Shown here: positions 1 to 64,000 of the stretch, piece after piece
How positions within the stretch are numbered: the first letter of the stretch is position 1
Layout: the number at the start of each line of letters is the position of its first letter
NCBI GenBank assembly: GCA_019115845.1
Contig: DXCU01000063.1
Coordinates: 1 to 64,000 of the forward strand
DNA: 64,000 nt
Reading direction: 5' to 3'
Source of the DNA: Candidatus Rubneribacter avistercoris
Lineage (GTDB): Bacteria > Actinomycetota > Coriobacteriia > Coriobacteriales > Eggerthellaceae
The notes under the pieces: model-generated
What the model was told of the DNA's origin: nothing
Database searches by the model: none
Seen by the model: only the letters and a program-made list of their open reading frames with translations
Position numbers and translations under genes: made by a program

Positions 1-102
1 CGCTGGTACCGGGAGGGGAGGCTGAAGGCGTTCGACGAGGGAGGGCGCAAGGTGTACGATACGATAGCCGGCCGCAGGAGGCGGCTGGGGCTGGCCGCCT
101 AG
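1..102 (+). CDS. C-terminal end of an unidentified protein, probably a transposase (partial)
   Basis: The first 33 codons of the window are open in frame 1 and stop with TAG at 100-102. The peptide is very basic at its end (GRRRRLGLAA) and contains WYREGR near its start. The gene begins outside the window. It stops just before a junction at which a neighbouring minus-strand ATPase gene is cut in mid-domain, which is what the end of an insertion sequence looks like. The transposase reading rests on this context; no catalytic residue is visible and the family is not recognised. Confidence 0.4.
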   Translation, partial: RWYREGRLKAFDEGGRKVYDTIAGRRRRLGLAA

Positions 103-131
103 GCCGTCCGGAAAAACGTCCGCACCCCCAG
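1..131 (+). mobile_element. right end of a probable insertion sequence
   Basis: The segment holds the end of the partial gene above plus about 30 noncoding bases finishing near GTCCGCACCCCC. Directly beyond it the reading frame of an AAA ATPase is interrupted at a conserved position. The expected terminal inverted repeat partner and any target-site duplication lie outside the window, so the exact border is uncertain by several bases. Confidence 0.4.
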
Positions 132-853
132 ATTGCATGAACATGGGCTTTATTGGGCGCGTACTTTGCGATGTCTTGACGATACAGCGTAAGAATATCG
201 CGCTGCACCCCCAGCACACGCGCAAGATCACTCGTCGAAACGAACTCCTGCACCGCCGCAGGCATACCGCCTACGGCAAGGTAGAGTCTGAACAGGCGCA
301 TAAGACGCTCATGAACAACCGGTGGAACGGGCTTGCTCTCCTCGCAACAACTACGCGCAAGGTCAAGCGTGGTTTGCTGCACACCATTTTCGACGAAAAA
401 TTCTTCAAGCGAGAGCGGGTACATGCGAAGCACCTGCTCATAACCCACCGGAAGCGACGGAACCTCGTTATACAAGACGCCAAGAAGCGACCCCGACTCA
501 ATGTAGTCAAAGCGTCCATCATCCACAAGAAACTTAATGGCCGTGCGAGCCCTCGGACACTCCTGCACTTCGTCAAAAAATATCAGCGTGGAACCCGGTT
601 CAAGCGCCATGCCGCTGAAAGCAGTTAGATTGGCAATCAGCGTCTCTGCGTTGAGATCGCCCTCAAAAATAGCTTTGGCGCTGGGCGTTTCCACGAAATT
701 GATTTCGAGAAACACCTGATAGTTCCTGCGAGCAAACTCTCTGACAAGATACGTCTTGCCCACCTGGCGTGCGCCTGTCACAAGCAACGCCTTGCGACGA
801 GGCGATTTCTTCCACGATTCAAGTTCGGCGAACGCTGCTCTTTCCAGTGCCAC
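132..853 (-). pseudogene. AAA-type ATPase of the DUF4143 family, truncated at the 3' end
   Basis: Reading on the minus strand from GTG at 853, which has AAGGAG seven bases upstream, gives about 240 residues. Visible are a Walker A motif GARQVGKT near residue 25, a Walker B stretch LIFFDEVQE, ESGSLLG, the YPLSLEEF segment and a YRQDIAKYAP segment that precedes the C-terminal DUF4143 domain. Homologous just past YAPNKAHVH is then lost: the frame runs into the presumed insertion sequence without a stop. Intact members are roughly 400-450 residues, so the C-terminal half is missing. Family members are putative P-loop ATPases of unclear role, often found with toxin-antitoxin genes, as here. Confidence 0.7.
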
Positions 854-862
854 AACATCTCC

Positions 863-950
863 TTGCGACGCATTTTTACAAAAATGGAGCCTAGTTTGCG
901 ACGCATTTTAACAAAAACAGGACATGCTTTGCGACGTGTTTTCAAAACAG
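863..950 (-). repeat. three direct repeats in 33-bp register upstream of the ATPase gene
   Basis: TTGCGACGCATTTTTACAAAAA begins at 863 and recurs with small changes at 896 and 929. The TTGCGACG cores are exactly 33 bp apart, three helical turns. The first copy overlaps the ribosome binding site of the ATPase gene when read on the minus strand. The layout suggests a multi-site operator or iteron-like array; the binding protein is unknown. Confidence 0.65.
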
Positions 951-1089
951 GAAACAGATGTATGCACTAGTCAAGCTTTCCGCGCTTTTCTTCTTTGTAC
1001 CGCACGCCCTCAGTCGATGAGGTTACAGGCCGCCCCGCCGCAAAACCGCATGCGACTCCCCTATTTTGGAGAACCTGCATGCCATAATT

Positions 1090-1123
1090 GCGTTAAAGAA
1101 TTCTTTAATGAATTCTTTAACGC
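1090..1123. promoter_or_regulatory. near-perfect palindrome, probable toxin-antitoxin operator
   Basis: GCGTTAAAGAATTC and GAATTCTTTAACGC face each other around CTTTAAT, 25 bp ahead of the antitoxin start. TTAAAGAATTC-type half sites occur twice. Phd/YefM antitoxins repress their own operons by binding such palindromes, so autoregulation is the obvious reading. Confidence 0.55.
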
Positions 1124-1147
1124 ATCCACACGACCAGAGGAGAGCTC

Positions 1148-1510
1148 ATGTCCACCCTATCCGAATCCGCTGTGACTGATCGCGGCTCATTGCTTGACAA
1201 CCTTGTCCCGGCAAGCGATTTCACGCACGGCAAAGCCGCGCAAGCATTTGCACGCGTTGGCGTGGGAAACCCTGTCATTGTGGTCAAGCGCAGCGTACCT
1301 GCCGCCGTTATTATCACGCCGGAAGAATATCGCGACTACGAACGCCTGCGCCAAGAGCGTGAGGACGCCCGCGACCTGGCGCTTGCCGAGGAACGTCTCG
1401 CCCGTTGGGATGGAGACGTATCGAAACTCACCTCTCACGATGACCTCATGGATGAACTCGGTGTCACGGAAGAAATGCTCGACGAGATACCGGAGGTTGA
1501 GTTCGAATGA
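1148..1510 (+). CDS. Phd/YefM-type antitoxin
   Basis: A 120-residue protein with the Phd/YefM N-terminal fold: a hydrophobic core around VGNPVIVVKRSVPAAVIITPEEY, followed by an acidic helical tail ending EIPEVEFE. The N-terminal half should bind the operator and the tail should wrap the cognate toxin. The start at 1148 follows GAGGAGAGCTC. The stop overlaps the start of the RelE gene (ATGA at 1507), the usual translationally coupled order. The antitoxin appears intact although its toxin is not. The GC content is lower than in the genes from 1.9 kb on, in keeping with a mobile locus. Confidence 0.8.
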   Translation: MSTLSESAVTDRGSLLDNLVPASDFTHGKAAQAFARVGVGNPVIVVKRSVPAAVIITPEEYRDYERLRQEREDARDLALAEERLARWDGDVSKLTSHDDLMDELGVTEEMLDEIPEVEFE

Positions 1511-1843
1511 GCTGGAAAATCGAATATCTGGAGGAAGCCGCCAAAGACATCCGAAAGCTTGATGGCTCTATTCGAAAACAATATGCACGAGCCATAGAAA
1601 AGGTTGCAAAACAATCCTCTTCCCGCAAACGAAGGCGGTTACGGCAAACCCCTGGGCAATAAAGGTGAACGCAACCTTTCCGGGCTGTTCAAAATCAAGC
1701 TGCGTGCTAGCGGTCTTCGAGCTGTGCACTCACTTGCACGCAAAGACGAACGCATGGTAATTGTCGTAGTGGGCGTTCGCGAAGATAACGAAGTCTACGA
1801 AGTAGCGGAAAGCCGTTTGCGCGCCTATTCTGAGCTCAATTGA
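1507..1843 (+). pseudogene. RelE/ParE-family toxin, frameshifted
   Basis: Translation from ATG 1507 gives a normal RelE start (MSWKIEYLEEAAKDIRKL and on to AIEKVAK) but after about codon 35 it leaves the conserved frame and stops near 1662. The rest of the toxin (NPLPANEGGYGKPLGN, then SGLFKIKLRASGLRAVHSL and VIVVVGVREDNEVYEVAE) continues in the next frame up to 1843. Skipping one base near 1612 in GCAAAACAATCC restores a full RelE of about 110 residues. This is seen directly; a sequencing error or programmed frameshift is possible, but a broken toxin next to an intact antitoxin is the simplest reading. Confidence 0.75.
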
Positions 1844-1874
1844 TATCCAAGGTTTCCGCGCTTGCCGCGCCGCC

Positions 1875-2810
1875 CTACTCGCCCCTGAGCAGCTTCTCCA
1901 CGTCGAAGCCGTCGGCTAAGGCGCTGGGAGCCAGCAACACGCCCTTGCCCTCGCGCGCGCCTTCGTAGGCGAGGTTCATCGCGCGCAGCTGCAGCGCCTT
2001 GGGGTTGCGATCATACACCTCGGCGGCCTCCACGAACATCTCCGAGATGTCCTTTTCCACCTCGGCCAAGATGGTGCGGGCGTTGCGCTCGCGTTCGGCC
2101 TGCGCCTCCTTCGACAGCGCGTCCTGCAGCTCCTCGGGCACGGCTATGTCGCGGATCTCCACCGACATGACCGTGATGCCCCACTGCTCGCACCTCTCGC
2201 CCAGCACCTGCTGCAGCTCCCGGTCGATCTGCTTGCGGCGCAGCGAGAGCTCGGCCAGGTTCACCTGCCCGATGGCGTCGCGCATGGCGGTCTGCGCGCT
2301 CCACAGCACCGCCCGCGGATAGTTCTCCACCTCCAGGCAGGCCTTTTTCGCATCCCACACCACCCAGAAGATGATGGCGTCCACATCCACCGGCACCAGG
2401 TCGGCCGTGAGCGCGGCCTCTGCGGAAAACGACGAGGTCATGGTGCGCTGGTCCACATGCATGGCCGCGTACTCGACGAAGGGGGCGACCGCGTACAAAC
2501 CCGGCCCCGCAATGCGGTGGAACCGCCCGAAGCGAAGCACCGCCACACGCTCCCACTGGGGCGCCACGCGCACGCACGCGGCCGCCAGCGCGCCCACCGC
2601 CACGGAAAGGACCGCCGTGGCCGCCGACATCCACGGCAGCGTGATGGCGAACGCCGCGGCGAATCCGATGGCGAACACGGCCAGGGCGAACAGGTACACG
2701 CCTGCGCGCGTGGCCTCGTTCGGCTCCATCTCCACCGCCGTCGCTTTCGGCCTGGGCGTTCGCGCCGGCCTGTTCGCCTTCTTGTCCTCTCCTCGCAAGC
2801 TGAGCTTCAT
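1875..2810 (-). CDS. slipin/stomatin-like SPFH (band 7) membrane protein
   Basis: 311 residues. A basic N-terminal tail is followed by two hydrophobic segments (about residues 37-60 and 64-85), then a band 7 domain that opens VAVLRFGRFHRIAGPGLYAV and includes the slipin-like VDVDAIIFWVVWDAKKACLEVENY and the helix with RKQIDRELQQVLGERCEQWGI. SPFH proteins oligomerise on the inner membrane and organise membrane domains or proteases; no partner protease (NfeD) is adjacent. It lies 12 bp downstream of the GntR gene on the same strand, so the two are probably cotranscribed. Specific function is unknown. Confidence 0.8.
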   Translation of the reverse strand: MKLSLRGEDKKANRPARTPRPKATAVEMEPNEATRAGVYLFALAVFAIGFAAAFAITLPWMSAATAVLSVAVGALAAACVRVAPQWERVAVLRFGRFHRIAGPGLYAVAPFVEYAAMHVDQRTMTSSFSAEAALTADLVPVDVDAIIFWVVWDAKKACLEVENYPRAVLWSAQTAMRDAIGQVNLAELSLRRKQIDRELQQVLGERCEQWGITVMSVEIRDIAVPEELQDALSKEAQAERERNARTILAEVEKDISEMFVEAAEVYDRNPKALQLRAMNLAYEGAREGKGVLLAPSALADGFDVEKLLRGE

Positions 2811-2822
2811 CGCAGCCCTCCT

Positions 2823-3233
2823 CTAGCCCTCGGTCGCCCGCAGGCGCCGCTCCACCAGCTCCATGATGTCACGTCGCGGAACCCCCAGCTCGCGGCACTG
2901 CTGTATGAACGAATCCGCCAGCGAGTCGGCCGCGTTGCAAGCCGATTCCCCGTCGGCCCGATACCCGTCGTGCACGAAGGTTCCGCGGCCGCGCTTCGAC
3001 ACGATGTAGCCGTCGCGCTCGATGTCCTGGTAGACCTTGCTCACCGTGTTGTAGTTGATTCCCAGCTCAACCGCCATTTCGCGCATGGTGGGCAGCTTGT
3101 CGCCCACCGCATAGCTTCCAGACGTGATCAGGTAGATCAGACGGTTGCGCAGCTGCAGCCAAATGGGAATGCCGCTGTTCTCGTCAATGGTGATCTGCAC
3201 GGTTTCGGTATTGGTCGTCACGCTTTCCCACAT
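2823..3233 (-). CDS. GntR-family transcriptional regulator (YtrA-like)
   Basis: 136 residues from ATG 3233; a longer open frame upstream is only read-through of the adjacent membrane gene. The winged-helix domain covers about residues 20-85, with IWLQLRNRLIYLITSG, LPTMREMAVELGINYNTVSKVYQDIERDGYI and KRGRGTF, which are typical GntR signatures. There is no large effector domain, only a short C-terminal helical tail, as in the YtrA subfamily, whose members often control adjacent membrane protein operons. The flanking genes encode an NrfD-like and an SPFH membrane protein, so local regulation is likely but not shown. Confidence 0.85.
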   Translation of the reverse strand: MWESVTTNTETVQITIDENSGIPIWLQLRNRLIYLITSGSYAVGDKLPTMREMAVELGINYNTVSKVYQDIERDGYIVSKRGRGTFVHDGYRADGESACNAADSLADSFIQQCRELGVPRRDIMELVERRLRATEG

Positions 3234-3258
3234 TCCGGTCGCATGGTCCTTCTCCTTC

Positions 3259-4149
3259 TCACAGCGGCGCCCCCAGCGCGTACGGCGTGTACAGCGCCGC
3301 CGCCACAATGCAGTAGCGAAGCGCCAGCCCGCCGGACAGCACCCCGGCCGACGAGACGGCCACCGCCGCGGGCCGCGCGGACGCGCCCTGCGCGCCGTGG
3401 CACGCCAGGGGAAGCGCCAGCCCCGCCGCGCACACCAGGCCCCAGAACGCCGGGGCCAAGCGACCGCCGACCAAAAGGGCGCACGACTGCGCGGCAACCT
3501 CGGTGTAGCCGCTCTGCGCGATCACGAACACCGCGAGCACCGCCGCCTCCGCCGCGCCGAGCACGCCCGCCGCGCGCCACAGCCCAGACGCGATCCCGCG
3601 CGAACCCGGACGCAGCACGACGTTGAGCCCCAACACGGCCGCCGCGCCCGTGGACAGCGACGACGCCACGAACAGCACCACAAGCCACGGCGAGCGCCAA
3701 AAGTCGATGGAGACCATGTCCGAGAGCAGAAGCCCCGTGTACGTCATGACCCCGACCGCGCACGCACCGCCCGCGACGCAGCACAGCCAACCGACCGACC
3801 GGGGCACCCGGCGCCGCACGAGCATCGTCGCCGCCAGCGCACCCGACACCAGCGTGAGCAGCGCCACCAGCCACGCCCCTGCGGACATGACCGACTGAAA
3901 CGGCGTCGCCGCAACCGCCAACGCGCGCTCGGCGTTGCCCAAGTCGAGCAGCAGCAGGAACGCCGCCAACGTCATGCAGCACGGAGCGACGTAGAACCCC
4001 GCCTGCGCCGCCTCGGCCGCACGCGCGCTTTCTTCGGTGCGGCTGACCGCGTCCAACACGCAGCAGGCGGCCGCCACCAGAAACGCGCCGCTGCCCACCC
4101 CGGCTAAGAACAGGTAGCCAACGATGTACCAGCCGAACAGCATTCCCAC
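3259..4149 (-). CDS. NrfD/PsrC-like integral membrane protein (orphan)
   Basis: 296 residues, almost entirely hydrophobic with eight or so predicted membrane helices. The N-terminal GMLFGWYIVGYLFLAGVGSG segment and the later SPWLVVLFVASSLSTGAAAV match the NrfD/PsrC quinol-interacting subunits of molybdopterin and cytochrome reductases. Partner iron-sulfur or catalytic subunits are missing next to it; the GntR gene follows 25 bp downstream on the same strand. It may serve a complex encoded elsewhere. The family call is fairly secure, the electron partner is unknown. Confidence 0.7.
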   Translation of the reverse strand: MGMLFGWYIVGYLFLAGVGSGAFLVAAACCVLDAVSRTEESARAAEAAQAGFYVAPCCMTLAAFLLLLDLGNAERALAVAATPFQSVMSAGAWLVALLTLVSGALAATMLVRRRVPRSVGWLCCVAGGACAVGVMTYTGLLLSDMVSIDFWRSPWLVVLFVASSLSTGAAAVLGLNVVLRPGSRGIASGLWRAAGVLGAAEAAVLAVFVIAQSGYTEVAAQSCALLVGGRLAPAFWGLVCAAGLALPLACHGAQGASARPAAVAVSSAGVLSGGLALRYCIVAAALYTPYALGAPL

Positions 4150-4284
4150 CTCGCACCATCCCGATCAGCGCAGACGGCGCCTCCGAAAGGCACGCCGCGC
4201 CTTCGCCATGCGCCCGCAGGCGCCTCCGCGTTATTGTAACACCTTTATCATAGTTCAATGGGTCAAAGCGTGCAGCCGGGCGCC

Positions 4285-4848
4285 TTACCACGAGGGCGGC
4301 TTCAAGGGCACCTCCACCGGAACGCTCCATTCCACAACACGGCCCGCCGCACGCGTGGCGGCCACATCCACCAGTCGCTGGTTGGACGAACCGCGCCATG
4401 CCAGATCAAACGAGTGAAGCGACTGCACAAAAGGACCGTCCACCAGCACGTCCGTGGCGTCCAAAAGCTCGCGCGCAGAAGCATCCGGCACGCCCGCCTC
4501 CAACTGTTCGTAGGTGTAACCCGAGTATGTCCACACGCCCAACCCAAGCGCGCGGCAACGCCGAGCCACCTCCGCACAGGCAGCAGCCTGCTCAAACGGC
4601 TCCCCACCCGACAGCGTCACACCCGACGCCAGCTTGTTGGCGGCCACCTCGGCCACCAGACTGTCTATCGAGCGCACTTCCCCGCCTTCATGCGGCTGGC
4701 TTTCAGGGTTGTGGCAGCCGGGGCAACCGTGCGAACACCCCTGCACAAACACCGCAAAACGCAGCCCCGGCCCATCCACAATAGAATCCGGAGCCGTGCC
4801 GAAGATACGAATGGTTGCAGGCTTTTGCACGCTATCGGACACTGTCAT
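4285..4848 (-). CDS. nrdG: anaerobic ribonucleotide reductase activating protein (radical SAM)
   Basis: Activates NrdD by forming its glycyl radical with S-adenosylmethionine and a 4Fe-4S cluster. The cluster motif is CSHGCPGC (Cys 38, 42 and 45 from ATG 4848), preceded by DGPGLRFAVFVQGC, and followed by the SAM-binding TLSGGEPF and TYSGYTYEQL. ATG 4848 is chosen because AGAAGG stands at the right distance; two further in-frame ATGs, at 4866 and 4932, would add short N-terminal extensions. At about 187 residues it is a normal NrdG. It follows nrdD on the same strand with a gap of about 300 bp that holds a hairpin. Confidence 0.92.
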   Translation of the reverse strand: MTVSDSVQKPATIRIFGTAPDSIVDGPGLRFAVFVQGCSHGCPGCHNPESQPHEGGEVRSIDSLVAEVAANKLASGVTLSGGEPFEQAAACAEVARRCRALGLGVWTYSGYTYEQLEAGVPDASARELLDATDVLVDGPFVQSLHSFDLAWRGSSNQRLVDVAATRAAGRVVEWSVPVEVPLKPPSW

Positions 4849-5010
4849 GGTAACCTTCTCTTTCATCTGTGCTCTCACAGGATTGCGCGCACCCAGCTGT
4901 GCGCGAGCACGAATTTGGCGGCTGCGCACCAAAACCCCGATCAGTCACTATCTCCCGAGGATTCTAGCACGGCGAACTCGCAATGGACGGAAAGCCCGCA
5001 TACCGATGCA

Positions 5011-5056
5011 AAAGCCCGTCCACCACGCCGTTTAAATTCAGCGGCAGACGGGCTTT
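5011..5056 (-). terminator. 10-bp hairpin between nrdD and nrdG
   Basis: AAAGCCCGTC at 5011-5020 pairs with GACGGGCTTT at 5047-5056 around a 26-base loop. On the minus strand it ends in TTTT after the stem, so it may partly terminate or attenuate transcription from nrdD into nrdG. Confidence 0.4.
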
Positions 5057-5144
5057 CTTTATGAGATACCTCGCAGTATCCCGCAACAACCTCCTACGGC
5101 GCCCCGCCGCAAGCGATACCGCACGCAGAGCAAGGCGACGCGCT

Positions 5145-7466
5145 CTACAGCGAGTGCTTCACGCGGTCGGCCTCCTCGGCGCGCTTGGCGTCGTTGAAGC
5201 GGTCGAGCGTGCCCACCAAGTAGCCGGTGATGCGACGGATGCGCTCGAAGGCCACACCGTGCTCCTCCTCGGTGCGCCCGCACTTCGGGCACACGTCGCC
5301 GATGATGCCGTTGTAGCCGCACACCGGGTCGCGGTCCACCGGGTGGTTCACCGAACCGTAGCCGATGCCGCTTTCCTTCATGTGGCGGATGACGGCCTCG
5401 AACGCCTCCAGGTTCTCGGTCGGGTCGCCGTCAAGCTCCACGTAGGAGATATGGCCGGCGTTCGTGAGCGCGTGGTAGGGCGCCTCTATCTCTATCTTCT
5501 CGAACGCGCTGATGGGATAGTACACCGGCACGTGGAAGCCGTTGGTGTAGTAGTCGCGGTCGGTCACGCCCGGGATGGAGCCGTAGCGCGCGCGGTCCAT
5601 GCGCACGAAGCGGCCGGACAGGCCCTCGGCCGGCGTGGCTATCAGGCCGTAGTTCATATGGCGCTCCTGCGACAGGCGGTCCAGGTAGGCGCGCATGTGC
5701 CCGATGATCTCCAAACCGAGGTTCTGCGCGGCGCGCGACTCGCCGTGGTGCTTGCCGGTGAGCGCCACCAGCGTCTCGGCCAAGCCGATGAACCCAAGCG
5801 ACAGCGTGCCGTGCTTGAGCACCTCGCGCTGCTCGTCGTTGGGCGAGAGCTTCTCGGAGTCTATCCACACGCCCTGGCCCATCAAAAACGGCGCGTTGTA
5901 CACCTTCTTGCGCGCCTGGATCTCAAAGCGCTCGTCCAGCTGCCCCACCACAAGGGCCAGCTTCGCGTCCAGCAGGTCGAAGAACAAATCCAAATCGCCC
6001 TTCGCGCGGATGGCCAGGCGCGGCAGGTTGATGGACGTGAACGACAGGTTGCCACGGCCGGGCGTGACCTCGCGATCCGGGTCGTACACGTTGCCCATCA
6101 CGCGCGTGCGGCAGCCCATGTAGGCGATCTCCGTCTCCGGCGTGCCCTTGTAGTACTGCGCGTTGAACGGCGCGTCCAGGAAGCTGAAGTTGGGGAACAG
6201 CCTCTTGGCCGAGCAGTGCATGGCCAGCTTGAACAGGTCGTAGTTCGGGTCCTCGGGGTTGTAGTTCACGCCCTCCTTCACGCGGAAGATCTGCACGGGG
6301 AAGATGGGCGTCTCGCCCGAACCCAGGCCCTCCTCGGTGGCCAGCAGCATGTTCTTGATGACCATGCGGCCCTCGGGGCTGGTGTCCATGCCGTAGTTCA
6401 CCGAGCTGAACGGCGTCTGCGCGCCGGCGCGGGAGTGCATGGTGTTCAGGTTGTGCACGAGCGCCTCCATGGCCTGGAACGTCGTGCGGTCGGTGTCGGC
6501 CGTCGCGTTCTTGGCGGCGTACTCCATCGCGCGGTCGGCGGTTGCGCGGTCGGCGCCGGCTCCCATAAGCTCCTCGCGCACAACGGCCTCGAATCCCTCG
6601 TCCATGCGCAGGCTGGCGAAGGCGCCCGTGCGCTCCTCCGCGCGGTCGAGCGCGTCCTGGGCGAACGTCCGCGCATCCTCAAGCCCCATCAGCAAATCCG
6701 CAGCCTCGGCCAAATGCTTCTTGTACAGGCGGCGATACGTCTTGCGCACGCCTTCGGCCAGGCCGTAGTCGAAGTCGCAGATGGCCTGCCCGCCGTGCTG
6801 GTCGTTTTGGTTGGACTGGATGGCGATGCACGCCAGCGCCGCGTAACTGGCGATGTCGTTGGGCTCGCGCAGCACGCCATGGCCTGTGGAGAAGCCGCCC
6901 TTGAAGAGCTTGCGCAGCTCTATCTGGCAGCACGTGGTGGTGAGCGTGTAGAAGTCCATGTCGTGGATGTGGATGTCGCCCTCGCGATGGGCGCGCGCGA
7001 ACTTCGGATCGATGACGCACATCTCGTAGAACTGCTTGGCGGACTCGGAGCCGTACTTGAGCATGGTGCCCATGGCGGTGTCCGCGTCGATGTTGGCGTT
7101 CTCGCGCTTCATGTCCGAATCGGACGCCTTGGAGAACGTGATGTCCTTGAGCGTTTGGATGAGGCGGCTGTTCACGTCGCGGGCGCGGCTGCGCTCGGCG
7201 CGGTAGAGGATGTAGGACTTGGCCGTCTGCACGAAGCCGGCCTCGATGAGCGTCTCCTCCACGAGGTCCTGCACGCCCTCCACCGTGGGCACGCCCTCGA
7301 TGGCGCCGGCTTCCAGCTTGGCCACCACGTTCTGGGCGATCTCCTCGGCCACCGCGCGGTCCTGCATGGCGCCGCAGGCCTGGAAGGCTTTCTCCACCGC
7401 CTCGGCAATCTTGCCAGCCTTGAACTCCGCCCTGCGGCCGTCGCGCTTGATGATGGTGGTGACCAT
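5145..7466 (-). CDS. nrdD: anaerobic ribonucleoside-triphosphate reductase
   Basis: Class III reductase that makes dNTPs from NTPs without oxygen. The chosen start ATG 7466 begins MVTTIIKRDGR, the ATP-cone domain (about residues 1-95); the open frame upstream is not protein-like. The large central part is the ten-stranded barrel, with YMGCRTRV carrying a likely active-site Cys. The C-terminus has the zinc region and the glycyl-radical loop RITGYLVG (Gly near residue 748 of 773). In the zinc region only three Cys are obvious (CGYNG then CPKC), where homologs usually have four. Two NrdR boxes lie upstream and nrdG follows. Confidence 0.95.
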   Translation of the reverse strand: MVTTIIKRDGRRAEFKAGKIAEAVEKAFQACGAMQDRAVAEEIAQNVVAKLEAGAIEGVPTVEGVQDLVEETLIEAGFVQTAKSYILYRAERSRARDVNSRLIQTLKDITFSKASDSDMKRENANIDADTAMGTMLKYGSESAKQFYEMCVIDPKFARAHREGDIHIHDMDFYTLTTTCCQIELRKLFKGGFSTGHGVLREPNDIASYAALACIAIQSNQNDQHGGQAICDFDYGLAEGVRKTYRRLYKKHLAEAADLLMGLEDARTFAQDALDRAEERTGAFASLRMDEGFEAVVREELMGAGADRATADRAMEYAAKNATADTDRTTFQAMEALVHNLNTMHSRAGAQTPFSSVNYGMDTSPEGRMVIKNMLLATEEGLGSGETPIFPVQIFRVKEGVNYNPEDPNYDLFKLAMHCSAKRLFPNFSFLDAPFNAQYYKGTPETEIAYMGCRTRVMGNVYDPDREVTPGRGNLSFTSINLPRLAIRAKGDLDLFFDLLDAKLALVVGQLDERFEIQARKKVYNAPFLMGQGVWIDSEKLSPNDEQREVLKHGTLSLGFIGLAETLVALTGKHHGESRAAQNLGLEIIGHMRAYLDRLSQERHMNYGLIATPAEGLSGRFVRMDRARYGSIPGVTDRDYYTNGFHVPVYYPISAFEKIEIEAPYHALTNAGHISYVELDGDPTENLEAFEAVIRHMKESGIGYGSVNHPVDRDPVCGYNGIIGDVCPKCGRTEEEHGVAFERIRRITGYLVGTLDRFNDAKRAEEADRVKHSL

Positions 7467-7587
7467 GCCCTCGATCCTCTCTTCGCCGATGTTTCGCCTT
7501 GTTTTCGGAGACGTTCCTTTTATGGGCGCGAACTGTGGTTTCCCATTGTTTCTGCCCACGATTTCCACAGGTAATGACCAGGGTTTT

Positions 7588-7636
7588 CCACAATATGTAG
7601 TGGGTGTGCCCGGTCCGAGCAGTGATATATAGTACT
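7588..7636 (-). promoter_or_regulatory. pair of NrdR boxes in the nrdD promoter
   Basis: CCACAATATGTAGTGG (7588-7603) and AGTGATATATAGTACT (7621-7636) both resemble the palindromic NrdR consensus (ACACWATATATWGTGT). Their centres are 33 bp apart, close to the three-turn spacing typical of paired NrdR sites. They sit about 120 bp upstream of the nrdD start, so NrdR repression in response to ATP/dATP is expected. The nrdR gene itself is not in the window. Confidence 0.75.
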
Positions 7637-7788
7637 CGGGTGCCATCCCGCATGCAAGGGTAGATTTCATGCAGAAGATGTGCCCCCGAAGGCGTTGCAG
7701 GGGCTTTCATAGATTATCCACGCTTCCGTCAACTATATGTTGACCCTGGGCCCCGTCCGGCCGCGAAAAGCCCTTCCCTGAGGGCAGG

Positions 7789-7818
7789 CCGGGGCGCCTT
7801 TCGGGAAAGCCGCCCCGG
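7789..7818 (-). terminator. GC-rich hairpin after the small gene at 7821
   Basis: CCGGGGCG (7789-7796) pairs with CGCCCCGG (7811-7818), with inner CTTTC/GAAAG pairing. It lies directly behind the stop of the minus-strand gene. No U-run follows, as is common for high-GC actinobacterial terminators, so the assignment is tentative. Confidence 0.4.
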
Positions 7819-7820
7819 CG

Positions 7821-8102
7821 CTACTCGACGGTTCCGTACACCTGGCCCCAGGCGTGCCCGCCTATGGCGGAGTTCAGTTGGTCGCACAGGCGCTGGCGCG
7901 TGTAGGTGCCCGGAGGGAGCAGCGAGATGATCTCCGCCAAGTCATCGGGAAGGTCCGCCGACTCGGCGGCCACGACCACGTCCAAACGGCGGACGGACTT
8001 CGTCCCCGCATCGGCGAACAGGGCGTCCACCACGTTTTGGAGCGCCCCGTAATGGGGGCTGCGCACCGTGTTTTTGCGCACCGGGCCCGCCATGGCGCTC
8101 AC
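7821..8102 (-). CDS. small conserved-looking protein of unknown function
   Basis: About 93 residues. The GTG at 8102 forms a GTGA overlap with the stop of the upstream gene, so translational coupling is likely; an in-frame ATG three codons later (8093) is the alternative start. The protein has RSPHYGALQNVVDALF near the N-terminus, an acidic middle and PPGTYTRQRLCDQLNSAIGGHAWG near the end. This last part looks like a compact helical domain, but no family is recognised. No signal peptide or membrane segment is visible. Its overlap with the methyltransferase-like gene suggests the two products work together. Confidence 0.65.
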   Translation of the reverse strand: MSAMAGPVRKNTVRSPHYGALQNVVDALFADAGTKSVRRLDVVVAAESADLPDDLAEIISLLPPGTYTRQRLCDQLNSAIGGHAWGQVYGTVE

Positions 8103-9001
8103 GCCCCCGCGCCCGGGCGGACGACGTCCAACCCGGCGCTCGCCGCCACGAGAGCGCCCGCGTACGCCGGCGTGGCCTTCCCGGCCGCGCGCAGGAACTG
8201 AGCGCCCGCCGCCCGCAAACGCACGCCGGCGTCCACCAAAACGTCGGGGCAGTAATACGGATTCTCCGGCGTGGCGGCTCCCTGCCGGGGCGCATGCTCG
8301 GTCACCGTCAGCTGGGCCAGAACGGGAAGGAGGCCCACACCGGCCGCCATGCGCGCGAACGCCTCGGCCCGCTCCAGAGGCGCCCTCGTTGCGAAACCCG
8401 CAACCGACGCCCCGAAATCCGCCATGACCCCCAAGGCTTCGTCGAAGGGGTTCCGCCCATCGGCGAGCAGGCCGTCGGCGCGCACGTCCACCGACGCGAA
8501 CACCGCGACGTCGCTCACCTGCCGCACCCCCATGAGCGCGCACTTGAGGTCGGTCGGGTTGGCGAACCCGTTCAGGAAGAGCGCGTCAAGCTCCTGCCCC
8601 GCGCATGCGCGCGCGGCGCGCGCGTACTGGTCGCGGTTCTCATTGAGCGACGATTTGCTGGACGGGTCCAAGGGAAGCCCGCACGGCCCCACCTCCGCCA
8701 ACAGATGCTGCGGAGCCAGCTGGCGCGCGGCCTCCAACGCCGCGCCCGCCACCTCGGGCGCCCGCTCCTCCAGCCCGCGATGGGCAAGGCGCGCCGGCGT
8801 GATGCCCGCCGTGTTCGCCACCAGGCATTGAACGCCGGCTATCTGGTTGAGGCGCAATGCGTCGCGAACGGCCTCCGGCTCCACCATGTTCGCATACTCG
8901 AGGTCAAGCGATGCGTCGAAGCCCTGGCGCGCCAGCGCTGCGGCCACGGGAGCGGACAGGACGAGCATGTCGCGATGAAAACGCAGGGAGATATCGGGCA
9001 T
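8099..9001 (-). CDS. homocysteine S-methyltransferase-like protein, zinc cysteines not evident
   Basis: 300 residues from ATG 9001, preceded by AAAGGACTTCCCT. The fold is suggested by LSAPVAAALARQGFDASLDLEYA at the start, VANTAGITPARLAHRG, LLAEVGPCGLPLD and the C-terminal GAQFLRAAGKATPAYAGAL. In active methyltransferases this last region reads GGCCGTTP and its two cysteines bind the catalytic zinc; here they appear as Ala-Gly. Either zinc binding differs or the protein no longer methylates homocysteine. It overlaps the next gene by four bases. Expected substrate class is methyl donors and thiols, but actual activity is open. Confidence 0.65.
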   Translation of the reverse strand: MPDISLRFHRDMLVLSAPVAAALARQGFDASLDLEYANMVEPEAVRDALRLNQIAGVQCLVANTAGITPARLAHRGLEERAPEVAGAALEAARQLAPQHLLAEVGPCGLPLDPSSKSSLNENRDQYARAARACAGQELDALFLNGFANPTDLKCALMGVRQVSDVAVFASVDVRADGLLADGRNPFDEALGVMADFGASVAGFATRAPLERAEAFARMAAGVGLLPVLAQLTVTEHAPRQGAATPENPYYCPDVLVDAGVRLRAAGAQFLRAAGKATPAYAGALVAASAGLDVVRPGAGA

Positions 9002-9264
9002 AGGGAAGTCCTTTCGTCGGATGCCTATGATAGCAAAAGAACGGTGCCGAGGGGCGGGCTGCGGTGTTGGGAAGCGGGGCGGGCTGCCGAGGGGCGGGGC
9101 GCCGAGGGGCGATCCGCGGCGCCCGGGCGGCTGCGGCGTTGGGGGAAGGCGGGCGGCAACGCTGGGTGGCGGGGCGCGATGTTGGGAGGCGGTCCGCGCA
9201 CCGAAAGGCGCCCGATCCACCGCCGTCTGAAAGCCTCTCCATCGATCATCCGCGACCTGCACAC

Positions 9265-9313
9265 AAGACGAACATGAGCCGGTCACATGTTTTTCAAGGG
9301 CGGTCACTATAAT
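9265..9313 (+). promoter_or_regulatory. promoter of small-RNA candidate A
   Basis: TATAAT stands at 9308-9313. The 40-50 bases upstream (CACAAG, then TTTTCAAGGGCGGTCAC) align with the regions ahead of copies B and C, so promoter and RNA were duplicated together. The -35 element does not match the sigma-70 consensus well. Confidence 0.55.
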
Positions 9314-9319
9314 AGGATT

Positions 9320-9453
9320 TGCAATCGAGAGATTCCCCTCCTTTCGATTGCACTGCTTGTATCCCCTACAAAGCAGTAGCGACGCCATCGAGCGTCGCAT
9401 CATCCCCCTCCTTGTGGGCCGCGGAATCCCCTTCCGCGGCCCAATCCTTTTCT
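9320..9453 (+). ncRNA. small-RNA candidate A: four hairpins with C-rich loops
   Basis: No open frame fits. Four hairpins can be drawn: GCAATCGA/TCGATTGC (9321-9328 with 9344-9351), ACTGCTT/AAGCAGT (9352-9358 with 9371-9377), GCGACGC/GCGTCGC (9379-9385 with 9392-9398), and GGGCCGCGGAA/TTCCGCGGCCC (9416-9426 with 9432-9442) followed by CCTTTTCT, a good intrinsic terminator. The first loop, the second loop, the linker before hairpin 4 and the terminator loop carry CCCCTCCTT, TCCCCT, CCCCCTCCTT and TCCCC. CCTCCTT is the anti-Shine-Dalgarno sequence, so pairing with ribosome binding sites of mRNAs is the natural hypothesis. Confidence 0.7.
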
Positions 9454-9525
9454 GGGGCATGCCGCCTGGAGACGCGCGCAGACGGCGGCGAAGCGGGCGC
9501 GTTACCTTCCCGACACCCAGTCCAC

Positions 9526-9574
9526 AAAACGCGCACTCCCAGCACATACCATCTGCAACGTCGTCGGTTATACT
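9526..9574 (+). promoter_or_regulatory. promoter of small-RNA candidate B
   Basis: TATACT at 9569-9574 with upstream CACAAAACGCGCA and GCAACGTCGTCGG, matching the corresponding bases ahead of copy C nearly base for base. Confidence 0.55.
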
Positions 9575-9579
9575 TAGTG

Positions 9580-9714
9580 CCAGCAAGCGGAAAGATCCCC
9601 TCCTTACCCTTGCTTCTGCTTACCCCATAAAGCAGAGTCGGTGCCACATAGGCACCGCATCACCCCCTCCTTGTGGCCCGGCGGAGCTCCCCTCTCCCCG
9701 GGCCGATCCTTTTC
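9580..9714 (+). ncRNA. small-RNA candidate B: four hairpins with C-rich loops
   Basis: Second copy of the unit. Hairpins: AGCAAG/CTTGCT (9582-9587 with 9609-9614), TCTGCTT/AAGCAGA (9615-9621 with 9630-9636), CGGTGCC/GGCACCG (9639-9645 with 9651-9657), GGCCCGG/CCGGGCC (9675-9681 with 9698-9704) then CCTTTT. Compared with copy A the stems differ on both sides so that pairing is kept, which supports an RNA structure. Unpaired C-rich motifs are retained: CCCCTCCTT, ACCCCATA, CCCCCTCCTT and CTCCCCTCTCC. Confidence 0.72.
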
Positions 9715-9978
9715 CGGCGCACTGTCGACGGCGCACCGCCCTCGAAAAGCGAGGGACGACCCTCGGAACGCAGGCGAAGTCCCCTCCCGCAGACTGCGAA
9801 TCCGGCATCGCGACGCTGCGCAAATCGACGAACAAAAGTCAGCGAACAAAAATTGTGCAGCCGCTTAATTTTGAACGATCTGCCAGTGCGCAAACCATGG
9901 ATAAAGAAATTCGTTCTGCCTGGGGTTTTCCCACTTGAACTGCTGAAAGAAACGCTTTCGTTACTTTTTGCGGTCACA

Positions 9979-10033
9979 GTTCACAAAACCAGCATGTCTG
10001 CCACATATCATTTTCAACGTCGGTCGTTATAAT
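9979..10033 (+). promoter_or_regulatory. promoter of small-RNA candidate C
   Basis: TATAAT at 10028-10033, preceded by CACAAAACCAGCA and TTTTCAACGTCGGTCGT, the best conserved of the three promoter copies. Confidence 0.6.
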
Positions 10034-10038
10034 GGCCT

Positions 10039-10175
10039 CAGCAAATGGAAAGGCTCCCCTCCTTACATTTGCTTCTGCTTACCCCTTAAAGCAGAGTCGG
10101 TGCCACATAGGCACCGCATCATCCCCTCCTTGTGGCCCGGTGGAGCTCCCCTCTCCCCGGGCCAATCCTTTTATC
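10039..10175 (+). ncRNA. small-RNA candidate C: four hairpins with C-rich loops
   Basis: Third copy. Hairpins: AGCAAAT/ATTTGCT (10040-10046 with 10067-10073), TCTGCTT/AAGCAGA (10074-10080 with 10089-10095), CGGTGCC/GGCACCG (10098-10104 with 10110-10116) and GGCCCGG/CCGGGCC (10134-10140 with 10157-10163) followed by CCTTTTATCC. C-rich motifs sit in the same places as in A and B. Copies B and C are nearly identical from hairpin 2 onward, whereas hairpin 1 has drifted with compensating changes. Confidence 0.72.
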
Positions 10176-10287
10176 CTACAGCCCATTCTTTCCTATAGCA
10201 CGTTCGGCGTTGCTCGCCAACTCCCGCAAAACGGCCAACAAGCGCGGCGGACGCATCTTCCCTTTCGCCCTTTTTCATGCAAACAAA

Positions 10288-10303
10288 TGTTTCACGTGAA
10301 ACA
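10288..10303. promoter_or_regulatory. parS: parS site 1 (ParB binding)
   Basis: TGTTTCACGTGAAACA is an exact 16-bp match to the bacterial chromosomal parS consensus. It lies inside a 29-bp stretch (10278-10306) repeated exactly at 10752-10780. ParB loading here would nucleate the chromosome partition complex. parA and parB are not in the window. Confidence 0.85.
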
Positions 10304-10761
10304 TTTCGGCATCCGGCGCGACGCGAAGCCGCGCGCGAACGAAGCACCCGGCGCGAACAAGGCGCTCCGCCGGGCGAGCTGCGCGCGGACAAAGCGTTCG
10401 GCGGAGCAAGGCGTTCGGCAGAACAAGGCGCCCAACGAGGCGAAGCACCCGAAAAGAGAGGGGCTCCCGGCGGAGCGCGAAACCGAGCGCGGGCAAAGCG
10501 TTCGGTCGGACAGGGCGCCCGGCAAGAGCGAAGCGCGCGGCCACGATGCCGCGTAGCGCATCGACGCCGGCAATGAGGGCGAACCTTTCGGTGCGTCGCA
10601 CCCGTCCGCCGTCCGTTTGGGCAGATAGCGGCCCCACCGGCGATGCCGACCCGCCCGAGCGGGAGGTCGTCAAGCCAGCAGACCAACCGCCCGGGCAAGC
10701 GGTTGGCGTTTGCCGGAGCCTCCGTCGCCCCTCTCAAGCGACAGCTTCATGTGCAAACAAA
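10304..10761. other. noncoding spacer between the two parS sites
   Basis: About 460 bp, GC-rich, with loosely repeated AAGCGTTCGGCGGAGCAAGGCG-like words and no convincing gene on either strand. Translated frames are all low-complexity Arg/Ala/Pro and lack plausible start signals. Confidence 0.5.
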
Positions 10762-10777
10762 TGTTTCACGTGAAACA
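10762..10777. promoter_or_regulatory. parS: parS site 2 (ParB binding)
   Basis: Second exact TGTTTCACGTGAAACA, 474 bp from the first and in the same sequence context (GCAAACAA before, TTT after). It is followed by an unusually AT-rich stretch (10781-10825) for this genome. Confidence 0.85.
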
Positions 10778-11023
10778 TTTCAACTCTTTTAACATTATTA
10801 AATTACTTAAGTTTATTGCTGGTTGATGGAGCGGCTGTAGCGCTTGCACGCCGCTTGCGCGCCGCAGCCAATAAGCCCGCGCGACAAACCGCCGCCCCTT
10901 GAGCGCACCTCGGAACAGAGGCGCGCTCAAGGGGCGGACCTTCCCGGGAAAAGCGCGACCGCGCCGCACGATGCGCTCGAGAGGGGCCTCGGGCGCGCCG
11001 CAGCCCCTCCCCCGCCGCGAACC

Positions 11024-11836
11024 CTAGGCGTTCTTCCGCGCGAACAAGATGTTGTTCGTCTCCAGCCAGCTTTCCACCGTGCCGGTGTCGAACCCGTCGG
11101 CCGGGTCGATGACGAGCGCGTACATCTCCTCCTCGCGCAGCACCGCATCCAAAGCGTCGGTGAGCTGGATCTCGCCGCCCACCCCGGGCTGCACGTCGGC
11201 CAGAAGCTCCATCACGCGCGGCGAGAGCAAATAGCGGCCGAACACGGCCAAATTCGACGGCGCGTCCTCAAGCGCCGGCTTCTCCACCAGCGCGTCCACC
11301 TTCCACACGTCGTCGGCAACCGCCGCGCCCGCGATCACGCCGAAGCGGCTCACCTGGTCGTCCGGCACCGGCATGACGGCGATGACGCTCGCGCCGCCGT
11401 GCGCGTCGGACACCTCCTGCATGCGCGGCAGCATCTTGTTGTCGGGCACCAGCACGTCGCCGAGCAGCACGTAGAACGGCTCGTCGCCCGTCTTCTCGGC
11501 CGCGCAGCGCACGGCATGCCCCAGCCCCAGCGCCTCGTCCTGGTACACGTAGCTCACGTTGTAGGCGCCCACCCGCTCCACAAGATCGGCGTACTTGTCT
11601 TTGCCGCGCTCGCGCAGCGTGGCCACCAGCTCCGGATTCGGCGAGAAATGGTCCTCGATGGCCTTCTTCTCGCGGCTGTTGATGATGACCACCTCGTCGG
11701 CCGCCGACGCCAGGCCCTCCTCCACCACGTACTGGATGGCCGGACGGTCGACGACCAGCAGCATCTCCTTCGGCTGGGCTTTCGTGGCGGGCAAAAAGCG
11801 CGTGCCGAGGCCGGCGGCGGGGATGAGAGCCTTCAT
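11024..11836 (-). CDS. galU: UTP-glucose-1-phosphate uridylyltransferase
   Basis: Makes UDP-glucose from UTP and glucose 1-phosphate for cell-envelope polysaccharides. 270 residues from ATG 11836, preceded by AGGAGAAAGG; the frame upstream is not conserved. The nucleotide-binding start MKALIPAAGLGTRFLPATKA is diagnostic, followed by PKEMLLVVDRPAIQYVVEE, the GLGHAV segment and VEKP. Length is normal for bacterial GalU. It lies downstream of the ccm genes on the same strand, separated by about 225 bp and a strong hairpin, so it is probably its own unit. Confidence 0.93.
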   Translation of the reverse strand: MKALIPAAGLGTRFLPATKAQPKEMLLVVDRPAIQYVVEEGLASAADEVVIINSREKKAIEDHFSPNPELVATLRERGKDKYADLVERVGAYNVSYVYQDEALGLGHAVRCAAEKTGDEPFYVLLGDVLVPDNKMLPRMQEVSDAHGGASVIAVMPVPDDQVSRFGVIAGAAVADDVWKVDALVEKPALEDAPSNLAVFGRYLLSPRVMELLADVQPGVGGEIQLTDALDAVLREEEMYALVIDPADGFDTGTVESWLETNNILFARKNA

Positions 11837-11869
11837 GGGAAAACCTTTCTCCTGGTGTCCGTAATACGC

Positions 11870-11893
11870 GAGGCGCCGCAAAGGCGGCGCCTC
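11870..11893 (-). terminator. 10-bp GC hairpin between the ccm genes and galU
   Basis: GAGGCGCCGC (11870-11879) pairs with GCGGCGCCTC (11884-11893) across a 4-base loop. It could end the nrf-ccm transcript; no U-run is present. Confidence 0.4.
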
Positions 11894-12062
11894 GTTCGCT
11901 GCGTTCGGTTATTGTAGCACGACCGGCCTGCGCGTCGGCCGCAACGCGCATCCGCGCGCCCGCCGCAACCTGCCTGCGCGCCGAACGCAGGCGCAACGCC
12001 CTGGGCAGACGGCGCTCCGTCCGTCCGCCCACTCGCGCGCCGGCGTTCGGCCGGCCGCCGGC

Positions 12063-12254
12063 CTATTCGGCGCGCGCGCTCCGCTCGGCCAGCGCCTCTT
12101 CAAGCACCGCCATCTGGGCCTCGGTCTTCTTCAGGCCGCGCACCACCACGAACACGTACACCAGGATGGCAAGCCACATGAGCGCGTACGCCGCAATGAT
12201 GTAGGGGGCCGACGGGATGATGGTGCTGTAGATTTCCTCGAGGATCGGGTTCAT
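12063..12254 (-). CDS. ccmD: CcmD-like small membrane protein
   Basis: 63 residues with one membrane helix (IIAAYALMWLAILVYVFVVV) followed by a charged helix (RGLKKTEAQMAVLEEALAER). Size, topology and place directly after ccmC fit CcmD, which stabilises the CcmABC heme-release complex with CcmE. Sequence conservation in this family is weak, so the call relies largely on gene order. It ends the nrfA-nrfH-ccm series. Confidence 0.75.
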   Translation of the reverse strand: MNPILEEIYSTIIPSAPYIIAAYALMWLAILVYVFVVVRGLKKTEAQMAVLEEALAERSARAE

Positions 12255-12305
12255 GTTCGCTCCTTATCGATATGCGCGCCGACCCTTCGCCGGGCCGGCG
12301 GCGCG

Positions 12306-13076
12306 CTAGTCCTCCAACTGCTCCTTCACGGCTTCCACGCGCTGGGCAAGCCTCACCTGGCGAAAGCGCAGGCGGTACAGCCCGAAGCCCACCAGCAGCA
12401 TGCCGATCATGACCACGCCCACCGTCATGCCCATGTCGGCCGACATGCCGCCTTCGCGCAGGACCACAGGATGGATGCTCGACGGGATGAGCCGCGTGAC
12501 CATGTAGCATATGGGCACGTCGATGCAGGCGATGATGCCGATGACGGCACCGTAGGTAGCGCGGCGCTCGGGCTCGTCTATGGCGTTGCGCAGCACGAAG
12601 TACGCGATGATAATGAGCATGAGAATGAGGTAGGTGGTCAGACGCGGATCCCACGTCCACCACACGCCCCACTCGAAGCGCGTCCACAAATCGCCCGTGA
12701 TCATGGTGCAGATGACGAACAGGAGCGCTATCTCCATGCACACCTTGGCGCAGGTGTCGAAGCGCTGGTTCTTCGTCATGAGGAAGCGCACGCAGTAGTA
12801 CCCGCCGAAGAACAGCGCCAAAAACGACACGATGGCTACCGGCATGTGGAAGTAGAAGATCTTCTGCGACAGCAGCAGCTTCGAGGACACCATCTGCCCG
12901 CCGATCAGCTCCACGCCGTCCACCGTGGCTCCATGCACCGGCCCGGCGTACAGAAACGCCATGAGGAAGCCGACGGTGGTGAGCACGGCGCCGGCCAGAA
13001 GCGCCCACGGCGCCAAGCGGTCGGGCCACTGCCCCCCTTCCGGAAGCTTCGGCACCTTCTCTTGCGAATCAGCCAC
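12306..13076 (-). CDS. ccmC: CcmC heme-handling membrane protein
   Basis: 256 residues with about six membrane helices. The WWD motif region reads WGVWWTWDPRLT and is flanked by histidines (HMPVAIVSF and SSIHPVVLREGG), the usual heme-ligand positions. CcmC loads heme onto CcmE at the outer face of the membrane. It sits between ccmB (13 bp upstream) and ccmD (about 50 bp downstream) in the maturation operon. It could be confused with CcsA of system II, but the ccmA-ccmB context and length identify CcmC. Confidence 0.9.
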   Translation of the reverse strand: MADSQEKVPKLPEGGQWPDRLAPWALLAGAVLTTVGFLMAFLYAGPVHGATVDGVELIGGQMVSSKLLLSQKIFYFHMPVAIVSFLALFFGGYYCVRFLMTKNQRFDTCAKVCMEIALLFVICTMITGDLWTRFEWGVWWTWDPRLTTYLILMLIIIAYFVLRNAIDEPERRATYGAVIGIIACIDVPICYMVTRLIPSSIHPVVLREGGMSADMGMTVGVVMIGMLLVGFGLYRLRFRQVRLAQRVEAVKEQLED

Positions 13077-13088
13077 TGATACCCCTTT

Positions 13089-13805
13089 CTATGCGGAGAT
13101 GACGAAATCGTACAGGACCCAGCACGCAAGCAGCATGATCACGTCGTAGCCGCCCGCCAGGACCAACGATTGGAAGAACACGTCCATATACCCCTCGGCG
13201 CCCACGATAACCGCAGTCGTGGCCGAGGCGCACGCCCACAGCAGCGGGAAGATGAGGGGGACGAACAAAACCGCCAGCATGACGTCCTTGCCGCGCGTGT
13301 TGACGGTGATGGTGGACAGCAGCGTGCCGATGCCGGCCATCCCCACGGTGCCCACGACAAGTGGCGCGAGGAACAGCCAGAAGCTTGTCGAGGGCTGGGC
13401 GGAAGCCAGGAAGAAAAAGCAGAACAGCGGGACGGCGATAACCTCCACCACCAGCAAAAACAGCAGGTTCGAAACGGCCTTGGCCAAAAAGATGACCGCG
13501 CGGTCCAAAGGCACCAGCAAGATGCCCTCCAAACACCCCTGCTCCTTCTCGTGCGAAAACGAGCGGTTCAGCCCCAGAAGCGACGTGAACACGATGAGCG
13601 CCCACAGAAGGCCGCCGCTGATCTGCAGCACGTCGAACGAGCTGGCCGTCTGCCCAAGCGCCGCCCCGTAGACGATGAGCACGAGCAGCGCGTAGATGCC
13701 CATGGACGTGAGCATCTCCTTGGTGCGGAACTCCTGCTCCAAGTCCTTGCGCAGAAGTATCGCGAACTGCTGCAGCGTGGAGGGCTTCTTCAACGTCACC
13801 GCCAT
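13089..13805 (-). CDS. ccmB: CcmB heme-exporter-like permease
   Basis: 238 residues from ATG 13805, one base after the ccmA stop. Six hydrophobic segments are visible, with LLRKDLEQEFRTKEMLTSM at the start and LNRSFSHEKEQGCLEGILLVPLDRAVIFLAKAVSN in the middle, both CcmB signatures. It forms the ABC complex with CcmA; with CcmC and CcmD this complex uses ATP to free holo-CcmE. Confidence 0.92.
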   Translation of the reverse strand: MAVTLKKPSTLQQFAILLRKDLEQEFRTKEMLTSMGIYALLVLIVYGAALGQTASSFDVLQISGGLLWALIVFTSLLGLNRSFSHEKEQGCLEGILLVPLDRAVIFLAKAVSNLLFLLVVEVIAVPLFCFFFLASAQPSTSFWLFLAPLVVGTVGMAGIGTLLSTITVNTRGKDVMLAVLFVPLIFPLLWACASATTAVIVGAEGYMDVFFQSLVLAGGYDVIMLLACWVLYDFVISA

Positions 13806-13806
13806 G

Positions 13807-14529
13807 TCATGCCACCCCCATGCCCACGGTGGAGCGGTACAGCGCCGAGAACTCGCCGAAATCCAGCGCGTCCTTTCGGTCGAACGCGACCACCTTGCCC
13901 TTTGCCAGCACAAGCGCGTGCGTGCACATGGCAAACCCCTTCTCCAGATCATGGCTCACCATGACGAAGGTGCGGCCGGCCCGCTGCTTTTCTATGAGGC
14001 TGTCGAATATCTCCACGGCGTGCGGGTCAAGCCCCGAGTACGGCTCGTCCAAAAACACCACGTCGGGGTCGTGGATGAGCGCGCGGGCGATGGAGAGGCG
14101 CTGCGTCATGCCGCGCGAGAACGTGCGCACCACGTCCAGGCGACGGTGCTTAAGCTCCACGGCCTCCAAAAGCTCCATGACGCGCGCCTTGGGGTTTGCC
14201 ACCCCGTAAAGGCGCGCGTAGATCATGAGGTTCTGCTCGGCCGTGAGGTCCGGATACAGCATGGAGTTGTGCGAGATGAGGCCGATGTGGTCGCGCGCTT
14301 TGTCCGGCTCCTCCTTGATGTCCACGCCCATGAGCTTGGCGGACCCCGACGAGGCGCGCGCCAGCGTGGACAGCACGCGCAGAAGCGTGGTCTTGCCGGC
14401 GCCGTTCGGCCCGAAGATGGACAGAAACGCGCCTTGGGGCACCTCGATGGACACGCCGTCCACCGCGCGGCGGGTGCCGAACACCTTGGAGAGCTTCTTC
14501 GTTTCGATGGCAGCTTCCACCTCGGCCAT
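13807..14529 (-). CDS. ccmA: CcmA ABC-transporter ATPase
   Basis: 240 residues. Walker A is FGPNGAGKTTLLR, the signature motif reads FSRGMTQRLSIARAL, Walker B is VVFLDEPYSGLD and the switch His is in VSHDLEKG. It follows ccmF by 5 bp and precedes ccmB by one base. Powers release of heme-loaded CcmE for cytochrome c assembly. Confidence 0.93.
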   Translation of the reverse strand: MAEVEAAIETKKLSKVFGTRRAVDGVSIEVPQGAFLSIFGPNGAGKTTLLRVLSTLARASSGSAKLMGVDIKEEPDKARDHIGLISHNSMLYPDLTAEQNLMIYARLYGVANPKARVMELLEAVELKHRRLDVVRTFSRGMTQRLSIARALIHDPDVVFLDEPYSGLDPHAVEIFDSLIEKQRAGRTFVMVSHDLEKGFAMCTHALVLAKGKVVAFDRKDALDFGEFSALYRSTVGMGVA

Positions 14530-14534
14530 GGCGG

Positions 14535-16946
14535 CTACGCCTCCGCTTTCTCGGATGCGGCTGCGGAGTCAGCCTGGGATGCGGCGTCGGGCGCGGCAGC
14601 TTCGGCTTCGACCTCGGACGAGGGCGCGGCCCCGGCTTCGACCTCGGCCCCGGCTTCGGACGAGGACGCGGCCCCGGCTTCGGACGAGGACGCGGCTTTG
14701 GCACCGACCTCGGCTTCGGCTTCGACCTCGGACGAGAGCGCGGCATCAACCCCGGACGCGGCGTCGGACGCTGCGGCAGCCGCCGGCGCCGCAGCGGCCT
14801 CCGTCAGCTTGCGGCTGGCGCCGCGGCGGCCCAGCGTGGCAATCAGCACGCCCGCCATCAGCACGAAAAAGCCAATCCACACCTCCGAGATGAGCGGGTT
14901 CACCCGCACGTCCATGGAGAAGTCGCCCTCCTCGTTCACCCCGCGGTACACCACGAACAGATCCTCCAGCGGGAAGGAGATGACGCTGGCCACCAGCTTC
15001 TGCTGCTGGGTGGACTGCACCAGCTGCACGGTGGGGTCGACCGAGCCCACGAACTCGCCGTCTTTGTACGCGTCGAAGTGCAGCGTGTACAGGATGTCGT
15101 CGCCGTTGTCCTGCGGCACTATCTCGTTGCCCTTGTAGGAGAGCGTGAAGTCCTGGATGGCGAAGTCCTCGGCCACCGTGTCGGTGTCGTCGTCGTAGTC
15201 CAGGTAGCCCACCTTCTCCGTCACGTACATGGACGATCCGATGAGGCCCACCAAAATGATGGCCATGCCGAAGTGCGCCAGAAAGCCGCCGAACGTGGAG
15301 GCGCGGTTCACCAGCATGCCGAGCGCCGCCGACACCGGGTTGCCCCCATGGCCTTTCCGGTACCCGCCGATGGCGCGGCCCAGCATAAAGAGCGAGTTGA
15401 AGAACAGCAGGCTGGCCACCAGCAAGCCCACCGCGGCCAAGCCGTTGTAGTACCACGACGGCCCCTCGTCGGCCAGGCCCTCGGCGTTGGCGCCGCCTGC
15501 CGCTATCATGGCGTCGTAGCTGGGCACCAGGTACGTGGCCCAGTAGAACATCAGCACCGCGAACAGCACGAGCGCCAGCGCGCCGGGGATGCGGGCGCGC
15601 TTCCAGAACTGACGGCCCTCGGTGCGGCCCCAGGACAGCAGCGGGCACACGGCCAGAATGGCCAGGTACACGATGCCGAGCGGGCGCGCGATGGCGTTGT
15701 AGGTGCCGGCGGACACCGTCTGACCGCCGAACGGCAGCTGCGGGGGCAGCGCCGAGGAGATGGTCAGGTAGGCCAGCAGCACGGCGAACACCACCATGAT
15801 GACGTTGTTGAAGTAGTAGGCCGCATCCTTCGACAGCATGTTGTCCACGTCGTCGGAGGCCCCGGCGGAGGCGCCGAAGCTCTTCCAACGCACGACCAGG
15901 CCCACGATGCCCGCCAGGATGGACAAGACGATGAGCGCGCCGAACAGGATGAGCGACACCGGGTCGCCCTCGAAGGCGTGCACCGACTGCACCAGCCCCG
16001 AGCGCGAGATGAACGTGCCCACGATGACGAACGAGAACGTCAGACACGCGCACATCACGCTCCAGCGCTTGAACGCGCCGCGCTGGCGATACACCGTGAA
16101 GCTGTGGATGAGCGCCACGCCCACCAGCCACGACAGCAGGCTGGCGTTCTCCACCGGGTCCCAGCCCCAGTAGCCGCCCCAGCCCAGCACCACGTAGGCC
16201 CACACGGCGCCCAGGCCGATGCCCACGCCCAGGAAGAACCACGAGAACAGCGCGTAGCGCTGCGAGCGGACGACCCATTCCTTGGAGGAGTCGTTCACGA
16301 TGACGGCGCCGATGGCGTACGCGAACGGGATGGTGAGGCCCGCGTACCCCACGAACAGGGTGGGCGGATGGATGGCCATGGCCCAGTGCTCCAAAAGCGT
16401 GTTCATGCCCAGAACGGAACCCGAGGTGGTCAGGCTGCCGTCGGGGTTGAGGTACTTGCTCGACGTGGCCGTGAAGGGCATGTTGCTCTCGGAGAACAGA
16501 AGCACGCCCACGAACGCCGCCAGCACCAGCTGGCTGACCAGCAGCGCCATGGAATCAAGCTTGCGCGGGCTTTTCAGGTTGCGCGCGGCAACCACCGCGT
16601 TGAACACGGCGATGAGCCACGCCCAGAACAGAAGCGACCCCTGGCGGCCGGCCCACAGCCCCGACAGCTTGTAGAGCCAGGCCAGATCGCCCGACGCGTC
16701 GCTGTGCTGGCGCAGCACGTACTCGATGGTCATGTCGCCTGTCATGAAGCAGAACACCAGGATGCCGCAGCACAGCGTGAGCGCCGCAGCGGACAGGATC
16801 GCCGCCACATGGCCGCCCCATGTGAGCGTCTCCCCCGCGCCGCCCGGACGCTTGCGCGACGCCACGGCGCCCGCGATCAGGCACACTGCGGACACGGCCG
16901 TGCCCGCGAAGGCGATCAGCAGTCCTATCAAACCGATTGTCGACAT
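14535..16946 (-). CDS. ccmF: CcmF cytochrome c heme ligation protein with acidic repeat tail
   Basis: 803 residues. CcmF transfers heme from CcmE to apocytochromes in system I. Many membrane helices are present, with the WWD domain YWGWDPVENASLLSWL, LLEHWAMAIHPPTLFVGYAG and a periplasmic domain near the C-terminus (VTEKVGYLDYDDDTDTVAEDFA, MDVRVNPLISEVWIGFFVLMAG). Normal CcmF is about 650 residues; here about 85 extra residues after the last helix consist of Ala, Glu and Ser repeats such as SSEVEAEAE and SSEAGAA. This tail is low complexity and its role is unknown. Confidence 0.92.
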   Translation of the reverse strand: MSTIGLIGLLIAFAGTAVSAVCLIAGAVASRKRPGGAGETLTWGGHVAAILSAAALTLCCGILVFCFMTGDMTIEYVLRQHSDASGDLAWLYKLSGLWAGRQGSLLFWAWLIAVFNAVVAARNLKSPRKLDSMALLVSQLVLAAFVGVLLFSESNMPFTATSSKYLNPDGSLTTSGSVLGMNTLLEHWAMAIHPPTLFVGYAGLTIPFAYAIGAVIVNDSSKEWVVRSQRYALFSWFFLGVGIGLGAVWAYVVLGWGGYWGWDPVENASLLSWLVGVALIHSFTVYRQRGAFKRWSVMCACLTFSFVIVGTFISRSGLVQSVHAFEGDPVSLILFGALIVLSILAGIVGLVVRWKSFGASAGASDDVDNMLSKDAAYYFNNVIMVVFAVLLAYLTISSALPPQLPFGGQTVSAGTYNAIARPLGIVYLAILAVCPLLSWGRTEGRQFWKRARIPGALALVLFAVLMFYWATYLVPSYDAMIAAGGANAEGLADEGPSWYYNGLAAVGLLVASLLFFNSLFMLGRAIGGYRKGHGGNPVSAALGMLVNRASTFGGFLAHFGMAIILVGLIGSSMYVTEKVGYLDYDDDTDTVAEDFAIQDFTLSYKGNEIVPQDNGDDILYTLHFDAYKDGEFVGSVDPTVQLVQSTQQQKLVASVISFPLEDLFVVYRGVNEEGDFSMDVRVNPLISEVWIGFFVLMAGVLIATLGRRGASRKLTEAAAAPAAAAASDAASGVDAALSSEVEAEAEVGAKAASSSEAGAASSSEAGAEVEAGAAPSSEVEAEAAAPDAASQADSAAASEKAEA

Positions 16947-17006
16947 GTAGCTACCTTTCCGAAGCGGCGGCCGAAGCCGCCGCCTGTCGATGACATGGAG
17001 CCGAGG

Positions 17007-17672
17007 CTAGCCTTCCAGGGCCACCTCGGTCGCCGAGAACTTCCCGTCCTTGTCCAAAGAGCCGGTCAGGACCAAGGAGGACCCGTCCCCCACCTCTTCC
17101 GAGATGGCGCCGTCGAAGAGCACGCCCAGCTCGTCGCCGGTCTCCGGATCGACCAACGCGAAGCGATCGCCCGCGCCGGCGGCCACCAGGGTGCCGTCCT
17201 TCACGGTGCCGCTCACCTTCACGGGCTTGCCCTCCACGCCGGTCCCGTAGCCGATCAGCTGGGACACCGAGAGCGCGTCGGTGGCGTTCTCGTACTTCGA
17301 CGGGCACTTGGTGACCAGCTCGGAGGCGTTCAGCACGCCGTCTTGGCCCATCTTGCCCGTGCAGATGGCGGTCACGTCGTTGCCGAACGTGGCCGACACG
17401 CCGCCCTCGTAGCGCACCTTCACCTGCTGGGAGGCGTCGCCTTCGGGATCGTAGATGGAAAACGTCAGCACGTTGTCCTTCGTCTCGTAGGAGTTCTCCA
17501 CGACGTTGCCGCTCACTTGGATCTTCTGATCGACGTAGTTTCCCGCGGCGGCCTCGGCGATGGAAATGCTCTTGGCAGAGCTTGACCCGCCGACCACGGC
17601 CAGAATCACGATCAGCACCATGACGATGACGCCGGTCGCCACGACCATGCGACGTTTCGTTTTCGCGTTCAC
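17007..17672 (-). CDS. ccmE: CcmE-type heme chaperone, CXXXY variant with a second OB-like domain
   Basis: 221 residues from GTG 17672, which has a perfect AAGGAGG five bases away; an earlier GTG at 17720 is less likely. A single anchor helix (MVVATGVIVMVLIVILAVV) is followed by an OB-like domain. Where classical CcmE has a heme-binding His (HDENY), this protein has CPSKY in ELVTKCPSKYENAT, the CXXXY form known from archaea and some anaerobes. A further domain, VEGKPVKVSGTVKDG to DGKFSATEVAL, looks like a second, degenerate copy of the same fold without CXXXY. It carries heme from CcmC to CcmF. Confidence 0.8.
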   Translation of the reverse strand: MNAKTKRRMVVATGVIVMVLIVILAVVGGSSSAKSISIAEAAAGNYVDQKIQVSGNVVENSYETKDNVLTFSIYDPEGDASQQVKVRYEGGVSATFGNDVTAICTGKMGQDGVLNASELVTKCPSKYENATDALSVSQLIGYGTGVEGKPVKVSGTVKDGTLVAAGAGDRFALVDPETGDELGVLFDGAISEEVGDGSSLVLTGSLDKDGKFSATEVALEG

Positions 17673-17863
17673 GTTCGCCTCCTTGCCGTCTCTCTTTTTC
17701 GTGCAGTCATTCTCTGGCACCTCAAAGTTCCGAAGAGCGCCATGGGGTGAAAATCAGAGATTCACCATGCGAGCCGTCTGCGGCGCTGCAGCATTCGAAC
17801 CTTCAAGCGTCTTTGCCTGCGATCCGCAGGCAGCCGTTCGTTCTTCGGACCTTTGACAACGGA

Positions 17864-17899
17864 AGCCCGTCCAAGCGCGCTGGGCGCTTGAGGCGGGCT
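17864..17899 (-). terminator. interrupted hairpin between nrfH and ccmE
   Basis: AGCCCG/CGGGCT (17864-17869 with 17894-17899) enclose CAAGCGC/GCGCTTG (17872-17878 with 17884-17890). It lies in the 280-bp gap after nrfH. Without a U-run it may act as an mRNA-stabilising or attenuating structure rather than a full terminator. The remaining gap shows no gene. Confidence 0.35.
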
Positions 17900-17954
17900 C
17901 CCTCGTGCTTATTCGGTTGTGACGCCTGCAGAGCAGGCGCGTCGTGCTTGGGCT

Positions 17955-18668
17955 TTACGCCTGCTGGAGCTTCTTCTCCTCCGCAACCGTCAGCCAACCC
18001 TCGGGCACCTCGGCCTCGCTGTGGCACTGCGTGCAGTACATCACGGAGGCGCGATGGGCCTTGTGGCAGTCGGTGCAGGCGATCTCGCCGTGCTGGGCGA
18101 CGTGCGGGTTGAACTCCATGTCGCTCGTGGCCTCGATGAGGTCGTCGCGCGTCAGGTTGTGGCAGCCCTCGTTCAGGCAGAACTGGTCGCCCTCAAGGCC
18201 GCGCGCCTCGGTCAGATCCTCGTCGGAGCGCTCCTCGAGCGGGTAGACGTAGTTGCCCGTCACCCAGTTCATGCCCTCGGACATCTGCTCGCTCAACGTG
18301 GGCACGTGGCAACCCATGCAGGTCGCGCCGGCGCCGCCCTGGTCGGTGGACACCTTGTGCGAGACGCACAGCATGGAGTTGGTGTTGGCCACTTCGTTGC
18401 CCCACTTGTCGATGCCCGTCGTGCCGGCCTCCTGGTCGTAGGTGGCGTTGTACGGATCCATCGGCGTGTGGCAGATGGCGTTGCAGAAGCTGGGCTGCTC
18501 ATGCCAAACCCAGAAGCCGGCACCGGCTGCAATCAAAACAACCACGACGACACCCACGACGATAGGCCACTTCTTTCCCTTCTTCTTGGGAGCGGCTTCC
18601 TTGGTCGCGGAGTTATCAGCCTCGGTTGCCTCGGTGGCGGCTTCCACTTTGGTTTCCTCTTCGCTCAT
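17955..18668 (-). CDS. nrfH: NrfH-like membrane-anchored multiheme cytochrome c
   Basis: 237 residues: an acidic N-terminal stretch, one membrane helix (PIVVGVVVVVLIAAGAGFWV), then heme sites outside the membrane. Heme motifs are CNAICH (Cys 62, 66; CX3CH, with Met 70 a likely ligand), CMGCH, CLNEGCH (CX4CH), CTDCH and CTQCH; two have non-standard spacing. NrfH is the quinol-oxidising anchor that feeds electrons to NrfA, and it is encoded directly downstream of nrfA. NapC/NirT relatives are the alternative, but the neighbour decides. The non-standard motifs may explain the need for a full Ccm set. Confidence 0.85.
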   Translation of the reverse strand: MSEEETKVEAATEATEADNSATKEAAPKKKGKKWPIVVGVVVVVLIAAGAGFWVWHEQPSFCNAICHTPMDPYNATYDQEAGTTGIDKWGNEVANTNSMLCVSHKVSTDQGGAGATCMGCHVPTLSEQMSEGMNWVTGNYVYPLEERSDEDLTEARGLEGDQFCLNEGCHNLTRDDLIEATSDMEFNPHVAQHGEIACTDCHKAHRASVMYCTQCHSEAEVPEGWLTVAEEKKLQQA

Positions 18669-18916
18669 ACTCTTTAACCCCCTTTCACAAAACTCGTCTC
18701 TTCCATTTCCGACCGTCCCCGCCCAATGCGTCCGAACGCGGCATCAAACGGAAACACGGAAACTTTACCACAAGCATGCTAGCGGTCAACCAAGAAAAAG
18801 CCTATCACCCATTTAGGGGGAAATAGCCCGGTTTCCCCTCGTTTTTTTGCATGATTCGGCGATTTCAAGCAGTTTTCCTCGCGGAGGCAAAAGCGACGAA
18901 TGCGACCCCCGAAGCA

Positions 18917-18945
18917 GGGAAAGGAAGCGCGACGCTTCCTTTCCC
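18917..18945 (-). terminator. 13-bp perfect hairpin after nrfA
   Basis: GGGAAAGGAAGCG pairs perfectly with CGCTTCCTTTCCC around a 3-base loop, 36 bp behind the nrfA stop. There is no U-run, so it may stabilise or partly terminate the nrfA message ahead of nrfH. The rest of the gap 18669-18980 shows no gene. Confidence 0.45.
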
Positions 18946-18980
18946 CGTCCTCGGAAACGTTGGAGAGAACGTCCCTGTCG

Positions 18981-20309
18981 TTACGCGAGCTTCGCCAACC
19001 CCTCGTCGACGGCGGCCTCGGCTTTGTCGAGCGTCTCGAACGTCAGCTTGGAGTTATGGGCGCCCTCGCTGTTCTCCACCATCACGAAGTCCCAATAGAA
19101 CTGGGCGTTGCGCTGCAGCTTCTGCAGGGCGGCCAGCTCCTCGGAAGCGGCGGGAACCTCGCCGCCAGCGTCCTTGGCGGCCTTGATGGCGGCGATCTCG
19201 TCAGCGTAGGCGGTGGCGATCTTGCCCGTCAGCTCCTCGATCTTCTCGCTGATGGCGGTCACGCGCTCCTCTTCCTCGGCCTGGATGCCCTTGACCTTGG
19301 TCTCCAGGTCGTCGTGGCACTTGCTGCAGTCCTCCTCTATCAGCTGCGCGTTCTCAAGCGGGCTGATCCAGTTGTGGGAGGTGTACTGGCCGTTGTCGTC
19401 GGAGACGGTGCCCATATGGCAGTCAGAGCAGCTGTAGCCCTGCTTGGCCATGGGGGACTGGTCGCCGCCGTGGTTCGTCTCGAACTCGGGATGCTGGACC
19501 TTGATCATGGGCGCCAGCGTGTCGGCATGCTCCCAATCCTTGAAACCGCTCTCGTCGTAGTAGGCCAGGATGGCATCGGGGGTCATCTCGTCAAGCCCCG
19601 TGTAGGGGTTCGAGGTGGCCTTGGTGTCGCCATCGAAGTAGTACTCGTTATGGCACTGGCCGCACACCTGAGAGCCCATGGGCACCTGGTCGTCGTCGTT
19701 GGCGGCGTCGCCCAGCGAATCCACGAAGTAGGAATGGGTGAGCGTGAGCGTGCTCGGATCGTTCTCGTGGCAGTTGTAGCAGCTGATGGGCTCGTCGAAC
19801 TGCCCGATGGTGTCGTTGAACTTCTCCTTGTAGATCCCCTCGCCCTCCGCGTTCACCAAGGCGGTGAACTGCGGGGTCTTGCAGGTGATGCAGCCGGCTA
19901 GCTGCTCTTTCTGCGTGGTGCGCGGAGTCTCCTTGACGCTCTGGAGCGCGTACACGTGGCTCGACGCCTCGTCGTAGCCCAGCGCGAACGCATAGCCCTT
20001 GTACATGGTGTTCAGGGCCGGATAGAGCTCAAGGTAGTTGTGCTTCCCGGAGTCGGGGGAATTGGACTCGTTCTCCATGTACGTGGCGTACTGCCCAGGA
20101 TAGGCGTCCTTCCACGACTCCGCAGTGACAACGCCGAACTCGTCCGCCTCAGGCGTTTCCACCTGCTGCGTGGCGGCGTTGTCCGCTTTCTGGTCCGTCG
20201 CGTCGTTCGTAGAGGCCTGGGGGGCGCATGCCGCCAACCCAGCAACCATGCCGAACGCGCACAGCGAAGCGGTCCAGAGAGCGAGCTTGTTCGTCTTGAC
20301 TTTCGTCAT
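18981..20309 (-). CDS. nrfA: pentaheme cytochrome c nitrite reductase (ammonia-forming)
   Basis: Reduces nitrite to ammonia with six electrons outside the cell membrane. 442 residues from ATG 20309, preceded by GGGAGGAGATCCGT. A lipoprotein signal is visible (LCAFGMVAGLAACAPQ), so NrfA should be lipid-anchored. The catalytic heme site is CITCK, with Lys in place of His, and four ordinary sites follow: CYNCH, CGQCH, CSDCH and CSKCH. The C-terminal half is helical, as in NrfA. It is the first gene of the nrf-ccm series. Length is near the usual 450-480. Confidence 0.95.
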   Translation of the reverse strand: MTKVKTNKLALWTASLCAFGMVAGLAACAPQASTNDATDQKADNAATQQVETPEADEFGVVTAESWKDAYPGQYATYMENESNSPDSGKHNYLELYPALNTMYKGYAFALGYDEASSHVYALQSVKETPRTTQKEQLAGCITCKTPQFTALVNAEGEGIYKEKFNDTIGQFDEPISCYNCHENDPSTLTLTHSYFVDSLGDAANDDDQVPMGSQVCGQCHNEYYFDGDTKATSNPYTGLDEMTPDAILAYYDESGFKDWEHADTLAPMIKVQHPEFETNHGGDQSPMAKQGYSCSDCHMGTVSDDNGQYTSHNWISPLENAQLIEEDCSKCHDDLETKVKGIQAEEEERVTAISEKIEELTGKIATAYADEIAAIKAAKDAGGEVPAASEELAALQKLQRNAQFYWDFVMVENSEGAHNSKLTFETLDKAEAAVDEGLAKLA

Positions 20310-20460
20310 ACGGATCTCCTCCCTCTTTTCGACTGACGTTCTCTCCTCCATAAAATATACACGAATCTTGGGGGAGATGGAATGACCCCGGGAGGATTTC
20401 GGAGAATCCCAGCCGCGATATAGGGGAAAACCCGACATGGAGGAAACCCTGCCCGGTTGA

Positions 20461-20605
20461 TCTGCGGAGATCGGCCGGGCCGACGGGAGCGAATCCGGCC
20501 CCGCCCTGTGGAATCGCCCCCTTGCGCGCCACAGGGCGCGGTTTGCGGCCGAAGGAGCGTTCGTGCGGGCTTGTTCGGGAGAGCGCCTTTTCTGTCAAAC
20601 CGGGA
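20461..20605 (+). repeat. degenerate member of the 167-bp palindromic repeat family
   Basis: GCCCTGTGG near 20507 and GCCACAGGGCGCGGTTTGCGG near 20530 face each other and match the arms of the repeat at 20954. Further right, CTGTCAAACCGGGATTGGCG matches the outer flank of the copy at 40197. Internal sequence has decayed. Confidence 0.4.
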
Positions 20606-20751
20606 TTGGCGCGAGCCTCTGTTGGCCAGGTCCCGGGCCGAGCCCCTTTGCCCGGGCGCGGCGGAAGGCCCTTGCTCGGCGGGCTGGGGGCCTTCCGGGG
20701 CGCCCGGGCGGTCCGCGCGCGGCAGGCTGGCCGGACCCGGCCGACGGCGGT

Positions 20752-20953
20752 TCGGCGGGGGGTTGCTCGCAGGTTGGCCTGGCGGGGGGGCCGGGCCGCG
20801 GCGGCTCGGCGGGGAGCGCTCGCAAGCTGGCTCGGCGGGGGCCCGGGCCGCGTCGGTTCGGCGGGGAGCGCTCGCAGGCTGGCCCGGCGAAGGGCCGCCC
20901 GGGCTGCGGCGACTCGGCGGGGGCTGGGGCGCGGCGGCTCGGCGGGGTCCGCC
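20752..20953 (+). repeat. imperfect tandem repeats of about 52-54 bp
   Basis: TCGGCGGGGAGCGCTCGCA and GGCTGGC-type words recur from 20752, 20806 and 20858, then in shortened form near 20923 and 20939. The array leads straight into the left arm of the palindromic repeat. No credible reading frame is present. Confidence 0.5.
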
Positions 20954-21120
20954 CGCAAGTTGGTCACAAACTGCGCCCTGTGGCACGCGCGGGGCTGATT
21001 TTCCGCTCTTCGCGCCCTCCGGATCCGGAGAAACCCCAGGTCGCGGAAATCGCGCGGCCCGCCGGCGCGTCGGATCGGCCCTTCGGAGTGCCATAGGGCG
21101 CAGTTTGTGACCAACCTGCG
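20954..21120 (+). repeat. 167-bp palindromic repeat, copy 1
   Basis: The left arm (20954-20986) and right arm (21088-21120) are inverted copies matching at about 31 of 33 positions; the arm contains GGTCACAAACTGCGCCCT. The centre has the palindrome CTCCGGATCCGGAG at 21017-21030. A copy of the same length lies at 40197 in the opposite orientation, with further copies near 30564 and 31066. No coding capacity, so it resembles a MITE or a REP/BIME-like element. Confidence 0.7.
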
Positions 21121-21526
21121 GGGACGGCCTGCCCGTATCGGCGGTGGCTCAATGACGGAGGAGGCCTTTTTGCTGGAAAGCCATCAGATTGCGACGTTTT
21201 TCAGCCCGGCGCGCCGGCCCCGCCTTTTGGATGCCGGCAAAAGCCCGGGTGGCGTTTGCGGACGCGCAGGTCCTCGCAACCGGAGCCGCCCGCGATCCCC
21301 CGCGAGGCGTCGCAATCTTGGAGTGCGGCAGGGAGTTGGACCGCTGTGGGGGCATGCCTCCTGCCAACCGTCACCGGCATGGGCCGGCCTGGGAGCCGAC
21401 GCCGCATTCGAAAACGACTTTCCGCACGTCTTCTATATGGCGCCCCTACAACCCATCGCCTTCCGCAGCCGCCCTTCACGCCAACGGCGCCAGCCTTATT
21501 GGCTACCCCGGTTTCACCCCAGACAA
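21121..21526. other. gap between repeat and tRNA, nothing recognised
   Basis: About 400 bp with no supported gene. Open frames on both strands have no ribosome binding site or recognisable domain. Confidence 0.4.
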
Positions 21527-21566
21527 GAAAAAAGCCGAACACCCTTGCTATGAAAGGTGTTCGGCT
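21527..21566 (-). terminator. intrinsic terminator of tRNA-Ala
   Basis: AGCCGAACACC (21533-21543) pairs with GGTGTTCGGCT (21556-21566); on the minus strand six T follow. It lies 10 bp beyond the tRNA 3' end. Confidence 0.8.
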
Positions 21567-21576
21567 AATTCTACTG

Positions 21577-21652
21577 TGGTGGAGATGAAGGGATTCGAAC
21601 CCTCGGCCCCCACGTTGCGAACGTGATGCTCTCCCAGCTGAGCTACATCCCC
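21577..21652 (-). tRNA. tRNA-Ala, anticodon CGC
   Basis: On the minus strand the molecule starts GGGGATGTAGCTCAGCTGG and ends CATCTCCACCA, with the acceptor stem GGGGATG/CATCTCC. The anticodon stem TCACG/CGTGG encloses the loop TTCGCAA, giving anticodon CGC for GCG codons. The T arm has GGTTCGAATCC. CCA is encoded. A terminator follows directly. Confidence 0.95.
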
Positions 21653-21780
21653 ACAGGTAGGTGCGCTTTCGCGCGGGGCATTATTCTGCCCGTATCGGCC
21701 GCTTTTGTCAAACGACGTCGTCCGATCCTTTGCAAAATGCACACGAAACAAGGGCGAAGCGAGGACGCGCGCCGTGCATA

Positions 21781-22041
21781 TCACGCATCGAGGGGTCCTT
21801 CGTCCTCTGACGCGCTTTCAGACTTTTCCGACTGGCCCTCCGGCACGTACGCGAGGATGTCCCCCGGCTGGCACTGGAGCACTTCGCAGAGCATGCCGAG
21901 CGTCGAGAACCGAACCGCCTTGATCTTGCCCGTCTTGATGCGGGACAGGTTCACATTGGTGATGCCGACCTTCTCCGCCAGGTCGTTGAGGGAGATGCCC
22001 CTGTCGGCCATGAGATCGTTGAGTTTCAGGACAACCGGCAT
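21781..22041 (-). CDS. XRE-family helix-turn-helix regulator (YozG-like)
   Basis: 86 residues from ATG 22041 with AGGTGGACTT before it. The helix-turn-helix occupies about residues 8-62: LMADRGISLNDLAEKVGITNVNLSRIKTGK, then FSTLGMLCEVLQCQPGDIL. This is the small Cro/CI type that nearly always accompanies a DUF2975 membrane protein, as it does here eight bases upstream. An acidic tail ends the protein. It probably regulates its own two-gene operon. Confidence 0.85.
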   Translation of the reverse strand: MPVVLKLNDLMADRGISLNDLAEKVGITNVNLSRIKTGKIKAVRFSTLGMLCEVLQCQPGDILAYVPEGQSEKSESASEDEGPLDA

Positions 22042-22049
22042 AAGTCCAC

Positions 22050-22580
22050 CTACAGGGTGTCGTCCGAGAACTCTTGCAGAAGGACGCCGTACTTGAACAC
22101 GAACGAGAACGCGAAGACGACCGCTGCGGCGACAATGGGGAACAAGTTGAGGGTGGGCGTTCCGTGCATCGGAAAGCCAGAAGAATCTTGCTGCATAAAC
22201 GAAGCACACAGTGTCATTCCGAACTCTAAAACAGCATACGCCAGCAACGTTGCAGAAACCAGCCGCAACCTTCTAACCTGTAACAAAGTAAAAGGAGAAC
22301 GCCCCTTTGAGGCATCCGAGAAGATCTGAATAAGAGTGACGCATATGATGACCATGGCCAGGCCGCAGAAGATGAAATTGATCAAGGCAATCGGAGTAAC
22401 AGGATTATCCGAATATCCGGGATTTGCCACAGAGAGTCCCATGACCACAACCGAAGCACACCACCAGCAGCATAGTAGCAGAAAAACCACCTTTATCAGA
22501 ATGCCTGCACGCTTGCAAGCATTACTCGCTTTGGTAAGAGACTCTTCCGCCTTTTTTACGTCCTCATCTGCTTCAACCAT
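22050..22580 (-). CDS. DUF2975 membrane protein
   Basis: About 176 residues from ATG 22580 (a GTG at 22613 would add eleven). Four hydrophobic segments are visible: LIKVVFLLLCCWWCASVVVMGL, IALINFIFCGLAMVIICVTLI, LVSATLLAYAVLEFGMTLC and LFPIVAAAVVFAFSFVFKYG. Between helices 2 and 3 stands GRSPFTLLQVRRLRLVS, the DUF2975 hallmark. Function is unknown; it forms a conserved pair with the XRE regulator. GC content is visibly lower than in the surrounding genes. Confidence 0.75.
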   Translation of the reverse strand: MVEADEDVKKAEESLTKASNACKRAGILIKVVFLLLCCWWCASVVVMGLSVANPGYSDNPVTPIALINFIFCGLAMVIICVTLIQIFSDASKGRSPFTLLQVRRLRLVSATLLAYAVLEFGMTLCASFMQQDSSGFPMHGTPTLNLFPIVAAAVVFAFSFVFKYGVLLQEFSDDTL

Positions 22581-22630
22581 GCAGGAACCGTCTTTCTGCC
22601 TTTTATCAAACACGAAACGAATATTACCTC

Positions 22631-22670
22631 AAACAAAGAAGGCCTCTTCCGCCAAAACGAAAGAGGCCTT
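22631..22670 (-). terminator. intrinsic terminator after the peptide gene
   Basis: AAGGCCTCTT (22639-22648) pairs with AAGAGGCCTT (22661-22670); on the minus strand the stem is followed by CTTTGTTT. It separates the radical SAM/peptide transcript from the DUF2975 operon. Confidence 0.65.
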
Positions 22671-22700
22671 TGAAAAATCGAAAGGGCTTTGCGGGCGAAA

Positions 22701-22784
22701 CTAAAACCCGATAGCAAAGCAGGAGCCGTTAAACCCAATGGGATAGCACACGGAGCGCGGGTCGGCTTCACTGTAGAACAGCAT
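22701..22784 (-). CDS. 27-residue two-cysteine peptide, probable RiPP precursor
   Basis: ATG 22784 stands seven bases behind AAGGAGGTGA, whose last bases are the end of the radical SAM gene. The peptide begins MLFYSEADPR and its second half contains two similar blocks, VCYPIGF and SCFAIGF, joined by Asn-Gly and ending at the stop. Tiny Cys-containing peptides next to SPASM radical SAM enzymes are the hallmark of ribosomally made, post-translationally modified peptides in which Cys sulfur is linked to another residue. The precursor here lies downstream of the maturase, with a leader of only about ten residues. The role is inferred from position and repeats; the peptide family is not recognised. 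A terminator follows. Confidence 0.65.
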   Translation of the reverse strand: MLFYSEADPRSVCYPIGFNGSCFAIGF

Positions 22785-22790
22785 ATCGTC

Positions 22791-24032
22791 TCACCTCCTT
22801 TGCTTGATCGATGCGGCCATGGCTTGACCCAGCGTGTCGTAGAACGTCTGGGTCATCAGGCAATACGAGTCCTTCGACTTCAGATTGCCCGATTCGAACA
22901 GCGAGCGGGCCCTGCAGCCTCCCCCGCAGATTCGCATATAGCGGCACGACGAGCAGCCCTCGTACTCTTGGACGTCGAGGTCGCGAAACATCCGCGACAC
23001 CTCGGAGCGCAGCGCGTCGGCCAGCAAGCCCGTGAAGGCGTTTCCCATCGCGAACTCGGGCCGATGGAGCATGTGGCACGGGTAGACGGTCCCGTCGGCC
23101 GCCACGCTCAACGTCCGAAACCCCGCCCCGCATCCGTTGCGCACCGTCAGGTTCACGCCCACCGGCGCGTCCATGGCCGAAAGGGGCTTGCCGCCTCCCA
23201 GCGTGAGCAGGCTGCGGCCGAGGGCGCGCAGCTCCTCCTCCCCCGGCAGCAGCGAGGCCAGCTCGCCCTCGGGTTCGCAGGAAAGCAGGCTGAAATTGAG
23301 CGAGGCGCCCAAATCCTCTGCGAGCCGGACGTATTCGGGCAGCTCGCCGACGTTTTTCGCATGCGCGGTGGGAATGATGTGCGCCGGGATGCCCGCCTTG
23401 CGCACGCGACGCACCGCGTCCGCCAGCTCCTCGAAGCGCTGCGCGCCCCGGATGGGGGCGGGCGCGTCCGCCGAGCAGCCGTCGAAGGAGACCGACACGC
23501 AATCGACATGCGGGGCAAGGCGCTCCAAGGCCGCGTCGCTTATGCAGGTGCCGTTCGACAGCACCGTCACGTTCGCGATGCCCGCCCGCTTCGCATGCGC
23601 GACGATGTCGGGAAGGTCGTCGCGCAGAAACGGCTCCCCGCCCGACACGATCACCCGCGCCACGCCGGCCTGAGCCAGCTCGTCAACGGCATGCAGCACA
23701 TCATCCAGCGGGGCGTCGGCAAGCGCGTTTCGCTGGGCATCGAGGGAATAGCACCCAGCGCACGCCAGGTTGCAGCGCTGCGTCACATGCAGATACGCCG
23801 AGACAACCTTGTCGTCCTGCAAAGGATGGTCGAAGAACCCGCCTTTGACCAGATGCTCGAGCAGCGCGGGGTCGACGGCCGACACATCCTGCTCGGGCAC
23901 GTCCTCTTCGAACATGCGGGTGCACACGGCGGCGCCCTGCTCGCTCAGCCCGATCACGTAGCCCGTGGGCAGGCAGCCCACCAAGGGAATGCCCGCGAAA
24001 TCGAACATCACAACCTTGTCGTCAAATCTCAT
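22791..24032 (-). CDS. radical SAM/SPASM peptide maturase
   Basis: 413 residues from ATG 24032 behind GAGGAGCCCGC. The first 75 residues resemble a PqqD-like peptide-recognition domain. The radical SAM core has CNLACAGC (CX3CX2C) and VSGGEPFLRDDL. The C-terminal SPASM domain binds extra clusters: NGCGAGFRTLSVAADGTVYPCH, then CSSCRYMRICGGGCRA and SYCLM. This domain order is that of sactipeptide, ranthipeptide and related RiPP maturases and of PqqE or MftC. The gene ends inside the ribosome binding site of the 27-residue peptide gene, its likely substrate. A divergent LysR gene lies upstream. Confidence 0.88.
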   Translation of the reverse strand: MRFDDKVVMFDFAGIPLVGCLPTGYVIGLSEQGAAVCTRMFEEDVPEQDVSAVDPALLEHLVKGGFFDHPLQDDKVVSAYLHVTQRCNLACAGCYSLDAQRNALADAPLDDVLHAVDELAQAGVARVIVSGGEPFLRDDLPDIVAHAKRAGIANVTVLSNGTCISDAALERLAPHVDCVSVSFDGCSADAPAPIRGAQRFEELADAVRRVRKAGIPAHIIPTAHAKNVGELPEYVRLAEDLGASLNFSLLSCEPEGELASLLPGEEELRALGRSLLTLGGGKPLSAMDAPVGVNLTVRNGCGAGFRTLSVAADGTVYPCHMLHRPEFAMGNAFTGLLADALRSEVSRMFRDLDVQEYEGCSSCRYMRICGGGCRARSLFESGNLKSKDSYCLMTQTFYDTLGQAMAASIKQRR

Positions 24033-24322
24033 GCGGGCTCCTCGTCAGACCAGATCGCTCCTCTTAAGAAGAATTATGGTGGCGCCCCCCTTCGCGCCAA
24101 AAGAAAAAGAAATACGCGCCTTCAATCAAACGTTGCAGCGCTTCTTGCCAAACTGTGATAAATGATCCGGAAACGTATCCATGCGGTTACACTTCAAACC
24201 CCCTTTTCCATCTGGGGGTTCCTCTCGCTCCAATCCCCCATCGAAACGCGACACTCATTTAATGTTTTATGATAAATTTTGCACGGCAGCTTTTGGAAGG
24301 CGAGACGGAAGATCGGACGTTC

Positions 24323-25234
24323 GTGAACATCAACCAGCTGGAATACTTCGTGACCGTCATGGAGTGCGGGAACTTCTCCATGGCGGCGAAGAGGCTCTTC
24401 GTGACGCCGCAAGCGGTCTCCAAATCGATCGGCGACCTCGAGCGGGAGCTTCATGTGCAGCTGTGCGAGAAAACCGGCCGCAGCATAGAGCCCACGGCGT
24501 TCGGACGCGTGTTCTCGCTGCGGGCTTCCGAAGTGCTGTCGTGCCTTGCGGACCTTGAAACGCTTGCGAAAAGCCAGTCGCAAGCGCAGTCGCAGGAAGG
24601 AGCGGTCTCTTTGGCGGTGGCGCACTCGACATGCCGCGGCAACGTGCTGAAAGACGGGGATTTCTCCCTGTTCAGAAAGACGTACCCGCGCATCGAGCTT
24701 TCGGTGTCGTTTCGCGCGAGCGGGGCGTGCCTGGCCGCTGTGGAGGACGGCGCCGTGGACGCCGCCGTGATTTTGGGCCGAGCGAACAGGGAGGGGCTCA
24801 CATGCATCAAGCTTCATTCCATACCGCCGCACGTGATGCTGTCCGAGCGCCATCCGCTGGCTTCGAAGAAATCGCTGACCTTGGAGGACCTGCGCGGCGT
24901 GCCCATCGCCGAGCCGGAGGATCTGCGCTGCTGCCGGAGCACGGTGACCGAGCACTTCCGCGCAAAGGGGATCGAGCCGCTCTACGTGCCGCTGGACCCG
25001 ACGCCCGCAGGGCAGAAGGATTTCCTCGACAAGGAGCACGGCGCGATGTTCGTGGTGGCGGACCCCTCCTTGAGGAAAGCCCACCCCGCATCCGTGGTGC
25101 GACCCGTCGCGCCCGAGGACATAGCGCCGGTGCCGCTGTGCTTTGTCAGATCGAACAACGACGGCAAGCCTTTGCTGCACCTCGAGCACTATCTGCTAGG
25201 AACGGCAACGCGCCTGCGGCGAAAGCGCGCTTAG
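24323..25234 (+). CDS. LysR-family transcriptional regulator
   Basis: About 303 residues from GTG 24323, which gives the standard LysR start (NINQLEYFVTVMECGNFSMAAKRLFVTPQAVSKSIGDLERELHVQLCEK). An upstream ATG at 24269 would add 18 untypical residues and has no ribosome site. The C-terminal substrate-binding domain contains VSFRASGACLAAVEDGAVDAAVILG. It is divergent from the radical SAM gene with about 290 bp between them, so control of the peptide locus is the likeliest role. Ligand unknown. Confidence 0.85.
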   Translation: MNINQLEYFVTVMECGNFSMAAKRLFVTPQAVSKSIGDLERELHVQLCEKTGRSIEPTAFGRVFSLRASEVLSCLADLETLAKSQSQAQSQEGAVSLAVAHSTCRGNVLKDGDFSLFRKTYPRIELSVSFRASGACLAAVEDGAVDAAVILGRANREGLTCIKLHSIPPHVMLSERHPLASKKSLTLEDLRGVPIAEPEDLRCCRSTVTEHFRAKGIEPLYVPLDPTPAGQKDFLDKEHGAMFVVADPSLRKAHPASVVRPVAPEDIAPVPLCFVRSNNDGKPLLHLEHYLLGTATRLRRKRA

Positions 25235-25285
25235 CGCAAACCGCACGCTCGCCCCGTTGCCGCACGTACGAAGGAAGGGAACGCC

Positions 25286-25474
25286 ATGAAAGCCTTTTCT
25301 GATCCCGAGCTCAACCTCCACCTCATCGAGCTTTCCAAAACCATCGCCGCGCTGTTCGATTCCGCCCGCTCTCCGCAGGACGTTCCGTCGTTGCGCGACG
25401 ACGCGCTTCGCGCGGTGAGCGAGCAATCGGACGAGGCTCGCAAGCGCATCGCGCGCCAGCCTCCCAAAAGATAG
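25286..25474 (+). CDS. small hypothetical protein, 62 residues
   Basis: Starts at ATG 25286 behind GAAGGAAGGGAACGCC, a good ribosome binding site, 51 bp after the LysR stop and on the same strand. The product is soluble and helical, with LNLHLIELSKTIAALFD and a basic end (KRIARQPPKR). No family recognised. Strong start signal and the terminator behind it support a real gene. Confidence 0.65.
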   Translation: MKAFSDPELNLHLIELSKTIAALFDSARSPQDVPSLRDDALRAVSEQSDEARKRIARQPPKR

Positions 25475-25503
25475 GGGCTGCCCGCAACCGGATCCCAAGG
25501 GCC

Positions 25504-25553
25504 GGGCGAACGTCGGCGGGAGCGGGCGGGTCCGCTCCCGCCGACGTTCGTCC
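25504..25553 (+). terminator. 22-bp GC-rich hairpin
   Basis: GGGCGAACGTCGG and AGCGG on the left (25504-25525) pair with CCGCTCCCG and CCGACGTTCGTCC on the right (25532-25553). No U-run. It probably ends the LysR/small-gene transcript ahead of apbE. Confidence 0.6.
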
Positions 25554-25618
25554 GGCCGTTCGCCAGAGGTCGGACGGCGCCGTCGCGCCCGGTTGGCACG
25601 TTGGCGTATACTGTGCGC

Positions 25619-26608
25619 ATGGACACCGCTTCCCCGCATAACGACGCGCCTTGCGACGCCATCCCTTTGGAGGATGTGCACGACACGCACGGCCCCGATG
25701 CCGCCGGGCAGATGACGCACCGGTTCTACGCGTTCAACACCATCGTCACCTTGCAGGCGTACGCCCCGCCCGAGCGCTGCCGGCGTGCGTTCGAACGCTC
25801 CCGCGCGGCCTGCCGCGCCTTCGAGCGCAAGCTGTCGCGCACGCTGCCCCACTCCGACATCGCGCGCCTGAACGCCGCCGAGGGACGCCCCGTGACCATA
25901 GGGGCCGACACCGCGCAGCTGCTGCGTGCCGCGCTCGACTACTGCGCGGACAGCGAGGGGCGCTTCGACATCACGATGGGCGCAGCGGTGCGCCTCTGGG
26001 ATTTCCACCGGGGCGTCATGCCGGACGACGACGCGCTGCGGGAGGCGCTCTCCCACGTGGGATGGCAAGGCGTCCGCGTGCGCGAGGCGCAACCCGGGTG
26101 CTGGGAGGCCCGCCTTGACGACCCGCAGGCGGCCGTGGACGTGGGCGGCATCGCGAAGGGCTGGATTGCCGACAAGCTGGCCGAGGGCATGGCGGAAGAC
26201 GGCCTGGAATCGTTCATCGTGAATTTGGGCGGAAACGTGATGGCGCACGGGCAGAAGCCCGACGGCAGCGCCTGGCGCATAGGGTTGCAGGATCCGCGAG
26301 ACAAGAACTCCCTGGTGGGAGCGGTGTCGGTGCGAGACGCGTCGGCCGTGACAAGCGGGGTGTACGAGCGGTGCTTCACGCACGAAGGCGTGCTATACCA
26401 TCACATCCTCGACCCCCAGACGGGCTTTCCTGCACATACCGATGCGGCGGGGGTCACCGTGATCGCGCGCCGCTCCATCGACGCCGAGGGGTATTCCACC
26501 ACGCTGCTCGCGCTGGGCATCGCGCGCGGATGCGCCTTCGCGCGCGAGCGTCCCGCCATCCTGGCCGCCCATTTCGTGGATGCCGACGGGAACGTGACCA
26601 CCGCATAG
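25619..26608 (+). CDS. apbE: ApbE-type FAD:protein FMN transferase
   Basis: About 329 residues from ATG 25619; a TTG six codons earlier is unlikely. ApbE attaches FMN from FAD to a Thr in FMN-binding domains of exported flavoproteins. Motifs: LSRTLPHSDIARLN, DITMGAAVRLWDFH, the glycine-rich AVDVGGIAKGWIADKLAE, IVNLGGNVMAHG and HHILDPQTGFPA. Its predicted substrate, the fumarate-reductase-like protein with DAVTGASLSS, is the next gene, in convergent orientation. No clear signal peptide is present; ApbE often acts outside the membrane, so localisation is unsure. Confidence 0.9.
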   Translation: MDTASPHNDAPCDAIPLEDVHDTHGPDAAGQMTHRFYAFNTIVTLQAYAPPERCRRAFERSRAACRAFERKLSRTLPHSDIARLNAAEGRPVTIGADTAQLLRAALDYCADSEGRFDITMGAAVRLWDFHRGVMPDDDALREALSHVGWQGVRVREAQPGCWEARLDDPQAAVDVGGIAKGWIADKLAEGMAEDGLESFIVNLGGNVMAHGQKPDGSAWRIGLQDPRDKNSLVGAVSVRDASAVTSGVYERCFTHEGVLYHHILDPQTGFPAHTDAAGVTVIARRSIDAEGYSTTLLALGIARGCAFARERPAILAAHFVDADGNVTTA

Positions 26609-26670
26609 CGCACGGCCCCGGCCCGCGCGCCCGCAAGGGGTCGCACAGACCGGGGCCGGTGCTGCCAATG

Positions 26671-26713
26671 CTGCCGGCTCCCGCCGCCCCTACGAGGGTT
26701 CGGGAGTCGGCAG
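26671..26713. terminator. hairpin shared by the convergent apbE and reductase genes
   Basis: CTGCCGGCTCCCG (26671-26683) pairs with CGGGAGTCGGCAG (26701-26713) around a 17-base loop. Situated between two convergent stops, it may terminate both. Confidence 0.55.
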
Positions 26714-26734
26714 CGCGCGAGCGAAGCGCCGCTC

Positions 26735-28630
26735 TTACGCGTTAGCCGCCGCGGAGGCGCCGGCGATACGGCCGAACACGATGAGGTCCGTGAACGAGTT
26801 GCCGCCCAGGCGGTTGCCGCCTTGCACGCCGCCCGTCACCTCGCCGGCCGCGTACAGGCCGGGGATGGGCTCGCCCGCCTCGGTGCACACCTGCGCCTCG
26901 GTGCTGATGCACAGGCCGCCCATGGTGTAGTGGATGGTGGGAATGCGCTTTGAGGCGTAGTAGGCCGGGTCGGTGAACTCGGTGCCCAGAAGCTCCTTGC
27001 CAGGCGCAATCTGGGTGTCCGCGCCGGCGCGCACGCAGGCGTTGTAGCCCTCGACGGTTTCGGCCAGCGCATCAGCCGGCACGCCGATCTGCTTCGCCAG
27101 ATCCTCGATGCTGTCCGCCTTGAAGCTGTGCCCTTTCTCCACCAGTTCGGCTATCTGGTCGGCGCGATCGGCGGCGATATCGGTGGAGTCCACGAGCAAC
27201 CACATCTCGTCATTAGGTTGTTCCAAAATGGCATCGGCGATGGTGTCGCGGCGCTCGTCCTCGCGGATGAAGCGCACGCCCTCGTCGTTGACCATGAGGT
27301 AGTCCTCGACGCCCAGCCAGTTGCCCACGAAGGTGGCCACGCCGCCGTTTTGCGGGTCGCCGAGCGGGTGGATCTGCACAAGCTCCATGTTGCGCAGGCC
27401 CGCGCCCACGCTCTGGCCGAGCGCCAGACCGTCACCGGTGGAGGAGCACACGTTGGACGACGGCATGGTTTCGGTCACGCGCTTGTCGTATTCCATGGCA
27501 AGCTCCGCATTGCGGGAGTAGCCGCCGGTGGCCAGGACGACCGACTTCGCCTTCACGGAAACGCTCGCACCGGACGAGGGACGCGTGCCGGTGACACCCG
27601 TCACCGCGCCGCCCTCCTGCACCAGCTCCTCCACCTTGGCGTCGGTGTAAAGCGTCACCTTGCCGGTGGCGTCGGCGCACTCTTTCAGGCACGACACGTA
27701 GTAGCTGCCGCCCTGTTCGCCCTTCTTCTCCACCTCGACGGCATGGCCGCGCTGCCACAGGCCTCCGATGGCCGTGAACGGCTCCTTTTCAAAAACGAGG
27801 CCGTGATCCTCCATCCAGTGCACCGCGTCCAGCGCGTTGTCGGCCAGGATGCGCACGAGCGCAGGATCGCCCTTGGAGTCGCCGCCCTCGAAGGTTTGCT
27901 GGTAGTAGAAGTCCGGCGAGTCCTCGATACCGAGGGGCTGCTGGCGCTCGGGGTCGGGCGCGTTGAGCGTACCTTCGCCGGCGTTCGTGTTGCCGCCGTA
28001 GATGTCCATCTTCTCCAGCATGACCACGGTCTTGCCGGCCTCGGCCGCGGTCACGGCCGCCGCGAACGCCGCGCCGCCGGAACCCACCACGCACACGTCG
28101 CATTCCTCGTCGATGGCAAGCGCGGGCTCCATGCCCGTGTCGGCCTTCTGCAGGGCGCGCGCGTCGCCCCCTGCCTGGTCAACGCAGTCGGCCACAGCGG
28201 TGGCAAACGCCATGGACGACAGCGACGCACCGGTGACGGCATCGAAGTTCAGGCTTTGGGACTGAAGGTACTTCTCTTTGAGGATCTCGATGGCGGCATC
28301 GCCGATGTTGCGGCTTTCCTCGTGCTCGGCCTCGATGGCGTCGATGCGGTCCTCGGTGAACGTCACCTTCACGTTGATGGCGCCGTTGCGGCCCTCGGCG
28401 CTGGCCTCGTAAGTGCCGGGCTGGTAAGCCTGCTCGGACGTGCCGCCCGCCTGGCCGCCCTGCGGAGCGCAGCCGGCCAAGCCGAGCATCGCAAGCGCCA
28501 CGGTGGCGGCACTGCCGCAGACGAACTGACGGCGGTTGAGCTGAAAGCGCCTGCGCACGTTGCGCTCGATGCGCTGCATGGCAGCTTCCATGCGCTCGCG
28601 GGCGGCAATCTCGTTGGGGTTCTCGATCAT
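26735..28630 (-). CDS. Tat-exported flavocytochrome-type fumarate/urocanate reductase-like flavoprotein
   Basis: 631 residues from ATG 28630 with GGAGG before it. The N-terminus has a twin-arginine signal (NRRQFVCGSAATVALAMLGLAGC; Arg 33-34, lipobox Cys 54). Residues about 65-145 are an FMN-binding domain with DAVTGASLSS, where Thr 133 should carry FMN attached by ApbE. Then comes a FAD domain (CDVCVVGSGGAAFAAAVTAAEAGKTVVMLEK) and a substrate-reduction domain to the end (GLYAAGEVTGGVQGGNRLGGNSFTDLIVFGRIAGASAA). Eggerthellaceae have many such reductases, each with its own acceptor; the substrate here cannot be read from sequence. A LuxR regulator is encoded upstream. Confidence 0.88.
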   Translation of the reverse strand: MIENPNEIAARERMEAAMQRIERNVRRRFQLNRRQFVCGSAATVALAMLGLAGCAPQGGQAGGTSEQAYQPGTYEASAEGRNGAINVKVTFTEDRIDAIEAEHEESRNIGDAAIEILKEKYLQSQSLNFDAVTGASLSSMAFATAVADCVDQAGGDARALQKADTGMEPALAIDEECDVCVVGSGGAAFAAAVTAAEAGKTVVMLEKMDIYGGNTNAGEGTLNAPDPERQQPLGIEDSPDFYYQQTFEGGDSKGDPALVRILADNALDAVHWMEDHGLVFEKEPFTAIGGLWQRGHAVEVEKKGEQGGSYYVSCLKECADATGKVTLYTDAKVEELVQEGGAVTGVTGTRPSSGASVSVKAKSVVLATGGYSRNAELAMEYDKRVTETMPSSNVCSSTGDGLALGQSVGAGLRNMELVQIHPLGDPQNGGVATFVGNWLGVEDYLMVNDEGVRFIREDERRDTIADAILEQPNDEMWLLVDSTDIAADRADQIAELVEKGHSFKADSIEDLAKQIGVPADALAETVEGYNACVRAGADTQIAPGKELLGTEFTDPAYYASKRIPTIHYTMGGLCISTEAQVCTEAGEPIPGLYAAGEVTGGVQGGNRLGGNSFTDLIVFGRIAGASAAANA

Positions 28631-28959
28631 GGTTTCCTCCTTGCCGAAACGGTTTCCGTCCCTTTGGGGCACGGCGGGCGCCCTGCGTTCGGACGCGCCG
28701 CGCGCCGCCTTTTCGGAACCGATGCCCGCAGGATGATCACAGGAGGGAGGGGGTCTGCCCGCATCGGTTCCAACGCGGACCATCATGCCCGCGAAGGCGC
28801 TTCTCCGCCAGTACACGGACCGTGTGTTTTCGCAGGTTGAGCCATGACACGAACCGGGTGATAGCCGGGTAGCCCATCTGCGGAACCGAAGAAAGGACGC
28901 CAGGCGGGCGACGGGCAAAGGGGCCGCCGACGGGATGCCGGCGAGGCCGCAAAGAAGCG
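28631..28959. other. intergenic region upstream of the reductase gene
   Basis: 330 bp without a supported gene. It must hold the reductase promoter, since it lies between the stop of the LuxR gene and the reductase start. No clear -10/-35 or operator is seen. Confidence 0.4.
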
Positions 28960-30378
28960 TTAGCGGGCGGCCATGTCCATGAGATCGAGGATCTCCTGCT
29001 TGGAATGAACGTCGAGCTTCGCGTAGATGTGCTTGGAGTGCGAGCGCACGGTGTTCTCGGAGATGAACAGGCTCTCGGCGATGTAGCTTTTCGACCGGCC
29101 CTTGCACAGGAGCTGGAGCACCTCTATCTCGCGCGCGGTCAGACCATGCTTGCGGCCAAGCGCCTCGCAGCCCTCGTCGATGCGAGCGAACATGGACTGC
29201 TCGGGCGCGGGGACGTCGAGGTCGGCGAAGATGCGCCGCTGCGAGAAGTTGCCCTCGTTGAGCGCGAACACGGCTGCGATGGTGAGCAGGTAGGCAAGCC
29301 CGAGCAGCACCATGGTGCCCGAGCCGTGCAGCCCCGCCGCGCCCCCGCCCACCTCGCCGAGCGCGAACGGAAGCGAGTAGGCTATCCAGCCCGAGCCGAA
29401 GATGACGTAGGGCGACGTGCGCGAGTGGTGCGCCACGTCGGCGAGCATCGTCCAGAAGAGCATGACCACGAGCGTCTGCGCGATGGAGATGAGCACAAGC
29501 GCCCAACCCGCCAACTCCGCTCCGATGGCCGGCAGGAAGAACAACCCCGTGGCCGTGAACAGCAGGATGGCGCGCCACAGGCCGGAGAAGCGGATGAGCC
29601 CGCCGCGGCCGAACACCCACCACAAGACAACGAGCGCCACCGCCACCTCGGCGCCATGGTGCACCGAGGTGAGCAATGCGAGCGGCACCGGGTCGGCCTC
29701 GATGGGCATGCCCTGGATGACTCCGATGATGAGGCTGTACGCAGCCACGCCGAACAAGATCTTCCAGGGGATGGAGGTGGGGTTGCCGTCGTAGAACAGG
29801 CGCGGCTCGCGCTCGAGCCGAGGCTGCAGGCGGCATGCCCGGCGCGCGAGGGCGGTCGACGCGAACGGAAGGACCGCCAGGATCGCCGCTGCGGGAACGG
29901 GCGGCAGGAGGTCGACGGGTATCTTGAGCGCCGAACCAACCGCCATGGCGCAGAAGATGCACGCGATGGCGCCGCGCACGTCAAGCCCTGCGTAGAACGG
30001 CGCCCACCGCAGGTAGAGCCACGCGACGCCGAAACCCGCCGCAGCCGCCGCCAGGGCGGCGGTTGGCGCGCCGTCGAAGGGAAGCGGCACCGCGAGGACC
30101 ACCGTGGCCGCCGCCTGAACGACCGCGAGCGGCCAGTCGAGCAGCGGCGCGACGCGCTGCGCCCTCCCCCGCCACGCCAGCAGCATGAACACGAGCATGA
30201 ACGCGGAAAGCGCGATGTACAGGGGGATGCCGATGGGCACGCCGCCGTAATCGACGCCGCCGCGATGCGCCACGCAGTAGATCCACACATGCGGCGCGCA
30301 GATGCCCAGGTACGCCGCATCGAAGCGCTCGAACACGGCGGGCAGCCGCACGCTTCCGCTTGCAGCGCGACCTTCCAT
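28960..30378 (-). CDS. LuxR-family regulator with multi-pass membrane sensor domain
   Basis: 472 residues from ATG 30378 behind GGGAGGGACCGCC. About twelve hydrophobic segments fill residues 20-390. The C-terminal 65 residues are a LuxR helix-turn-helix (LTAREIEVLQLLCKGRSKSYIAESLFISENTVRSHSKHIYAKLDVHSKQEILD). This architecture is characteristic of Coriobacteriia, where such genes stand next to individual reductase genes and are thought to sense the substrate at the membrane. Here the fumarate-reductase-like gene is directly downstream, so it is the likely target. Confidence 0.9.
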   Translation of the reverse strand: MEGRAASGSVRLPAVFERFDAAYLGICAPHVWIYCVAHRGGVDYGGVPIGIPLYIALSAFMLVFMLLAWRGRAQRVAPLLDWPLAVVQAAATVVLAVPLPFDGAPTAALAAAAAGFGVAWLYLRWAPFYAGLDVRGAIACIFCAMAVGSALKIPVDLLPPVPAAAILAVLPFASTALARRACRLQPRLEREPRLFYDGNPTSIPWKILFGVAAYSLIIGVIQGMPIEADPVPLALLTSVHHGAEVAVALVVLWWVFGRGGLIRFSGLWRAILLFTATGLFFLPAIGAELAGWALVLISIAQTLVVMLFWTMLADVAHHSRTSPYVIFGSGWIAYSLPFALGEVGGGAAGLHGSGTMVLLGLAYLLTIAAVFALNEGNFSQRRIFADLDVPAPEQSMFARIDEGCEALGRKHGLTAREIEVLQLLCKGRSKSYIAESLFISENTVRSHSKHIYAKLDVHSKQEILDLMDMAAR

Positions 30379-30563
30379 CGGCGGTCCCTCCCTCCCATAG
30401 GAAACGTTGCTTGGAACATTGTAAACGTTTTGCAGGGACGAGGCATCGACCATGGGGCAGACTGCGTGCGTCACCTGCGCAAGCATCCGGCGACGCCCCG
30501 GTCCGGCCCTCTCCGTTAGCGTTGGCTCGGACCCCGCCGCCGGCGGTGCGGCGAGGGGCCGCA

Positions 30564-30724
30564 CGCAAGTTGGTCGCAAACCGCGCCCTATGGCACGCGC
30601 GGAGCCGCCTTTCCGCCCTCCGCCCCCTCCGCGCCTGGAGAAATCCCAGGTCGTCAGAATCGTGTGGCACTCCGGCGCGCCGGATAGGCCAACACAGGTT
30701 CGTGTCAACGCTGGTTCAACAGAG
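30564..30724 (+). repeat. palindromic repeat family, decayed copy
   Basis: The left arm (GGTCGCAAACCGCGCCCTAT within 30564-30596) and the interior (CGCGCCTGGAGAAATCCCAGG) match copy 1. The right arm is mostly lost, but the outer flank GTCAACGCTGGTTCAACAGAG matches, inverted, the flank of the copy at 40197. It lies upstream of the LuxR gene. Confidence 0.5.
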
Positions 30725-31065
30725 AGGCTGCGCCCCTCTGGACAAAACGGCCCCTGATCCACATCCTCGCATGAGGATAATCAAAAGCGCAAGCCGCCTG
30801 CCTGGGGAAACGCGCGGCCTTCCCGCGCGTCCCTTCGCGAAGGCCCCGAATCGGGCCGATTTTGGCCGAGGCCATGTGGACCGGGGCCTGTTTTGTCCAT
30901 GACTCTTTCTCTTTTCGTTGAACCGCCGGCGGCGCGGGCCGGCCCGGCCCGCCGGGCGCGCAGGGCCGGCCCCTCCGAGGCACCCGATCAGAGGGGGCTC
31001 GGCTTGAATATCAGACAAGCATGAGTTCGTGTCCATCCCGATTTAACGGAGACCTGATGCGATTG
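30725..31065. other. intergenic, nothing recognised
   Basis: No gene is supported in these 340 bp. Two short GC-rich inverted repeats are present (for example around 30810-30830) without clear function. Confidence 0.35.
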
Positions 31066-31219
31066 TGGTCACAAACCGCGCCCTATGGCACAAAAAGGGG
31101 CTGTTTTGCGCCGCGACAGCGGGTTTCGAAAATCGCGACCAGGGCTTTTCTGGAGGATGCGGCCGAGGGAAGCCGCAGGAAGGGGTTCGGGCGTGCCATA
31201 GGGTGCGTTTTGCGACCAA
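31066..31219 (+). repeat. palindromic repeat family, copy 3
   Basis: GGTCACAAACCGCGCCCTAT on the left and GTGCCATAGGGTGCGTTTTG on the right are inverted copies of the family arm. The interior has diverged from copies 1 and 4 and lacks the BamHI-type palindrome. Confidence 0.55.
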
Positions 31220-31237
31220 AACGCACCGTCCCGGCCG

Positions 31238-31320
31238 GTTGGATTGGAACCGGCGGGCGGGGCGGCCGTGCCGATTGGATTGGAACCGGCGGGCGGGGCG
31301 GCCGTGCCGGTTGGATTGGG
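31238..31320 (+). repeat. 36-bp direct repeat, just over two copies
   Basis: TTGGATTGGAACCGGCGGGC followed by GGGGCGGCCGTGCCG occurs twice in a row and starts a third time before diverging. Noncoding. Confidence 0.6.
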
Positions 31321-31441
31321 GCCGGCGGAGCGGCCCGGGATCTTGCGCATGGGCGGGGCGGCGCATAAGCGGGGGCGGGTGCGACACCGCCGCACCCGCC
31401 CCCGTCACAACCGCTACAAGATGGCGTCAAAGGCAGCCGCC

Positions 31442-31765
31442 TTACGACAGCACCTTCTCAGCCTCGGAGGCCGCCTCCTCCTCGGCTTCGGGGATGAAGG
31501 GCTCGAACAGGGGCTCGCCGTCCTGGGACAGCTCCACCATACCGGTGAGGACGTCGACGTACTGGTAGGACTGGCGGGCCGTGCGGCCGCGCTTGCGGTC
31601 GACTTCCATGATGAACAGCTGGGGATGCACCTGCGTGAGCACGCCCTCGTTCTCGACGATCTTCGAGCGTCCCATGTTGGCGCGCACTTTCAGGCGTTGA
31701 CCGACGAAGTCGTGCAACGTATCATGTATGGAGTCGACGATTTTCGCCTGCTTCGCTAAATCCAT
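31442..31765 (-). CDS. veg: Veg family protein
   Basis: 107 residues from ATG 31765 (an in-frame GTG two codons earlier is possible). The core IHDTLHDFVGQRLKVRANMGRSKIVENEGVLTQVHPQLFIMEV is the Veg domain. In Bacillus subtilis Veg stimulates biofilm matrix production through SinR; its role in actinobacteria is not established. Veg is often beside ksgA; here ksgA is about 9 kb away. The C-terminal 20 residues are acidic. Confidence 0.88.
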   Translation of the reverse strand: MDLAKQAKIVDSIHDTLHDFVGQRLKVRANMGRSKIVENEGVLTQVHPQLFIMEVDRKRGRTARQSYQYVDVLTGMVELSQDGEPLFEPFIPEAEEEAASEAEKVLS

Positions 31766-32017
31766 GCTCACTCTTTCTCGCGTATGCTACGTGCAGAGAT
31801 AACGGCCTGGAATTGTACCACCTCGGTCAAGGCACGTCCGAATCTGCACGAATCCCCCGCAATTGGCTATGAGATCGACCCGCCGGCCTCGCCGGCCCGC
31901 CGGGCTATCGGCCTCATCAACCCGCCGGCTCCATCGGCCCGCAGGTCCGCCAACCCCGCCGGCCCGTCGGGTGCCTCATCGATCGGCCCGCAGGTCTGCC
32001 GGCCTCGCCAGACGGCC

Positions 32018-33154
32018 TCATCGCTTCGGGGCCGCTTCCGCCTCCCCGAACGCGCGCAGCATCGCGGCCGCCCCGGCAAGAAGGTCCGTCCCCGACGTCG
32101 CCCCGTGGGACAGAAGGCGCGCGATGCTCGAGCAAGCGCCCCCTTCGCCACGCCCCTCCCCCGTGAGCAAGGCCGACACCCCGAAGACCACGTCGTTGGA
32201 GAACCGCCCGCGAGACGCCGCAAGAAGATAGGGCCGCGACGCGAACGTCGTCTTTCCGCACGCGCCTTGCAAGGCGGCGGAAACGGCCTGCGGGCACCCG
32301 GCGCCCGGCTTCCCCGAAACCGCGAGGAACGCGGCGAGCGCGCCCACGGCGAAATCGTCTCCCGAGGGAGTGGACCCCGGCCCCAGGCCCAAAAGCGCCT
32401 GCAGCGCGCGGGGTGCGCCCTCGCCGTCCGACGGTCCGCGCAGCAGCCGGTCGCACAGCTCGCTCCCCCTTCCGACCAGCGCCGCGCGTATGCGGGCATC
32501 GGCGCCGCTCACGGGACGAAAAGCCGGATGAAAAGGTGAATCGGCGCTGCCCTGCCGCCGTATGGCCCCCTCGGCTCGCCGCGCGGCCTTCTGCGTGGCG
32601 AGCGCGCCCGCCCGAACCGGCGGGCGCATGCGAAGGCTCGCGGAGAACCTCGCGGCATCGGCGCCCACCCGCATCTCGACGGCATCGCAGCCCGCGCCCA
32701 CAGAGAACGAGACTCCTCTCCCGCACGCCATCCTCAGCACCAGCCGATCCGCCCGGGCAAGCTCCTTTGGCAGGCAGTCCCGGTCGAGCACGAGGCCCCC
32801 CGGCCCGAATCCGCACGACCGCGCGCCTATCCAAAGGTACGTCGCCTCGGCCGCCGGATGGTAGGTGCACGGCAGGTCCGCGCCCCGGCCGGAAAGGCGG
32901 CCCGCAAGCGCCACGTTGCACGCGTGGCGCGACGCGCCCGTCACGACCAGCTCGGCCCCGTCGCGCCATGCGGCCTCCCAGCTTTGCTCCACCGCAACCA
33001 CGCCGCATGCGAGGGAGCCGCCCTCCCCCGCGTGCGCGCGAAGGGCCGCATGGGCGGCAGGCCGTCGCTCGCCCGCATCCTTTTCGCACCCCTCCATGCG
33101 CGCGAAAAGGGCCGCCCCGTTGCCGCAGGCAGCCCTTCGCGTTTGATGCGCCAA
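32018..33154 (-). CDS. allH: DUF2877 protein, AllH (YlbF)-like oxamate carbamoyltransferase subunit
   Basis: About 378 residues from TTG 33154, which lies just after the upstream stop behind GGAAGG; ATG 33097 is the alternative. The C-terminal half has GLGPGSTPSGDDFAVGALAAFLAV and a region ending SHGATSGTDLLAGAAAMLRAF, both conserved in DUF2877. In E. coli the DUF2877 protein acts with FdrA and the DUF1116 protein as the oxamate carbamoyltransferase that splits oxalurate to oxamate and carbamoyl phosphate. All three genes occur here in one run with two membrane proteins. GC content is very high. Confidence 0.8.
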   Translation of the reverse strand: MAHQTRRAACGNGAALFARMEGCEKDAGERRPAAHAALRAHAGEGGSLACGVVAVEQSWEAAWRDGAELVVTGASRHACNVALAGRLSGRGADLPCTYHPAAEATYLWIGARSCGFGPGGLVLDRDCLPKELARADRLVLRMACGRGVSFSVGAGCDAVEMRVGADAARFSASLRMRPPVRAGALATQKAARRAEGAIRRQGSADSPFHPAFRPVSGADARIRAALVGRGSELCDRLLRGPSDGEGAPRALQALLGLGPGSTPSGDDFAVGALAAFLAVSGKPGAGCPQAVSAALQGACGKTTFASRPYLLAASRGRFSNDVVFGVSALLTGEGRGEGGACSSIARLLSHGATSGTDLLAGAAAMLRAFGEAEAAPKR

Positions 33155-33159
33155 AGCGA

Positions 33160-33846
33160 TCAGCCTTCCGCCTCCTCGCCCGAGATGCGCTTCTTGTAGA
33201 TGATCACCGCGGCCGCGATGGTGGCGACGATGGTGAACACGATGTACAGGTAGCTGGGGATGATGGAGCCGGCGAACAGCCTCAGCAGCAGCGGAACGCC
33301 GATGGCGACGGGGATGACCTTGGGGAACTTGATTGTGAACGTCACCATGAGCGCGCCGAACACCGCGGGAGTTACGTAGGACTTGATGGCGTCCACCACA
33401 TCGGTCGGCAGGGCGCCGAGCAGCGCGCTGCCCGCGACCGCCCCCAGGCAGACGAACGCCACGGTGCAGACGATGGAGCCCAGGATGGCCATGGACGCGA
33501 CCACCTCGGCCTTCTTCGAACCGGGCTCCACCCGCGCGATATCTTGCGCCACCGCCGCCGAGGGCAGCTTGCTCGTGCCGATGTTGCCGGTCAGAAACGC
33601 CTCGTAGCTGCCGATGAGCCCGAGCGCCGGGAAGAACGTGATGGGCTCGATCAGCCAGATGAACCCGAACGACGCGGTGATGAGCAGGATGTCTTTGACG
33701 ATCCAGTCCACAGGCGGCACCACGCCGTAGGCGAAGTACAGGTAGGCCACCGGAAGGAAGGACGAAAGGCACACTCCCAAAAGCGTGATCCTGCCGATGC
33801 GGTGGACAGGCTTCACCCAGTTGTTCTCGTAATCCTGATTATCCAT
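33160..33846 (-). CDS. integral membrane protein, partner of the DUF5058-like gene
   Basis: 228 residues with about six membrane helices. Near the N-terminus is HRIGRITLLGVCLSSFLPVAYLYFAYGVVPP, then GLIGSYEAFLTGNIGTSKLPSAAVAQ, which contains polar residues between helices as in transporters. It starts 12 bp after the DUF5058-like gene and ends 6 bp before allH, so it belongs to the cluster. Together the two membrane proteins look like a small two-part carrier, perhaps for oxalurate, allantoin-type products or oxamate. Family not firmly recognised. Confidence 0.65.
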   Translation of the reverse strand: MDNQDYENNWVKPVHRIGRITLLGVCLSSFLPVAYLYFAYGVVPPVDWIVKDILLITASFGFIWLIEPITFFPALGLIGSYEAFLTGNIGTSKLPSAAVAQDIARVEPGSKKAEVVASMAILGSIVCTVAFVCLGAVAGSALLGALPTDVVDAIKSYVTPAVFGALMVTFTIKFPKVIPVAIGVPLLLRLFAGSIIPSYLYIVFTIVATIAAAVIIYKKRISGEEAEG

Positions 33847-33858
33847 TGCAACCCCCTT

Positions 33859-34554
33859 CTACATGAACGCGTGGATCACGGCGCCGGCGATGGTGCCGCA
33901 CACCATTGCCAGGCCCAGGCTGTACTCTTTGAGCTTCTCGTGCTTCTGGGCTATCTTGTAGAACACGAAGGTGGCCACGCCGCCCGTGATCCAGGCGCCC
34001 ACGAAGTCGCCGCCGCTGATGAGCGATCCAGCCGACAGGTTGCCGTAGATCGCGCACATGGCCGCGCCGCTGACGATGGCCAGGATACGGGGGTTTTTGC
34101 TGGTGATCTTGTCCTGGGTCTTGCGCAGATGCTTGGCGAACAGCACCACCGCCACCAGAGACCCCACGCCGTTGAGCCACATGCCGAACCACGACACCAT
34201 CAAGGCCTCGGGCGTGAAGTCGGCGCCGCCCAGCACGGTCCCCGTGGCCTCGGCGCCTATCTGGGCGGCCGCCAGCTCGTTTGCAGCCGACACGATCATG
34301 GACAGGCGCATCCACGTCAAAGGATGCCCGAGCACCGCCATGAGACCCACCATGACCACCACGATGCCCAACGCAGGCCCGATGGAGGTCATGATGCCCA
34401 CGCGGAACGACTTGCGGCACATCTCCTTCGAAACGCCGACGGCCTTCGCCTGCTTCGAGGTCAACCGGAAGTACGCCACCGCCTGGAAGGCGATGATGGC
34501 GACCGTGATCGCGCAGATGACCCAAAGCAGGGGGTTGTTGATGATCTCGTCCAT
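33859..34554 (-). CDS. DUF5058-like integral membrane protein
   Basis: 231 residues, about six membrane helices. Notable are FRLTSKQAKAVGVSKEMCRKSFRVGIMTSIGPALGIVVVMVGL and AANELAAAQIGAEATGTVLGGADFTPEALMVSWFGMWLNG. It starts about 20 bp after the DUF1116 gene. Its constant pairing with the next membrane gene points to a two-component transporter or channel serving this cluster. Substrate is inferred from context only. Confidence 0.65.
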   Translation of the reverse strand: MDEIINNPLLWVICAITVAIIAFQAVAYFRLTSKQAKAVGVSKEMCRKSFRVGIMTSIGPALGIVVVMVGLMAVLGHPLTWMRLSMIVSAANELAAAQIGAEATGTVLGGADFTPEALMVSWFGMWLNGVGSLVAVVLFAKHLRKTQDKITSKNPRILAIVSGAAMCAIYGNLSAGSLISGGDFVGAWITGGVATFVFYKIAQKHEKLKEYSLGLAMVCGTIAGAVIHAFM

Positions 34555-34575
34555 GCTGCATTCCTCCTTTTCTCT

Positions 34576-35994
34576 TTACTCGCGGCCGTAGCGCCGGGCG
34601 AAGGCCTTCAACGCCTTCTCGAAGCACTCCATGGGGGGCTTGGTCAGACCCGCTCCGATCTGCCCCACGCCGGCCTTCTTATGGACGCTGCCGGTCGTGA
34701 TCACCGGCATGATGCCCGTCTCCACCACCTTGCGGATGTCGATGCCCGTCGGGGAGCCGCGGAAGTTGAGGACGGGCTGGGAGTAGTTCGTGTTCTCCCC
34801 TATCGTTATCTCGTACATCCGCTTGGATATCTCCACGCCCTCGGCCGCCGTGCCCCCGACGAGCTGCACGATGGCAGGCGCGCCGCTCAGCGCGAAGCCG
34901 CCGATGCCGGCCGTCTCGGTGATGCAGGAGTCACCCATGTCAAGGTTGGCGTCGTCGTCGCCGAAACCGGGGAAGTACAGGCCGTCCACCCACTGGGCCG
35001 GCCCGGTGAACCACTCGTCGCCCAGCCCCGACACCCTGATGCCGAACTCCACGCCGTTGCGGCACATGGCGGTGACCATGGAGCTGCCCTCCACGTCGCG
35101 GGCGACGTCCAAGCACACCTTCGACGAGGGCATGCTGATGCTCAGGAAGTAGCCGTCGTTGCCGTTGATGAAATCGACGCAGCGCTCCACCTTGTCAAGC
35201 GGCATGCCCGACTTCAGCAGCAGCGGGAACAGGGCGCGCAAGAGCATGCTGGTGCCCGCCTTGTTGCGGTTGTGCCCCTCGTCTCCCATATGGAGCGCTT
35301 GGAACTGCAGCGAGCGCACGTCGATGCCGTCGGACGTCGACAGCGCCGCGTGCATCACCTCGCGAAACTCAGAAGCCATCCAACGCAGGTTGTCGATGCA
35401 CTCGGGATCGTAGGCGCCGTAGCGCAAAAGCTTGCCGCCCATGCCCTCGGGAACCGGGCAATAGGCGCGGTTGCCGTGGGTCTTGTTCTCGAACACCTGC
35501 ACCACCATGCTCGACGAGATGACGCCCGCCATCGGGCCCACCGTGTCGTGGTGGTGGCACGGCTCGAAGTCGATCGCGCCCGACGCGGCCACCTCGGCCG
35601 CCTCCTCGGGCGTGGAGGCGAACCCCTCGAGGATGAGCACGCCCATGATGGCGCCGCGCATAGGCCCGCACATGTCCTCCCAGGCGATGGGCGGACCGGC
35701 GTGCAAAACGAGGTTCTTCCTCATGCCGGGGATGACGTCTTTCGCCAAGGCGAAGTCGACAAGGTGCGGGGAAGCCTCGTAGAAGCGGGCGAGCGCCGCC
35801 TCGTTCGCCGCGTCGACCTCCGCGGAATCCAAGGAGGCGAGGGCGCGTATGAGCTCGGGCGAGCCTTTGGCGGGCGGGGCCCAGTCAACGTGGACGCAGG
35901 GCGCCCCCTGGCTCCTCAGATCGTCGCAGAAGCGCTCAGCACCCAGGTTGACGGCGCGCAGCCCTCCCTTGAGCAGGGACGTTGCATTCGGCAT
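34576..35994 (-). CDS. allG: DUF1116 protein, AllG (YlbE)-like oxamate carbamoyltransferase subunit
   Basis: 472 residues beginning MPNATSLLKGGLRAVNLGAERFCDDL. Conserved DUF1116 stretches include VDWAPPAKGSPELIRAL, FEPCHHHDTVGPMAGVISSSM and GDEGHNRNKAGTSMLLRAL. It starts 3 bp after the fdrA stop. With FdrA and AllH it forms the three-part transcarbamylase known in E. coli; the phosphorolytic product carbamoyl phosphate would yield ATP through carbamate kinase, which is not in this window. Confidence 0.85.
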   Translation of the reverse strand: MPNATSLLKGGLRAVNLGAERFCDDLRSQGAPCVHVDWAPPAKGSPELIRALASLDSAEVDAANEAALARFYEASPHLVDFALAKDVIPGMRKNLVLHAGPPIAWEDMCGPMRGAIMGVLILEGFASTPEEAAEVAASGAIDFEPCHHHDTVGPMAGVISSSMVVQVFENKTHGNRAYCPVPEGMGGKLLRYGAYDPECIDNLRWMASEFREVMHAALSTSDGIDVRSLQFQALHMGDEGHNRNKAGTSMLLRALFPLLLKSGMPLDKVERCVDFINGNDGYFLSISMPSSKVCLDVARDVEGSSMVTAMCRNGVEFGIRVSGLGDEWFTGPAQWVDGLYFPGFGDDDANLDMGDSCITETAGIGGFALSGAPAIVQLVGGTAAEGVEISKRMYEITIGENTNYSQPVLNFRGSPTGIDIRKVVETGIMPVITTGSVHKKAGVGQIGAGLTKPPMECFEKALKAFARRYGRE

Positions 35995-35997
35995 AGG

Positions 35998-37506
35998 TCA
36001 CTCCTTTACCATGGACACGGCCAGGCGGGCTGCCTGGGCATTGGTTTGGCACACATGGACGCCCTCGCCCTCAAGGAGGGCGCGCTGGGCGGCTTTGCCC
36101 TGGGGATCCTCATCGGTTCCCAGCACATAGGCCACAAACGCCACCGTGCGCCCCTCCCGCTGCGCGATCGCGCGGGCCTCTCGGATGGCGGGGACGGCAG
36201 CGCCGGCAGGATCCTCGTGGGCGCCGTAGCCCAAGACGAAGTCGAGCAGGATGACCGCGGTCTCCGGGTCGCGCGCCTCCTCGACGATGCGGGCGTTGCG
36301 GACGCTGGGATCGATCATCGGATGGGGCTTTCCGCGCGTGAACACGTCGTCGCCCATGTCGAGCAGCGTGTGCCCCTCGCTCTTCCTCGCATCCGCGAGG
36401 GCGACCGAGCCGGACTTCGCGGCGTTGGAGCGGACGACCCCCTCGCCGAGGGCGGCCACGGCCACCTGCTTCGCCTCCTCCATGAGGGTGCCGCCGCAGA
36501 ACAGGCCCCTCAGGTACGTGCCGCTCGGACGGTCGGGCACCGCCAAAGCGGGCAAGACCTCGAAGCTTTCGCCGGCCAGCGCCGCCGTCTTCGCCACGGC
36601 GTCCTCAAGGCCGGACGCGAGCACGACCGACCCCGCGCCCACAAGCTCGGTCGCGCCGAGGAAGCAGGCGACCGCGGGCTTGGAAAGGCGCGCCAGACGC
36701 TCGGCGACGACGGGCATCACGCTCGGGTGCGGCGGCTTGGACACGAGCAGCAGATACTCGGTGCCCTCGTCGGCCTCGAGCGCGTCAAGCGCGTCGAGGA
36801 ACATGCGACCCCCCACTTCGGCGCTTAGGTCCCGTCCGCCAGTGCCGATGAGCTGGCTTGTCCCCAGGCCCGCGCCGTCCAGAAGCACCGACACCTCTTG
36901 GGCCCCCGTCCCCGAGGCGGCCACGATGCCCACAGGCCCCCGCCTCACCTTGTTGGCGAAACACAGGGCCACGCCGTCGATGATCGACGTGCCGCAGTCG
37001 GGACCCATCACGAACAGGCCCTTGGCGTGGGCGAGCTCCTTCAGCGCCGCCTCGTCTTCCACAGACACGTTGTCGCTGAACAGCATGACGTGCATCCCGC
37101 CATCCAGCGCCTTTCTGGCCTCGCCTGCGGCGTACTCGCCCGGCAGGGACACGACGGCGATGTTCGCATCGACCCTGCGCTTGCCCTCGGCCAGGGTGCG
37201 GGGGCGAAAGTCGGCGGCGTCGTGCGCCTCGTCGGTGCGCTCCATGGACCGCTCCACCTGGGCAAGCATCTCGTCCTCTTCGCAGGAGTCGTCGAACGCG
37301 CACAAGATCATGAGGTCGTTCGGACCCGCGTCCTTCACCGTTTCGGCGTCGAAGCCCCCTTCGGCGAGAAGCTGCTTGTTCATCTCGGTGCCCATGCTGA
37401 CGGACACGGCCTCCACGCCCGGGAGGTCCAACAGGCGCTTCGACACGCCCATCAACGTAACCGAGTCGAAGTACGCGTTTTTGCGCACGACGTTCAAAAA
37501 CTTCAC
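35998..37506 (-). CDS. fdrA: FdrA (AllF) acyl-CoA-synthetase-like subunit
   Basis: 502 residues. The N-terminal part reads VRKNAYFDSVTLMGVSKRL and VSVSMGTEMNKQLLAEGGF, typical of FdrA. A succinyl-CoA-synthetase-like fold follows: VMGPDCGTSIIDGVALCFANKVRRGPVGIVAASGTGAQEVSVLLD, then GRDLSAEVGG. The usual ATP-grasp subunit is absent, as in other FdrA proteins. First gene of the cluster, divergent from a LysR gene. The cluster order is fdrA, allG, two membrane genes, allH. Confidence 0.88.
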   Translation of the reverse strand: MKFLNVVRKNAYFDSVTLMGVSKRLLDLPGVEAVSVSMGTEMNKQLLAEGGFDAETVKDAGPNDLMILCAFDDSCEEDEMLAQVERSMERTDEAHDAADFRPRTLAEGKRRVDANIAVVSLPGEYAAGEARKALDGGMHVMLFSDNVSVEDEAALKELAHAKGLFVMGPDCGTSIIDGVALCFANKVRRGPVGIVAASGTGAQEVSVLLDGAGLGTSQLIGTGGRDLSAEVGGRMFLDALDALEADEGTEYLLLVSKPPHPSVMPVVAERLARLSKPAVACFLGATELVGAGSVVLASGLEDAVAKTAALAGESFEVLPALAVPDRPSGTYLRGLFCGGTLMEEAKQVAVAALGEGVVRSNAAKSGSVALADARKSEGHTLLDMGDDVFTRGKPHPMIDPSVRNARIVEEARDPETAVILLDFVLGYGAHEDPAGAAVPAIREARAIAQREGRTVAFVAYVLGTDEDPQGKAAQRALLEGEGVHVCQTNAQAARLAVSMVKE

Positions 37507-37708
37507 TCTGCCTCCTCCAATTCCGACGTTCTACCGGGCAAGGCGGCCACCTTGCCGCCAGTATACGAGGCGGAGGAAAGCGAAGACCCGGCGCCTTTTC
37601 TCAAGCTGTTGTGAATAAATGTATCGACCGTCCGAGGGTGGGCGCGCATTCCGTTTCCTATACTGAACGCGATGGATTTCACGTCCGCGCCGTCTGGGCG
37701 AGCAGAGG

Positions 37709-38680
37709 ATGATTGAGGTGGATGCCGTGCCGATTCAACCCAAGCAGCATCTCGACATGGAAGCCGTGTTCACGTTCGTGACGGTGGTCGAACAAGGCAG
37801 TTTCTCCGCAGCGGCGGCCGTCCTGTACAAAACGCCGTCGGCGATCAGCCACCGCATCAAATCGCTTGAGGACGCGCTGGGCATCCAGCTTCTCGAACGG
37901 ACCACCCATTCGACCGCGCCCACCGAAGCGGGCAAGCGCCTCATGGCGAAGGCCCAGTACATGCTCGACCTCCACCAGAGCCTTTTCGACGAGTTCGAAT
38001 CCATCAAGCTGGGCGTGGAATCCTCCTACACCATCGTGTTCAACAACCTGCTCTACGACGCCGCAGCGGCGGCGCGGCTCCTCGAGCATTTGCGCGACCG
38101 GTTCCGCACCACCACCTTCTCGGTGCGCCAATCGGTGTTCATGGGCGTGTGGGACTACCTTATCTACGACCGCGGCTCCATCGCCATCGGGGCCCCGTCG
38201 TTCCATTCCATACACGAGGACTTCGTGACCACCCCGCTCGGGCTGATCGACTGGGCGCTCGTCTGCGCGCCGGGCCACCCCTGCCTGAGCGCGGCGGCCG
38301 AAGCGGGCGGATCGACCGAGGAGGCGCTGCGGATCTACCCCACCGTCAACGTGGAGGACACCTCCACCCACACGCAGGGGCGCCCGTCGTGGCGCCTGAA
38401 CGGGCAGGACGAGTTCATCGTGCCCGACCTGAAGACCAAGATGAAGTGCTTCGAGGAGGGCTTGGGCTTCGGGTTTCTCCCCCGGTCGCTTGTGACGGAG
38501 CGGATACGCTGCGGAACGCTGGTGGAGCTGCAGGCCACCGGGGTGTTCCGGCAGCCCTCGCCCATGTCCCTTGCGCGGCCGAAGAACCGGACGGGGGTCA
38601 TCACCCAGTACGTGGAGCAGCTTGTCGCAAACGGCCACGACCTTGTCAAGCCCTTCTTGGCGCCCCTCACCGTCCAATAG
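37709..38680 (+). CDS. LysR-family regulator, AllS-like
   Basis: 323 residues from 37709; GTG 37727, behind GAGGTGG, is a possible later start. The DNA-binding domain is MEAVFTFVTVVEQGSFSAAAAVLYKTPSAISHRIKSLEDALGIQLLERT. The effector domain follows to TQYVEQLVANGHDLVKPF. SAISHRI and its divergence from fdrA recall AllS, the activator of allantoin-utilisation genes in enterobacteria. The 200-bp divergent promoter region contains CCTATACT upstream of the LysR gene. Effector unknown. Confidence 0.85.
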   Translation: MIEVDAVPIQPKQHLDMEAVFTFVTVVEQGSFSAAAAVLYKTPSAISHRIKSLEDALGIQLLERTTHSTAPTEAGKRLMAKAQYMLDLHQSLFDEFESIKLGVESSYTIVFNNLLYDAAAAARLLEHLRDRFRTTTFSVRQSVFMGVWDYLIYDRGSIAIGAPSFHSIHEDFVTTPLGLIDWALVCAPGHPCLSAAAEAGGSTEEALRIYPTVNVEDTSTHTQGRPSWRLNGQDEFIVPDLKTKMKCFEEGLGFGFLPRSLVTERIRCGTLVELQATGVFRQPSPMSLARPKNRTGVITQYVEQLVANGHDLVKPFLAPLTVQ

Positions 38681-38728
38681 CACCCCCCCCCGATGCCCGT
38701 CGAACAACCGAAGGGAGCGAAACGAACC

Positions 38729-39991
38729 ATGGAGCATGCACAACCGACCAAGCGCAAGATGCTGCGGGTGACCCTTGCCGGCGTCTTCGGAACCACTCTG
38801 GAGTTCTACGACCACTTCATCTACGGGTCGGCGGCGGCGCTCGTCTTCCCGCACGTGTTCTTTGTGCAGATGTCGCCGTCGCTCGCCCTGCTCCTGTCGC
38901 TGGTGACCTACAGCGTCGCCTTCGTGGCCAGGCCGCTCGGCGCCGTCGTGTTCGGGCACTTCGGCGACCGGTACGGGCGCAAGAACGTGCTCATAGCGGC
39001 CCTGCTGATGATGGGCGTGTCCACGTTTCTCATCGGCTGCTTGCCAAGCTACGCCATCGCCGGGTCCTTCGGCGCCACGGCGCTGTGCTTCCTGCGGCTG
39101 TTCCAGGGCATCGCGCTTGGCGGCGAATGGGGCGGGGCGGCGCTGATCGTGAACGAGTACGCCCGCGACAGCAAGGCGAAGGGCTTGCTGGGAAGCGTTG
39201 TGCAGGTGGCGTCGCCGGTGGGGCTTTTGCTGGCGAGCGCCTCGTTCGCGCTGCTCACCGACTTCACGCCCCCGGACTTCCTGCTTGCCGGGGGATGGCG
39301 CATCCCGTTTCTGGCCAGCGCCCTGCTCGTGCTGACCGGGCTGTACGTCCGCCGAGGCGTCGACGAGTCCCCCGCCTTCCTTGAGCAGGACCGCTCGCAG
39401 CAGGCGGCCCCCATCGTCGAGGTGTTCAAGCACCACTTGAAGCCCGTCCTGCTCGGCATTGGCACGCGCGTGGGAAGCGACACCGCGTTCTACGTGTTCA
39501 CCCTCTTCCCCCTGGTCTACCTGCCCCGTTTGGGCGTGGCCGAGGAGGTTGCCTCGATGGTGGGCGTGTTCGCCGCGCTCGGCCAGATAGTTGGCACGCC
39601 TGTGTTCGGCTACTGCTGCGACAAATGGGGGACCAAGAAGGTGCTGCTCGCGGGCGCCGTAGCGAACCTGGCGTACGGGTTCGCGTACTTCTGGCTGCTC
39701 GACACCACGAGCACGCCCGTCATTCTTGCCGGGGCTTTCGTGGCGCTGTTCTTGCTGTCGATGGCGTGGGCGCCGCTCGCGGCGCACCTGCCGGCGCTGT
39801 TTCCCGTGGAGGTCCGCTACACCGCCACGAGCGTGAGCTTCCAGGCGGCGGGCATCTTCGGCGGGGCGCTGGCTCCCTCTATCTGCCTGCTTTTGCTCGA
39901 CTCCACCGCATCGGGCATGGTCATCGCGGCCTACCTGGGCGTCACGCTGGTCCTGGCGTTCTTCTGCACGCTGAAGTCCAACCCGCGCTAA
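38729..39991 (+). CDS. MFS transporter of the metabolite:H+ symporter family
   Basis: 420 residues from ATG 38729 behind GGGAGCG. Twelve membrane helices. The MHS signatures are GVFGTTLEFYDHFIYGSAAALVFP at the start, ARPLGAVVFGHFGDRYGRKN between helices 2 and 3, and LGGEWGGAALIVNEYA. Relatives import dicarboxylates, betaine, citrate or aromatic acids by proton symport. Cotranscribed with the LysR gene (about 50 bp apart), so its substrate probably relates to the FdrA cluster. Confidence 0.88.
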   Translation: MEHAQPTKRKMLRVTLAGVFGTTLEFYDHFIYGSAAALVFPHVFFVQMSPSLALLLSLVTYSVAFVARPLGAVVFGHFGDRYGRKNVLIAALLMMGVSTFLIGCLPSYAIAGSFGATALCFLRLFQGIALGGEWGGAALIVNEYARDSKAKGLLGSVVQVASPVGLLLASASFALLTDFTPPDFLLAGGWRIPFLASALLVLTGLYVRRGVDESPAFLEQDRSQQAAPIVEVFKHHLKPVLLGIGTRVGSDTAFYVFTLFPLVYLPRLGVAEEVASMVGVFAALGQIVGTPVFGYCCDKWGTKKVLLAGAVANLAYGFAYFWLLDTTSTPVILAGAFVALFLLSMAWAPLAAHLPALFPVEVRYTATSVSFQAAGIFGGALAPSICLLLLDSTASGMVIAAYLGVTLVLAFFCTLKSNPR

Positions 39992-40103
39992 CGCCTTCGC
40001 GCGGAAAGGCGCCGATCAGCGCGCCAGGCCCTGCGCATCGCCGCCGATTTCGGCGCAGGCCTGTGCCTCGCCGTCGGCCTGCGCGCCGGATTCGACGCCG
40101 GAT
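39992..40103. other. GC-rich spacer after the MFS gene
   Basis: Short noncoding stretch between the MFS stop and the duplicated ksgA end. Read on the minus strand it continues the ksgA-like tail with non-conserved residues. Confidence 0.35.
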
Positions 40104-40166
40104 TCGGCGCGCAGGGCCTGGCCGAGGCGGACGAACTCGGCGAGGGAAAGCGTCTCGCCGCGGCGC
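40104..40166 (-). repeat. duplicated 3' end of ksgA
   Basis: 63 bases match the ksgA end at 41115-41177 at nearly every position. Read on the minus strand both give RRGETLSLAEFVRLGQALRAE, and then the two tails differ. The duplicate has no upstream ksgA sequence. The two copies are 1,011 bp apart in the same orientation and bracket the repeat, terminator and HxlR gene. Confidence 0.7.
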
Positions 40167-40196
40167 TCTGTCAAACCAGCGTTGGCATGGGCCAGC

Positions 40197-40363
40197 CGCA
40201 GGTTGGTCACAAACGGCGCCCTATGGCACTCCGGGCAGCCGATTCGGCGCTTTGGCGGATCGCGCGATTCTCGCGAACTGGGGTTTCTCCGGATCCGGAG
40301 GGCGCTGAGGATGGAGAGGCGGCTCCGCGCGTGCCACAGGGCACCGTTTGTGACCAACCTGCG
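40197..40363 (-). repeat. 167-bp palindromic repeat, copy 4 (inverted)
   Basis: Same length as copy 1 at 20954 and clearly homologous in the opposite orientation. Arms contain GGTTGGTCACAAACGGCGCC (40201) and GTTTGTGACCAACCTGCG (40346), and the palindrome CTCCGGATCCGGAG is at 40287-40300. A flank CTCTGTCAAACCAGCGTTGG just outside (40165-40184) is shared with the copy near 30564. Confidence 0.7.
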
Positions 40364-40463
40364 AAAGCGTCCATGTTAAAGCCTTCGATGCGCACCCGCA
40401 TAGCGAGTGGTTTCTTGCCCGTCGCGCTTCGCGCGCCGTGCGGAGTCGCGACCCTAAAAGAAG

Positions 40464-40505
40464 AAAGCGCCGGAGGTAGGTGATAACTCACCGTTCGGGC
40501 GCTTT
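40464..40505 (-). terminator. intrinsic terminator
   Basis: AAAGCGCC (40464-40471) pairs with GGCGCTTT (40498-40505), with GGTAGGTGA/TCACC inside. On the minus strand TTTCTTCTTTT follows. It would end transcripts from the XRE remnant side. Confidence 0.55.
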
Positions 40506-40584
40506 GCTACATACATAGTACAGCGGAATCATCGAATGTCAATCACCGCTGCCGTACAACTCAGATTTGCTTCTCGGTTCTTCC

Positions 40585-40690
40585 CTAGAAATCTATAAGG
40601 CCGCAAGCCTTGACGCCAAGGGCCTTTGCGATGCGGTAAAGCACATTGATGCTGATGCTAGGCTTCTGCCCGGTAGAGACCTGCGTATCG
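40585..40690 (-). pseudogene. C-terminal remnant of an XRE-type helix-turn-helix gene
   Basis: On the minus strand about 34 codons ending in TAG at 40585-40587 read INDTQVSTGQKPSI and VLYRIAKALGVKACGLIDF, a typical end of a Cro/CI domain. No N-terminal half is found upstream; that DNA encodes the HxlR gene on the other strand. It is probably a remnant, although chance similarity cannot be excluded. Confidence 0.4.
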
Positions 40691-41083
40691 TTGATCGGCA
40701 GCAAATGGAGGCTGCTCATCATGCGGGACCTTCTCCTGAACGGCTCGATGCGGTTCAAGACCCTTCAACGCAGCATAGGAAACGTTTCCCAGAAGGTTCT
40801 CGCCACCAACCTACGCGGCATGGAGGACGCGGGGCTTGTTGTAAGGAGGGTTTACGCGGAGGTTCCTCCCCGCGTGGAGTACTCCCTTACCGAACTCGGT
40901 CAAAGCTTAAGACCCATCATGGATGCCATGTGGGATTGGGGGAGAGACGTACCAGACCAAGGCACAGTAACCTCCCTACATCCCATCTACGCTCCTGCGG
41001 GTGCTGACTATCCCCTTGTGAGGCAACGGCGCATTCGCCCTTCTTATGCGCACCACAACACGGCACGCCCATCAGCGTGCTGA
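40649..41083 (+). CDS. HxlR-family (MarR-like) transcriptional regulator
   Basis: About 144 residues. The winged-helix core is complete: GFCPVETCVSLIGSKWRLLIMRDLLLNG, RFKTLQRSIGNVSQKVLATNLRGMEDAGLVVRRVYAEVPPRVEYSLTELGQSL. ATG 40649 lacks a clear ribosome site, and ATG 40655 is also possible. After GRDVP the C-terminal 45 residues are unlike the family. The stop lies inside the convergent ksgA gene (12-bp overlap). Members sense redox or aldehyde stress; here no target is obvious. The start of the gene overlaps an XRE remnant on the other strand. Confidence 0.7.
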   Translation: MLMLGFCPVETCVSLIGSKWRLLIMRDLLLNGSMRFKTLQRSIGNVSQKVLATNLRGMEDAGLVVRRVYAEVPPRVEYSLTELGQSLRPIMDAMWDWGRDVPDQGTVTSLHPIYAPAGADYPLVRQRRIRPSYAHHNTARPSAC

Positions 41084-42001
41084 GACCGCCCCGAGATCGG
41101 CCTCAACTCCGCCCTCGGCGCGCAGGGCCTGGCCGAGGCGGACGAACTCAGCCAGGGAAAGCGTCTCGCCGCGGCGCTTGGGGTCGATGGCGGCGCGCTC
41201 GAAGATGCGCGGGAGCGCGGCGGCGATGCGCGCGCCCTGCGGCCCACGTCCCGCGAAGTAGGTTTTGCAGGAGTTTGCAAGCGTTTTGCGGCGCGTGGCG
41301 AAGGCGGCATCCGCCATGACGCGCGCAGCTTCAAGCGCGGCGGCATCGAGCGGCGCGCCCGCGTCGTCGCAGACGGGGCGGCGGTCCAAGCGCAGCACGG
41401 CGCTTTCCACGCGCGGCGGCGGAAAGAAGTTGCCGGGACCCACGGGAAAGCGGTCGGCGGGGCGCGCGTGCAGGCGCAGCTTCACCGTGTAGGCGCCGTA
41501 GTTCTTCGAACCCGGCTCGGCGGCCATGCGGTCGGCCACCTCCTTCTGCACCATCACCGTGGCGCTTTCCATGCCGGGAAAGCGTTCGAAGTAGTCGAGC
41601 ACCACGGTGGCGGCCACGGCGTAAGGCAGGTTCGCCACGAGCTTCGTTGGCGCAAACGGCAGGTCGGCGGGACGCAGGTCGAGGGCGTCTTTTTCCACAA
41701 GGGTGAAACGGTCGGCCCAGGGGGCCAGCGTCTGGGTCAGCACGGGGGGCAAATCAGCGTCGCACTCCACCGATGCCACGCGGCCGGCGCGCTTCAAGAG
41801 CGCCACGGTGAGCGTGCCGATACCGGGGCCCACCTCCAGCACGTCGTCGGCAGGCGACAGGTCGGCCAACTCCACGATCTTGTGCAGGATGGCGTCGTTG
41901 ATGAGGAAGTTCTGGCCGAGCGAGTATTTGGTGGACAGTCCGTGCGCTTCAAGGACGGCGCGCGTTGCCGACACGCTGGCCAGCGGGGAAAGCTGCTCCA
42001 T
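41072..42001 (-). CDS. ksgA: 16S rRNA dimethyladenosine transferase
   Basis: Dimethylates two adjacent adenosines (A1518 and A1519) in 16S rRNA. 309 residues from ATG 42001, which overlaps the stop of the upstream gene (TGATG). Motifs: KYSLGQNFLIND, VLEVGPGIGTLTVALLKRAG (SAM binding), VANLPYAVAATVVLDYFE (catalytic NLPY) and the C-terminal RRKTLANSCKTYF. The last 25 codons are duplicated about 1 kb downstream. Loss of KsgA gives kasugamycin resistance in other bacteria. Confidence 0.95.
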   Translation of the reverse strand: MEQLSPLASVSATRAVLEAHGLSTKYSLGQNFLINDAILHKIVELADLSPADDVLEVGPGIGTLTVALLKRAGRVASVECDADLPPVLTQTLAPWADRFTLVEKDALDLRPADLPFAPTKLVANLPYAVAATVVLDYFERFPGMESATVMVQKEVADRMAAEPGSKNYGAYTVKLRLHARPADRFPVGPGNFFPPPRVESAVLRLDRRPVCDDAGAPLDAAALEAARVMADAAFATRRKTLANSCKTYFAGRGPQGARIAAALPRIFERAAIDPKRRGETLSLAEFVRLGQALRAEGGVEADLGAVSAR

Positions 42002-42657
42002 CAGGCATCCGCTCCCGGTGCGTGCGCAGCGGCGCGCGAGTGCGCCGAAGCAGCGCGCGGATGCGTGCCGTCGGGACCTGCGCACGTGTACGCGGAGGCG
42101 GGATGCACGCGTCCGCCGGTCAGCGGGTCGGCGCCTGCGGGCAGCGCGCCGTCGGCCGACACAAGCCCCACCCAGTCATGCACGGTTTCAAGCGCGAACC
42201 CCGCCACCGCGAGCGCCGAGCGCGCCTCGCCCACCAGCGGGCCGAAGCCGTGCGGGTCGCCGCCCTCGCCCACCGCGTACAGATGCGCCGGGCGTTTGGG
42301 CTTCGCGCGCCAGTTCGCGTAGAAGTAAGGTTGCAGCCGGTCAAGGAACGATTTGAGCTGGGCCGGCGCGCCCGCGAAGTAGACAGGGGACACGAGTGCA
42401 AGCTCGTCGCACGCGTTCAGCAGGCGGCGGATGCGCGCCATGTCGTCGGCGATGATGCAGTACAGCTCGTCGCGGCCGACGTTGGAAGCGCACGCCTCGC
42501 AGCCGGTGCAGGGGGCCACGCGCACGTCGGAGAGGCGCACAAGCTCCACACGGTCATTCGGGAAGGCGTCCTCCCAGGCGAATCGCACGGCCTCGGCCAG
42601 CCCCGCGCTCCGGCCGCGCGAGCGCGGAGATCCACAGATGATCAGGCGGTTTGCCAT
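42001..42657 (-). CDS. NADPH-dependent FMN reductase/flavodoxin-like protein
   Basis: 218 residues from ATG 42657. The flavodoxin-like fold shows LIICGSPRSRGRSAGLAEAV, CTGCEACASNVGRDELYCIIADDM and ALVSPVYFAGAPAQLKSFLDRLQPYF, as in iron-sulfur flavoproteins and multimeric reductases. The CTGCEAC stretch is that of the ISF-type family, but whether a cluster is bound is open. The last 35 residues are low complexity with Ala and His. It lies between tatD and ksgA, overlapping the latter by a base, so it is part of the housekeeping run metG-tatD-ksgA. Confidence 0.75.
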   Translation of the reverse strand: MANRLIICGSPRSRGRSAGLAEAVRFAWEDAFPNDRVELVRLSDVRVAPCTGCEACASNVGRDELYCIIADDMARIRRLLNACDELALVSPVYFAGAPAQLKSFLDRLQPYFYANWRAKPKRPAHLYAVGEGGDPHGFGPLVGEARSALAVAGFALETVHDWVGLVSADGALPAGADPLTGGRVHPASAYTCAGPDGTHPRAASAHSRAAAHAPGADA

Positions 42658-42662
42658 GGATG

Positions 42663-43895
42663 TCACTCCCCTTCCCCGGCGGCGGGCACCTGCTTGCTTG
42701 CAGGCGGGTGCGCTGACGCTTGCGCCGATGCCTGCCCGGCTGCCGGCACCCGCGCCGCCGTCTGCGCCGATGCCTGCCCGGTTGCCGATGCCTGTCCGAT
42801 TGCCGACGTTTGCCCGGTTGCCGATGCCTGCGTTCGCGCTTGCCCGGCTGCTGGTTCTTGCGCCGCCACCTGCTCCGATGACAACTCCTGAGCCTGCGCT
42901 TGCTCCTGCCCGGACGCCTGCGCCCGCTCGCGCTGCCACGCCGTGGGCGGGCGGTCGAGCAACGCCCGGGCGTTTTGCATGAGCTGCTCGAGCAGCGCCC
43001 TGCGCGCGGGCCCCGGCGCGCATTCGCGCACCTCGGCCAAGCGGGCAGCCGTGAACACCACGTGCTCTGGGCCGCACGTCATGCCGCGCATGGGCTCGGG
43101 CGTCATGTAGGGCGCGTCCGTCTCGGTGAGCAGCCGATCTGCCGGCATGCGCGCGGCGGCGTCGCGCACCTCGTCGGCGTTCTTGAACGTGAGCGGGCCG
43201 CCGAACGCCGCGTGGCATCCCTCTGAAAGCCACGGCTCCAAAGTTTCCCAATCAAGGTTGTAGCAGTGCAGGAGCGTGCCCGCCGCCGGAAAACCCTCCT
43301 CGCGCAAAAGGGCAAGCGCGTCGTCGTGCGCCTCGCGCACGTGCAGGATGAGCGGCAGCCCCGTCTCCTTCGCCAGGCGGATTTGCAAGCGGAACGCATC
43401 GCGCTGCGCCTCGCGCGGCGAGAAATCGTAGTGGTAGTCAAGTCCCACCTCGCCGAGCGCGCACACGCGCGGATCGGCCAGGCGCTCGCGCAGACGGGCC
43501 TCGAGGGCAACGTCGTAGTGCTTGGCGTTGTGAGGATGACAGCCCGTGGCAATGCGCGCATGCGGCACCGCGCGCTCGTCAGCCTTGCGCGGCGCGCCTT
43601 CAAGCCCGGGCGCGAGCGCGGCCGCCTCCGCGCGCCAGGCGTCCAAGCGCTCGAACGTGGCCGGGCCGTCCTCGTGCGCGTCCACGATGGTGCAAACGAA
43701 CCCCACCCCGTGCGCCGCGCAGCGCGCGAGCGAAAGCGCCGGGTCGGGCAGCAGCTGCAGGTGCGCGTGCGTGTCAGCCACGGGCGCTTCGAGCACGGGG
43801 GCCTCCACCTCGCGAAACTTCCCATGCTTGCGCTTCTGGCGAAACAACGCGTCGCGGAACAGGGACTCAGGATGTCCCTGCTGTTCATCGGGCAT
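42663..43895 (-). CDS. tatD: TatD-family metal-dependent hydrolase with repeat tail
   Basis: 410 residues. The TatD domain spans about residues 35-310: ADTHAHLQL (metal ligands), ATGCHPHNAKHY, LGEVGLDYHYDFSP, LPLILHVREAHDD, LLHCYNLDW and LLTETDAPYM. Metal-dependent DNase/deoxyribonuclease activity is typical. The tail of about 95 residues is an unusual Ala, Gln, Ser and Thr repeat, with units like ASATGQ and SAIGQ, absent from normal TatD proteins of 260-300 residues. It follows metG, as in many bacteria. Confidence 0.9.
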   Translation of the reverse strand: MPDEQQGHPESLFRDALFRQKRKHGKFREVEAPVLEAPVADTHAHLQLLPDPALSLARCAAHGVGFVCTIVDAHEDGPATFERLDAWRAEAAALAPGLEGAPRKADERAVPHARIATGCHPHNAKHYDVALEARLRERLADPRVCALGEVGLDYHYDFSPREAQRDAFRLQIRLAKETGLPLILHVREAHDDALALLREEGFPAAGTLLHCYNLDWETLEPWLSEGCHAAFGGPLTFKNADEVRDAAARMPADRLLTETDAPYMTPEPMRGMTCGPEHVVFTAARLAEVRECAPGPARRALLEQLMQNARALLDRPPTAWQRERAQASGQEQAQAQELSSEQVAAQEPAAGQARTQASATGQTSAIGQASATGQASAQTAARVPAAGQASAQASAHPPASKQVPAAGEGE

Positions 43896-43928
43896 AAAGG
43901 TGCGTCCTTCCTAGCTCACAGGCTCGCA

Positions 43929-45515
43929 TCAATCAACGAAATCGATGGCGTCCATGTCAAGGCGCGGGAACAGGGGATCTCCCACCTCCACCGCGCTGCC
44001 GGCGGGAAGCTGGCCCCACGCCGCCGCTGCCTCGATGTCGGTCACGTCCGTCACCTCGCCAAGCGACAGGCGCTTGAACACCTCGGCGGACGTGTTCGGC
44101 ATGAACGGCGCCATGAAGAGCGCGACTATGCGGATGGCCTCAAGCGCGTTGTAGATGACCTCGGCCAGCTCGCCGGCGGTTTCCTCGCTCTTCGCAAGGT
44201 TCCACGGCGCGCTCTCCTCCACGTAGAGGTTCACGCGGCTCGCCAGCTTCTGCACCGCGGCGGCCGCGGCGGTGAAGTCAACGGCGCCAAGGGCCGCGTC
44301 GTATTCGGCATACAGCCCGTCGGCTATGGCGCGCAGCGGGTTCTCCTTCGCAAGCACGCCCGCCGGCACCTCGGGCACACGGCCGTCGAAGTACTTCTTC
44401 GTCATGTTGAACACGCGGCTGCAAAGGTTGCCCCAGGTGTTCGCCAGATCGGCGTTGTACACCTGCACCATGCGCTCCATGGAGATGTTGCCGTCGTGGC
44501 CGAACTGCACGTCGCTCATGAAGTAGTAGCGGTACGCGTCCACGCCGAAGATGCGCACGAGGTCGGCGGGTTTGAGTGCGTTGCCCTTCGACTTCGACAT
44601 CTTCTCGCCCTTGGTGAGCAGAAAACCGTGGCCGAACACCGTGTGCGTGACGGGCAGCCCGGCCGCCATGAGCATGGCCGGCCAGATGACGCAGTGGAAG
44701 CGCGTGATGTCCTTGCCCACGAAGTGGTACTGCATGGGCCAGCGGCGCTCGAACTCGCCGGCGCGTTCGCCCTCGTCGGCGTAGCCAATGCCGGTGAGAT
44801 AGGCGATGAGCGCGTCGGCCCACACGTAGGCCACATGGCCCTCGTCAAAGGGCAGCGGCACGCCCCAGTCGAAGGTGGAACGGCTGATGGACAGGTCCTT
44901 CAGACCGCTTTTGACGAACGTGACGATCTCGTTCTTGCGCGTTTCGGGACGGATGAAATCGGGATGCTCCTCGTAGAACTTAAGCAGCGGCTCCTGGAAC
45001 TCGGAGAGCTTGAAAAACCAGTTCTCCTCGCCGCCGGCCTTTTGCACGGGGCGCTTGCAGTCGGGGCAGACAAGCTCGCCGTCCTCGTTCTTCTCAAGGT
45101 CGCTCTCGGCGTAGTACGTCTCCTCGTGGACGCAGTACCAGCCCTCGTAGCTGCCCTTGTAGCACCAGCCTTTGTCGTAGAGGTCCTGCCAGAACTTCCG
45201 CACGCTCTTCGCGTGGCGCGGCTCGGTGGTGCGCACGAAGTCGGTGTAGGTGATGCCGAGCATCTCCCACGCGTCGCGAAACGCCGGCTCCATGGAGTCG
45301 CACCAGTCCTGCGGAGCCATGCCCTTGGCGGCGGCGGTGTCGGCCACCTTCTGGCCGTGCTCGTCCATGCCCGTGACGAACGCCACGTCGTAGCCGTTCA
45401 TGCGCTGGTAGCGCGCCACGGTGTCGGCGGCGATGGTGGTGTAGGCCGTGCCGAGGTGCGGCGCGGCGTTCACGTAGTAGATGGGCGTGGTGAACGAGTA
45501 GGTTCCCTTCGACAT
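43929..45515 (-). CDS. metG: methionyl-tRNA synthetase
   Basis: 528 residues from ATG 45515. Class I motifs: TTPIYYVNAAPHLGTAYTTIAAD (HIGH variant PHLGTAY), and KMSKSKGNALKP (KMSKS). The anticodon-binding region has NTWGNLCSRVFNM. The zinc loop CPDCKRPVQ has the C-X2-C half with a Cys pair; the other pair is not seen, so zinc binding is probably altered. Total length is that of the shorter MetG form without the C-terminal dimerisation domain. Confidence 0.95.
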   Translation of the reverse strand: MSKGTYSFTTPIYYVNAAPHLGTAYTTIAADTVARYQRMNGYDVAFVTGMDEHGQKVADTAAAKGMAPQDWCDSMEPAFRDAWEMLGITYTDFVRTTEPRHAKSVRKFWQDLYDKGWCYKGSYEGWYCVHEETYYAESDLEKNEDGELVCPDCKRPVQKAGGEENWFFKLSEFQEPLLKFYEEHPDFIRPETRKNEIVTFVKSGLKDLSISRSTFDWGVPLPFDEGHVAYVWADALIAYLTGIGYADEGERAGEFERRWPMQYHFVGKDITRFHCVIWPAMLMAAGLPVTHTVFGHGFLLTKGEKMSKSKGNALKPADLVRIFGVDAYRYYFMSDVQFGHDGNISMERMVQVYNADLANTWGNLCSRVFNMTKKYFDGRVPEVPAGVLAKENPLRAIADGLYAEYDAALGAVDFTAAAAAVQKLASRVNLYVEESAPWNLAKSEETAGELAEVIYNALEAIRIVALFMAPFMPNTSAEVFKRLSLGEVTDVTDIEAAAAWGQLPAGSAVEVGDPLFPRLDMDAIDFVD

Positions 45516-45681
45516 GGTGCGTGACTCCTTTCTGCGCGGGCAAATGAGACCTGCGGCAGATGCTCGCGGAGAAGCGGCGGCTTTTCGGCACGCGGTGCGC
45601 GCTGCGGGACGCGCCGTCCTCCAACTCCAAAAACAGCACATCATTGTAGCATGCCCGCCCGCGCAGACGACGTTGCGCGGG

Positions 45682-45933
45682 CTAGTCGAAGTAGAACAGG
45701 TCCTCGAACTTCTTGTCCAGGGCGATACAGAGGACGAGGGCCAGCTTGGCCGTGGGATTGAACTGGCCCGTCTCGATGGACGAGATGGTTTGGCGCGACA
45801 CGCCCACAAGCTGCGCCAGCTCGGACTGCGAAAGCCCCGCCTCCGCGCGGGCGACCTTCAACCGGTTGCGAAGCTCCAGATCGCCATCGTTGCCATGGAC
45901 GTCGTCAACGCCGAAAGAGGGCATCCTGACCAT
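45682..45933 (-). CDS. XRE-family helix-turn-helix regulator
   Basis: 83 residues. The helix-turn-helix reads LRNRLKVARAEAGLSQSELAQLVGVSRQTISSIETGQFNPTAKLALVLCIALDKKFEDLFYF, the standard small Cro/CI type (YgzD/YozG style). An N-terminal extension of about 20 residues is present. A membrane protein gene precedes it by 10 bp, as with the XRE/DUF2975 pair at 21.8 kb. Likely regulates that operon. Confidence 0.85.
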   Translation of the reverse strand: MVRMPSFGVDDVHGNDGDLELRNRLKVARAEAGLSQSELAQLVGVSRQTISSIETGQFNPTAKLALVLCIALDKKFEDLFYFD

Positions 45934-45942
45934 GGCGCGGCC

Positions 45943-46257
45943 TCACATCGTGGCCATGATGTGCTGTGCCGCGAAACAGGCGGCGCCAAGCGCGGCAAGC
46001 ACCCCGCATGCCCGCATGCGAGGGTCGTCTGTCTGACGAAAACGGAAGAAGCACATGGTGGCGGTTCCCGACAGCATGATGGTCCCACCGACACCCGCGT
46101 CCTGTCCGTGCGCCAGATCCCACACGAACAACGCCAGCCACACCACAAGCATCACACGCACCATGAGGTACCCCGCACGTTGGTCGAGGGCGTGCATCCG
46201 CTCGTCTGCGAACCTGTTCTCGCAGCGGCTCTTTTCGAGAACCTCCTCCTTGTCCAT
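45943..46257 (-). CDS. DUF6442-like small membrane protein
   Basis: 104 residues from ATG 46257 behind GAAGGAGGAAGCG; the frame upstream has no ribosome site. The N-terminal part MDKEEVLEKSRCENRFADERM is followed by three hydrophobic segments, including YLMVRVMLVVWLALFVWDLAHG and the C-terminal MRACGVLAALGAACFAAQHIM. The set-up of an acidic N-terminus and three helices is that of DUF6442. The function is unknown; it is paired with the XRE gene. Confidence 0.7.
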   Translation of the reverse strand: MDKEEVLEKSRCENRFADERMHALDQRAGYLMVRVMLVVWLALFVWDLAHGQDAGVGGTIMLSGTATMCFFRFRQTDDPRMRACGVLAALGAACFAAQHIMATM

Positions 46258-46496
46258 CGCTTCCTCCTTCCGATGTGCAAAGTTTTCTTGACGTTTCGAC
46301 AAGTATACTTGCCATATGCGAAAAGCGCAAGGAGGCAGGCGGCGTAACGCGGCGGTCGCCGAACCTTAAGATATGTTGACGCCTTGTTTGAGAACGGTTT
46401 GCATTCGGCAGGACGTGCGCGGCGCCAACCGCCATGAAGGCTATACTGGGCGGCCAAGAAGAGCCCGACCGAACCGTCCACGCGAAAGAGAGGCCC

Positions 46497-47825
46497 ATGC
46501 GCGCGCCACGCATCCGACACGCCTTCCGCACGGTCGCGACCGTCTGCGCCAGCTTCCTTCTGGTGAGCGCCTTCGTCATCCCCCTGCGCTACCTGGGCAT
46601 GACGACGGGTCTGCTGCCCGTCGCCCGCGCGGAAACGGCGCTTCAGGCACCGTCCCTCGCTCCGGCTTCGAGCGCGTTCTCCACAATGGTCGAATACAGC
46701 AGCGAGGCCGCCGCCGCAAGCGCGCCGGCAAGCGCCGGGCGCACGTCCACCCGGCTGGACTTCGAGGACGCATGGCTGTTTCGAAACCCCTCCTCTTACA
46801 ACCACGGCCTTGCCACCGCCTGCGCCGTGCTCTCGGCCGTGTGCAACGCCGAGTCGCACTATTACAGCGGCGTGGAGGGGGCCGTTCCCTACGCCGAGCA
46901 TGCGCTCTGGTCGCTGGGGTTCACCGACGTGAGGACGGAGTCGTACGCTTTGCGCAGCAGCATCCTTGACGAACTGGGGGCTTTGCTGACCGGCGCGCAC
47001 GACATAGCGGCGTACACCTTGGCCAGCAAGACGGTTCCGCACCCGGACGGCGGCGAACCTTCCACCATCGTGTTCGTGGGCATACGCGGCAGCTACGGCA
47101 TCGAATGGATCAGCAACCTCAACTTCGCCTGCAACCGGTCGGAGGGAGGGGATCACGGAGGCTTCGCCGCGACGGAGGCCGAGGTGGAGCGCGCCCTCGC
47201 TCGCTACCTGCGCGACAGAGGGGCAAACCCGGAGCGCACGCGCATCCTGATCACGGGGCACAGCCGCGGCGGGGCGGTGGCGAACCTGCTCGCGGCGCGC
47301 CTCGACGGCCTCTCCGGAACGCCCGGGCAGATCGTGCCCGCCGAAAACGTCTACGCGTACACGTTCGCCGCGCCGGCCTCGACGCGCTCCGAAGAGCGTG
47401 GAAGCAGCCTCTACGACAACGTGTTCAACATTGTGAACACCTCCGACATCGTTCCGCAGCTCCCGCTTGCCGCCTGGGGATACGGGCGGTACGGGATGAC
47501 GGCCGCGCTTCCGTCCGCGCCCGGCGCGCCGGACGTGGACGGGAAGGGGGCGCTTGAGCGCATGGAGGAGGCGTTCGAGCGGAACACGGGCGTCGCCTGG
47601 GCAGGCAACCGGGACAGCCTTGCCGCCCTCGGCGCGTTCGCGGACGCGGTCGCGCAGGCGGTTCCCACGGCGGAGGCGCTCGCAAGCCCTGCGGGGATTG
47701 CCGGAACCGCCCACGCGTTCCTTGGAACGGACGCCGCGACGGCCCTGGCCTCGCACCTTCCCGACACCTACATCGCCTGGATGCAGGCCGCGCACGGCGA
47801 GGACATGAGGTTCTCGCGAGCCTGA
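46497..47825 (+). CDS. secreted lipase-like alpha/beta hydrolase (Mbeg1/lipase 3 type)
   Basis: 442 residues from ATG 46497 behind GAGAGGCCC. An N-terminal signal peptide or anchor is seen (TVCASFLLVSAFVIPLRYLG, then VARAETA, a plausible cleavage site). The catalytic nucleophile is in ITGHSRGGAVANLLAARL; the preceding TIVFVGIRGSYGIEWISNLNF is the usual lipase-3 oxyanion region. An aspartate in NTSDIVPQLPL and a late His are possible triad members. Secreted esterase or lipase; substrate unknown. Confidence 0.78.
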   Translation: MRAPRIRHAFRTVATVCASFLLVSAFVIPLRYLGMTTGLLPVARAETALQAPSLAPASSAFSTMVEYSSEAAAASAPASAGRTSTRLDFEDAWLFRNPSSYNHGLATACAVLSAVCNAESHYYSGVEGAVPYAEHALWSLGFTDVRTESYALRSSILDELGALLTGAHDIAAYTLASKTVPHPDGGEPSTIVFVGIRGSYGIEWISNLNFACNRSEGGDHGGFAATEAEVERALARYLRDRGANPERTRILITGHSRGGAVANLLAARLDGLSGTPGQIVPAENVYAYTFAAPASTRSEERGSSLYDNVFNIVNTSDIVPQLPLAAWGYGRYGMTAALPSAPGAPDVDGKGALERMEEAFERNTGVAWAGNRDSLAALGAFADAVAQAVPTAEALASPAGIAGTAHAFLGTDAATALASHLPDTYIAWMQAAHGEDMRFSRA

Positions 47826-47911
47826 GGCGCGCCCGCCCGGGAGGCGGCGCCGGCAACGGCGCGCCAACGGCCGCGCGGGCCAGGATGCCTTGGCGGCGCG
47901 GTTTTGCTACC

Positions 47912-48745
47912 ATGTTCGCCATGATCTTTTCGACCGTCACACCTCCCGAACGCGCGTCGCGGCGCAGGCCGCGCAAGCTGACCGTCGCCCTGGTTGCCGT
48001 CCTTGCGGCGATTCTGCTAGCAGGCGGCGCCTTTTTCGCATACGCCTCGTCGTACTACCGGGCCGGCGAGATAGCGCAGGCGCAGATCGACTCCCCCGAC
48101 GGACCGCCCGTCGTGCACGGCGAGGACTACCTGGCTTTCGGAGACGAGCGGGCCGACATCGGGGTGGTGCTCTACCCCGGCGCGAAGGTCGAGTTCAGCG
48201 CCTACGCGCCGCTTGCGCGCAAGCTGTCGGAGCGCGGATGCTTCGCCGTGATCGTGCGGATGCCGTTCAACTTCGCGTTCTTTAATGTAGGGGCGGCCGA
48301 CCGCGCGAGGGCGGCCTTTCCCGACGTGGGATCGTGGTGGGTGGGCGGCCATTCCCTGGGAGGGGCGATGGCCGCGCAGTACGCGGCCGATCATGCGGAC
48401 GACCCGGACCTGACCGGCGTGGTGCTGCTGGCGGCCTACTCCGCCAGCGACCTGTCGGGCGCCGACCTGGGCGCGGTGACCGTGTACGGATCGAACGACC
48501 TGGTGCTTGACCGGGAGAAGCTGGCGGCCGGAAAGGCGCTGCTTCCCGCAGGCTCGCTCACGGTGGAGATAGCGGGCGGCAACCACGCGGGATTCGGCGA
48601 TTACGGGCCGCAGGACGGCGACGGAGAGCAGGCCATCGGCGCCGACCGGCAGCAGGAGGAGGCTGCGGACGCCGTGGTCGCGTACATGAGGGAGCGCGCG
48701 ACGGCCGCCGGAAACGGAAAGGACGCCCTGCCGAAGGCCGCGTAG
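47912..48745 (+). CDS. membrane-anchored alpha/beta hydrolase
   Basis: About 277 residues; ATG 47912 or 47921 are both possible and neither has a strong ribosome site. One N-terminal membrane helix (LTVALVAVLAAILLAGGAFFAYA) anchors the protein. The hydrolase domain has IGVVLYPGAKVEFSAYAPLAR, VGGHSLGGAMAAQYAA (nucleophile Ser in GHSLGG), VYGSNDLV (Asp) and AGGNHAGFGDYG (His). This pattern is that of the PF12695 alpha/beta-hydrolase family. It is transcribed in the same direction as the lipase gene, about 90 bp apart. Confidence 0.82.
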   Translation: MFAMIFSTVTPPERASRRRPRKLTVALVAVLAAILLAGGAFFAYASSYYRAGEIAQAQIDSPDGPPVVHGEDYLAFGDERADIGVVLYPGAKVEFSAYAPLARKLSERGCFAVIVRMPFNFAFFNVGAADRARAAFPDVGSWWVGGHSLGGAMAAQYAADHADDPDLTGVVLLAAYSASDLSGADLGAVTVYGSNDLVLDREKLAAGKALLPAGSLTVEIAGGNHAGFGDYGPQDGDGEQAIGADRQQEEAADAVVAYMRERATAAGNGKDALPKAA

Positions 48746-48928
48746 ACCCGGCCGCTTCGGGGCGAGGCCGATCGCCTTTCGCCCGCAGCCCCCTGCGCAC
48801 TCGCGGGCGCCAGGAGGACTCCGAACGCGCGCCGGGCGACTCCGAGCAGGAATCGGGCGGACTCCGCGTGCGCGCGCCGCGCGGGCGGAAATCCGGCGTG
48901 AAAATCCGGGCGCAAAAAAATATTAAAA
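48746..48928. other. spacer after the hydrolase gene
   Basis: GC-rich noncoding DNA which switches abruptly to AT-rich sequence near 48912. No gene. Confidence 0.4.
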
Positions 48929-48964
48929 ATTATTCTTTACAAAGAATAATACGTACTTTAGTAT
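48929..48964 (+). promoter_or_regulatory. promoter with an overlapping operator
   Basis: TTTACA (48936-48941), a 17-bp spacer and TAGTAT (48959-48964) form a plausible sigma-70 promoter. ATTATTCTTT and AAAGAATAAT form a perfect 10-bp inverted repeat (48929-48950) across the -35, which suggests repressor control. Confidence 0.55.
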
Positions 48965-48969
48965 AAGCC

Positions 48970-49053
48970 ATGTGGAAAGACCGCCTCCGACGGTCCTCCT
49001 CGTTTCACTCGTCCAAGCGAAGCCCGCCTCCCCCGCGGGCTTCGCTTGTGTTT
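48970..49053 (+). ncRNA. short small-RNA candidate with CCTCC loops
   Basis: About 85 bases between the promoter above and a terminator. A first hairpin GACCG/CGGTC (48979-48983 with 48991-48995) shows CCTCCGA in its loop, and CTCCTCG follows unpaired. The terminator stem AAGCGAAGCCCGC/GCGGGCTTCGCTT (49015-49027 with 49035-49047) has a CTCCCCC loop. No ORF with a start. It shares the anti-Shine-Dalgarno style of candidates A-C but not their sequence. Confidence 0.5.
49015..49053 (+). terminator. intrinsic terminator with a 13-bp stem
   Basis: AAGCGAAGCCCGC pairs with GCGGGCTTCGCTT, followed by GTGTTT. It would end the small RNA above. Confidence 0.65.
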
Positions 49054-49267
49054 AAGGGCGATACGGCTTGAACGAAGTGAGAGGCAGCGCCTTTAGACGC
49101 TGCCGGCACCCCTTGGCCTTATAGGCCCAGAGCAAAATTCGGGGATGGTTATCGCCCTCGCATGCATTCGCATACTAGGGGGCGACAATCCGCTTTGGGG
49201 GCAAATGCACATCAGAATGTGCACCGGAACGCACACTAGAGTGCCTGCGCCTACCCAATGCCTAGCG
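49054..49267. other. intergenic with short hairpins, no gene
   Basis: GGCAGCG/CGCTGCC (near 49083-49105) and TGCACAT/ATGTGCA (near 49206-49222) can pair. They may form terminators for the minus-strand MerR gene. Nothing coding is supported. Confidence 0.35.
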
Positions 49268-50146
49268 CTAATCATCCAAAGGAATCAGGCCGCTTTCAGG
49301 AATCAAACGCACGAGATGCATGACGTTACGGAAGTTTTCGTATGACTCGTATAGTCCTAATTCATGAGTAAACACATAATAGGAGTCTCCGTCTTCAAGG
49401 CTCTCAAGGTGTTCGCGTACAAAAGCCCAGGAATCTGGATTGTAAACGTCTCTCACCAGAAATGCCGTGTGTTCTCCTTCTGCAAGTTCGTAAAAACGTG
49501 TCGCAGCATCGGTGTGCGGCGGAAAAATGCGCAGATCATCGCGCATTTCCATGATGAAAGACCCGGTTGCCATGTTTCCTTTAAGAACAGCTTGGGCACT
49601 CCATACGCGCCCGAAATTATTTTTGGCGTAAGGGGCTAGGGAAACCATGGCTTTGACGCAAGCGGTTTCGACTTCTATTCGGGTCAACGAGGCGTTGCCC
49701 TCGTAAAACATGACGTTGACGCGGGGAAAGTTGTAACGAAAGCCCGGTCCGTTCGGCGTGTGCAGCGCTATTGCCAACATGTCTGATTGCATGCGGGAAA
49801 GTTCGGCTATCTGTTCGAGGAGCGTGTGAATCTGCTGTTGCTTGCTTTCTATCACGGCGGAAAGGTTGAGCAGTATGTGCTCGTAATCGTTCTTTTCAAC
49901 ATCGTTCTGCTTGATCAGGATGTCGTTGCGGTCGGCGATGGGCAAGTCAAGGTCCCGCTCTATGACCAGCGCCTGAAGCTTGTACATGCGGTCGATGCTG
50001 TAGTAGCGGTATCCGTTTTCGGGGTTTCTCCACGTTGGCTTCACGAGTCCGCAAGAATCGTAGTAGCGTATGGTTCGCTCGCTAATTTGCAGCACTTGGG
50101 AAACTTCTCCAGCAGAGAGCAGATAACTTTCATTCTGTTCTTTCAC
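49268..50146 (-). CDS. MerR-family transcriptional regulator
   Basis: 292 residues from GTG 50146 behind AAGGAGG. The N-terminal helix-turn-helix reads LSAGEVSQVLQISERTIRYYDSCGLVKPTWRNPENGYRYY, then a dimerisation helix (residues about 60-115). The C-terminal half (FPRVNVMFYEGNASLTRIEVETACVKAMVSLAPY and on) is probably a ligand-binding domain resembling GyrI/BmrR proteins. It is divergent from the molybdoenzyme operon, whose promoter has the long spacer that MerR proteins require. GC content is visibly lower than in the neighbouring genes. Confidence 0.88.
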   Translation of the reverse strand: MKEQNESYLLSAGEVSQVLQISERTIRYYDSCGLVKPTWRNPENGYRYYSIDRMYKLQALVIERDLDLPIADRNDILIKQNDVEKNDYEHILLNLSAVIESKQQQIHTLLEQIAELSRMQSDMLAIALHTPNGPGFRYNFPRVNVMFYEGNASLTRIEVETACVKAMVSLAPYAKNNFGRVWSAQAVLKGNMATGSFIMEMRDDLRIFPPHTDAATRFYELAEGEHTAFLVRDVYNPDSWAFVREHLESLEDGDSYYVFTHELGLYESYENFRNVMHLVRLIPESGLIPLDD

Positions 50147-50201
50147 AAGACCTCCTTGGCCGGATGAGCGATGGCGCGCTTTCAAGAAGGATGAGCGGCG
50201 C

Positions 50202-50232
50202 TTGACTCTTACGTTGCGTCAGATCCTAGTAT
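50202..50232 (+). promoter_or_regulatory. MerR-type promoter of the molybdoenzyme operon
   Basis: TTGACT (50202-50207) and TAGTAT (50227-50232) are separated by 19 bp. This over-long spacer is a hallmark of promoters that MerR regulators activate by untwisting the DNA. It points toward the operon, 50 bp ahead of its first start. Confidence 0.6.
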
Positions 50233-50281
50233 ACCCGCCGCAATAGCCGCGTAGGCGGCAGGACGTGTTTGAGGAGGATCA

Positions 50282-52747
50282 ATGAGAAGGACGAGTAAGG
50301 CAGGAGAGTGCGACGCTGCGCAGAAGCTCTCGCGCCGGGGCTTTGTTGCAGGTTCCGCGCTCGGTGCAGCTGCGCTTGGGCTTGCGGGGGCGAGTGGTAT
50401 GACGTCTACAACGGGGTGGCTGGCTCCTGCGTTAGCGAATGAAGAGACGAAAGAGCGCACAGCAACCATATTTCACATGAACCATTGCGAAGGGAAGTGC
50501 ACGCTCAAATGCACGGTGCGCGATGGACGTCTGTGTATGATTGAGCCGCAGGAATGGCCGAACCGTATGGAGCGGACCATCTGCGTGAAAGCGCTTGCCG
50601 ATATTGAGCGCATTTACGGAGAAGGACGCGTGCAGGTTCCAATGAGACGGATTGGGCAACGAGGTGATGGGGCGTATGTTGCCATCAGTTGGGATGAAGC
50701 TCTTGCAGAGATACAAGAAAAGCTTGGCGCGGTCATAAAAACATATGGACCCGAGAGCGTGCTTTTATGTGGCGGGTCGGAACAATTGACAACCAATTCG
50801 CTCGCTGTTGCCATGGGTTTTCAAGGAATTACCGCCTACGCCATTGATGGTAACTATCCCAACGGGGTGGGTCCGGCAACAGGACAGGGTTTCATCGAGG
50901 GGGATGGAAGGGATCTTGTTAACACGCGAACGCTTCTCAATTTGGGAAACAATGCGTATGAAACGGCGCTGATTTCTGCTCATGTGCTCAACGATGCGCG
51001 CGATGCAGGATGCTACTTCATTACGGTCGATCCGTTTTTGTCCACTACGGCAGGTAAATCAGACCAATGGGTGCCCATCAACCCGGGATGCGATCACGCG
51101 TTTTTGCTGGCGCTGATACATGTTGTTGTAGAGAACGATTGGACAGATAAGACGTTCATGAAGGAGCACACGGCGTTTCCGTATCTGATAGAGAGCGAAA
51201 CAAAAAGGATCATGCGGGCTGAGGTAACCCAAGCAGACATCGACGCTGCCGCCGAGGCCGCTGCCGAGGTTGCCGCAGTTGACGAGTTTGATCCTGCAAG
51301 TGTTCTTGGGAAGCCTTTGGTGTGGGACAATAGTCTGCAAGCCGCCGTTTCCTACAGCGAAGCGGCAGACCCCGCTCTTGAGGGGCGCTTCGAGGTGAAT
51401 GGAGCGATATGCGAGCCTGTGTATACCCATCTTCTGCGTCAAATTGAAGACTACACGCCTGAATGGGCGGCTGACGTTACGGGCATTTCCGCCGACACCA
51501 TAAAAGAGATCGCCGACCGGTTTGCGAATAAAGGTCCTTCGTTCATCCAGTGTTCCTACGGAGGTGCCGACAAATACTCCACAGGCGATATTGCTGGCCA
51601 TGCTGCTGTGGTGCTTGCGGGAGTCACGGGTAATTTTGGCAAGCCAGGATCAGGAGTTGGGATAAAAACCGCAAGTTCTGTGTCTAGCGTTCAAGCATCG
51701 TTGGGAAGTTGGGAGGTGCCCGAGCAGCTTGTTGCCCAAAGCAATCTGGTGGATGACTACCTGCTCACCAGCCAGCCCGATGCGGAAAACGTTACGAAGG
51801 GTATCATCTATTTCGGTGACATCATAAGTTATGTGGGTGACTTCAACCGGTTCAAAACATGGCTTGATCAGCTTGACTTTTTTGTTGCGATCGACCCGTA
51901 TTGCTCGCCGGGTACTGGATACGCGGACCTTATTTTGCCAGCGTGCACGCGTTACGAGGACTCCGAGGATGTGGGAGGGGCGCAGTTGACCGCGAATCAT
52001 CTCACGCTCAAACAGAAGGTGATCGATCCGCTGTTTGAAAGCAAGACCGACAGAGAAATAGAGCGGGAACTCGCGAAACTCTTTGGTGTGGAAGATGCAT
52101 GCCCGGAAAGTGGTGCTCAACTTGTGGAGGCTCAGTTTGCCGGAGCGGAGGGGTTGGAAGGTATCACGTTGGAAGCCGTGCAGGCAAACGGGGGCTTTTA
52201 CGAAGTATTTCCCGATGACGGCGTGCCCCTCACCGATTTTGAAGGGGGCGTGTTTCCCACCGCGACAGGGCGGCTTGAAGTGTACTACGAAGAGCTGATT
52301 GAGTTTGGGAATGCCCTTCCTGTCTATGAGCCTAATACCGAGATCGACGATAAAGAATTGAGGGCGAAGTATCCACTCTCAAACGCGCAACCTCGCACGC
52401 GTTTTCATATTCATTCTGAGTACTGTGACGCTGAGTGGATCAGGCAGTACTGCGACAACTTTATCGAGATGAACCCGGCGGATATGGAAAAGAGAGGCCT
52501 TGTCGACAAAGATAAGGTCGAGGTGTTTAACGACCGCGGCTACATCAGCACTATTGTTCATGCAAACAATGCGGTACGACCAGGAACCACCAGAATGTTT
52601 GAGAATCCGTGGCCGCGTTATATGGACGGCACGATTTTGCAGAGCCTGACGAGTAGCGTGCTTAGTGAGCGGGGTTCCGCATTGGCGCAAGGACCCATGA
52701 TTCCTTTTAACGACACACTTGTTGAAGTCAAGAAAGCAGGTGAGTGA
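50282..52747 (+). CDS. molybdopterin oxidoreductase, catalytic subunit (DMSO reductase family)
   Basis: 821 residues. A Tat signal is visible (QKLSRRGFVAGSALGAAALGLAG; Arg 18-19). An N-terminal 4Fe-4S site is HMNHCEGKCTLKC with a fourth Cys in MERTICVKALADI. Molybdopterin-binding stretches include VLLCGGSEQLTTNS, the middle SFIQCSYGGADKYSTGDIAGHAAV and the C-terminal ADLILPACTRYED. It is the first gene of a four-gene complex iron-sulfur molybdoenzyme operon. The electron acceptor (sulfoxide, N-oxide, tetrathionate, catechol dehydroxylation and so on) cannot be read from the sequence. Confidence 0.88.
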   Translation: MRRTSKAGECDAAQKLSRRGFVAGSALGAAALGLAGASGMTSTTGWLAPALANEETKERTATIFHMNHCEGKCTLKCTVRDGRLCMIEPQEWPNRMERTICVKALADIERIYGEGRVQVPMRRIGQRGDGAYVAISWDEALAEIQEKLGAVIKTYGPESVLLCGGSEQLTTNSLAVAMGFQGITAYAIDGNYPNGVGPATGQGFIEGDGRDLVNTRTLLNLGNNAYETALISAHVLNDARDAGCYFITVDPFLSTTAGKSDQWVPINPGCDHAFLLALIHVVVENDWTDKTFMKEHTAFPYLIESETKRIMRAEVTQADIDAAAEAAAEVAAVDEFDPASVLGKPLVWDNSLQAAVSYSEAADPALEGRFEVNGAICEPVYTHLLRQIEDYTPEWAADVTGISADTIKEIADRFANKGPSFIQCSYGGADKYSTGDIAGHAAVVLAGVTGNFGKPGSGVGIKTASSVSSVQASLGSWEVPEQLVAQSNLVDDYLLTSQPDAENVTKGIIYFGDIISYVGDFNRFKTWLDQLDFFVAIDPYCSPGTGYADLILPACTRYEDSEDVGGAQLTANHLTLKQKVIDPLFESKTDREIERELAKLFGVEDACPESGAQLVEAQFAGAEGLEGITLEAVQANGGFYEVFPDDGVPLTDFEGGVFPTATGRLEVYYEELIEFGNALPVYEPNTEIDDKELRAKYPLSNAQPRTRFHIHSEYCDAEWIRQYCDNFIEMNPADMEKRGLVDKDKVEVFNDRGYISTIVHANNAVRPGTTRMFENPWPRYMDGTILQSLTSSVLSERGSALAQGPMIPFNDTLVEVKKAGE

Positions 52748-52749
52748 GT

Positions 52750-53367
52750 ATGACCAGGCTTGCGATAGCTATAGACCTCGACCACTGCTCGGGGTGTCAT
52801 ACGTGCGCGAACGCATGCAAGATGAGCAACAACGTACCCATGGGGATGCTATGGAACCGCATTGTTGTGGAAAATGCTGATGGCATCTACGGAGCCGAAG
52901 GCACGTATCCCAACCTTGTGCGCACCTATCTGCCGCTGGCGTGTCAGCACTGCGAGAATCCTGCGTGCCAGAAAGTGTGCCCCACGGGTGCTACGTACAA
53001 GGATGACAAAGGTCGCGTGGAAATTGACTATGGCAAGTGCATCGGGTGTCGTATGTGCATGGCGGCGTGTCCGTACAATGCGCGTGTGTTCAATTGGAAC
53101 GAGCCGGTGCGCAAACCCGATTTCAACTACGGCGATGCGGACGTGCCCTTGCGCGAGAAAGGCATGATGGAGAAATGCACCTTGTGCAAGGAGCGCACCG
53201 ATCGGGGCCAAGAGCCTATGTGCGTGACGTGCTGCCCTATGAAATGCCGGACATTTGGCGATCTTGACGATCCGAACAGTGAAATTGCTCGAATGAAGAA
53301 CGCCGGAAGCGCGTTTGTGCTTCTGGAAGATATGGGCACGAAGCCCCAGGTTTTTTACGTGAAGTGA
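52750..53367 (+). CDS. 4Fe-4S ferredoxin subunit (DmsB/PhsB-like)
   Basis: 205 residues from ATG 52750; a GTG two codons earlier overlaps the upstream stop. Four cluster motifs are visible: CSGCHTCANAC, CQHCENPACQKVCP, CIGCRMCMAACPY and CTLCKERTDRGQEPMCVTCCP. It passes electrons from the membrane subunit to the molybdoenzyme. Its start overlaps or adjoins the catalytic gene, with the NrfD gene 15 bp downstream. Confidence 0.9.
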   Translation: MTRLAIAIDLDHCSGCHTCANACKMSNNVPMGMLWNRIVVENADGIYGAEGTYPNLVRTYLPLACQHCENPACQKVCPTGATYKDDKGRVEIDYGKCIGCRMCMAACPYNARVFNWNEPVRKPDFNYGDADVPLREKGMMEKCTLCKERTDRGQEPMCVTCCPMKCRTFGDLDDPNSEIARMKNAGSAFVLLEDMGTKPQVFYVK

Positions 53368-53382
53368 GGGGGATAAACGAAT

Positions 53383-54639
53383 ATGAGTGAGAAACAAGGG
53401 TTTGTTTCGGGGGTTTCGGGGAAGTTCCTTGCAGGCGCATTGGTGTGTGCGGCGCTTGCTGTGGCCGCTTTCGGCTGTTGGGTATATCAGCAGATTGGCG
53501 GCCTGGGCATTACGGGCATGAGCAATGCGACATCGTGGGGGCTCTATATTGCAGCTTTTATGTTTTGCGTTGGCTTGTCTGCCGGTGGTCTTATTGTGGC
53601 TTCTTCGGCGCACGTGTTTAAGATTGAGCGGTTCAAGCCGGTGGCTCTACCGGCGGTTATTTGCTCGACGGTGTGCATCTGCCTTGCAGGATGTTTTGTC
53701 CTTATTGACCTGGGTGGTATCTCTCGGGTATGGAATATGTTCGTAAGCCTTAACCTTGCCAGTCCGCTGGCGTGGAATATGTGTGTTATTGTGTGCTACC
53801 TGGTTATCAATGTGCTTGATATGGTGTGGATGGTGAAAGGCGAAGAGCACAAGGTTGAGGTCCTCTCCCGCGTTGCCTTGCCTGTGGCCATTCTTGTCCA
53901 TTCTGTCACGGCGTGGATATTCGGTTTGGAGATTGCTCGGGAGGGTTGGCACAGCGCCATTATGGCTCCCATTTTTGTGGCGTCCGCCATGGATTCAGGC
54001 TTGGCGTTGCTGCTCATTGGCCTTGCGTCGCTTGAAAAAGGAAAGGTGTTTCGGACTTCTCCGGCACTTTTTTCCTCGCTTGCTGGCCTTTTGTGCGTGT
54101 GTATAGCGGTTGATGCATATCTTATAGGGTGCGAGCTTCTGACCATGGCGTATCCTGGCACTCAGGAAGGTAACGCCATTTTGGCCGAGATGCTAACCGG
54201 CTCTACGGCACCGTTTTTCTGGTTTGAGATTGTAGGAGGGTTGGCACTTCCTTTTATGATGCTTGTGTTTTCTCGGAATCGGAAGCGGCGCGCTCTTGTG
54301 ATTGGCGCATCTGTTTTGGTGGTGTGCGGGGTGTTCTGCAAGCGTGTGTGGCTGCTGTTCACGAGTTTTGTTCATCCGAATGTGTATGGCGGCAATGGCA
54401 TCACCTTGGGCACGAAAGCTGCCCAGCAGGGCGGCGAGGGCATGTGGTCGATGCTGGGAAGCTACGCGCCGACGCCGTTTGAGGTGATCATTGTGATTGG
54501 CGTGGCCGCCTTAGGTGTTTTGGCGTTCATGGTGTTGTGCAAAGCGCTTTTGCCGAAATGGCAATCTGGTTGCACGCAGGGTGAGGCGAACGATGTTGCA
54601 TCGGTCGTTTCGGAATGCGATGGCGCTCAGGCGGAGTAG
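53383..54639 (+). CDS. NrfD-type membrane anchor subunit
   Basis: 418 residues with about ten membrane helices. NrfD/PsrC features: TSWGLYIAAFMFCVGLSAGGLIVASSAHVF and SPLAWNMCVIVCYLVINVLDMVWMVKGEEHK. It oxidises quinol and feeds electrons to the 4Fe-4S subunit. Third gene of the operon; the stop is followed 10 bp later by the chaperone start. Confidence 0.88.
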   Translation: MSEKQGFVSGVSGKFLAGALVCAALAVAAFGCWVYQQIGGLGITGMSNATSWGLYIAAFMFCVGLSAGGLIVASSAHVFKIERFKPVALPAVICSTVCICLAGCFVLIDLGGISRVWNMFVSLNLASPLAWNMCVIVCYLVINVLDMVWMVKGEEHKVEVLSRVALPVAILVHSVTAWIFGLEIAREGWHSAIMAPIFVASAMDSGLALLLIGLASLEKGKVFRTSPALFSSLAGLLCVCIAVDAYLIGCELLTMAYPGTQEGNAILAEMLTGSTAPFFWFEIVGGLALPFMMLVFSRNRKRRALVIGASVLVVCGVFCKRVWLLFTSFVHPNVYGGNGITLGTKAAQQGGEGMWSMLGSYAPTPFEVIIVIGVAALGVLAFMVLCKALLPKWQSGCTQGEANDVASVVSECDGAQAE

Positions 54640-54649
54640 GGGTAGGGTC

Positions 54650-55300
54650 GTGCGCGTTCAAGAAGACGATCGGTGCGTTGCTGGAGAGCGTGCGCTTGTT
54701 GCGCACGAGTTGGCCGATGCGTATGCGTTTCTAGGGAATTCTCTGCTCAAGCCTGTCAATCAGGTGGACAAGGTGGGGCTTTTCCCCGAGTTTTGGAAGG
54801 CGTTTCCTACGTTTGGGGATGCCGATGTCGGTGCGTGTGTGCACCGCTTGTATACGTATGCCAAGGAACTTCCCGAATATGAACAGGCTGTAGAGCAGGT
54901 TGCGTTCGAGTATACAAAGCTGTTCTTCGGCCCGCCTAAGCCCCAAGCGGCTCCGTGGGAAACCATGTATGGGATTACAGGGTGTTCCTGCGGTTTTGGT
55001 GCCGCTACGTTTGAGATGAGAAATCTTTTGCGCTCGCATGGCCTCAAACTCTCGAACACAAATCATCAGTATGAGGACCATATAGGAATAGAGTTGCTCG
55101 TGCTTTCCGAGTTGTGCCGTCGCGCCGAAAACGATGTCGATTATCGGGAGGTAAGAGACTATATAAAAAAGCATCCGCTTCACTGGGTGGGAAAGTTGCG
55201 CCTGCGGATTGCGGAGGTGTTTCCCTGTGGCTATGTGGTTAAGCTTGTTGATCTTGCCGAAGCGCTCATGGCCATGCAGGTGCGTTGGTACGAAGTGTGA
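54650..55300 (+). CDS. TorD/DmsD-family maturation chaperone
   Basis: 216 residues from GTG 54650; ATG 54620 would overlap the NrfD gene. The helical TorD fold shows HELADAYAFLGNSLLKPV, FEYTKLFFGPPKPQAAPWETMYG and YEDHIGIELLVLSELCRRAE. Such chaperones bind the Tat signal of the cognate molybdoenzyme and guard cofactor insertion, so its partner should be the gene at 50282. Last gene of the low-GC operon. Confidence 0.85.
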   Translation: MRVQEDDRCVAGERALVAHELADAYAFLGNSLLKPVNQVDKVGLFPEFWKAFPTFGDADVGACVHRLYTYAKELPEYEQAVEQVAFEYTKLFFGPPKPQAAPWETMYGITGCSCGFGAATFEMRNLLRSHGLKLSNTNHQYEDHIGIELLVLSELCRRAENDVDYREVRDYIKKHPLHWVGKLRLRIAEVFPCGYVVKLVDLAEALMAMQVRWYEV

Positions 55301-55530
55301 CCGAAAGGGGTTAAGAGGACAACTTGAGAGCCGCTTGGACGTCTTGGTGGACGGGGGTGTGGAAGTTTGGCGGCGCGCCGAGGTGACGCTGATGAGTGAC
55401 AGTGGCGGTGACTTGCGCACACGCCCTCAGCATGCGCACGCTTGTGCGCTTTTCATGGCCGAAGCACGCTGCGAACGGCCGCCCTCGTATAATGGGACGG
55501 TACGAACCGACCTGGCAAGGACTTGCAGCC

Positions 55531-56748
55531 ATGCAGCGAAACGCACCCGAAACGCACGACGCAGCCGACGGGCCAACCTTCGGCGCCGCCTTCCCGCGCG
55601 CCGAATCCCCCGCTCGCCTTCGCCGGACCCTGACGGCCAAAGCGCTCATCTGCGCGCTTTTGACCTGCGCTCTCTCTACGGCGGGACTGGCAGGCGCCGC
55701 CCCGGCGTTTGCCGAGACGACCGAGATCGATGCCCAGCCCGACGCCCTGCAGCAGCAGATAGAGAGCACGGCGGCGGCCTACGACGAGGCCACCGCGCGC
55801 GTGGAGGAGTTGGAGCGCCAGATAGCCGACAACGAGGCGAAGATCAAGGAATTGCAAGCCGACCTCCCCGAGCAGCGGGAACGGGGCGCCGAGGCGCTGC
55901 GGGCCCTGTACAAGCTGCAGCAGGAGATGCCCGGGGTCATCGAGGTGATCCTCAACGCGAAGAGCCTGGGGGACTTCCTAACCGCCTTCGAGTACATCGA
56001 CCACATCCAACGCAGCAACGTCGCCGAGATCGAGCGGCTCCAATCCATGACGGCCGACCTCGAGACGTCGCAATCCGAACTCGAGCAAGCCCGCGAATCG
56101 GCCGCATCCGAGCAGCGCGCAGCCGAAAACGCCCTGGCCGAGGCCCAAAGGGCGCGCGAAGAGGCGCAGCGGAGGGCGCAGGAGGAAGCCGCCCGCCAAG
56201 CCGAGGAAGAGGCGCGCGCATCCCAGGAGGAGGCCGCGAAGGCCGCCGAGGAGGGCAACCAGCAAGAAGAGCAGGCGCAGGAGGAGCAGAAGGAGGGCGC
56301 GGCTGCGGCCCCCGAGGGCGGCGCCGGCCAGAACCCGCCTGCCGAGGTGCAGCCCCCCTCCTCGGACGGCGCCGATTGGAGTTCGGACAAGGCATCGTTC
56401 GTGGCCGAATGGGGCGGGCGCATCGACGCGTACCTGGCGGGCTCTCCCCTGGCAGGTCAAGGATCAACCTTTGCCGAAGCGGCCTGGAACTACGGTATTG
56501 ACCCCCGCTGGTCGCCCGCCATCGCCAACACCGAAAGCTCGAAGGGCGCGTATTGCAGCTACCCCCACAACGCCTGGGGCTGGGGTAGCGTGAGCTGGGG
56601 AAGCTGGGAGGAGGCCATCAACGCCCACGTGCGAGGCCTGGCGAGCGGCTACGGCTACACCATCAGCGTGGAGGCCGCCAAGAAATACTGCCCCCCGAAC
56701 TGGGAGCATTGGTACAACGCCACGCTGGGCCAGATGAACCTGATCTAA
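55531..56748 (+). CDS. secreted coiled-coil cell-wall protein with lysozyme-like domain
   Basis: 405 residues from ATG 55531, which has AAGGACT upstream. A Sec signal is present (ALICALLTCALSTAGLAGAAPAFAE). Then comes a long coiled coil (DALQQQIESTAAAYDEATARVEELERQIADNEAKI to about residue 215), very rich in Glu, Ala and Gln, a Pro-rich linker, and a C-terminal domain with GSTFAEAAWNYGIDPRWSPAIANTESSKGAYC and HNAWGWGSVSWGSWEEAINAHVRGLASGYG, which is like lysozyme/glucosaminidase-type proteins of actinobacteria. Presumably a peptidoglycan hydrolase or its activator, as with CwlO/PcsB-type proteins. Confidence 0.75.
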   Translation: MQRNAPETHDAADGPTFGAAFPRAESPARLRRTLTAKALICALLTCALSTAGLAGAAPAFAETTEIDAQPDALQQQIESTAAAYDEATARVEELERQIADNEAKIKELQADLPEQRERGAEALRALYKLQQEMPGVIEVILNAKSLGDFLTAFEYIDHIQRSNVAEIERLQSMTADLETSQSELEQARESAASEQRAAENALAEAQRAREEAQRRAQEEAARQAEEEARASQEEAAKAAEEGNQQEEQAQEEQKEGAAAAPEGGAGQNPPAEVQPPSSDGADWSSDKASFVAEWGGRIDAYLAGSPLAGQGSTFAEAAWNYGIDPRWSPAIANTESSKGAYCSYPHNAWGWGSVSWGSWEEAINAHVRGLASGYGYTISVEAAKKYCPPNWEHWYNATLGQMNLI

Positions 56749-56925
56749 GGCGGAAGGAAGGCAGGCGTCTTCGCAGGCAGCCTTCGCCCCTCCCGACAAC
56801 ACGGCGACGCCTCGCGAAACGCGGGCGGACGGGGAACGGGGAAACGGCAGGCGAGATTCGGCGCGGGTTCGGTGCGAACTCGGCGCAGCGTCCGATTCGA
56901 CGCGGCGCCCGACTGACGCCGAACG

Positions 56926-57477
56926 CTACCGCAGCTTGGCGCGACGCTCGCGCCAGTCGGGCATGAAGGCGTCCATGAGCGCCTTGAAGCGAGGACCGTG
57001 GCCGCGCTCCAGCAGATGGCACAGCTCGTGCACCACCACGTACTCCAAGCATTCCGGCGGATAGAGCGCCAGGCGCACGTTGATGCAGATGCGGCCCGTG
57101 GCCGGCTGGCAGCTGCCCCAGCGGCTCGTCATGTTTCGGTACGCCAGCCTGCCCGCCTTCACCCCCATGACAGGCTCCCACGCCGCAACGAGCACGGGCA
57201 CGCACGTCTCCACCACGGCGCGCCACTCGGCCACCTGCCCAGGCGTTGCCTCGGCGGCCAGCGCGGCGGGAGAGGCCGCCGCCTGGGCGCGCTTCGCCTC
57301 TATCCACGTGCGCTTCTCGCGCACGAACCGCACGACCTCGCGCTCGGGCAGGCGCAGGGGCGCGGACACCTCCACCTCGCCGCCGGGACGCCTGACGCGC
57401 AGGTTGAGGTTCTTCACGCGCTTGCGCGCAAGGCGAACGACCAGGCCGTCCACCTCCAATTCGACGATCCCGGCCAT
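56926..57477 (-). CDS. YgjP-like (SprT/M48-type) metalloprotease
   Basis: 183 residues from ATG 57477. The zinc motif is HELCHLLERGHGPRF, preceded by MTSRWGSCQPATGRICINVRLALYPPECLEYVVV, which is the YgjP (DUF45) signature. The gene starts one base after the rsmI stop, so the two are coupled. The function in cells is not established; zinc-dependent peptidase activity is predicted. Confidence 0.9.
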   Translation of the reverse strand: MAGIVELEVDGLVVRLARKRVKNLNLRVRRPGGEVEVSAPLRLPEREVVRFVREKRTWIEAKRAQAAASPAALAAEATPGQVAEWRAVVETCVPVLVAAWEPVMGVKAGRLAYRNMTSRWGSCQPATGRICINVRLALYPPECLEYVVVHELCHLLERGHGPRFKALMDAFMPDWRERRAKLR

Positions 57478-57478
57478 G

Positions 57479-58327
57479 CTACGACCCAAGCGCGATGTCG
57501 TAGGCTGTGTTGCGCGCGATGCCGAACTCGTCGGCCAGCGCGCGGGCGACATCCTTGCCGCGCATGCCGTTTGCTTTGAGCTTGGCGGCGCGGGCGCGGG
57601 CCGCCTCCTCGGCGCTTTGCTCGGCCGCGGCACTTTCGGAGGCGTTCGGGCCGTCCACCACGAGCACGATCTCCCCCTTCACGCCGCCCTCGCGCTCGCG
57701 CGCGGCGAAGGCGTCCCGCAGCGCGGGCAGGGCGTCGCGCGCCACCTCCTCGTGCAGCTTCGTGAGCTCGCGGCACACGGCCGCCTCGCGCAGAGGGAAC
57801 GCCTCAGCCAGCGCGCCAAGCGCACCGACCAGGCGGTTCGGACTCTCGTAGAACACGAGCGCGGCATCGAGCGCGCGCAGCCCCTCCAAGAGCGCGCGAC
57901 GCTCGGCGTCTTTGCGCGGGAAGAAGCCGCCGAAGTAGAAACGCGGGTTGCAGCAGCCGCTGGCCACGTAGGCCGTGGCCGCGGCCGTGGGGCCCGGCAG
58001 CACCTCCACGGGCGCGCCCGCCTCGCGGCATGCGCGCACAAGGCGCAGCCCCGGGTCGGACACACCGGGCATGCCCGCGTCCGAGCAGTAGGCGATCGTC
58101 TCGCCGGCCCGCACGCGCGCTGCCACGGTTGCGGCACGCTCCCCTATCAGGCCCTCGTCCAGCCGCTCGAGTCGCTTCTTGATGTCGAAGGCGGCCAAAA
58201 GCCGCCCTGTCACGCGCGTGTCCTCCGCGCACACGGCATCGGCCGCGCGCAAGGCGTCAAGCGCGCGAGCCGTCATGTCGCCTAAGTTTCCGAGCGGCGT
58301 GGGACAGATGACGAGCTTGCCGGCCAT
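57479..58327 (-). CDS. rsmI: 16S rRNA (cytidine 1402-2'-O)-methyltransferase
   Basis: 282 residues from ATG 58327 behind GAAGGGAGCAC. Motifs of the tetrapyrrole-methylase fold: LVICPTPLGNLGDMTARALDAL, AEDTRVTGRLL, CSDAGMPGVSDPGLRLVR, VEVLPGPTAAATAYVASG and ALVFYESPNRL. Methylates the ribose of C1402 at the decoding centre. The C-terminal 60 residues carry an HTH-like ending (VARALADEFGIARNTAYDIAL). Confidence 0.95.
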   Translation of the reverse strand: MAGKLVICPTPLGNLGDMTARALDALRAADAVCAEDTRVTGRLLAAFDIKKRLERLDEGLIGERAATVAARVRAGETIAYCSDAGMPGVSDPGLRLVRACREAGAPVEVLPGPTAAATAYVASGCCNPRFYFGGFFPRKDAERRALLEGLRALDAALVFYESPNRLVGALGALAEAFPLREAAVCRELTKLHEEVARDALPALRDAFAAREREGGVKGEIVLVVDGPNASESAAAEQSAEEAARARAAKLKANGMRGKDVARALADEFGIARNTAYDIALGS

Positions 58328-58530
58328 AGTGCTCCCTTCGAGGCGTTTTCGTACCGTCCCATTGTCAGGCATGGGAGGTGTCTTGGCAAACGCGCACGTC
58401 GCTTTCGATGACGGGCGTCACCGGGGCCGCCGGAAGCGGCGAGCGGCGCGCCCGGGACGGACGGGCGGCATGCGCCGCGGCGCATGCCGGGGACGGGCCG
58501 CAGGGGCCGCAGCGCAGCCGAGAGCCGCAA
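58328..58530. other. spacer between rsmI and psiE
   Basis: About 200 bp, GC-rich with CCGGCGC-type inverted words near the psiE stop. No gene or clear terminator is seen. Confidence 0.35.
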
Positions 58531-58977
58531 CTACTCGCGCTTGAGCAGCTTGGTGTTCGCCAGGTACAAAGCCAAAAGCAGCACGAGAATCGAAACGGAG
58601 AAGATGAGCGTGTGGAGGGGGTCGTCATGATAGAGGATAATGAGCCTGATGATGGCGGTAATCCCAATGTAGATGAAATAACGGAGGGGAAAGTGGAGTC
58701 CCGACTGGTAGTACTTCGCTATGAGGGCCAGGAACTCGAAGTACAAAAACCATGTCACAATGGAGCCCAAGATCTCGTTGCCGCCCGTCTGATGTTTCTC
58801 GACAACAAGAAGAATGAGCGACCAGGTGTTCATCAGCAAAAGCACCGAGAGTATCCCTCCAAGGACGAACAGCACCCCGGACAGGAACACCTGCATGAAC
58901 CTGGAGATGCGCTTCGGATCGGCGAGGGTCTTGAAAAGCGCGGCGCCGTTTTCGGCGTCATTGCGGGTATCGCTCAT
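58531..58977 (-). CDS. psiE: PsiE family membrane protein
   Basis: 148 residues from ATG 58977 with AAAGGAAG upstream. Four membrane helices: [77 protein letters not shown] and [18 protein letters not shown]. The [19 protein letters not shown] segment is the mark of PsiE. The phosphate-starvation role in E. coli is known; the function here is not. Confidence 0.85.
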
Positions 58978-59378
58978 GATCGTCGTATCTTCCTTTGCAC
59001 GAACAAGCGGACAGCTGCCCGGAACCTTCGCGATTCCGAAGCCGCCCGACAGCGGAACACGTGGGAAGCGAACGCGGCGACGTGCCCACCTTCGCCTCTC
59101 CCTTCGAAATGATACTATATCACAAGCAAATAAAAACGAGGGCCTCGTGCACAAGCTGCAGGGTCGGCGAACGCATGGGGACGGGCGCGGCCCCACCGTG
59201 GATGAACACGCAAGGAGCGGGCGCGGGTTCTCCGTGGACGGGCGCATGGGGGACGCGGACCCTCCATGGATAAACGCGTGGATCCCGTCCGCAAGGAGCG
59301 GACGCGTGTTCTCCGTGGGCGAACGCGCGAATCCCATTAGCAGGGAACGGACGCGGCCCCTTCGCTCGCAGCCGCCCG
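58978..59378. repeat. GC-rich noncoding gap with imperfect repeats
   Basis: From about 59198 to 59360, CGCAAGGAGCGG followed by GCGGGTTCTCCGTGG recurs about every 80 bp, at least twice and a third time in decayed form. An AT-rich block (ATATCACAAGCAAATAAAAACG near 59113) may be the psiE promoter. No gene is supported. Confidence 0.4.
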
Positions 59379-59504
59379 CTATTTGCGACGCATCAGCACA
59401 AACGCCACCACCAGCACGATGGCCGCCACCACCACGATCCCGCCCACGATGAACGGCAGCGCGTTGTCTCCTGTGCTCGCCAGCGCGTTTTGCGCAAGTT
59501 CCAT
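59379..59504 (-). CDS. 41-residue single-helix membrane protein
   Basis: ATG 59504 has GGAAGGAGCGGTT upstream, an excellent ribosome site. The peptide begins [18 protein letters not shown], then one membrane helix ([20 protein letters not shown]) and ends RRK. The layout of STGD, helix and basic end equals the C-terminus of sortase-anchored proteins (LPXTG type), but no protein precedes it, and LPXTG itself is imperfect. It is either a free mini-protein or the last piece of a lost surface protein. Confidence 0.65.
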
Positions 59505-59838
59505 AACCGCTCCTTCCGCGAATCGCCGTTTTCACGCCACCGCGCCATTGTCCGCTATCCAAGCCTCATTGGCAAACGTGCAGGCGGAGACGATTTCCGC
59601 GACCCGGTGCTTCCTTGACCACCGCATGCGAACGAGGGTCGCAGCGGGCCTCGCAATTGCCACAGCGCGCCATTTGCGGCCACGGCCGGCGCGCCGCTCG
59701 GGGCATGCGGCCGCACGGGGCGCGCTACGGGACGGAGGGGGTTGCGCAACCATTCGCTGACGAAGCGAATGCGCTGTCGGCGGCAGGTTTTCGCGCATCT
59801 ATACTGGGCAACCTGACCATCGAGCAAAGGAGGCCCCC
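59505..59838. other. gap upstream of the aldehyde dehydrogenase gene
   Basis: No gene seen. GCCACAGCGCGCCATTTGCGG near 59665 is a weak match to an arm of the palindromic repeat family. The promoter of the dehydrogenase should lie near 59790-59820 (CTATACTGGG). Confidence 0.4.
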
Positions 59839-61338
59839 ATGCCCACCACCACCGCAGCCGCAGCCGTCTCCCCTACGCCCTACACAGGACTCGACAAGCT
59901 CTTCATAGCCGGAACCTGGCGCGACGGCTCCAGCGGCGAGCGCGCCCGCGACGTAAACCCCTACGACAACAGCACCTTGGCCGTTCACGTGCTGGCCGAC
60001 AAGCGCGACGTGCAGGAGGCCTTTGAGGCCGCCGAGCGAGCGCAGGCCGCTTGGGAGCAGACGCCGCCCGCCGAGCGCTCCGCCATCCTGGCTGAAACCG
60101 TGCGCATCTTCGACGCGCGACGCGAGGAGCTGATCGAATGGGTGCAGCGCGAGACGGGCGGCATCCGCGCCAAAGCCGAGTTCGAGGTGGGCGCCGCCCG
60201 CGCCGCAGCCGAGGAGGCGGCGTCGTTTCCCTACCGCATGGACGGCGACCTTTTGCCCTCGGACGTTCCCGGCAAGGAGAACCGCGTGTACCGCCGCGCG
60301 CTTGGAACGGTGTCGGTGATCAGCCCGTGGAACTTCCCGCTGAACCTGTCGAACCGATCGGTGGCGCCGGCGCTTGCCGTGGGCAACGCCGTGGTGCTCA
60401 AGCCGGCCTCCGACACGCCCGTGGCGGGCGGAATCCTGCTTGCGAAGATATACGAGGAGGCGGGACTGCCCGCCGGCCTGCTCTCGGTGGTGGTGGGGCG
60501 CGGCAGCGAGATCGGCGACGCGCTGGTGGAAAGCCCCATCCCGCGCCTCGTCAGCTTCACCGGCTCCACCGCCGTGGGCAAAAGCATTGCCGCGAAAACG
60601 TTTGGCGGCAAATCGCGCATGAAGCGCCTCGCCTTGGAGCTGGGCGGCAACGCGCCGCTCGTCGTTCTTGACGACGCCGACGTGGAGCGCGCCGTGGACA
60701 TCGCCATTGTCGGGCGCTTCCTCCATCAGGGGCAGATCTGCATGAGCACGAACCGCATTATCGTGGATGCGAAGCTGGCCGACGAGTTCACCGAACGCTT
60801 CGTCGCGCGCGCCGCGAAGCTCGTGTGCGGCGACCAGATGGATCCGGCCACCGACATCGGTCCCATCATCAACGAGGCGCAGCTCTCGGACCTTCTGCAG
60901 AAGGTCGCGCGCGCCCGCGACCAAGGCGCGACGCTCGCGCTCGGCGGCGAGCCGGACGGCCTGGTGATGCCGCCCGTCGTGTTCGCGAACGTCGATCCTG
61001 CGCTTGACATCGCCACGCAGGAGAGTTTCGGCCCGCTTGCGCCCATCATCGTGGCGCACGACGAGGACGAGGCGCTGCGCCTGGCCAACCGCACGGACTA
61101 CGGACTGTCGTCGGCCGTGGTGGGCGGCGATGTGGAGCGCGCCGTGGCGTTCGCCCGCAAGATAGACGCGGGCATGACGCACGTGAACGACATGACCGTG
61201 GCGGACGAGCGGCACACGCCGTTCGGCGGCGAGAAGAACTCCGGCCTGGGGCGCTTCAACGGGCGCTGGATCCTCGAGGAGATGACGCGCACCCACTGGA
61301 CGAGCGTCCAGCACACGCCCCGCGCCTATCCGTTCTGA
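59839..61338 (+). CDS. NAD(P)-dependent aldehyde dehydrogenase
   Basis: 499 residues with AAAGGAGG upstream. ALDH superfamily motifs: ISPWNFPLNLSNRSVAPALAVGNAVVLKPASDTP, FTGSTAVGKSIA, RLALELGGNAPLVVLDDADVERA (catalytic Glu) and FLHQGQICMSTNRI (catalytic Cys, about residue 300), TQESFGPLAPIIV and NDMTVADERHTPFGGEKNSGLGRF. The relatives closest by eye are benzaldehyde and salicylaldehyde/vanillin-type dehydrogenases, so aromatic aldehyde oxidation is plausible. Substrate is not shown. Confidence 0.9.
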   Translation: MPTTTAAAAVSPTPYTGLDKLFIAGTWRDGSSGERARDVNPYDNSTLAVHVLADKRDVQEAFEAAERAQAAWEQTPPAERSAILAETVRIFDARREELIEWVQRETGGIRAKAEFEVGAARAAAEEAASFPYRMDGDLLPSDVPGKENRVYRRALGTVSVISPWNFPLNLSNRSVAPALAVGNAVVLKPASDTPVAGGILLAKIYEEAGLPAGLLSVVVGRGSEIGDALVESPIPRLVSFTGSTAVGKSIAAKTFGGKSRMKRLALELGGNAPLVVLDDADVERAVDIAIVGRFLHQGQICMSTNRIIVDAKLADEFTERFVARAAKLVCGDQMDPATDIGPIINEAQLSDLLQKVARARDQGATLALGGEPDGLVMPPVVFANVDPALDIATQESFGPLAPIIVAHDEDEALRLANRTDYGLSSAVVGGDVERAVAFARKIDAGMTHVNDMTVADERHTPFGGEKNSGLGRFNGRWILEEMTRTHWTSVQHTPRAYPF

Positions 61339-61407
61339 TCAGACGCGGAAAGAGGCCTTTTGGTTGCGGCCCTTTGGCGCTTGGCGCGCCAGGGGGCCGC
61401 GCCACTG

Positions 61408-61505
61408 CCAGATCGCCAAATCCGCCAAACCTGCGGGTTCGCTGGACCATCAGGCTGGCCGAACCGCCCGCCAAACCGTCAACCCCGCAGGGTTGCCAAG
61501 CTGGC
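61408..61505. terminator. inverted repeat between convergent genes
   Basis: CCAAACCTGCGGGTTCG and AACCCCGCAGGGTTGCC face each other about 70 bp apart between the dehydrogenase stop and the convergent membrane gene. Possibly a bidirectional terminator. Confidence 0.35.
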
Positions 61506-61524
61506 GGCACGCAAATGCGGCGCG

Positions 61525-62127
61525 TTACGAAAACTTCACCGCGCAGAGCGCCGCGAAGCCCACGACCACCACCGCAGCCAGCGCGTTCATCACGCGCAGC
61601 GGCACCTTGGCCAGAAGCTTCTGGCACAGCGGATACACCACCCAGGTGTAGAGCATGGCAACGGCGGCCAGGGCCACGTCGTTTACGAGCCACGCCTGGC
61701 CCAGCACGTTGAGCGGCAGTTCGGAGTTGTCCCACAGAGGGTATTCGCCAGCGGCGTCCGGACGGTTGAGCATGAGGCCCATGCCCAGCTCCATGACCAG
61801 GCACACCCCCACGGCAATCAGGAAGAACTGCACGCCCGCTCCCGCCAGCGTGCGGCGTGTGGCCACCAAGCGCTCACGCAGCGGCACAAGCGCCACGGCG
61901 CACACCACCGTGCCCACGCCGTACACGAGGAAGGGGTACATCGGGTCGTCCCACACGAGTGAATCGGCGTCCACAATGCCGAACAGGTTCATAAACGAGC
62001 AGTAGGCTATCTCCATCCAGTGCCCCAGCACGCTGAACACGCAGAAGTACACGGCGAGGTTGCGCCAGAACGCGAACGCGTCGGGCGCGTAACCGTGCAG
62101 TTCGTCTTCGCGCGTGATGAGGGGCAT
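61525..62127 (-). CDS. PF06541-type (putative ABC-transporter type IV) membrane protein, short paralogue
   Basis: 200 residues, about five membrane helices. FWRNLAVYFCVFSVLGHWMEIAYCSFM is nearly the same as in the neighbouring gene; other shared parts are YPFLVYGVGTVV and LVMELGMGLMLN. The family (CmpB-like) is of unknown function. It starts 10 bp after the longer paralogue and was probably formed by tandem duplication. Confidence 0.78.
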   Translation of the reverse strand: MPLITREDELHGYAPDAFAFWRNLAVYFCVFSVLGHWMEIAYCSFMNLFGIVDADSLVWDDPMYPFLVYGVGTVVCAVALVPLRERLVATRRTLAGAGVQFFLIAVGVCLVMELGMGLMLNRPDAAGEYPLWDNSELPLNVLGQAWLVNDVALAAVAMLYTWVVYPLCQKLLAKVPLRVMNALAAVVVVGFAALCAVKFS

Positions 62128-62136
62128 GGCGGCCGC

Positions 62137-63285
62137 CTACGCCCGCACCGCGTGAGGCGACTCGGATGCGGACGGCTCGCCCTCCGCATCGCCCTCCGCA
62201 TCGCCCTCCGCATCGCCCTCCGCATCGCCGACGCCAATCTCGACGGTGGTGGCGGAACCGTCATCGGAGGACACGTCGATCCCCGGCACCACCACGTTGA
62301 TGTAGTACAAAAACACAAGGATGGCAAAGCCCACCACCACGCCGGCGAACGCCGTGTTCACCACGTCTTTGGAGAGCCTGCCCAACCCCGCTTCCAAAGC
62401 TGGGTAGATAACCCAGGTCATAAGCGTAGCCACCATGCCAAACGCGATGGCGTTTTGCAGGCACACCTGCCCCATGAAGTTGCCGAACATGTTGCGATAA
62501 TCCCACAGCGAGTAGTCCATGTTGAGCATAAGCCCCATGACGAACTCGATGAGCGTGCACACGAACGCGTTGATGACGAAGCTGATGATCAGCGGCACCA
62601 CGCGGCTGCCGATGCGCTTCTCCAGGAAGTTCTTGATGGGATAGAACAGCAGCACGCACGCCACCGCGCCCACGCCGTACACGGGAAAGGGGTAGAGCCA
62701 GTCCGACCAGATCTGCGAGTTCGGATCGTAGATGCCCGGCAGGATGCCGAATCGGATGAGCGTGCAGTACGCGGCCTCCATCCAGTGCCCCACCACGCTG
62801 AACACGCAGAAGTACATGATGAGGTTGCGCCAAAACGCCCAGGTGCGCGGCTTGAAGTAGCTGATCTCGCGCTCAAGCTCCTCGCGCTTGGCCTCGGGCG
62901 AGAACGGCTCGGTGAGCACCGCCTTCACCCGGCGCGAGGTGAGGAAGTACACGAACAAAATGATGTCGAACCACGAATCGAGCAATTGGTCGGTTACGCT
63001 AAAGGCACCCTGCCCCAGGTTGTAGCCCGTGCCGATGACGATGTTGAACAAACTGAACGCCATGATGAGCGAGCGCGCCGCCCGCTTGCGCTGCCAGATG
63101 AGCCAAAAGCTCATGGCCTCGAACACAAGGTTGAGGTAGTCAAGCACGTCGGAGAAGGCAAGCGTGTAGTCCCCCTTTATGAGGAACACCGACAAAACCA
63201 ACGTCAACAGGATGTTGACGGCGAATATCACCTGCAGAAAACGCATGAAGCCCAACTTTTTGGGATTGCTGAAATCTCGAGCCAT
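62137..63285 (-). CDS. PF06541-type membrane protein with an acidic repeat tail
   Basis: 382 residues from ATG 63285. An N-terminal part with four helices (FLQVIFAVNILLTLVLSVFLIKG and so on) precedes the domain shared with the short paralogue (FWRNLIMYFCVFSVVGHWMEAAYC, FVMGLMLNMDYSLWDY). The tail after the last helix contains GDAE four times. Function unknown. The open frame upstream of 63285 lacks a ribosome site. Confidence 0.8.
   Translation of the reverse strand: MARDFSNPKKLGFMRFLQVIFAVNILLTLVLSVFLIKGDYTLAFSDVLDYLNLVFEAMSFWLIWQRKRAARSLIMAFSLFNIVIGTGYNLGQGAFSVTDQLLDSWFDIILFVYFLTSRRVKAVLTEPFSPEAKREELEREISYFKPRTWAFWRNLIMYFCVFSVVGHWMEAAYCTLIRFGILPGIYDPNSQIWSDWLYPFPVYGVGAVACVLLFYPIKNFLEKRIGSRVVPLIISFVINAFVCTLIEFVMGLMLNMDYSLWDYRNMFGNFMGQVCLQNAIAFGMVATLMTWVIYPALEAGLGRLSKDVVNTAFAGVVVGFAILVFLYYINVVVPGIDVSSDDGSATTVEIGVGDAEGDAEGDAEGDAEGEPSASESPHAVRA
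62178..62228 (-). repeat. 12-bp tandem repeat in the coding region
   Basis: CGCCCTCCGCAT is repeated four times without change; it codes for GDAE units on the minus strand. It can expand or contract in frame by slippage. Confidence 0.75.
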
Positions 63286-63320
63286 ACCTCTTGTTCGCCC
63301 TTTCCTCTGCCGTCGCCTTC

Positions 63321-64000
63321 CTATCGCCCGGCCTCGTCGGCGCGCCGGCGCGCGCCTACGGCGGCGATCATCGCGCACGTTGCCGCGACCAGCACGCAAA
63401 GCGCCGTCGCACCTGCCGCCGCAGCCGGATCGCCCGTGCGCGCAAGCGCCTTCGGATCGGCCGCCGGCGCGGCATTGTCCGCAGGCGTCGCGCCATCGTC
63501 GCCGTCCGTGTCGCCGGACGCATCGCGCGGCATCGTGAGCGCCTTCACGCACACGTTCGTCACGTACGAGCGCGAAGAACCGCCCTCGGACGCCGCCGAG
63601 CGCGCGCCGGACGCGCCGGATCCCGCCGCCGCGCCGCCGGACGCCTCGCCCTGTGCGAGGTCGCGTCCATACCCTGCAGGATCCTCCCAGTTCACGCCGT
63701 CGGCCGACACCCAGCTCGCTTCGCGGTTGCCGTCTTCGTCGCGCCCCATGAACGAGGGCTCAAGTCCCGCCGCCGCGCTTTCGGGATCGGGCGTGAACGC
63801 CTCCACGGCAATCGGGTAGGCGTAGCGCTCGTTTTCCAGCCGCACCACCACCGAGAACGTCTCGCCCGCCAAAAGCGCCACCGGCTCGTCAAGCTCCACG
63901 GTAACGTAGCCGGGAAGCTCCCGCACGCCCGAGCGGCTGGAGACAAGCTCGCCGCCGCGCGGATCGGCGTCGGTCGCTCCGCGGTACACCTCCACGGTGT
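63321..64000 (-). CDS. C-terminal part of a cell-surface protein with lectin-like domain (partial)
   Basis: Continues past the window end, so the N-terminus is unseen. At least 225 residues: EVYRGATDADPRGGELV and PGYVTVELDEPVALLAGETFSVVVRLENERYAYPIAVE match the lectin-like domain found behind C1 peptidase domains of Coriobacteriia surface proteins. After a Ser/Gly/Ala linker comes LARTGD, one membrane helix (ALCVLVAATCAMIAAVGA) and RRR, a sortase-like anchor. The full protein is probably a cysteine peptidase, but the catalytic part is not in the window. Confidence 0.65.
   Translation of the reverse strand, partial: TVEVYRGATDADPRGGELVSSRSGVRELPGYVTVELDEPVALLAGETFSVVVRLENERYAYPIAVEAFTPDPESAAAGLEPSFMGRDEDGNREASWVSADGVNWEDPAGYGRDLAQGEASGGAAAGSGASGARSAASEGGSSRSYVTNVCVKALTMPRDASGDTDGDDGATPADNAAPAADPKALARTGDPAAAAGATALCVLVAATCAMIAAVGARRRADEAGR

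Follow-up and report, generated by a model that had tools for sequence, protein, structure and literature searches.

Does a 27-codon reading frame directly behind a radical SAM/SPASM gene encode the substrate of that enzyme, and what would such a peptide do for the bacterium that makes it? The frame lies in the window, a stretch of 64,000 nucleotides from Candidatus Rubneribacter avistercoris (contig DXCU01000063.1, positions 1 to 64,000). An earlier note on this DNA had given the coordinates of the maturase and of the 27-residue peptide, the 6-nt gap between the maturase stop codon and the peptide ORF, and a ribosome site within the 3' end of the maturase gene, all of which were exact. By sequence comparison, the maturase-peptide pair recurs across gut Coriobacteria, including the human gut species Eggerthella lenta, and its informative partners are a DUF2975-like protein and an HTH regulator. 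We read the locus as an undescribed RaS-RiPP family whose peptide may be specifically recognized by the DUF2975 partner, acting as an immunity protein or a receptor.

Table 1. Features of the locus, in window coordinates
Feature	Coordinates	Strand	Length	Basis or remark
Radical SAM/SPASM peptide maturase	22791..24032	-	413 aa	Pfam matches, ORF coordinates, homologue alignment, AF2 model
Precursor peptide MLFYSEADPRSVCYPIGFNGSCFAIGF	22701..22784	-	27 aa	Conserved counterparts, Shine-Dalgarno (SD) site, coding-type substitutions
Perfect SD site AAAGGAGGTGA (AAAGGAGG), overlapping the maturase stop codon	22785..22801	-		Sequence
Terminator-like hairpin, weak U tract; separates the peptide gene from the DUF2975-like gene	22639..22670	-		Sequence
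DUF2975-like 4-TM membrane protein	22050..22580	-	176 aa	PF11188, 30.2 bits (cutoff 27)
HTH_26 (Cro/CI-type) regulator	21781..22041	-	86 aa	PF13443, E 1.8e-22
Divergent LysR-type regulator	24269..25234	+	321 aa	
Promoter-like site, ~40 nt before the maturase start	24073..24100	-		Consensus match only
tRNA-Ala (cgc)	21577-21652	-		Just past the HTH gene

The earlier note had framed the locus with a divergent LysR gene and a terminator. The LysR gene is where the note had it, and a terminator-like hairpin does follow the peptide, but the locus continues beyond that hairpin into the DUF2975-like and HTH_26 genes, with the tRNA-Ala gene as a possible boundary. Compared with shuffles of the sequence, stems were stronger at 9 of 16 related loci, the window's own hairpin was not significant by the same comparison, and four loci with a one-cysteine peptide had no hairpin or a weak one. 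Because it is so patchy, the hairpin was set aside as a conserved element, and a leaky terminator or processing site is only a possibility.

Homologues of the maturase came from 37 of 138 Eggerthellaceae genomes and 74 of 397 genomes of the order, among them a genome that is probably that of the E. lenta type strain, with the locus near 3.07 Mb. A scan of genome contigs with a single sequence gave no matches, but an alignment-based scan did find loci; the family and order sets, together with the Clostridium and Enterococcus loci from that scan, made up 82 maturase loci. A peptide counterpart was present at 77 of these, in Eggerthellaceae, Atopobiaceae, Coriobacteriaceae, and a Clostridium relative. 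This count comprises 73 peptides found by regular expression, two variants with a GTG start (L215 and L216, MQF...CVQLGFGDAPCLIIGA), one whose core is frameshifted (L219), and one in which the contig stops inside the peptide (L203). Three loci were undecidable at contig ends (L057, L199, and L086), and the contig of L086 begins just short of the position that the peptide occupies in the near-identical L288. Only L052 and L060 lacked a recognizable peptide. Both retain the maturase and HTH genes, with neither peptide nor DUF2975 recognizable; L053, the sister of L052, has both, which suggests a loss in L052. The peptide is thus kept next to homologous maturases and is unbroken in close relatives, so that neither outcome named as refuting by the earlier note occurred, and the note's central claim of an undescribed RiPP, with a SPASM maturase and its own cysteine-containing, short-leader precursor, is strongly supported.

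Other features of the frame are also those of a gene. An SD-like sequence precedes all 76 pattern-found peptides, whose starts lie 0 to 30 nt past the maturase stop codon in 49 cases and overlap the maturase end in 15. Substitutions at the three codon positions of the two-cysteine set numbered 140, 80, and 387, the third position being dominant, and the leader-coding pattern occurs as a single copy in the window's own genome. The frame is short and unannotated, as one would expect of an ORF that lies by chance behind an orphan radical SAM enzyme, but that explanation is refuted by the counterparts, the SD sites, and the coding-type substitutions, and we give it practically no weight. With the stop codon, 64 of the 76 precursors measure at most 90 nt, which is no more than the minimum length that gene callers usually apply, and this may explain the missing annotation. 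A known precursor family was ruled out: ten diverse peptides had no match in NCBIfam, save one chance match, and six motif strings were absent from the literature searched.

The window peptide consists of a 12-residue leader region and the core CYPIGFNGSCFAIGF, which carries two CxxIGF blocks. The leader begins with MLFYS in 15 of 15 Eggerthella-like loci with 12-residue leaders, and such a constant leader joined to a variable core is typical of RiPPs. Across the family, the peptide takes two forms. The 46 two-cysteine peptides of Eggerthellaceae (MLF...CxxPhiG...CxxxG-Phi before the stop codon) have a CxxPhiG block, 3 to 5 residues, a CxxxG block, and usually one final hydrophobic residue, some adding a C-terminal tail; the first core cysteine is residue 13 in 40 of the 46. 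The 30 one-cysteine peptides of Atopobiaceae/Collinsella (MLF...CxxIxxIxIGx before the stop codon) all end in C-x8-G-x, with Ile, Val, or Phe at Cys+3 and Ile or Val at Cys+8. Ile or Val at Cys+3 is found in 44 of 46 two-cysteine and 29 of 30 one-cysteine peptides and was not imposed by the search patterns, whereas Gly at Cys+4 partly was. MLF in 76 of 76 peptides is also partly by construction, since the counting pattern required it; a looser pattern gave only MLF as well. When 88 maturases were placed in a tree, a single change was enough to account for both forms (SH-aLRT 96), the pattern that an enzyme and its dedicated substrate should give. The expectation of two like modifications per peptide fits the two-cysteine form but not the Atopobiaceae/Collinsella form, which has one core cysteine.

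The maturase matches the Pfam families Radical_SAM (E 1e-23) and SPASM (E 4.5e-10). Its CxxxCxxC cysteines (C87, C91, and C94) and the complete seven-cysteine SPASM set (C301, C319, C360, C363, C369, C373, and C391) are invariant across 19 diverse aligned homologues. In the AlphaFold model (AF2; pLDDT 89.5), the N-terminus has the order b-b-b-a-a-a at a pLDDT of ~90, and residues ~1 to 65 are predicted to form an RRE fold. The N-terminal region had been called PqqD-like; Pfam gave no PqqD match there, but the arrangement predicted by the model is that of an RRE. By both sequence and fold, no solved structure is closer than that of the thioether maturase CteB (5wgg/5why), and the best solved relatives are CteB, SkfB, PqqE, an anaerobic sulfatase-maturating enzyme, and SuiB. 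None of the best 25 curated NCBIfam models came near its cut-off: the best similarity was to StsB (NF045574, 128.6 bits against 625), and the PapB-type ranthipeptide maturase model scored 76.3 bits against 340 (NF047865). With this enzyme and its conserved precursor, the assignment of the locus to the RaS-RiPPs appears strongly supported.

Some further maturase genes deserve mention. The window's genome has two more SPASM-type radical SAM genes, ~7 kb apart on contig C10 (L002 and L003), with products 30 to 31% identical to the maturase. The maturase match L054 (genome G079) has an in-frame TAG near the C-terminus, which probably means merely a shorter C-terminus; the peptide upstream is intact. 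A phage-borne origin was rejected, as the only relatives in an IMG/VR scan were weak matches to generic radical SAM proteins.

A DUF2975-like gene was present in 72 of 80 loci and an HTH_26 gene also in 72 of 80, and together with the maturase and the peptide they make a four-gene cassette. The LysR gene was present in 22 loci only and, being confined to part of the family, is accessory. That the precursor comes after the maturase is common but not universal: in seven loci, five of Eggerthellaceae and two of Coriobacteriaceae, the order is inverted to peptide-DUF2975-HTH-maturase. The DUF2975-like protein has four long helices; no structural relative had an E value below 0.001, and a full-text literature search found DUF2975 mentioned once each in two papers, under titles on mcr-8 and cyclic pentapeptides. 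Neither an exporter nor a leader protease belongs to the Coriobacterial cassette. In L043, a second DUF2975-like gene (27% identical) lies downstream of the cassette, ~4.9 kb past the maturase.

We then compared how the peptide core and its neighbors diverge. In 16 loci of Eggerthellaceae, core distance followed DUF2975 distance once maturase distance was accounted for (partial r 0.76, permutation p 0.0005), but it tracked neither HTH (-0.13) nor, in nine loci, LysR (-0.10). One-cysteine loci had a weaker link by the same measure (partial r 0.13, p 0.02), and among them the pair L186/L191 nevertheless has the same sharp divergent block. In the pairs L039/L043, L050/L051, and L048/L049, amino acid identity was 96 to 97% for the maturase and 94 to 98% for the HTH protein and only 44 to 59% for DUF2975, and identity at fourfold sites was 84 to 89% in the maturase and 29 to 35% in DUF2975. 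Along the DNA of close pairs, identity is ~85 to 100% over the maturase and first leader codons, drops after the leader codons to mostly 35 to 70% over the core and the greater part of DUF2975, and, from near the DUF2975 C-terminus, recovers to ~90% or more at HTH. The control pair L041/L042 had no such drop. For L038, the nearest maturase is in its own genus, and the nearest core and nearest DUF2975 are in other genera. Because point mutation since the flanks split does not explain the divergence at fourfold sites, alleles must have been exchanged. Thus, the core of the peptide acts together with DUF2975 like a single allele that is swapped between lineages. Within DUF2975, variation is greatest at the N-terminus and in the loops predicted to lie outside, and the inner loop and the C-tail are conserved, by a topology derived from hydropathy and positive charges.

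Relatives of the maturase also occur in 3 of 207 Clostridium-family genomes and 5 of 105 Enterococcus-family genomes. There, MLF-type peptides lie near ABC exporters, ABC-2-type transporters, and CAAX-type proteases, and some loci also have AgrB and LytTR/GHKL genes; gene sets vary by cluster, and these peptides are more divergent counterparts, some of which depart from the motif. L286, L287, L288, L289, and L293 have MLF-type precursors near ABC exporters and CAAX-type proteases, some with AgrB-like genes, and the precursors of L286 and L293 are in tandem identical copies. L292, of the Enterococcus family, has three small peptides behind the maturase that are unlike one another (MFFKSKREKSCCIQVLW..., MLFKSSKSKTACIGYILAYGWSVG..., and MLFVTKQKKSACYGPGVMLG...) and off the CxxxG motif. 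Within Eggerthellaceae, L068 (genome G111) has two tandem precursors, followed by ABC-type and further membrane-protein genes that replace DUF2975, and its gene content resembles that of the Firmicutes clusters. The earlier note had suggested that the product may act in the cell. This is less likely, since the partner that diversifies with the core is a membrane protein and the Firmicutes relatives come with exporters, proteases, and agr-like genes.

The explanation that we prefer, and consider fairly probable, is a RaS-RiPP cassette in which the core cysteines are cross-linked and a surface-acting product is recognized by the DUF2975-like protein, which protects the producer and probably reports to HTH_26. 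The maturase, probably by means of its RRE, would hold the peptide at the conserved leader MLFYSE, and radical SAM chemistry with the SPASM clusters would join each core cysteine to a nearby residue, which may be Ile/Val at +3 or else Gly at +4, so that every CxxIG block would form a single small ring. Ile/Val at Cys+3 is the position common to both forms, and a loss of 2 Da per cysteine in the product is plausible. After putative leader removal and export, the mature peptide would act at the cell surface and meet its cognate DUF2975-like protein at the membrane; that protein would protect the producer and probably also signal to the HTH_26 regulator as the output. It is possible, at rather less than even chance, that the modified peptide is an allele-specific signal or self-recognition token, read by a DUF2975 protein that controls HTH, with the same maturase and leader serving many alleles. 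If the peptide were purely a pheromone, a modified autoinducer with DUF2975 as receptor, HTH_26 as output, agr- or comQXPA-like allele groups, and no toxicity, one would expect what is seen in several respects: core and membrane protein are swapped together against an unchanging background of maturase, leader, and HTH, an HTH partner follows DUF2975 one to one, and outer loops vary where the inner loop and C-tail do not. However, the cassette has no kinase, the Firmicutes relatives resemble clusters for bacteriocins in which ABC-type genes serve export/immunity, and L068 has ABC and membrane-protein genes at the place of DUF2975, as an immunity module would. We regard the pheromone, the main rival, as doubtful and, because of these clusters and L068, slightly favor a bacteriocin-like peptide with an immunity/sensor protein over a pheromone-receptor pair.

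Adjacency could mimic partnership. Core and DUF2975 are neighbors, and recombination at the conserved leader and the DUF2975 C-terminus would move both without functional pairing, so that a real and modified peptide might covary with a protein that it never meets; the weak correlation in one-cysteine loci is in keeping with this. Against it, core and DUF2975 remain together where the gene order is inverted, and saturated synonymous divergence confined to the block and kept in several genera calls for selection, and we hold linkage without interaction to be unlikely. Still more improbable, in our estimate, is an intracellular cofactor or redox peptide like PQQ or mycofactocin. The very short precursor, the chromosomal gene, the missing exporter, and a SPASM enzyme with weak similarity to PqqE and mycofactocin maturases would suit one, but those two models stay far under their cut-offs (91 bits against 381 and 110 against 265, respectively), the cassette has neither a dependent oxidoreductase nor a processing enzyme as a conserved member, and a cofactor should be constant, whereas this hypervariable core changes along with a membrane protein.

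If the preferred explanation is true, gut Coriobacteria would have a peptide weapon or language, DUF2975 proteins would have a first suggested role, and naturally occurring core/partner alleles, all served by a near-constant enzyme, would be at hand for specificity tests and peptide engineering. If instead the peptide is a signal, peptide and receptor would make up a pair of a new class, with allele groups that can be exchanged.

NCBIfam, Pfam, and the literature searched held no description of the cassette, and that literature had nothing joining DUF2975 and radical SAM; subscription-journal surveys of RaS-RiPPs were outside its scope and possibly mention the enzyme family. The one paper of that literature to combine Eggerthella, radical SAM, and RiPPs lists, in the passages available, nitrile-hydratase-type precursors for E. 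lenta and not the present locus (PMC4289311). Among known systems, streptosactin (GGG) has 14 residues and carries two sactionine rings of 4 residues each, and streptococcal RaS-RiPPs are regulated by Rgg/SHP (PMC13361665). Streptosactin and StsB likewise join a SPASM maturase to a short precursor, and the ring pair is comparable, by description of the precursors only, to the two CxxIG blocks in the 15-residue core here; they differ in having Rgg/SHP where this locus has DUF2975 and HTH_26. CteB, of the SCIFF/ranthipeptide type, has the same layout of RRE, radical SAM, and SPASM domains at ~18% identity in the structural alignment. SCIFF precursors have six cysteines in about 45 residues, whereas the precursor here has one or two core cysteines and no SCIFF spacing. 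In the SdpC-SdpI-SdpR locus of Bacillus, a peptide, a multi-TM immunity/sensor protein, and a small HTH regulator stand together. The likeness is an analogy in the kinds of genes; DUF2975 is another family and SdpC is no radical SAM product. Finally, in agr and comQXPA, the signal and its membrane partner form a block that can be exchanged, with conserved sequence on either side. The block-exchange layout is alike here, but AgrB, AgrD, and a histidine kinase are absent from the Coriobacterial cassette, and it is a radical SAM enzyme that accompanies the peptide.
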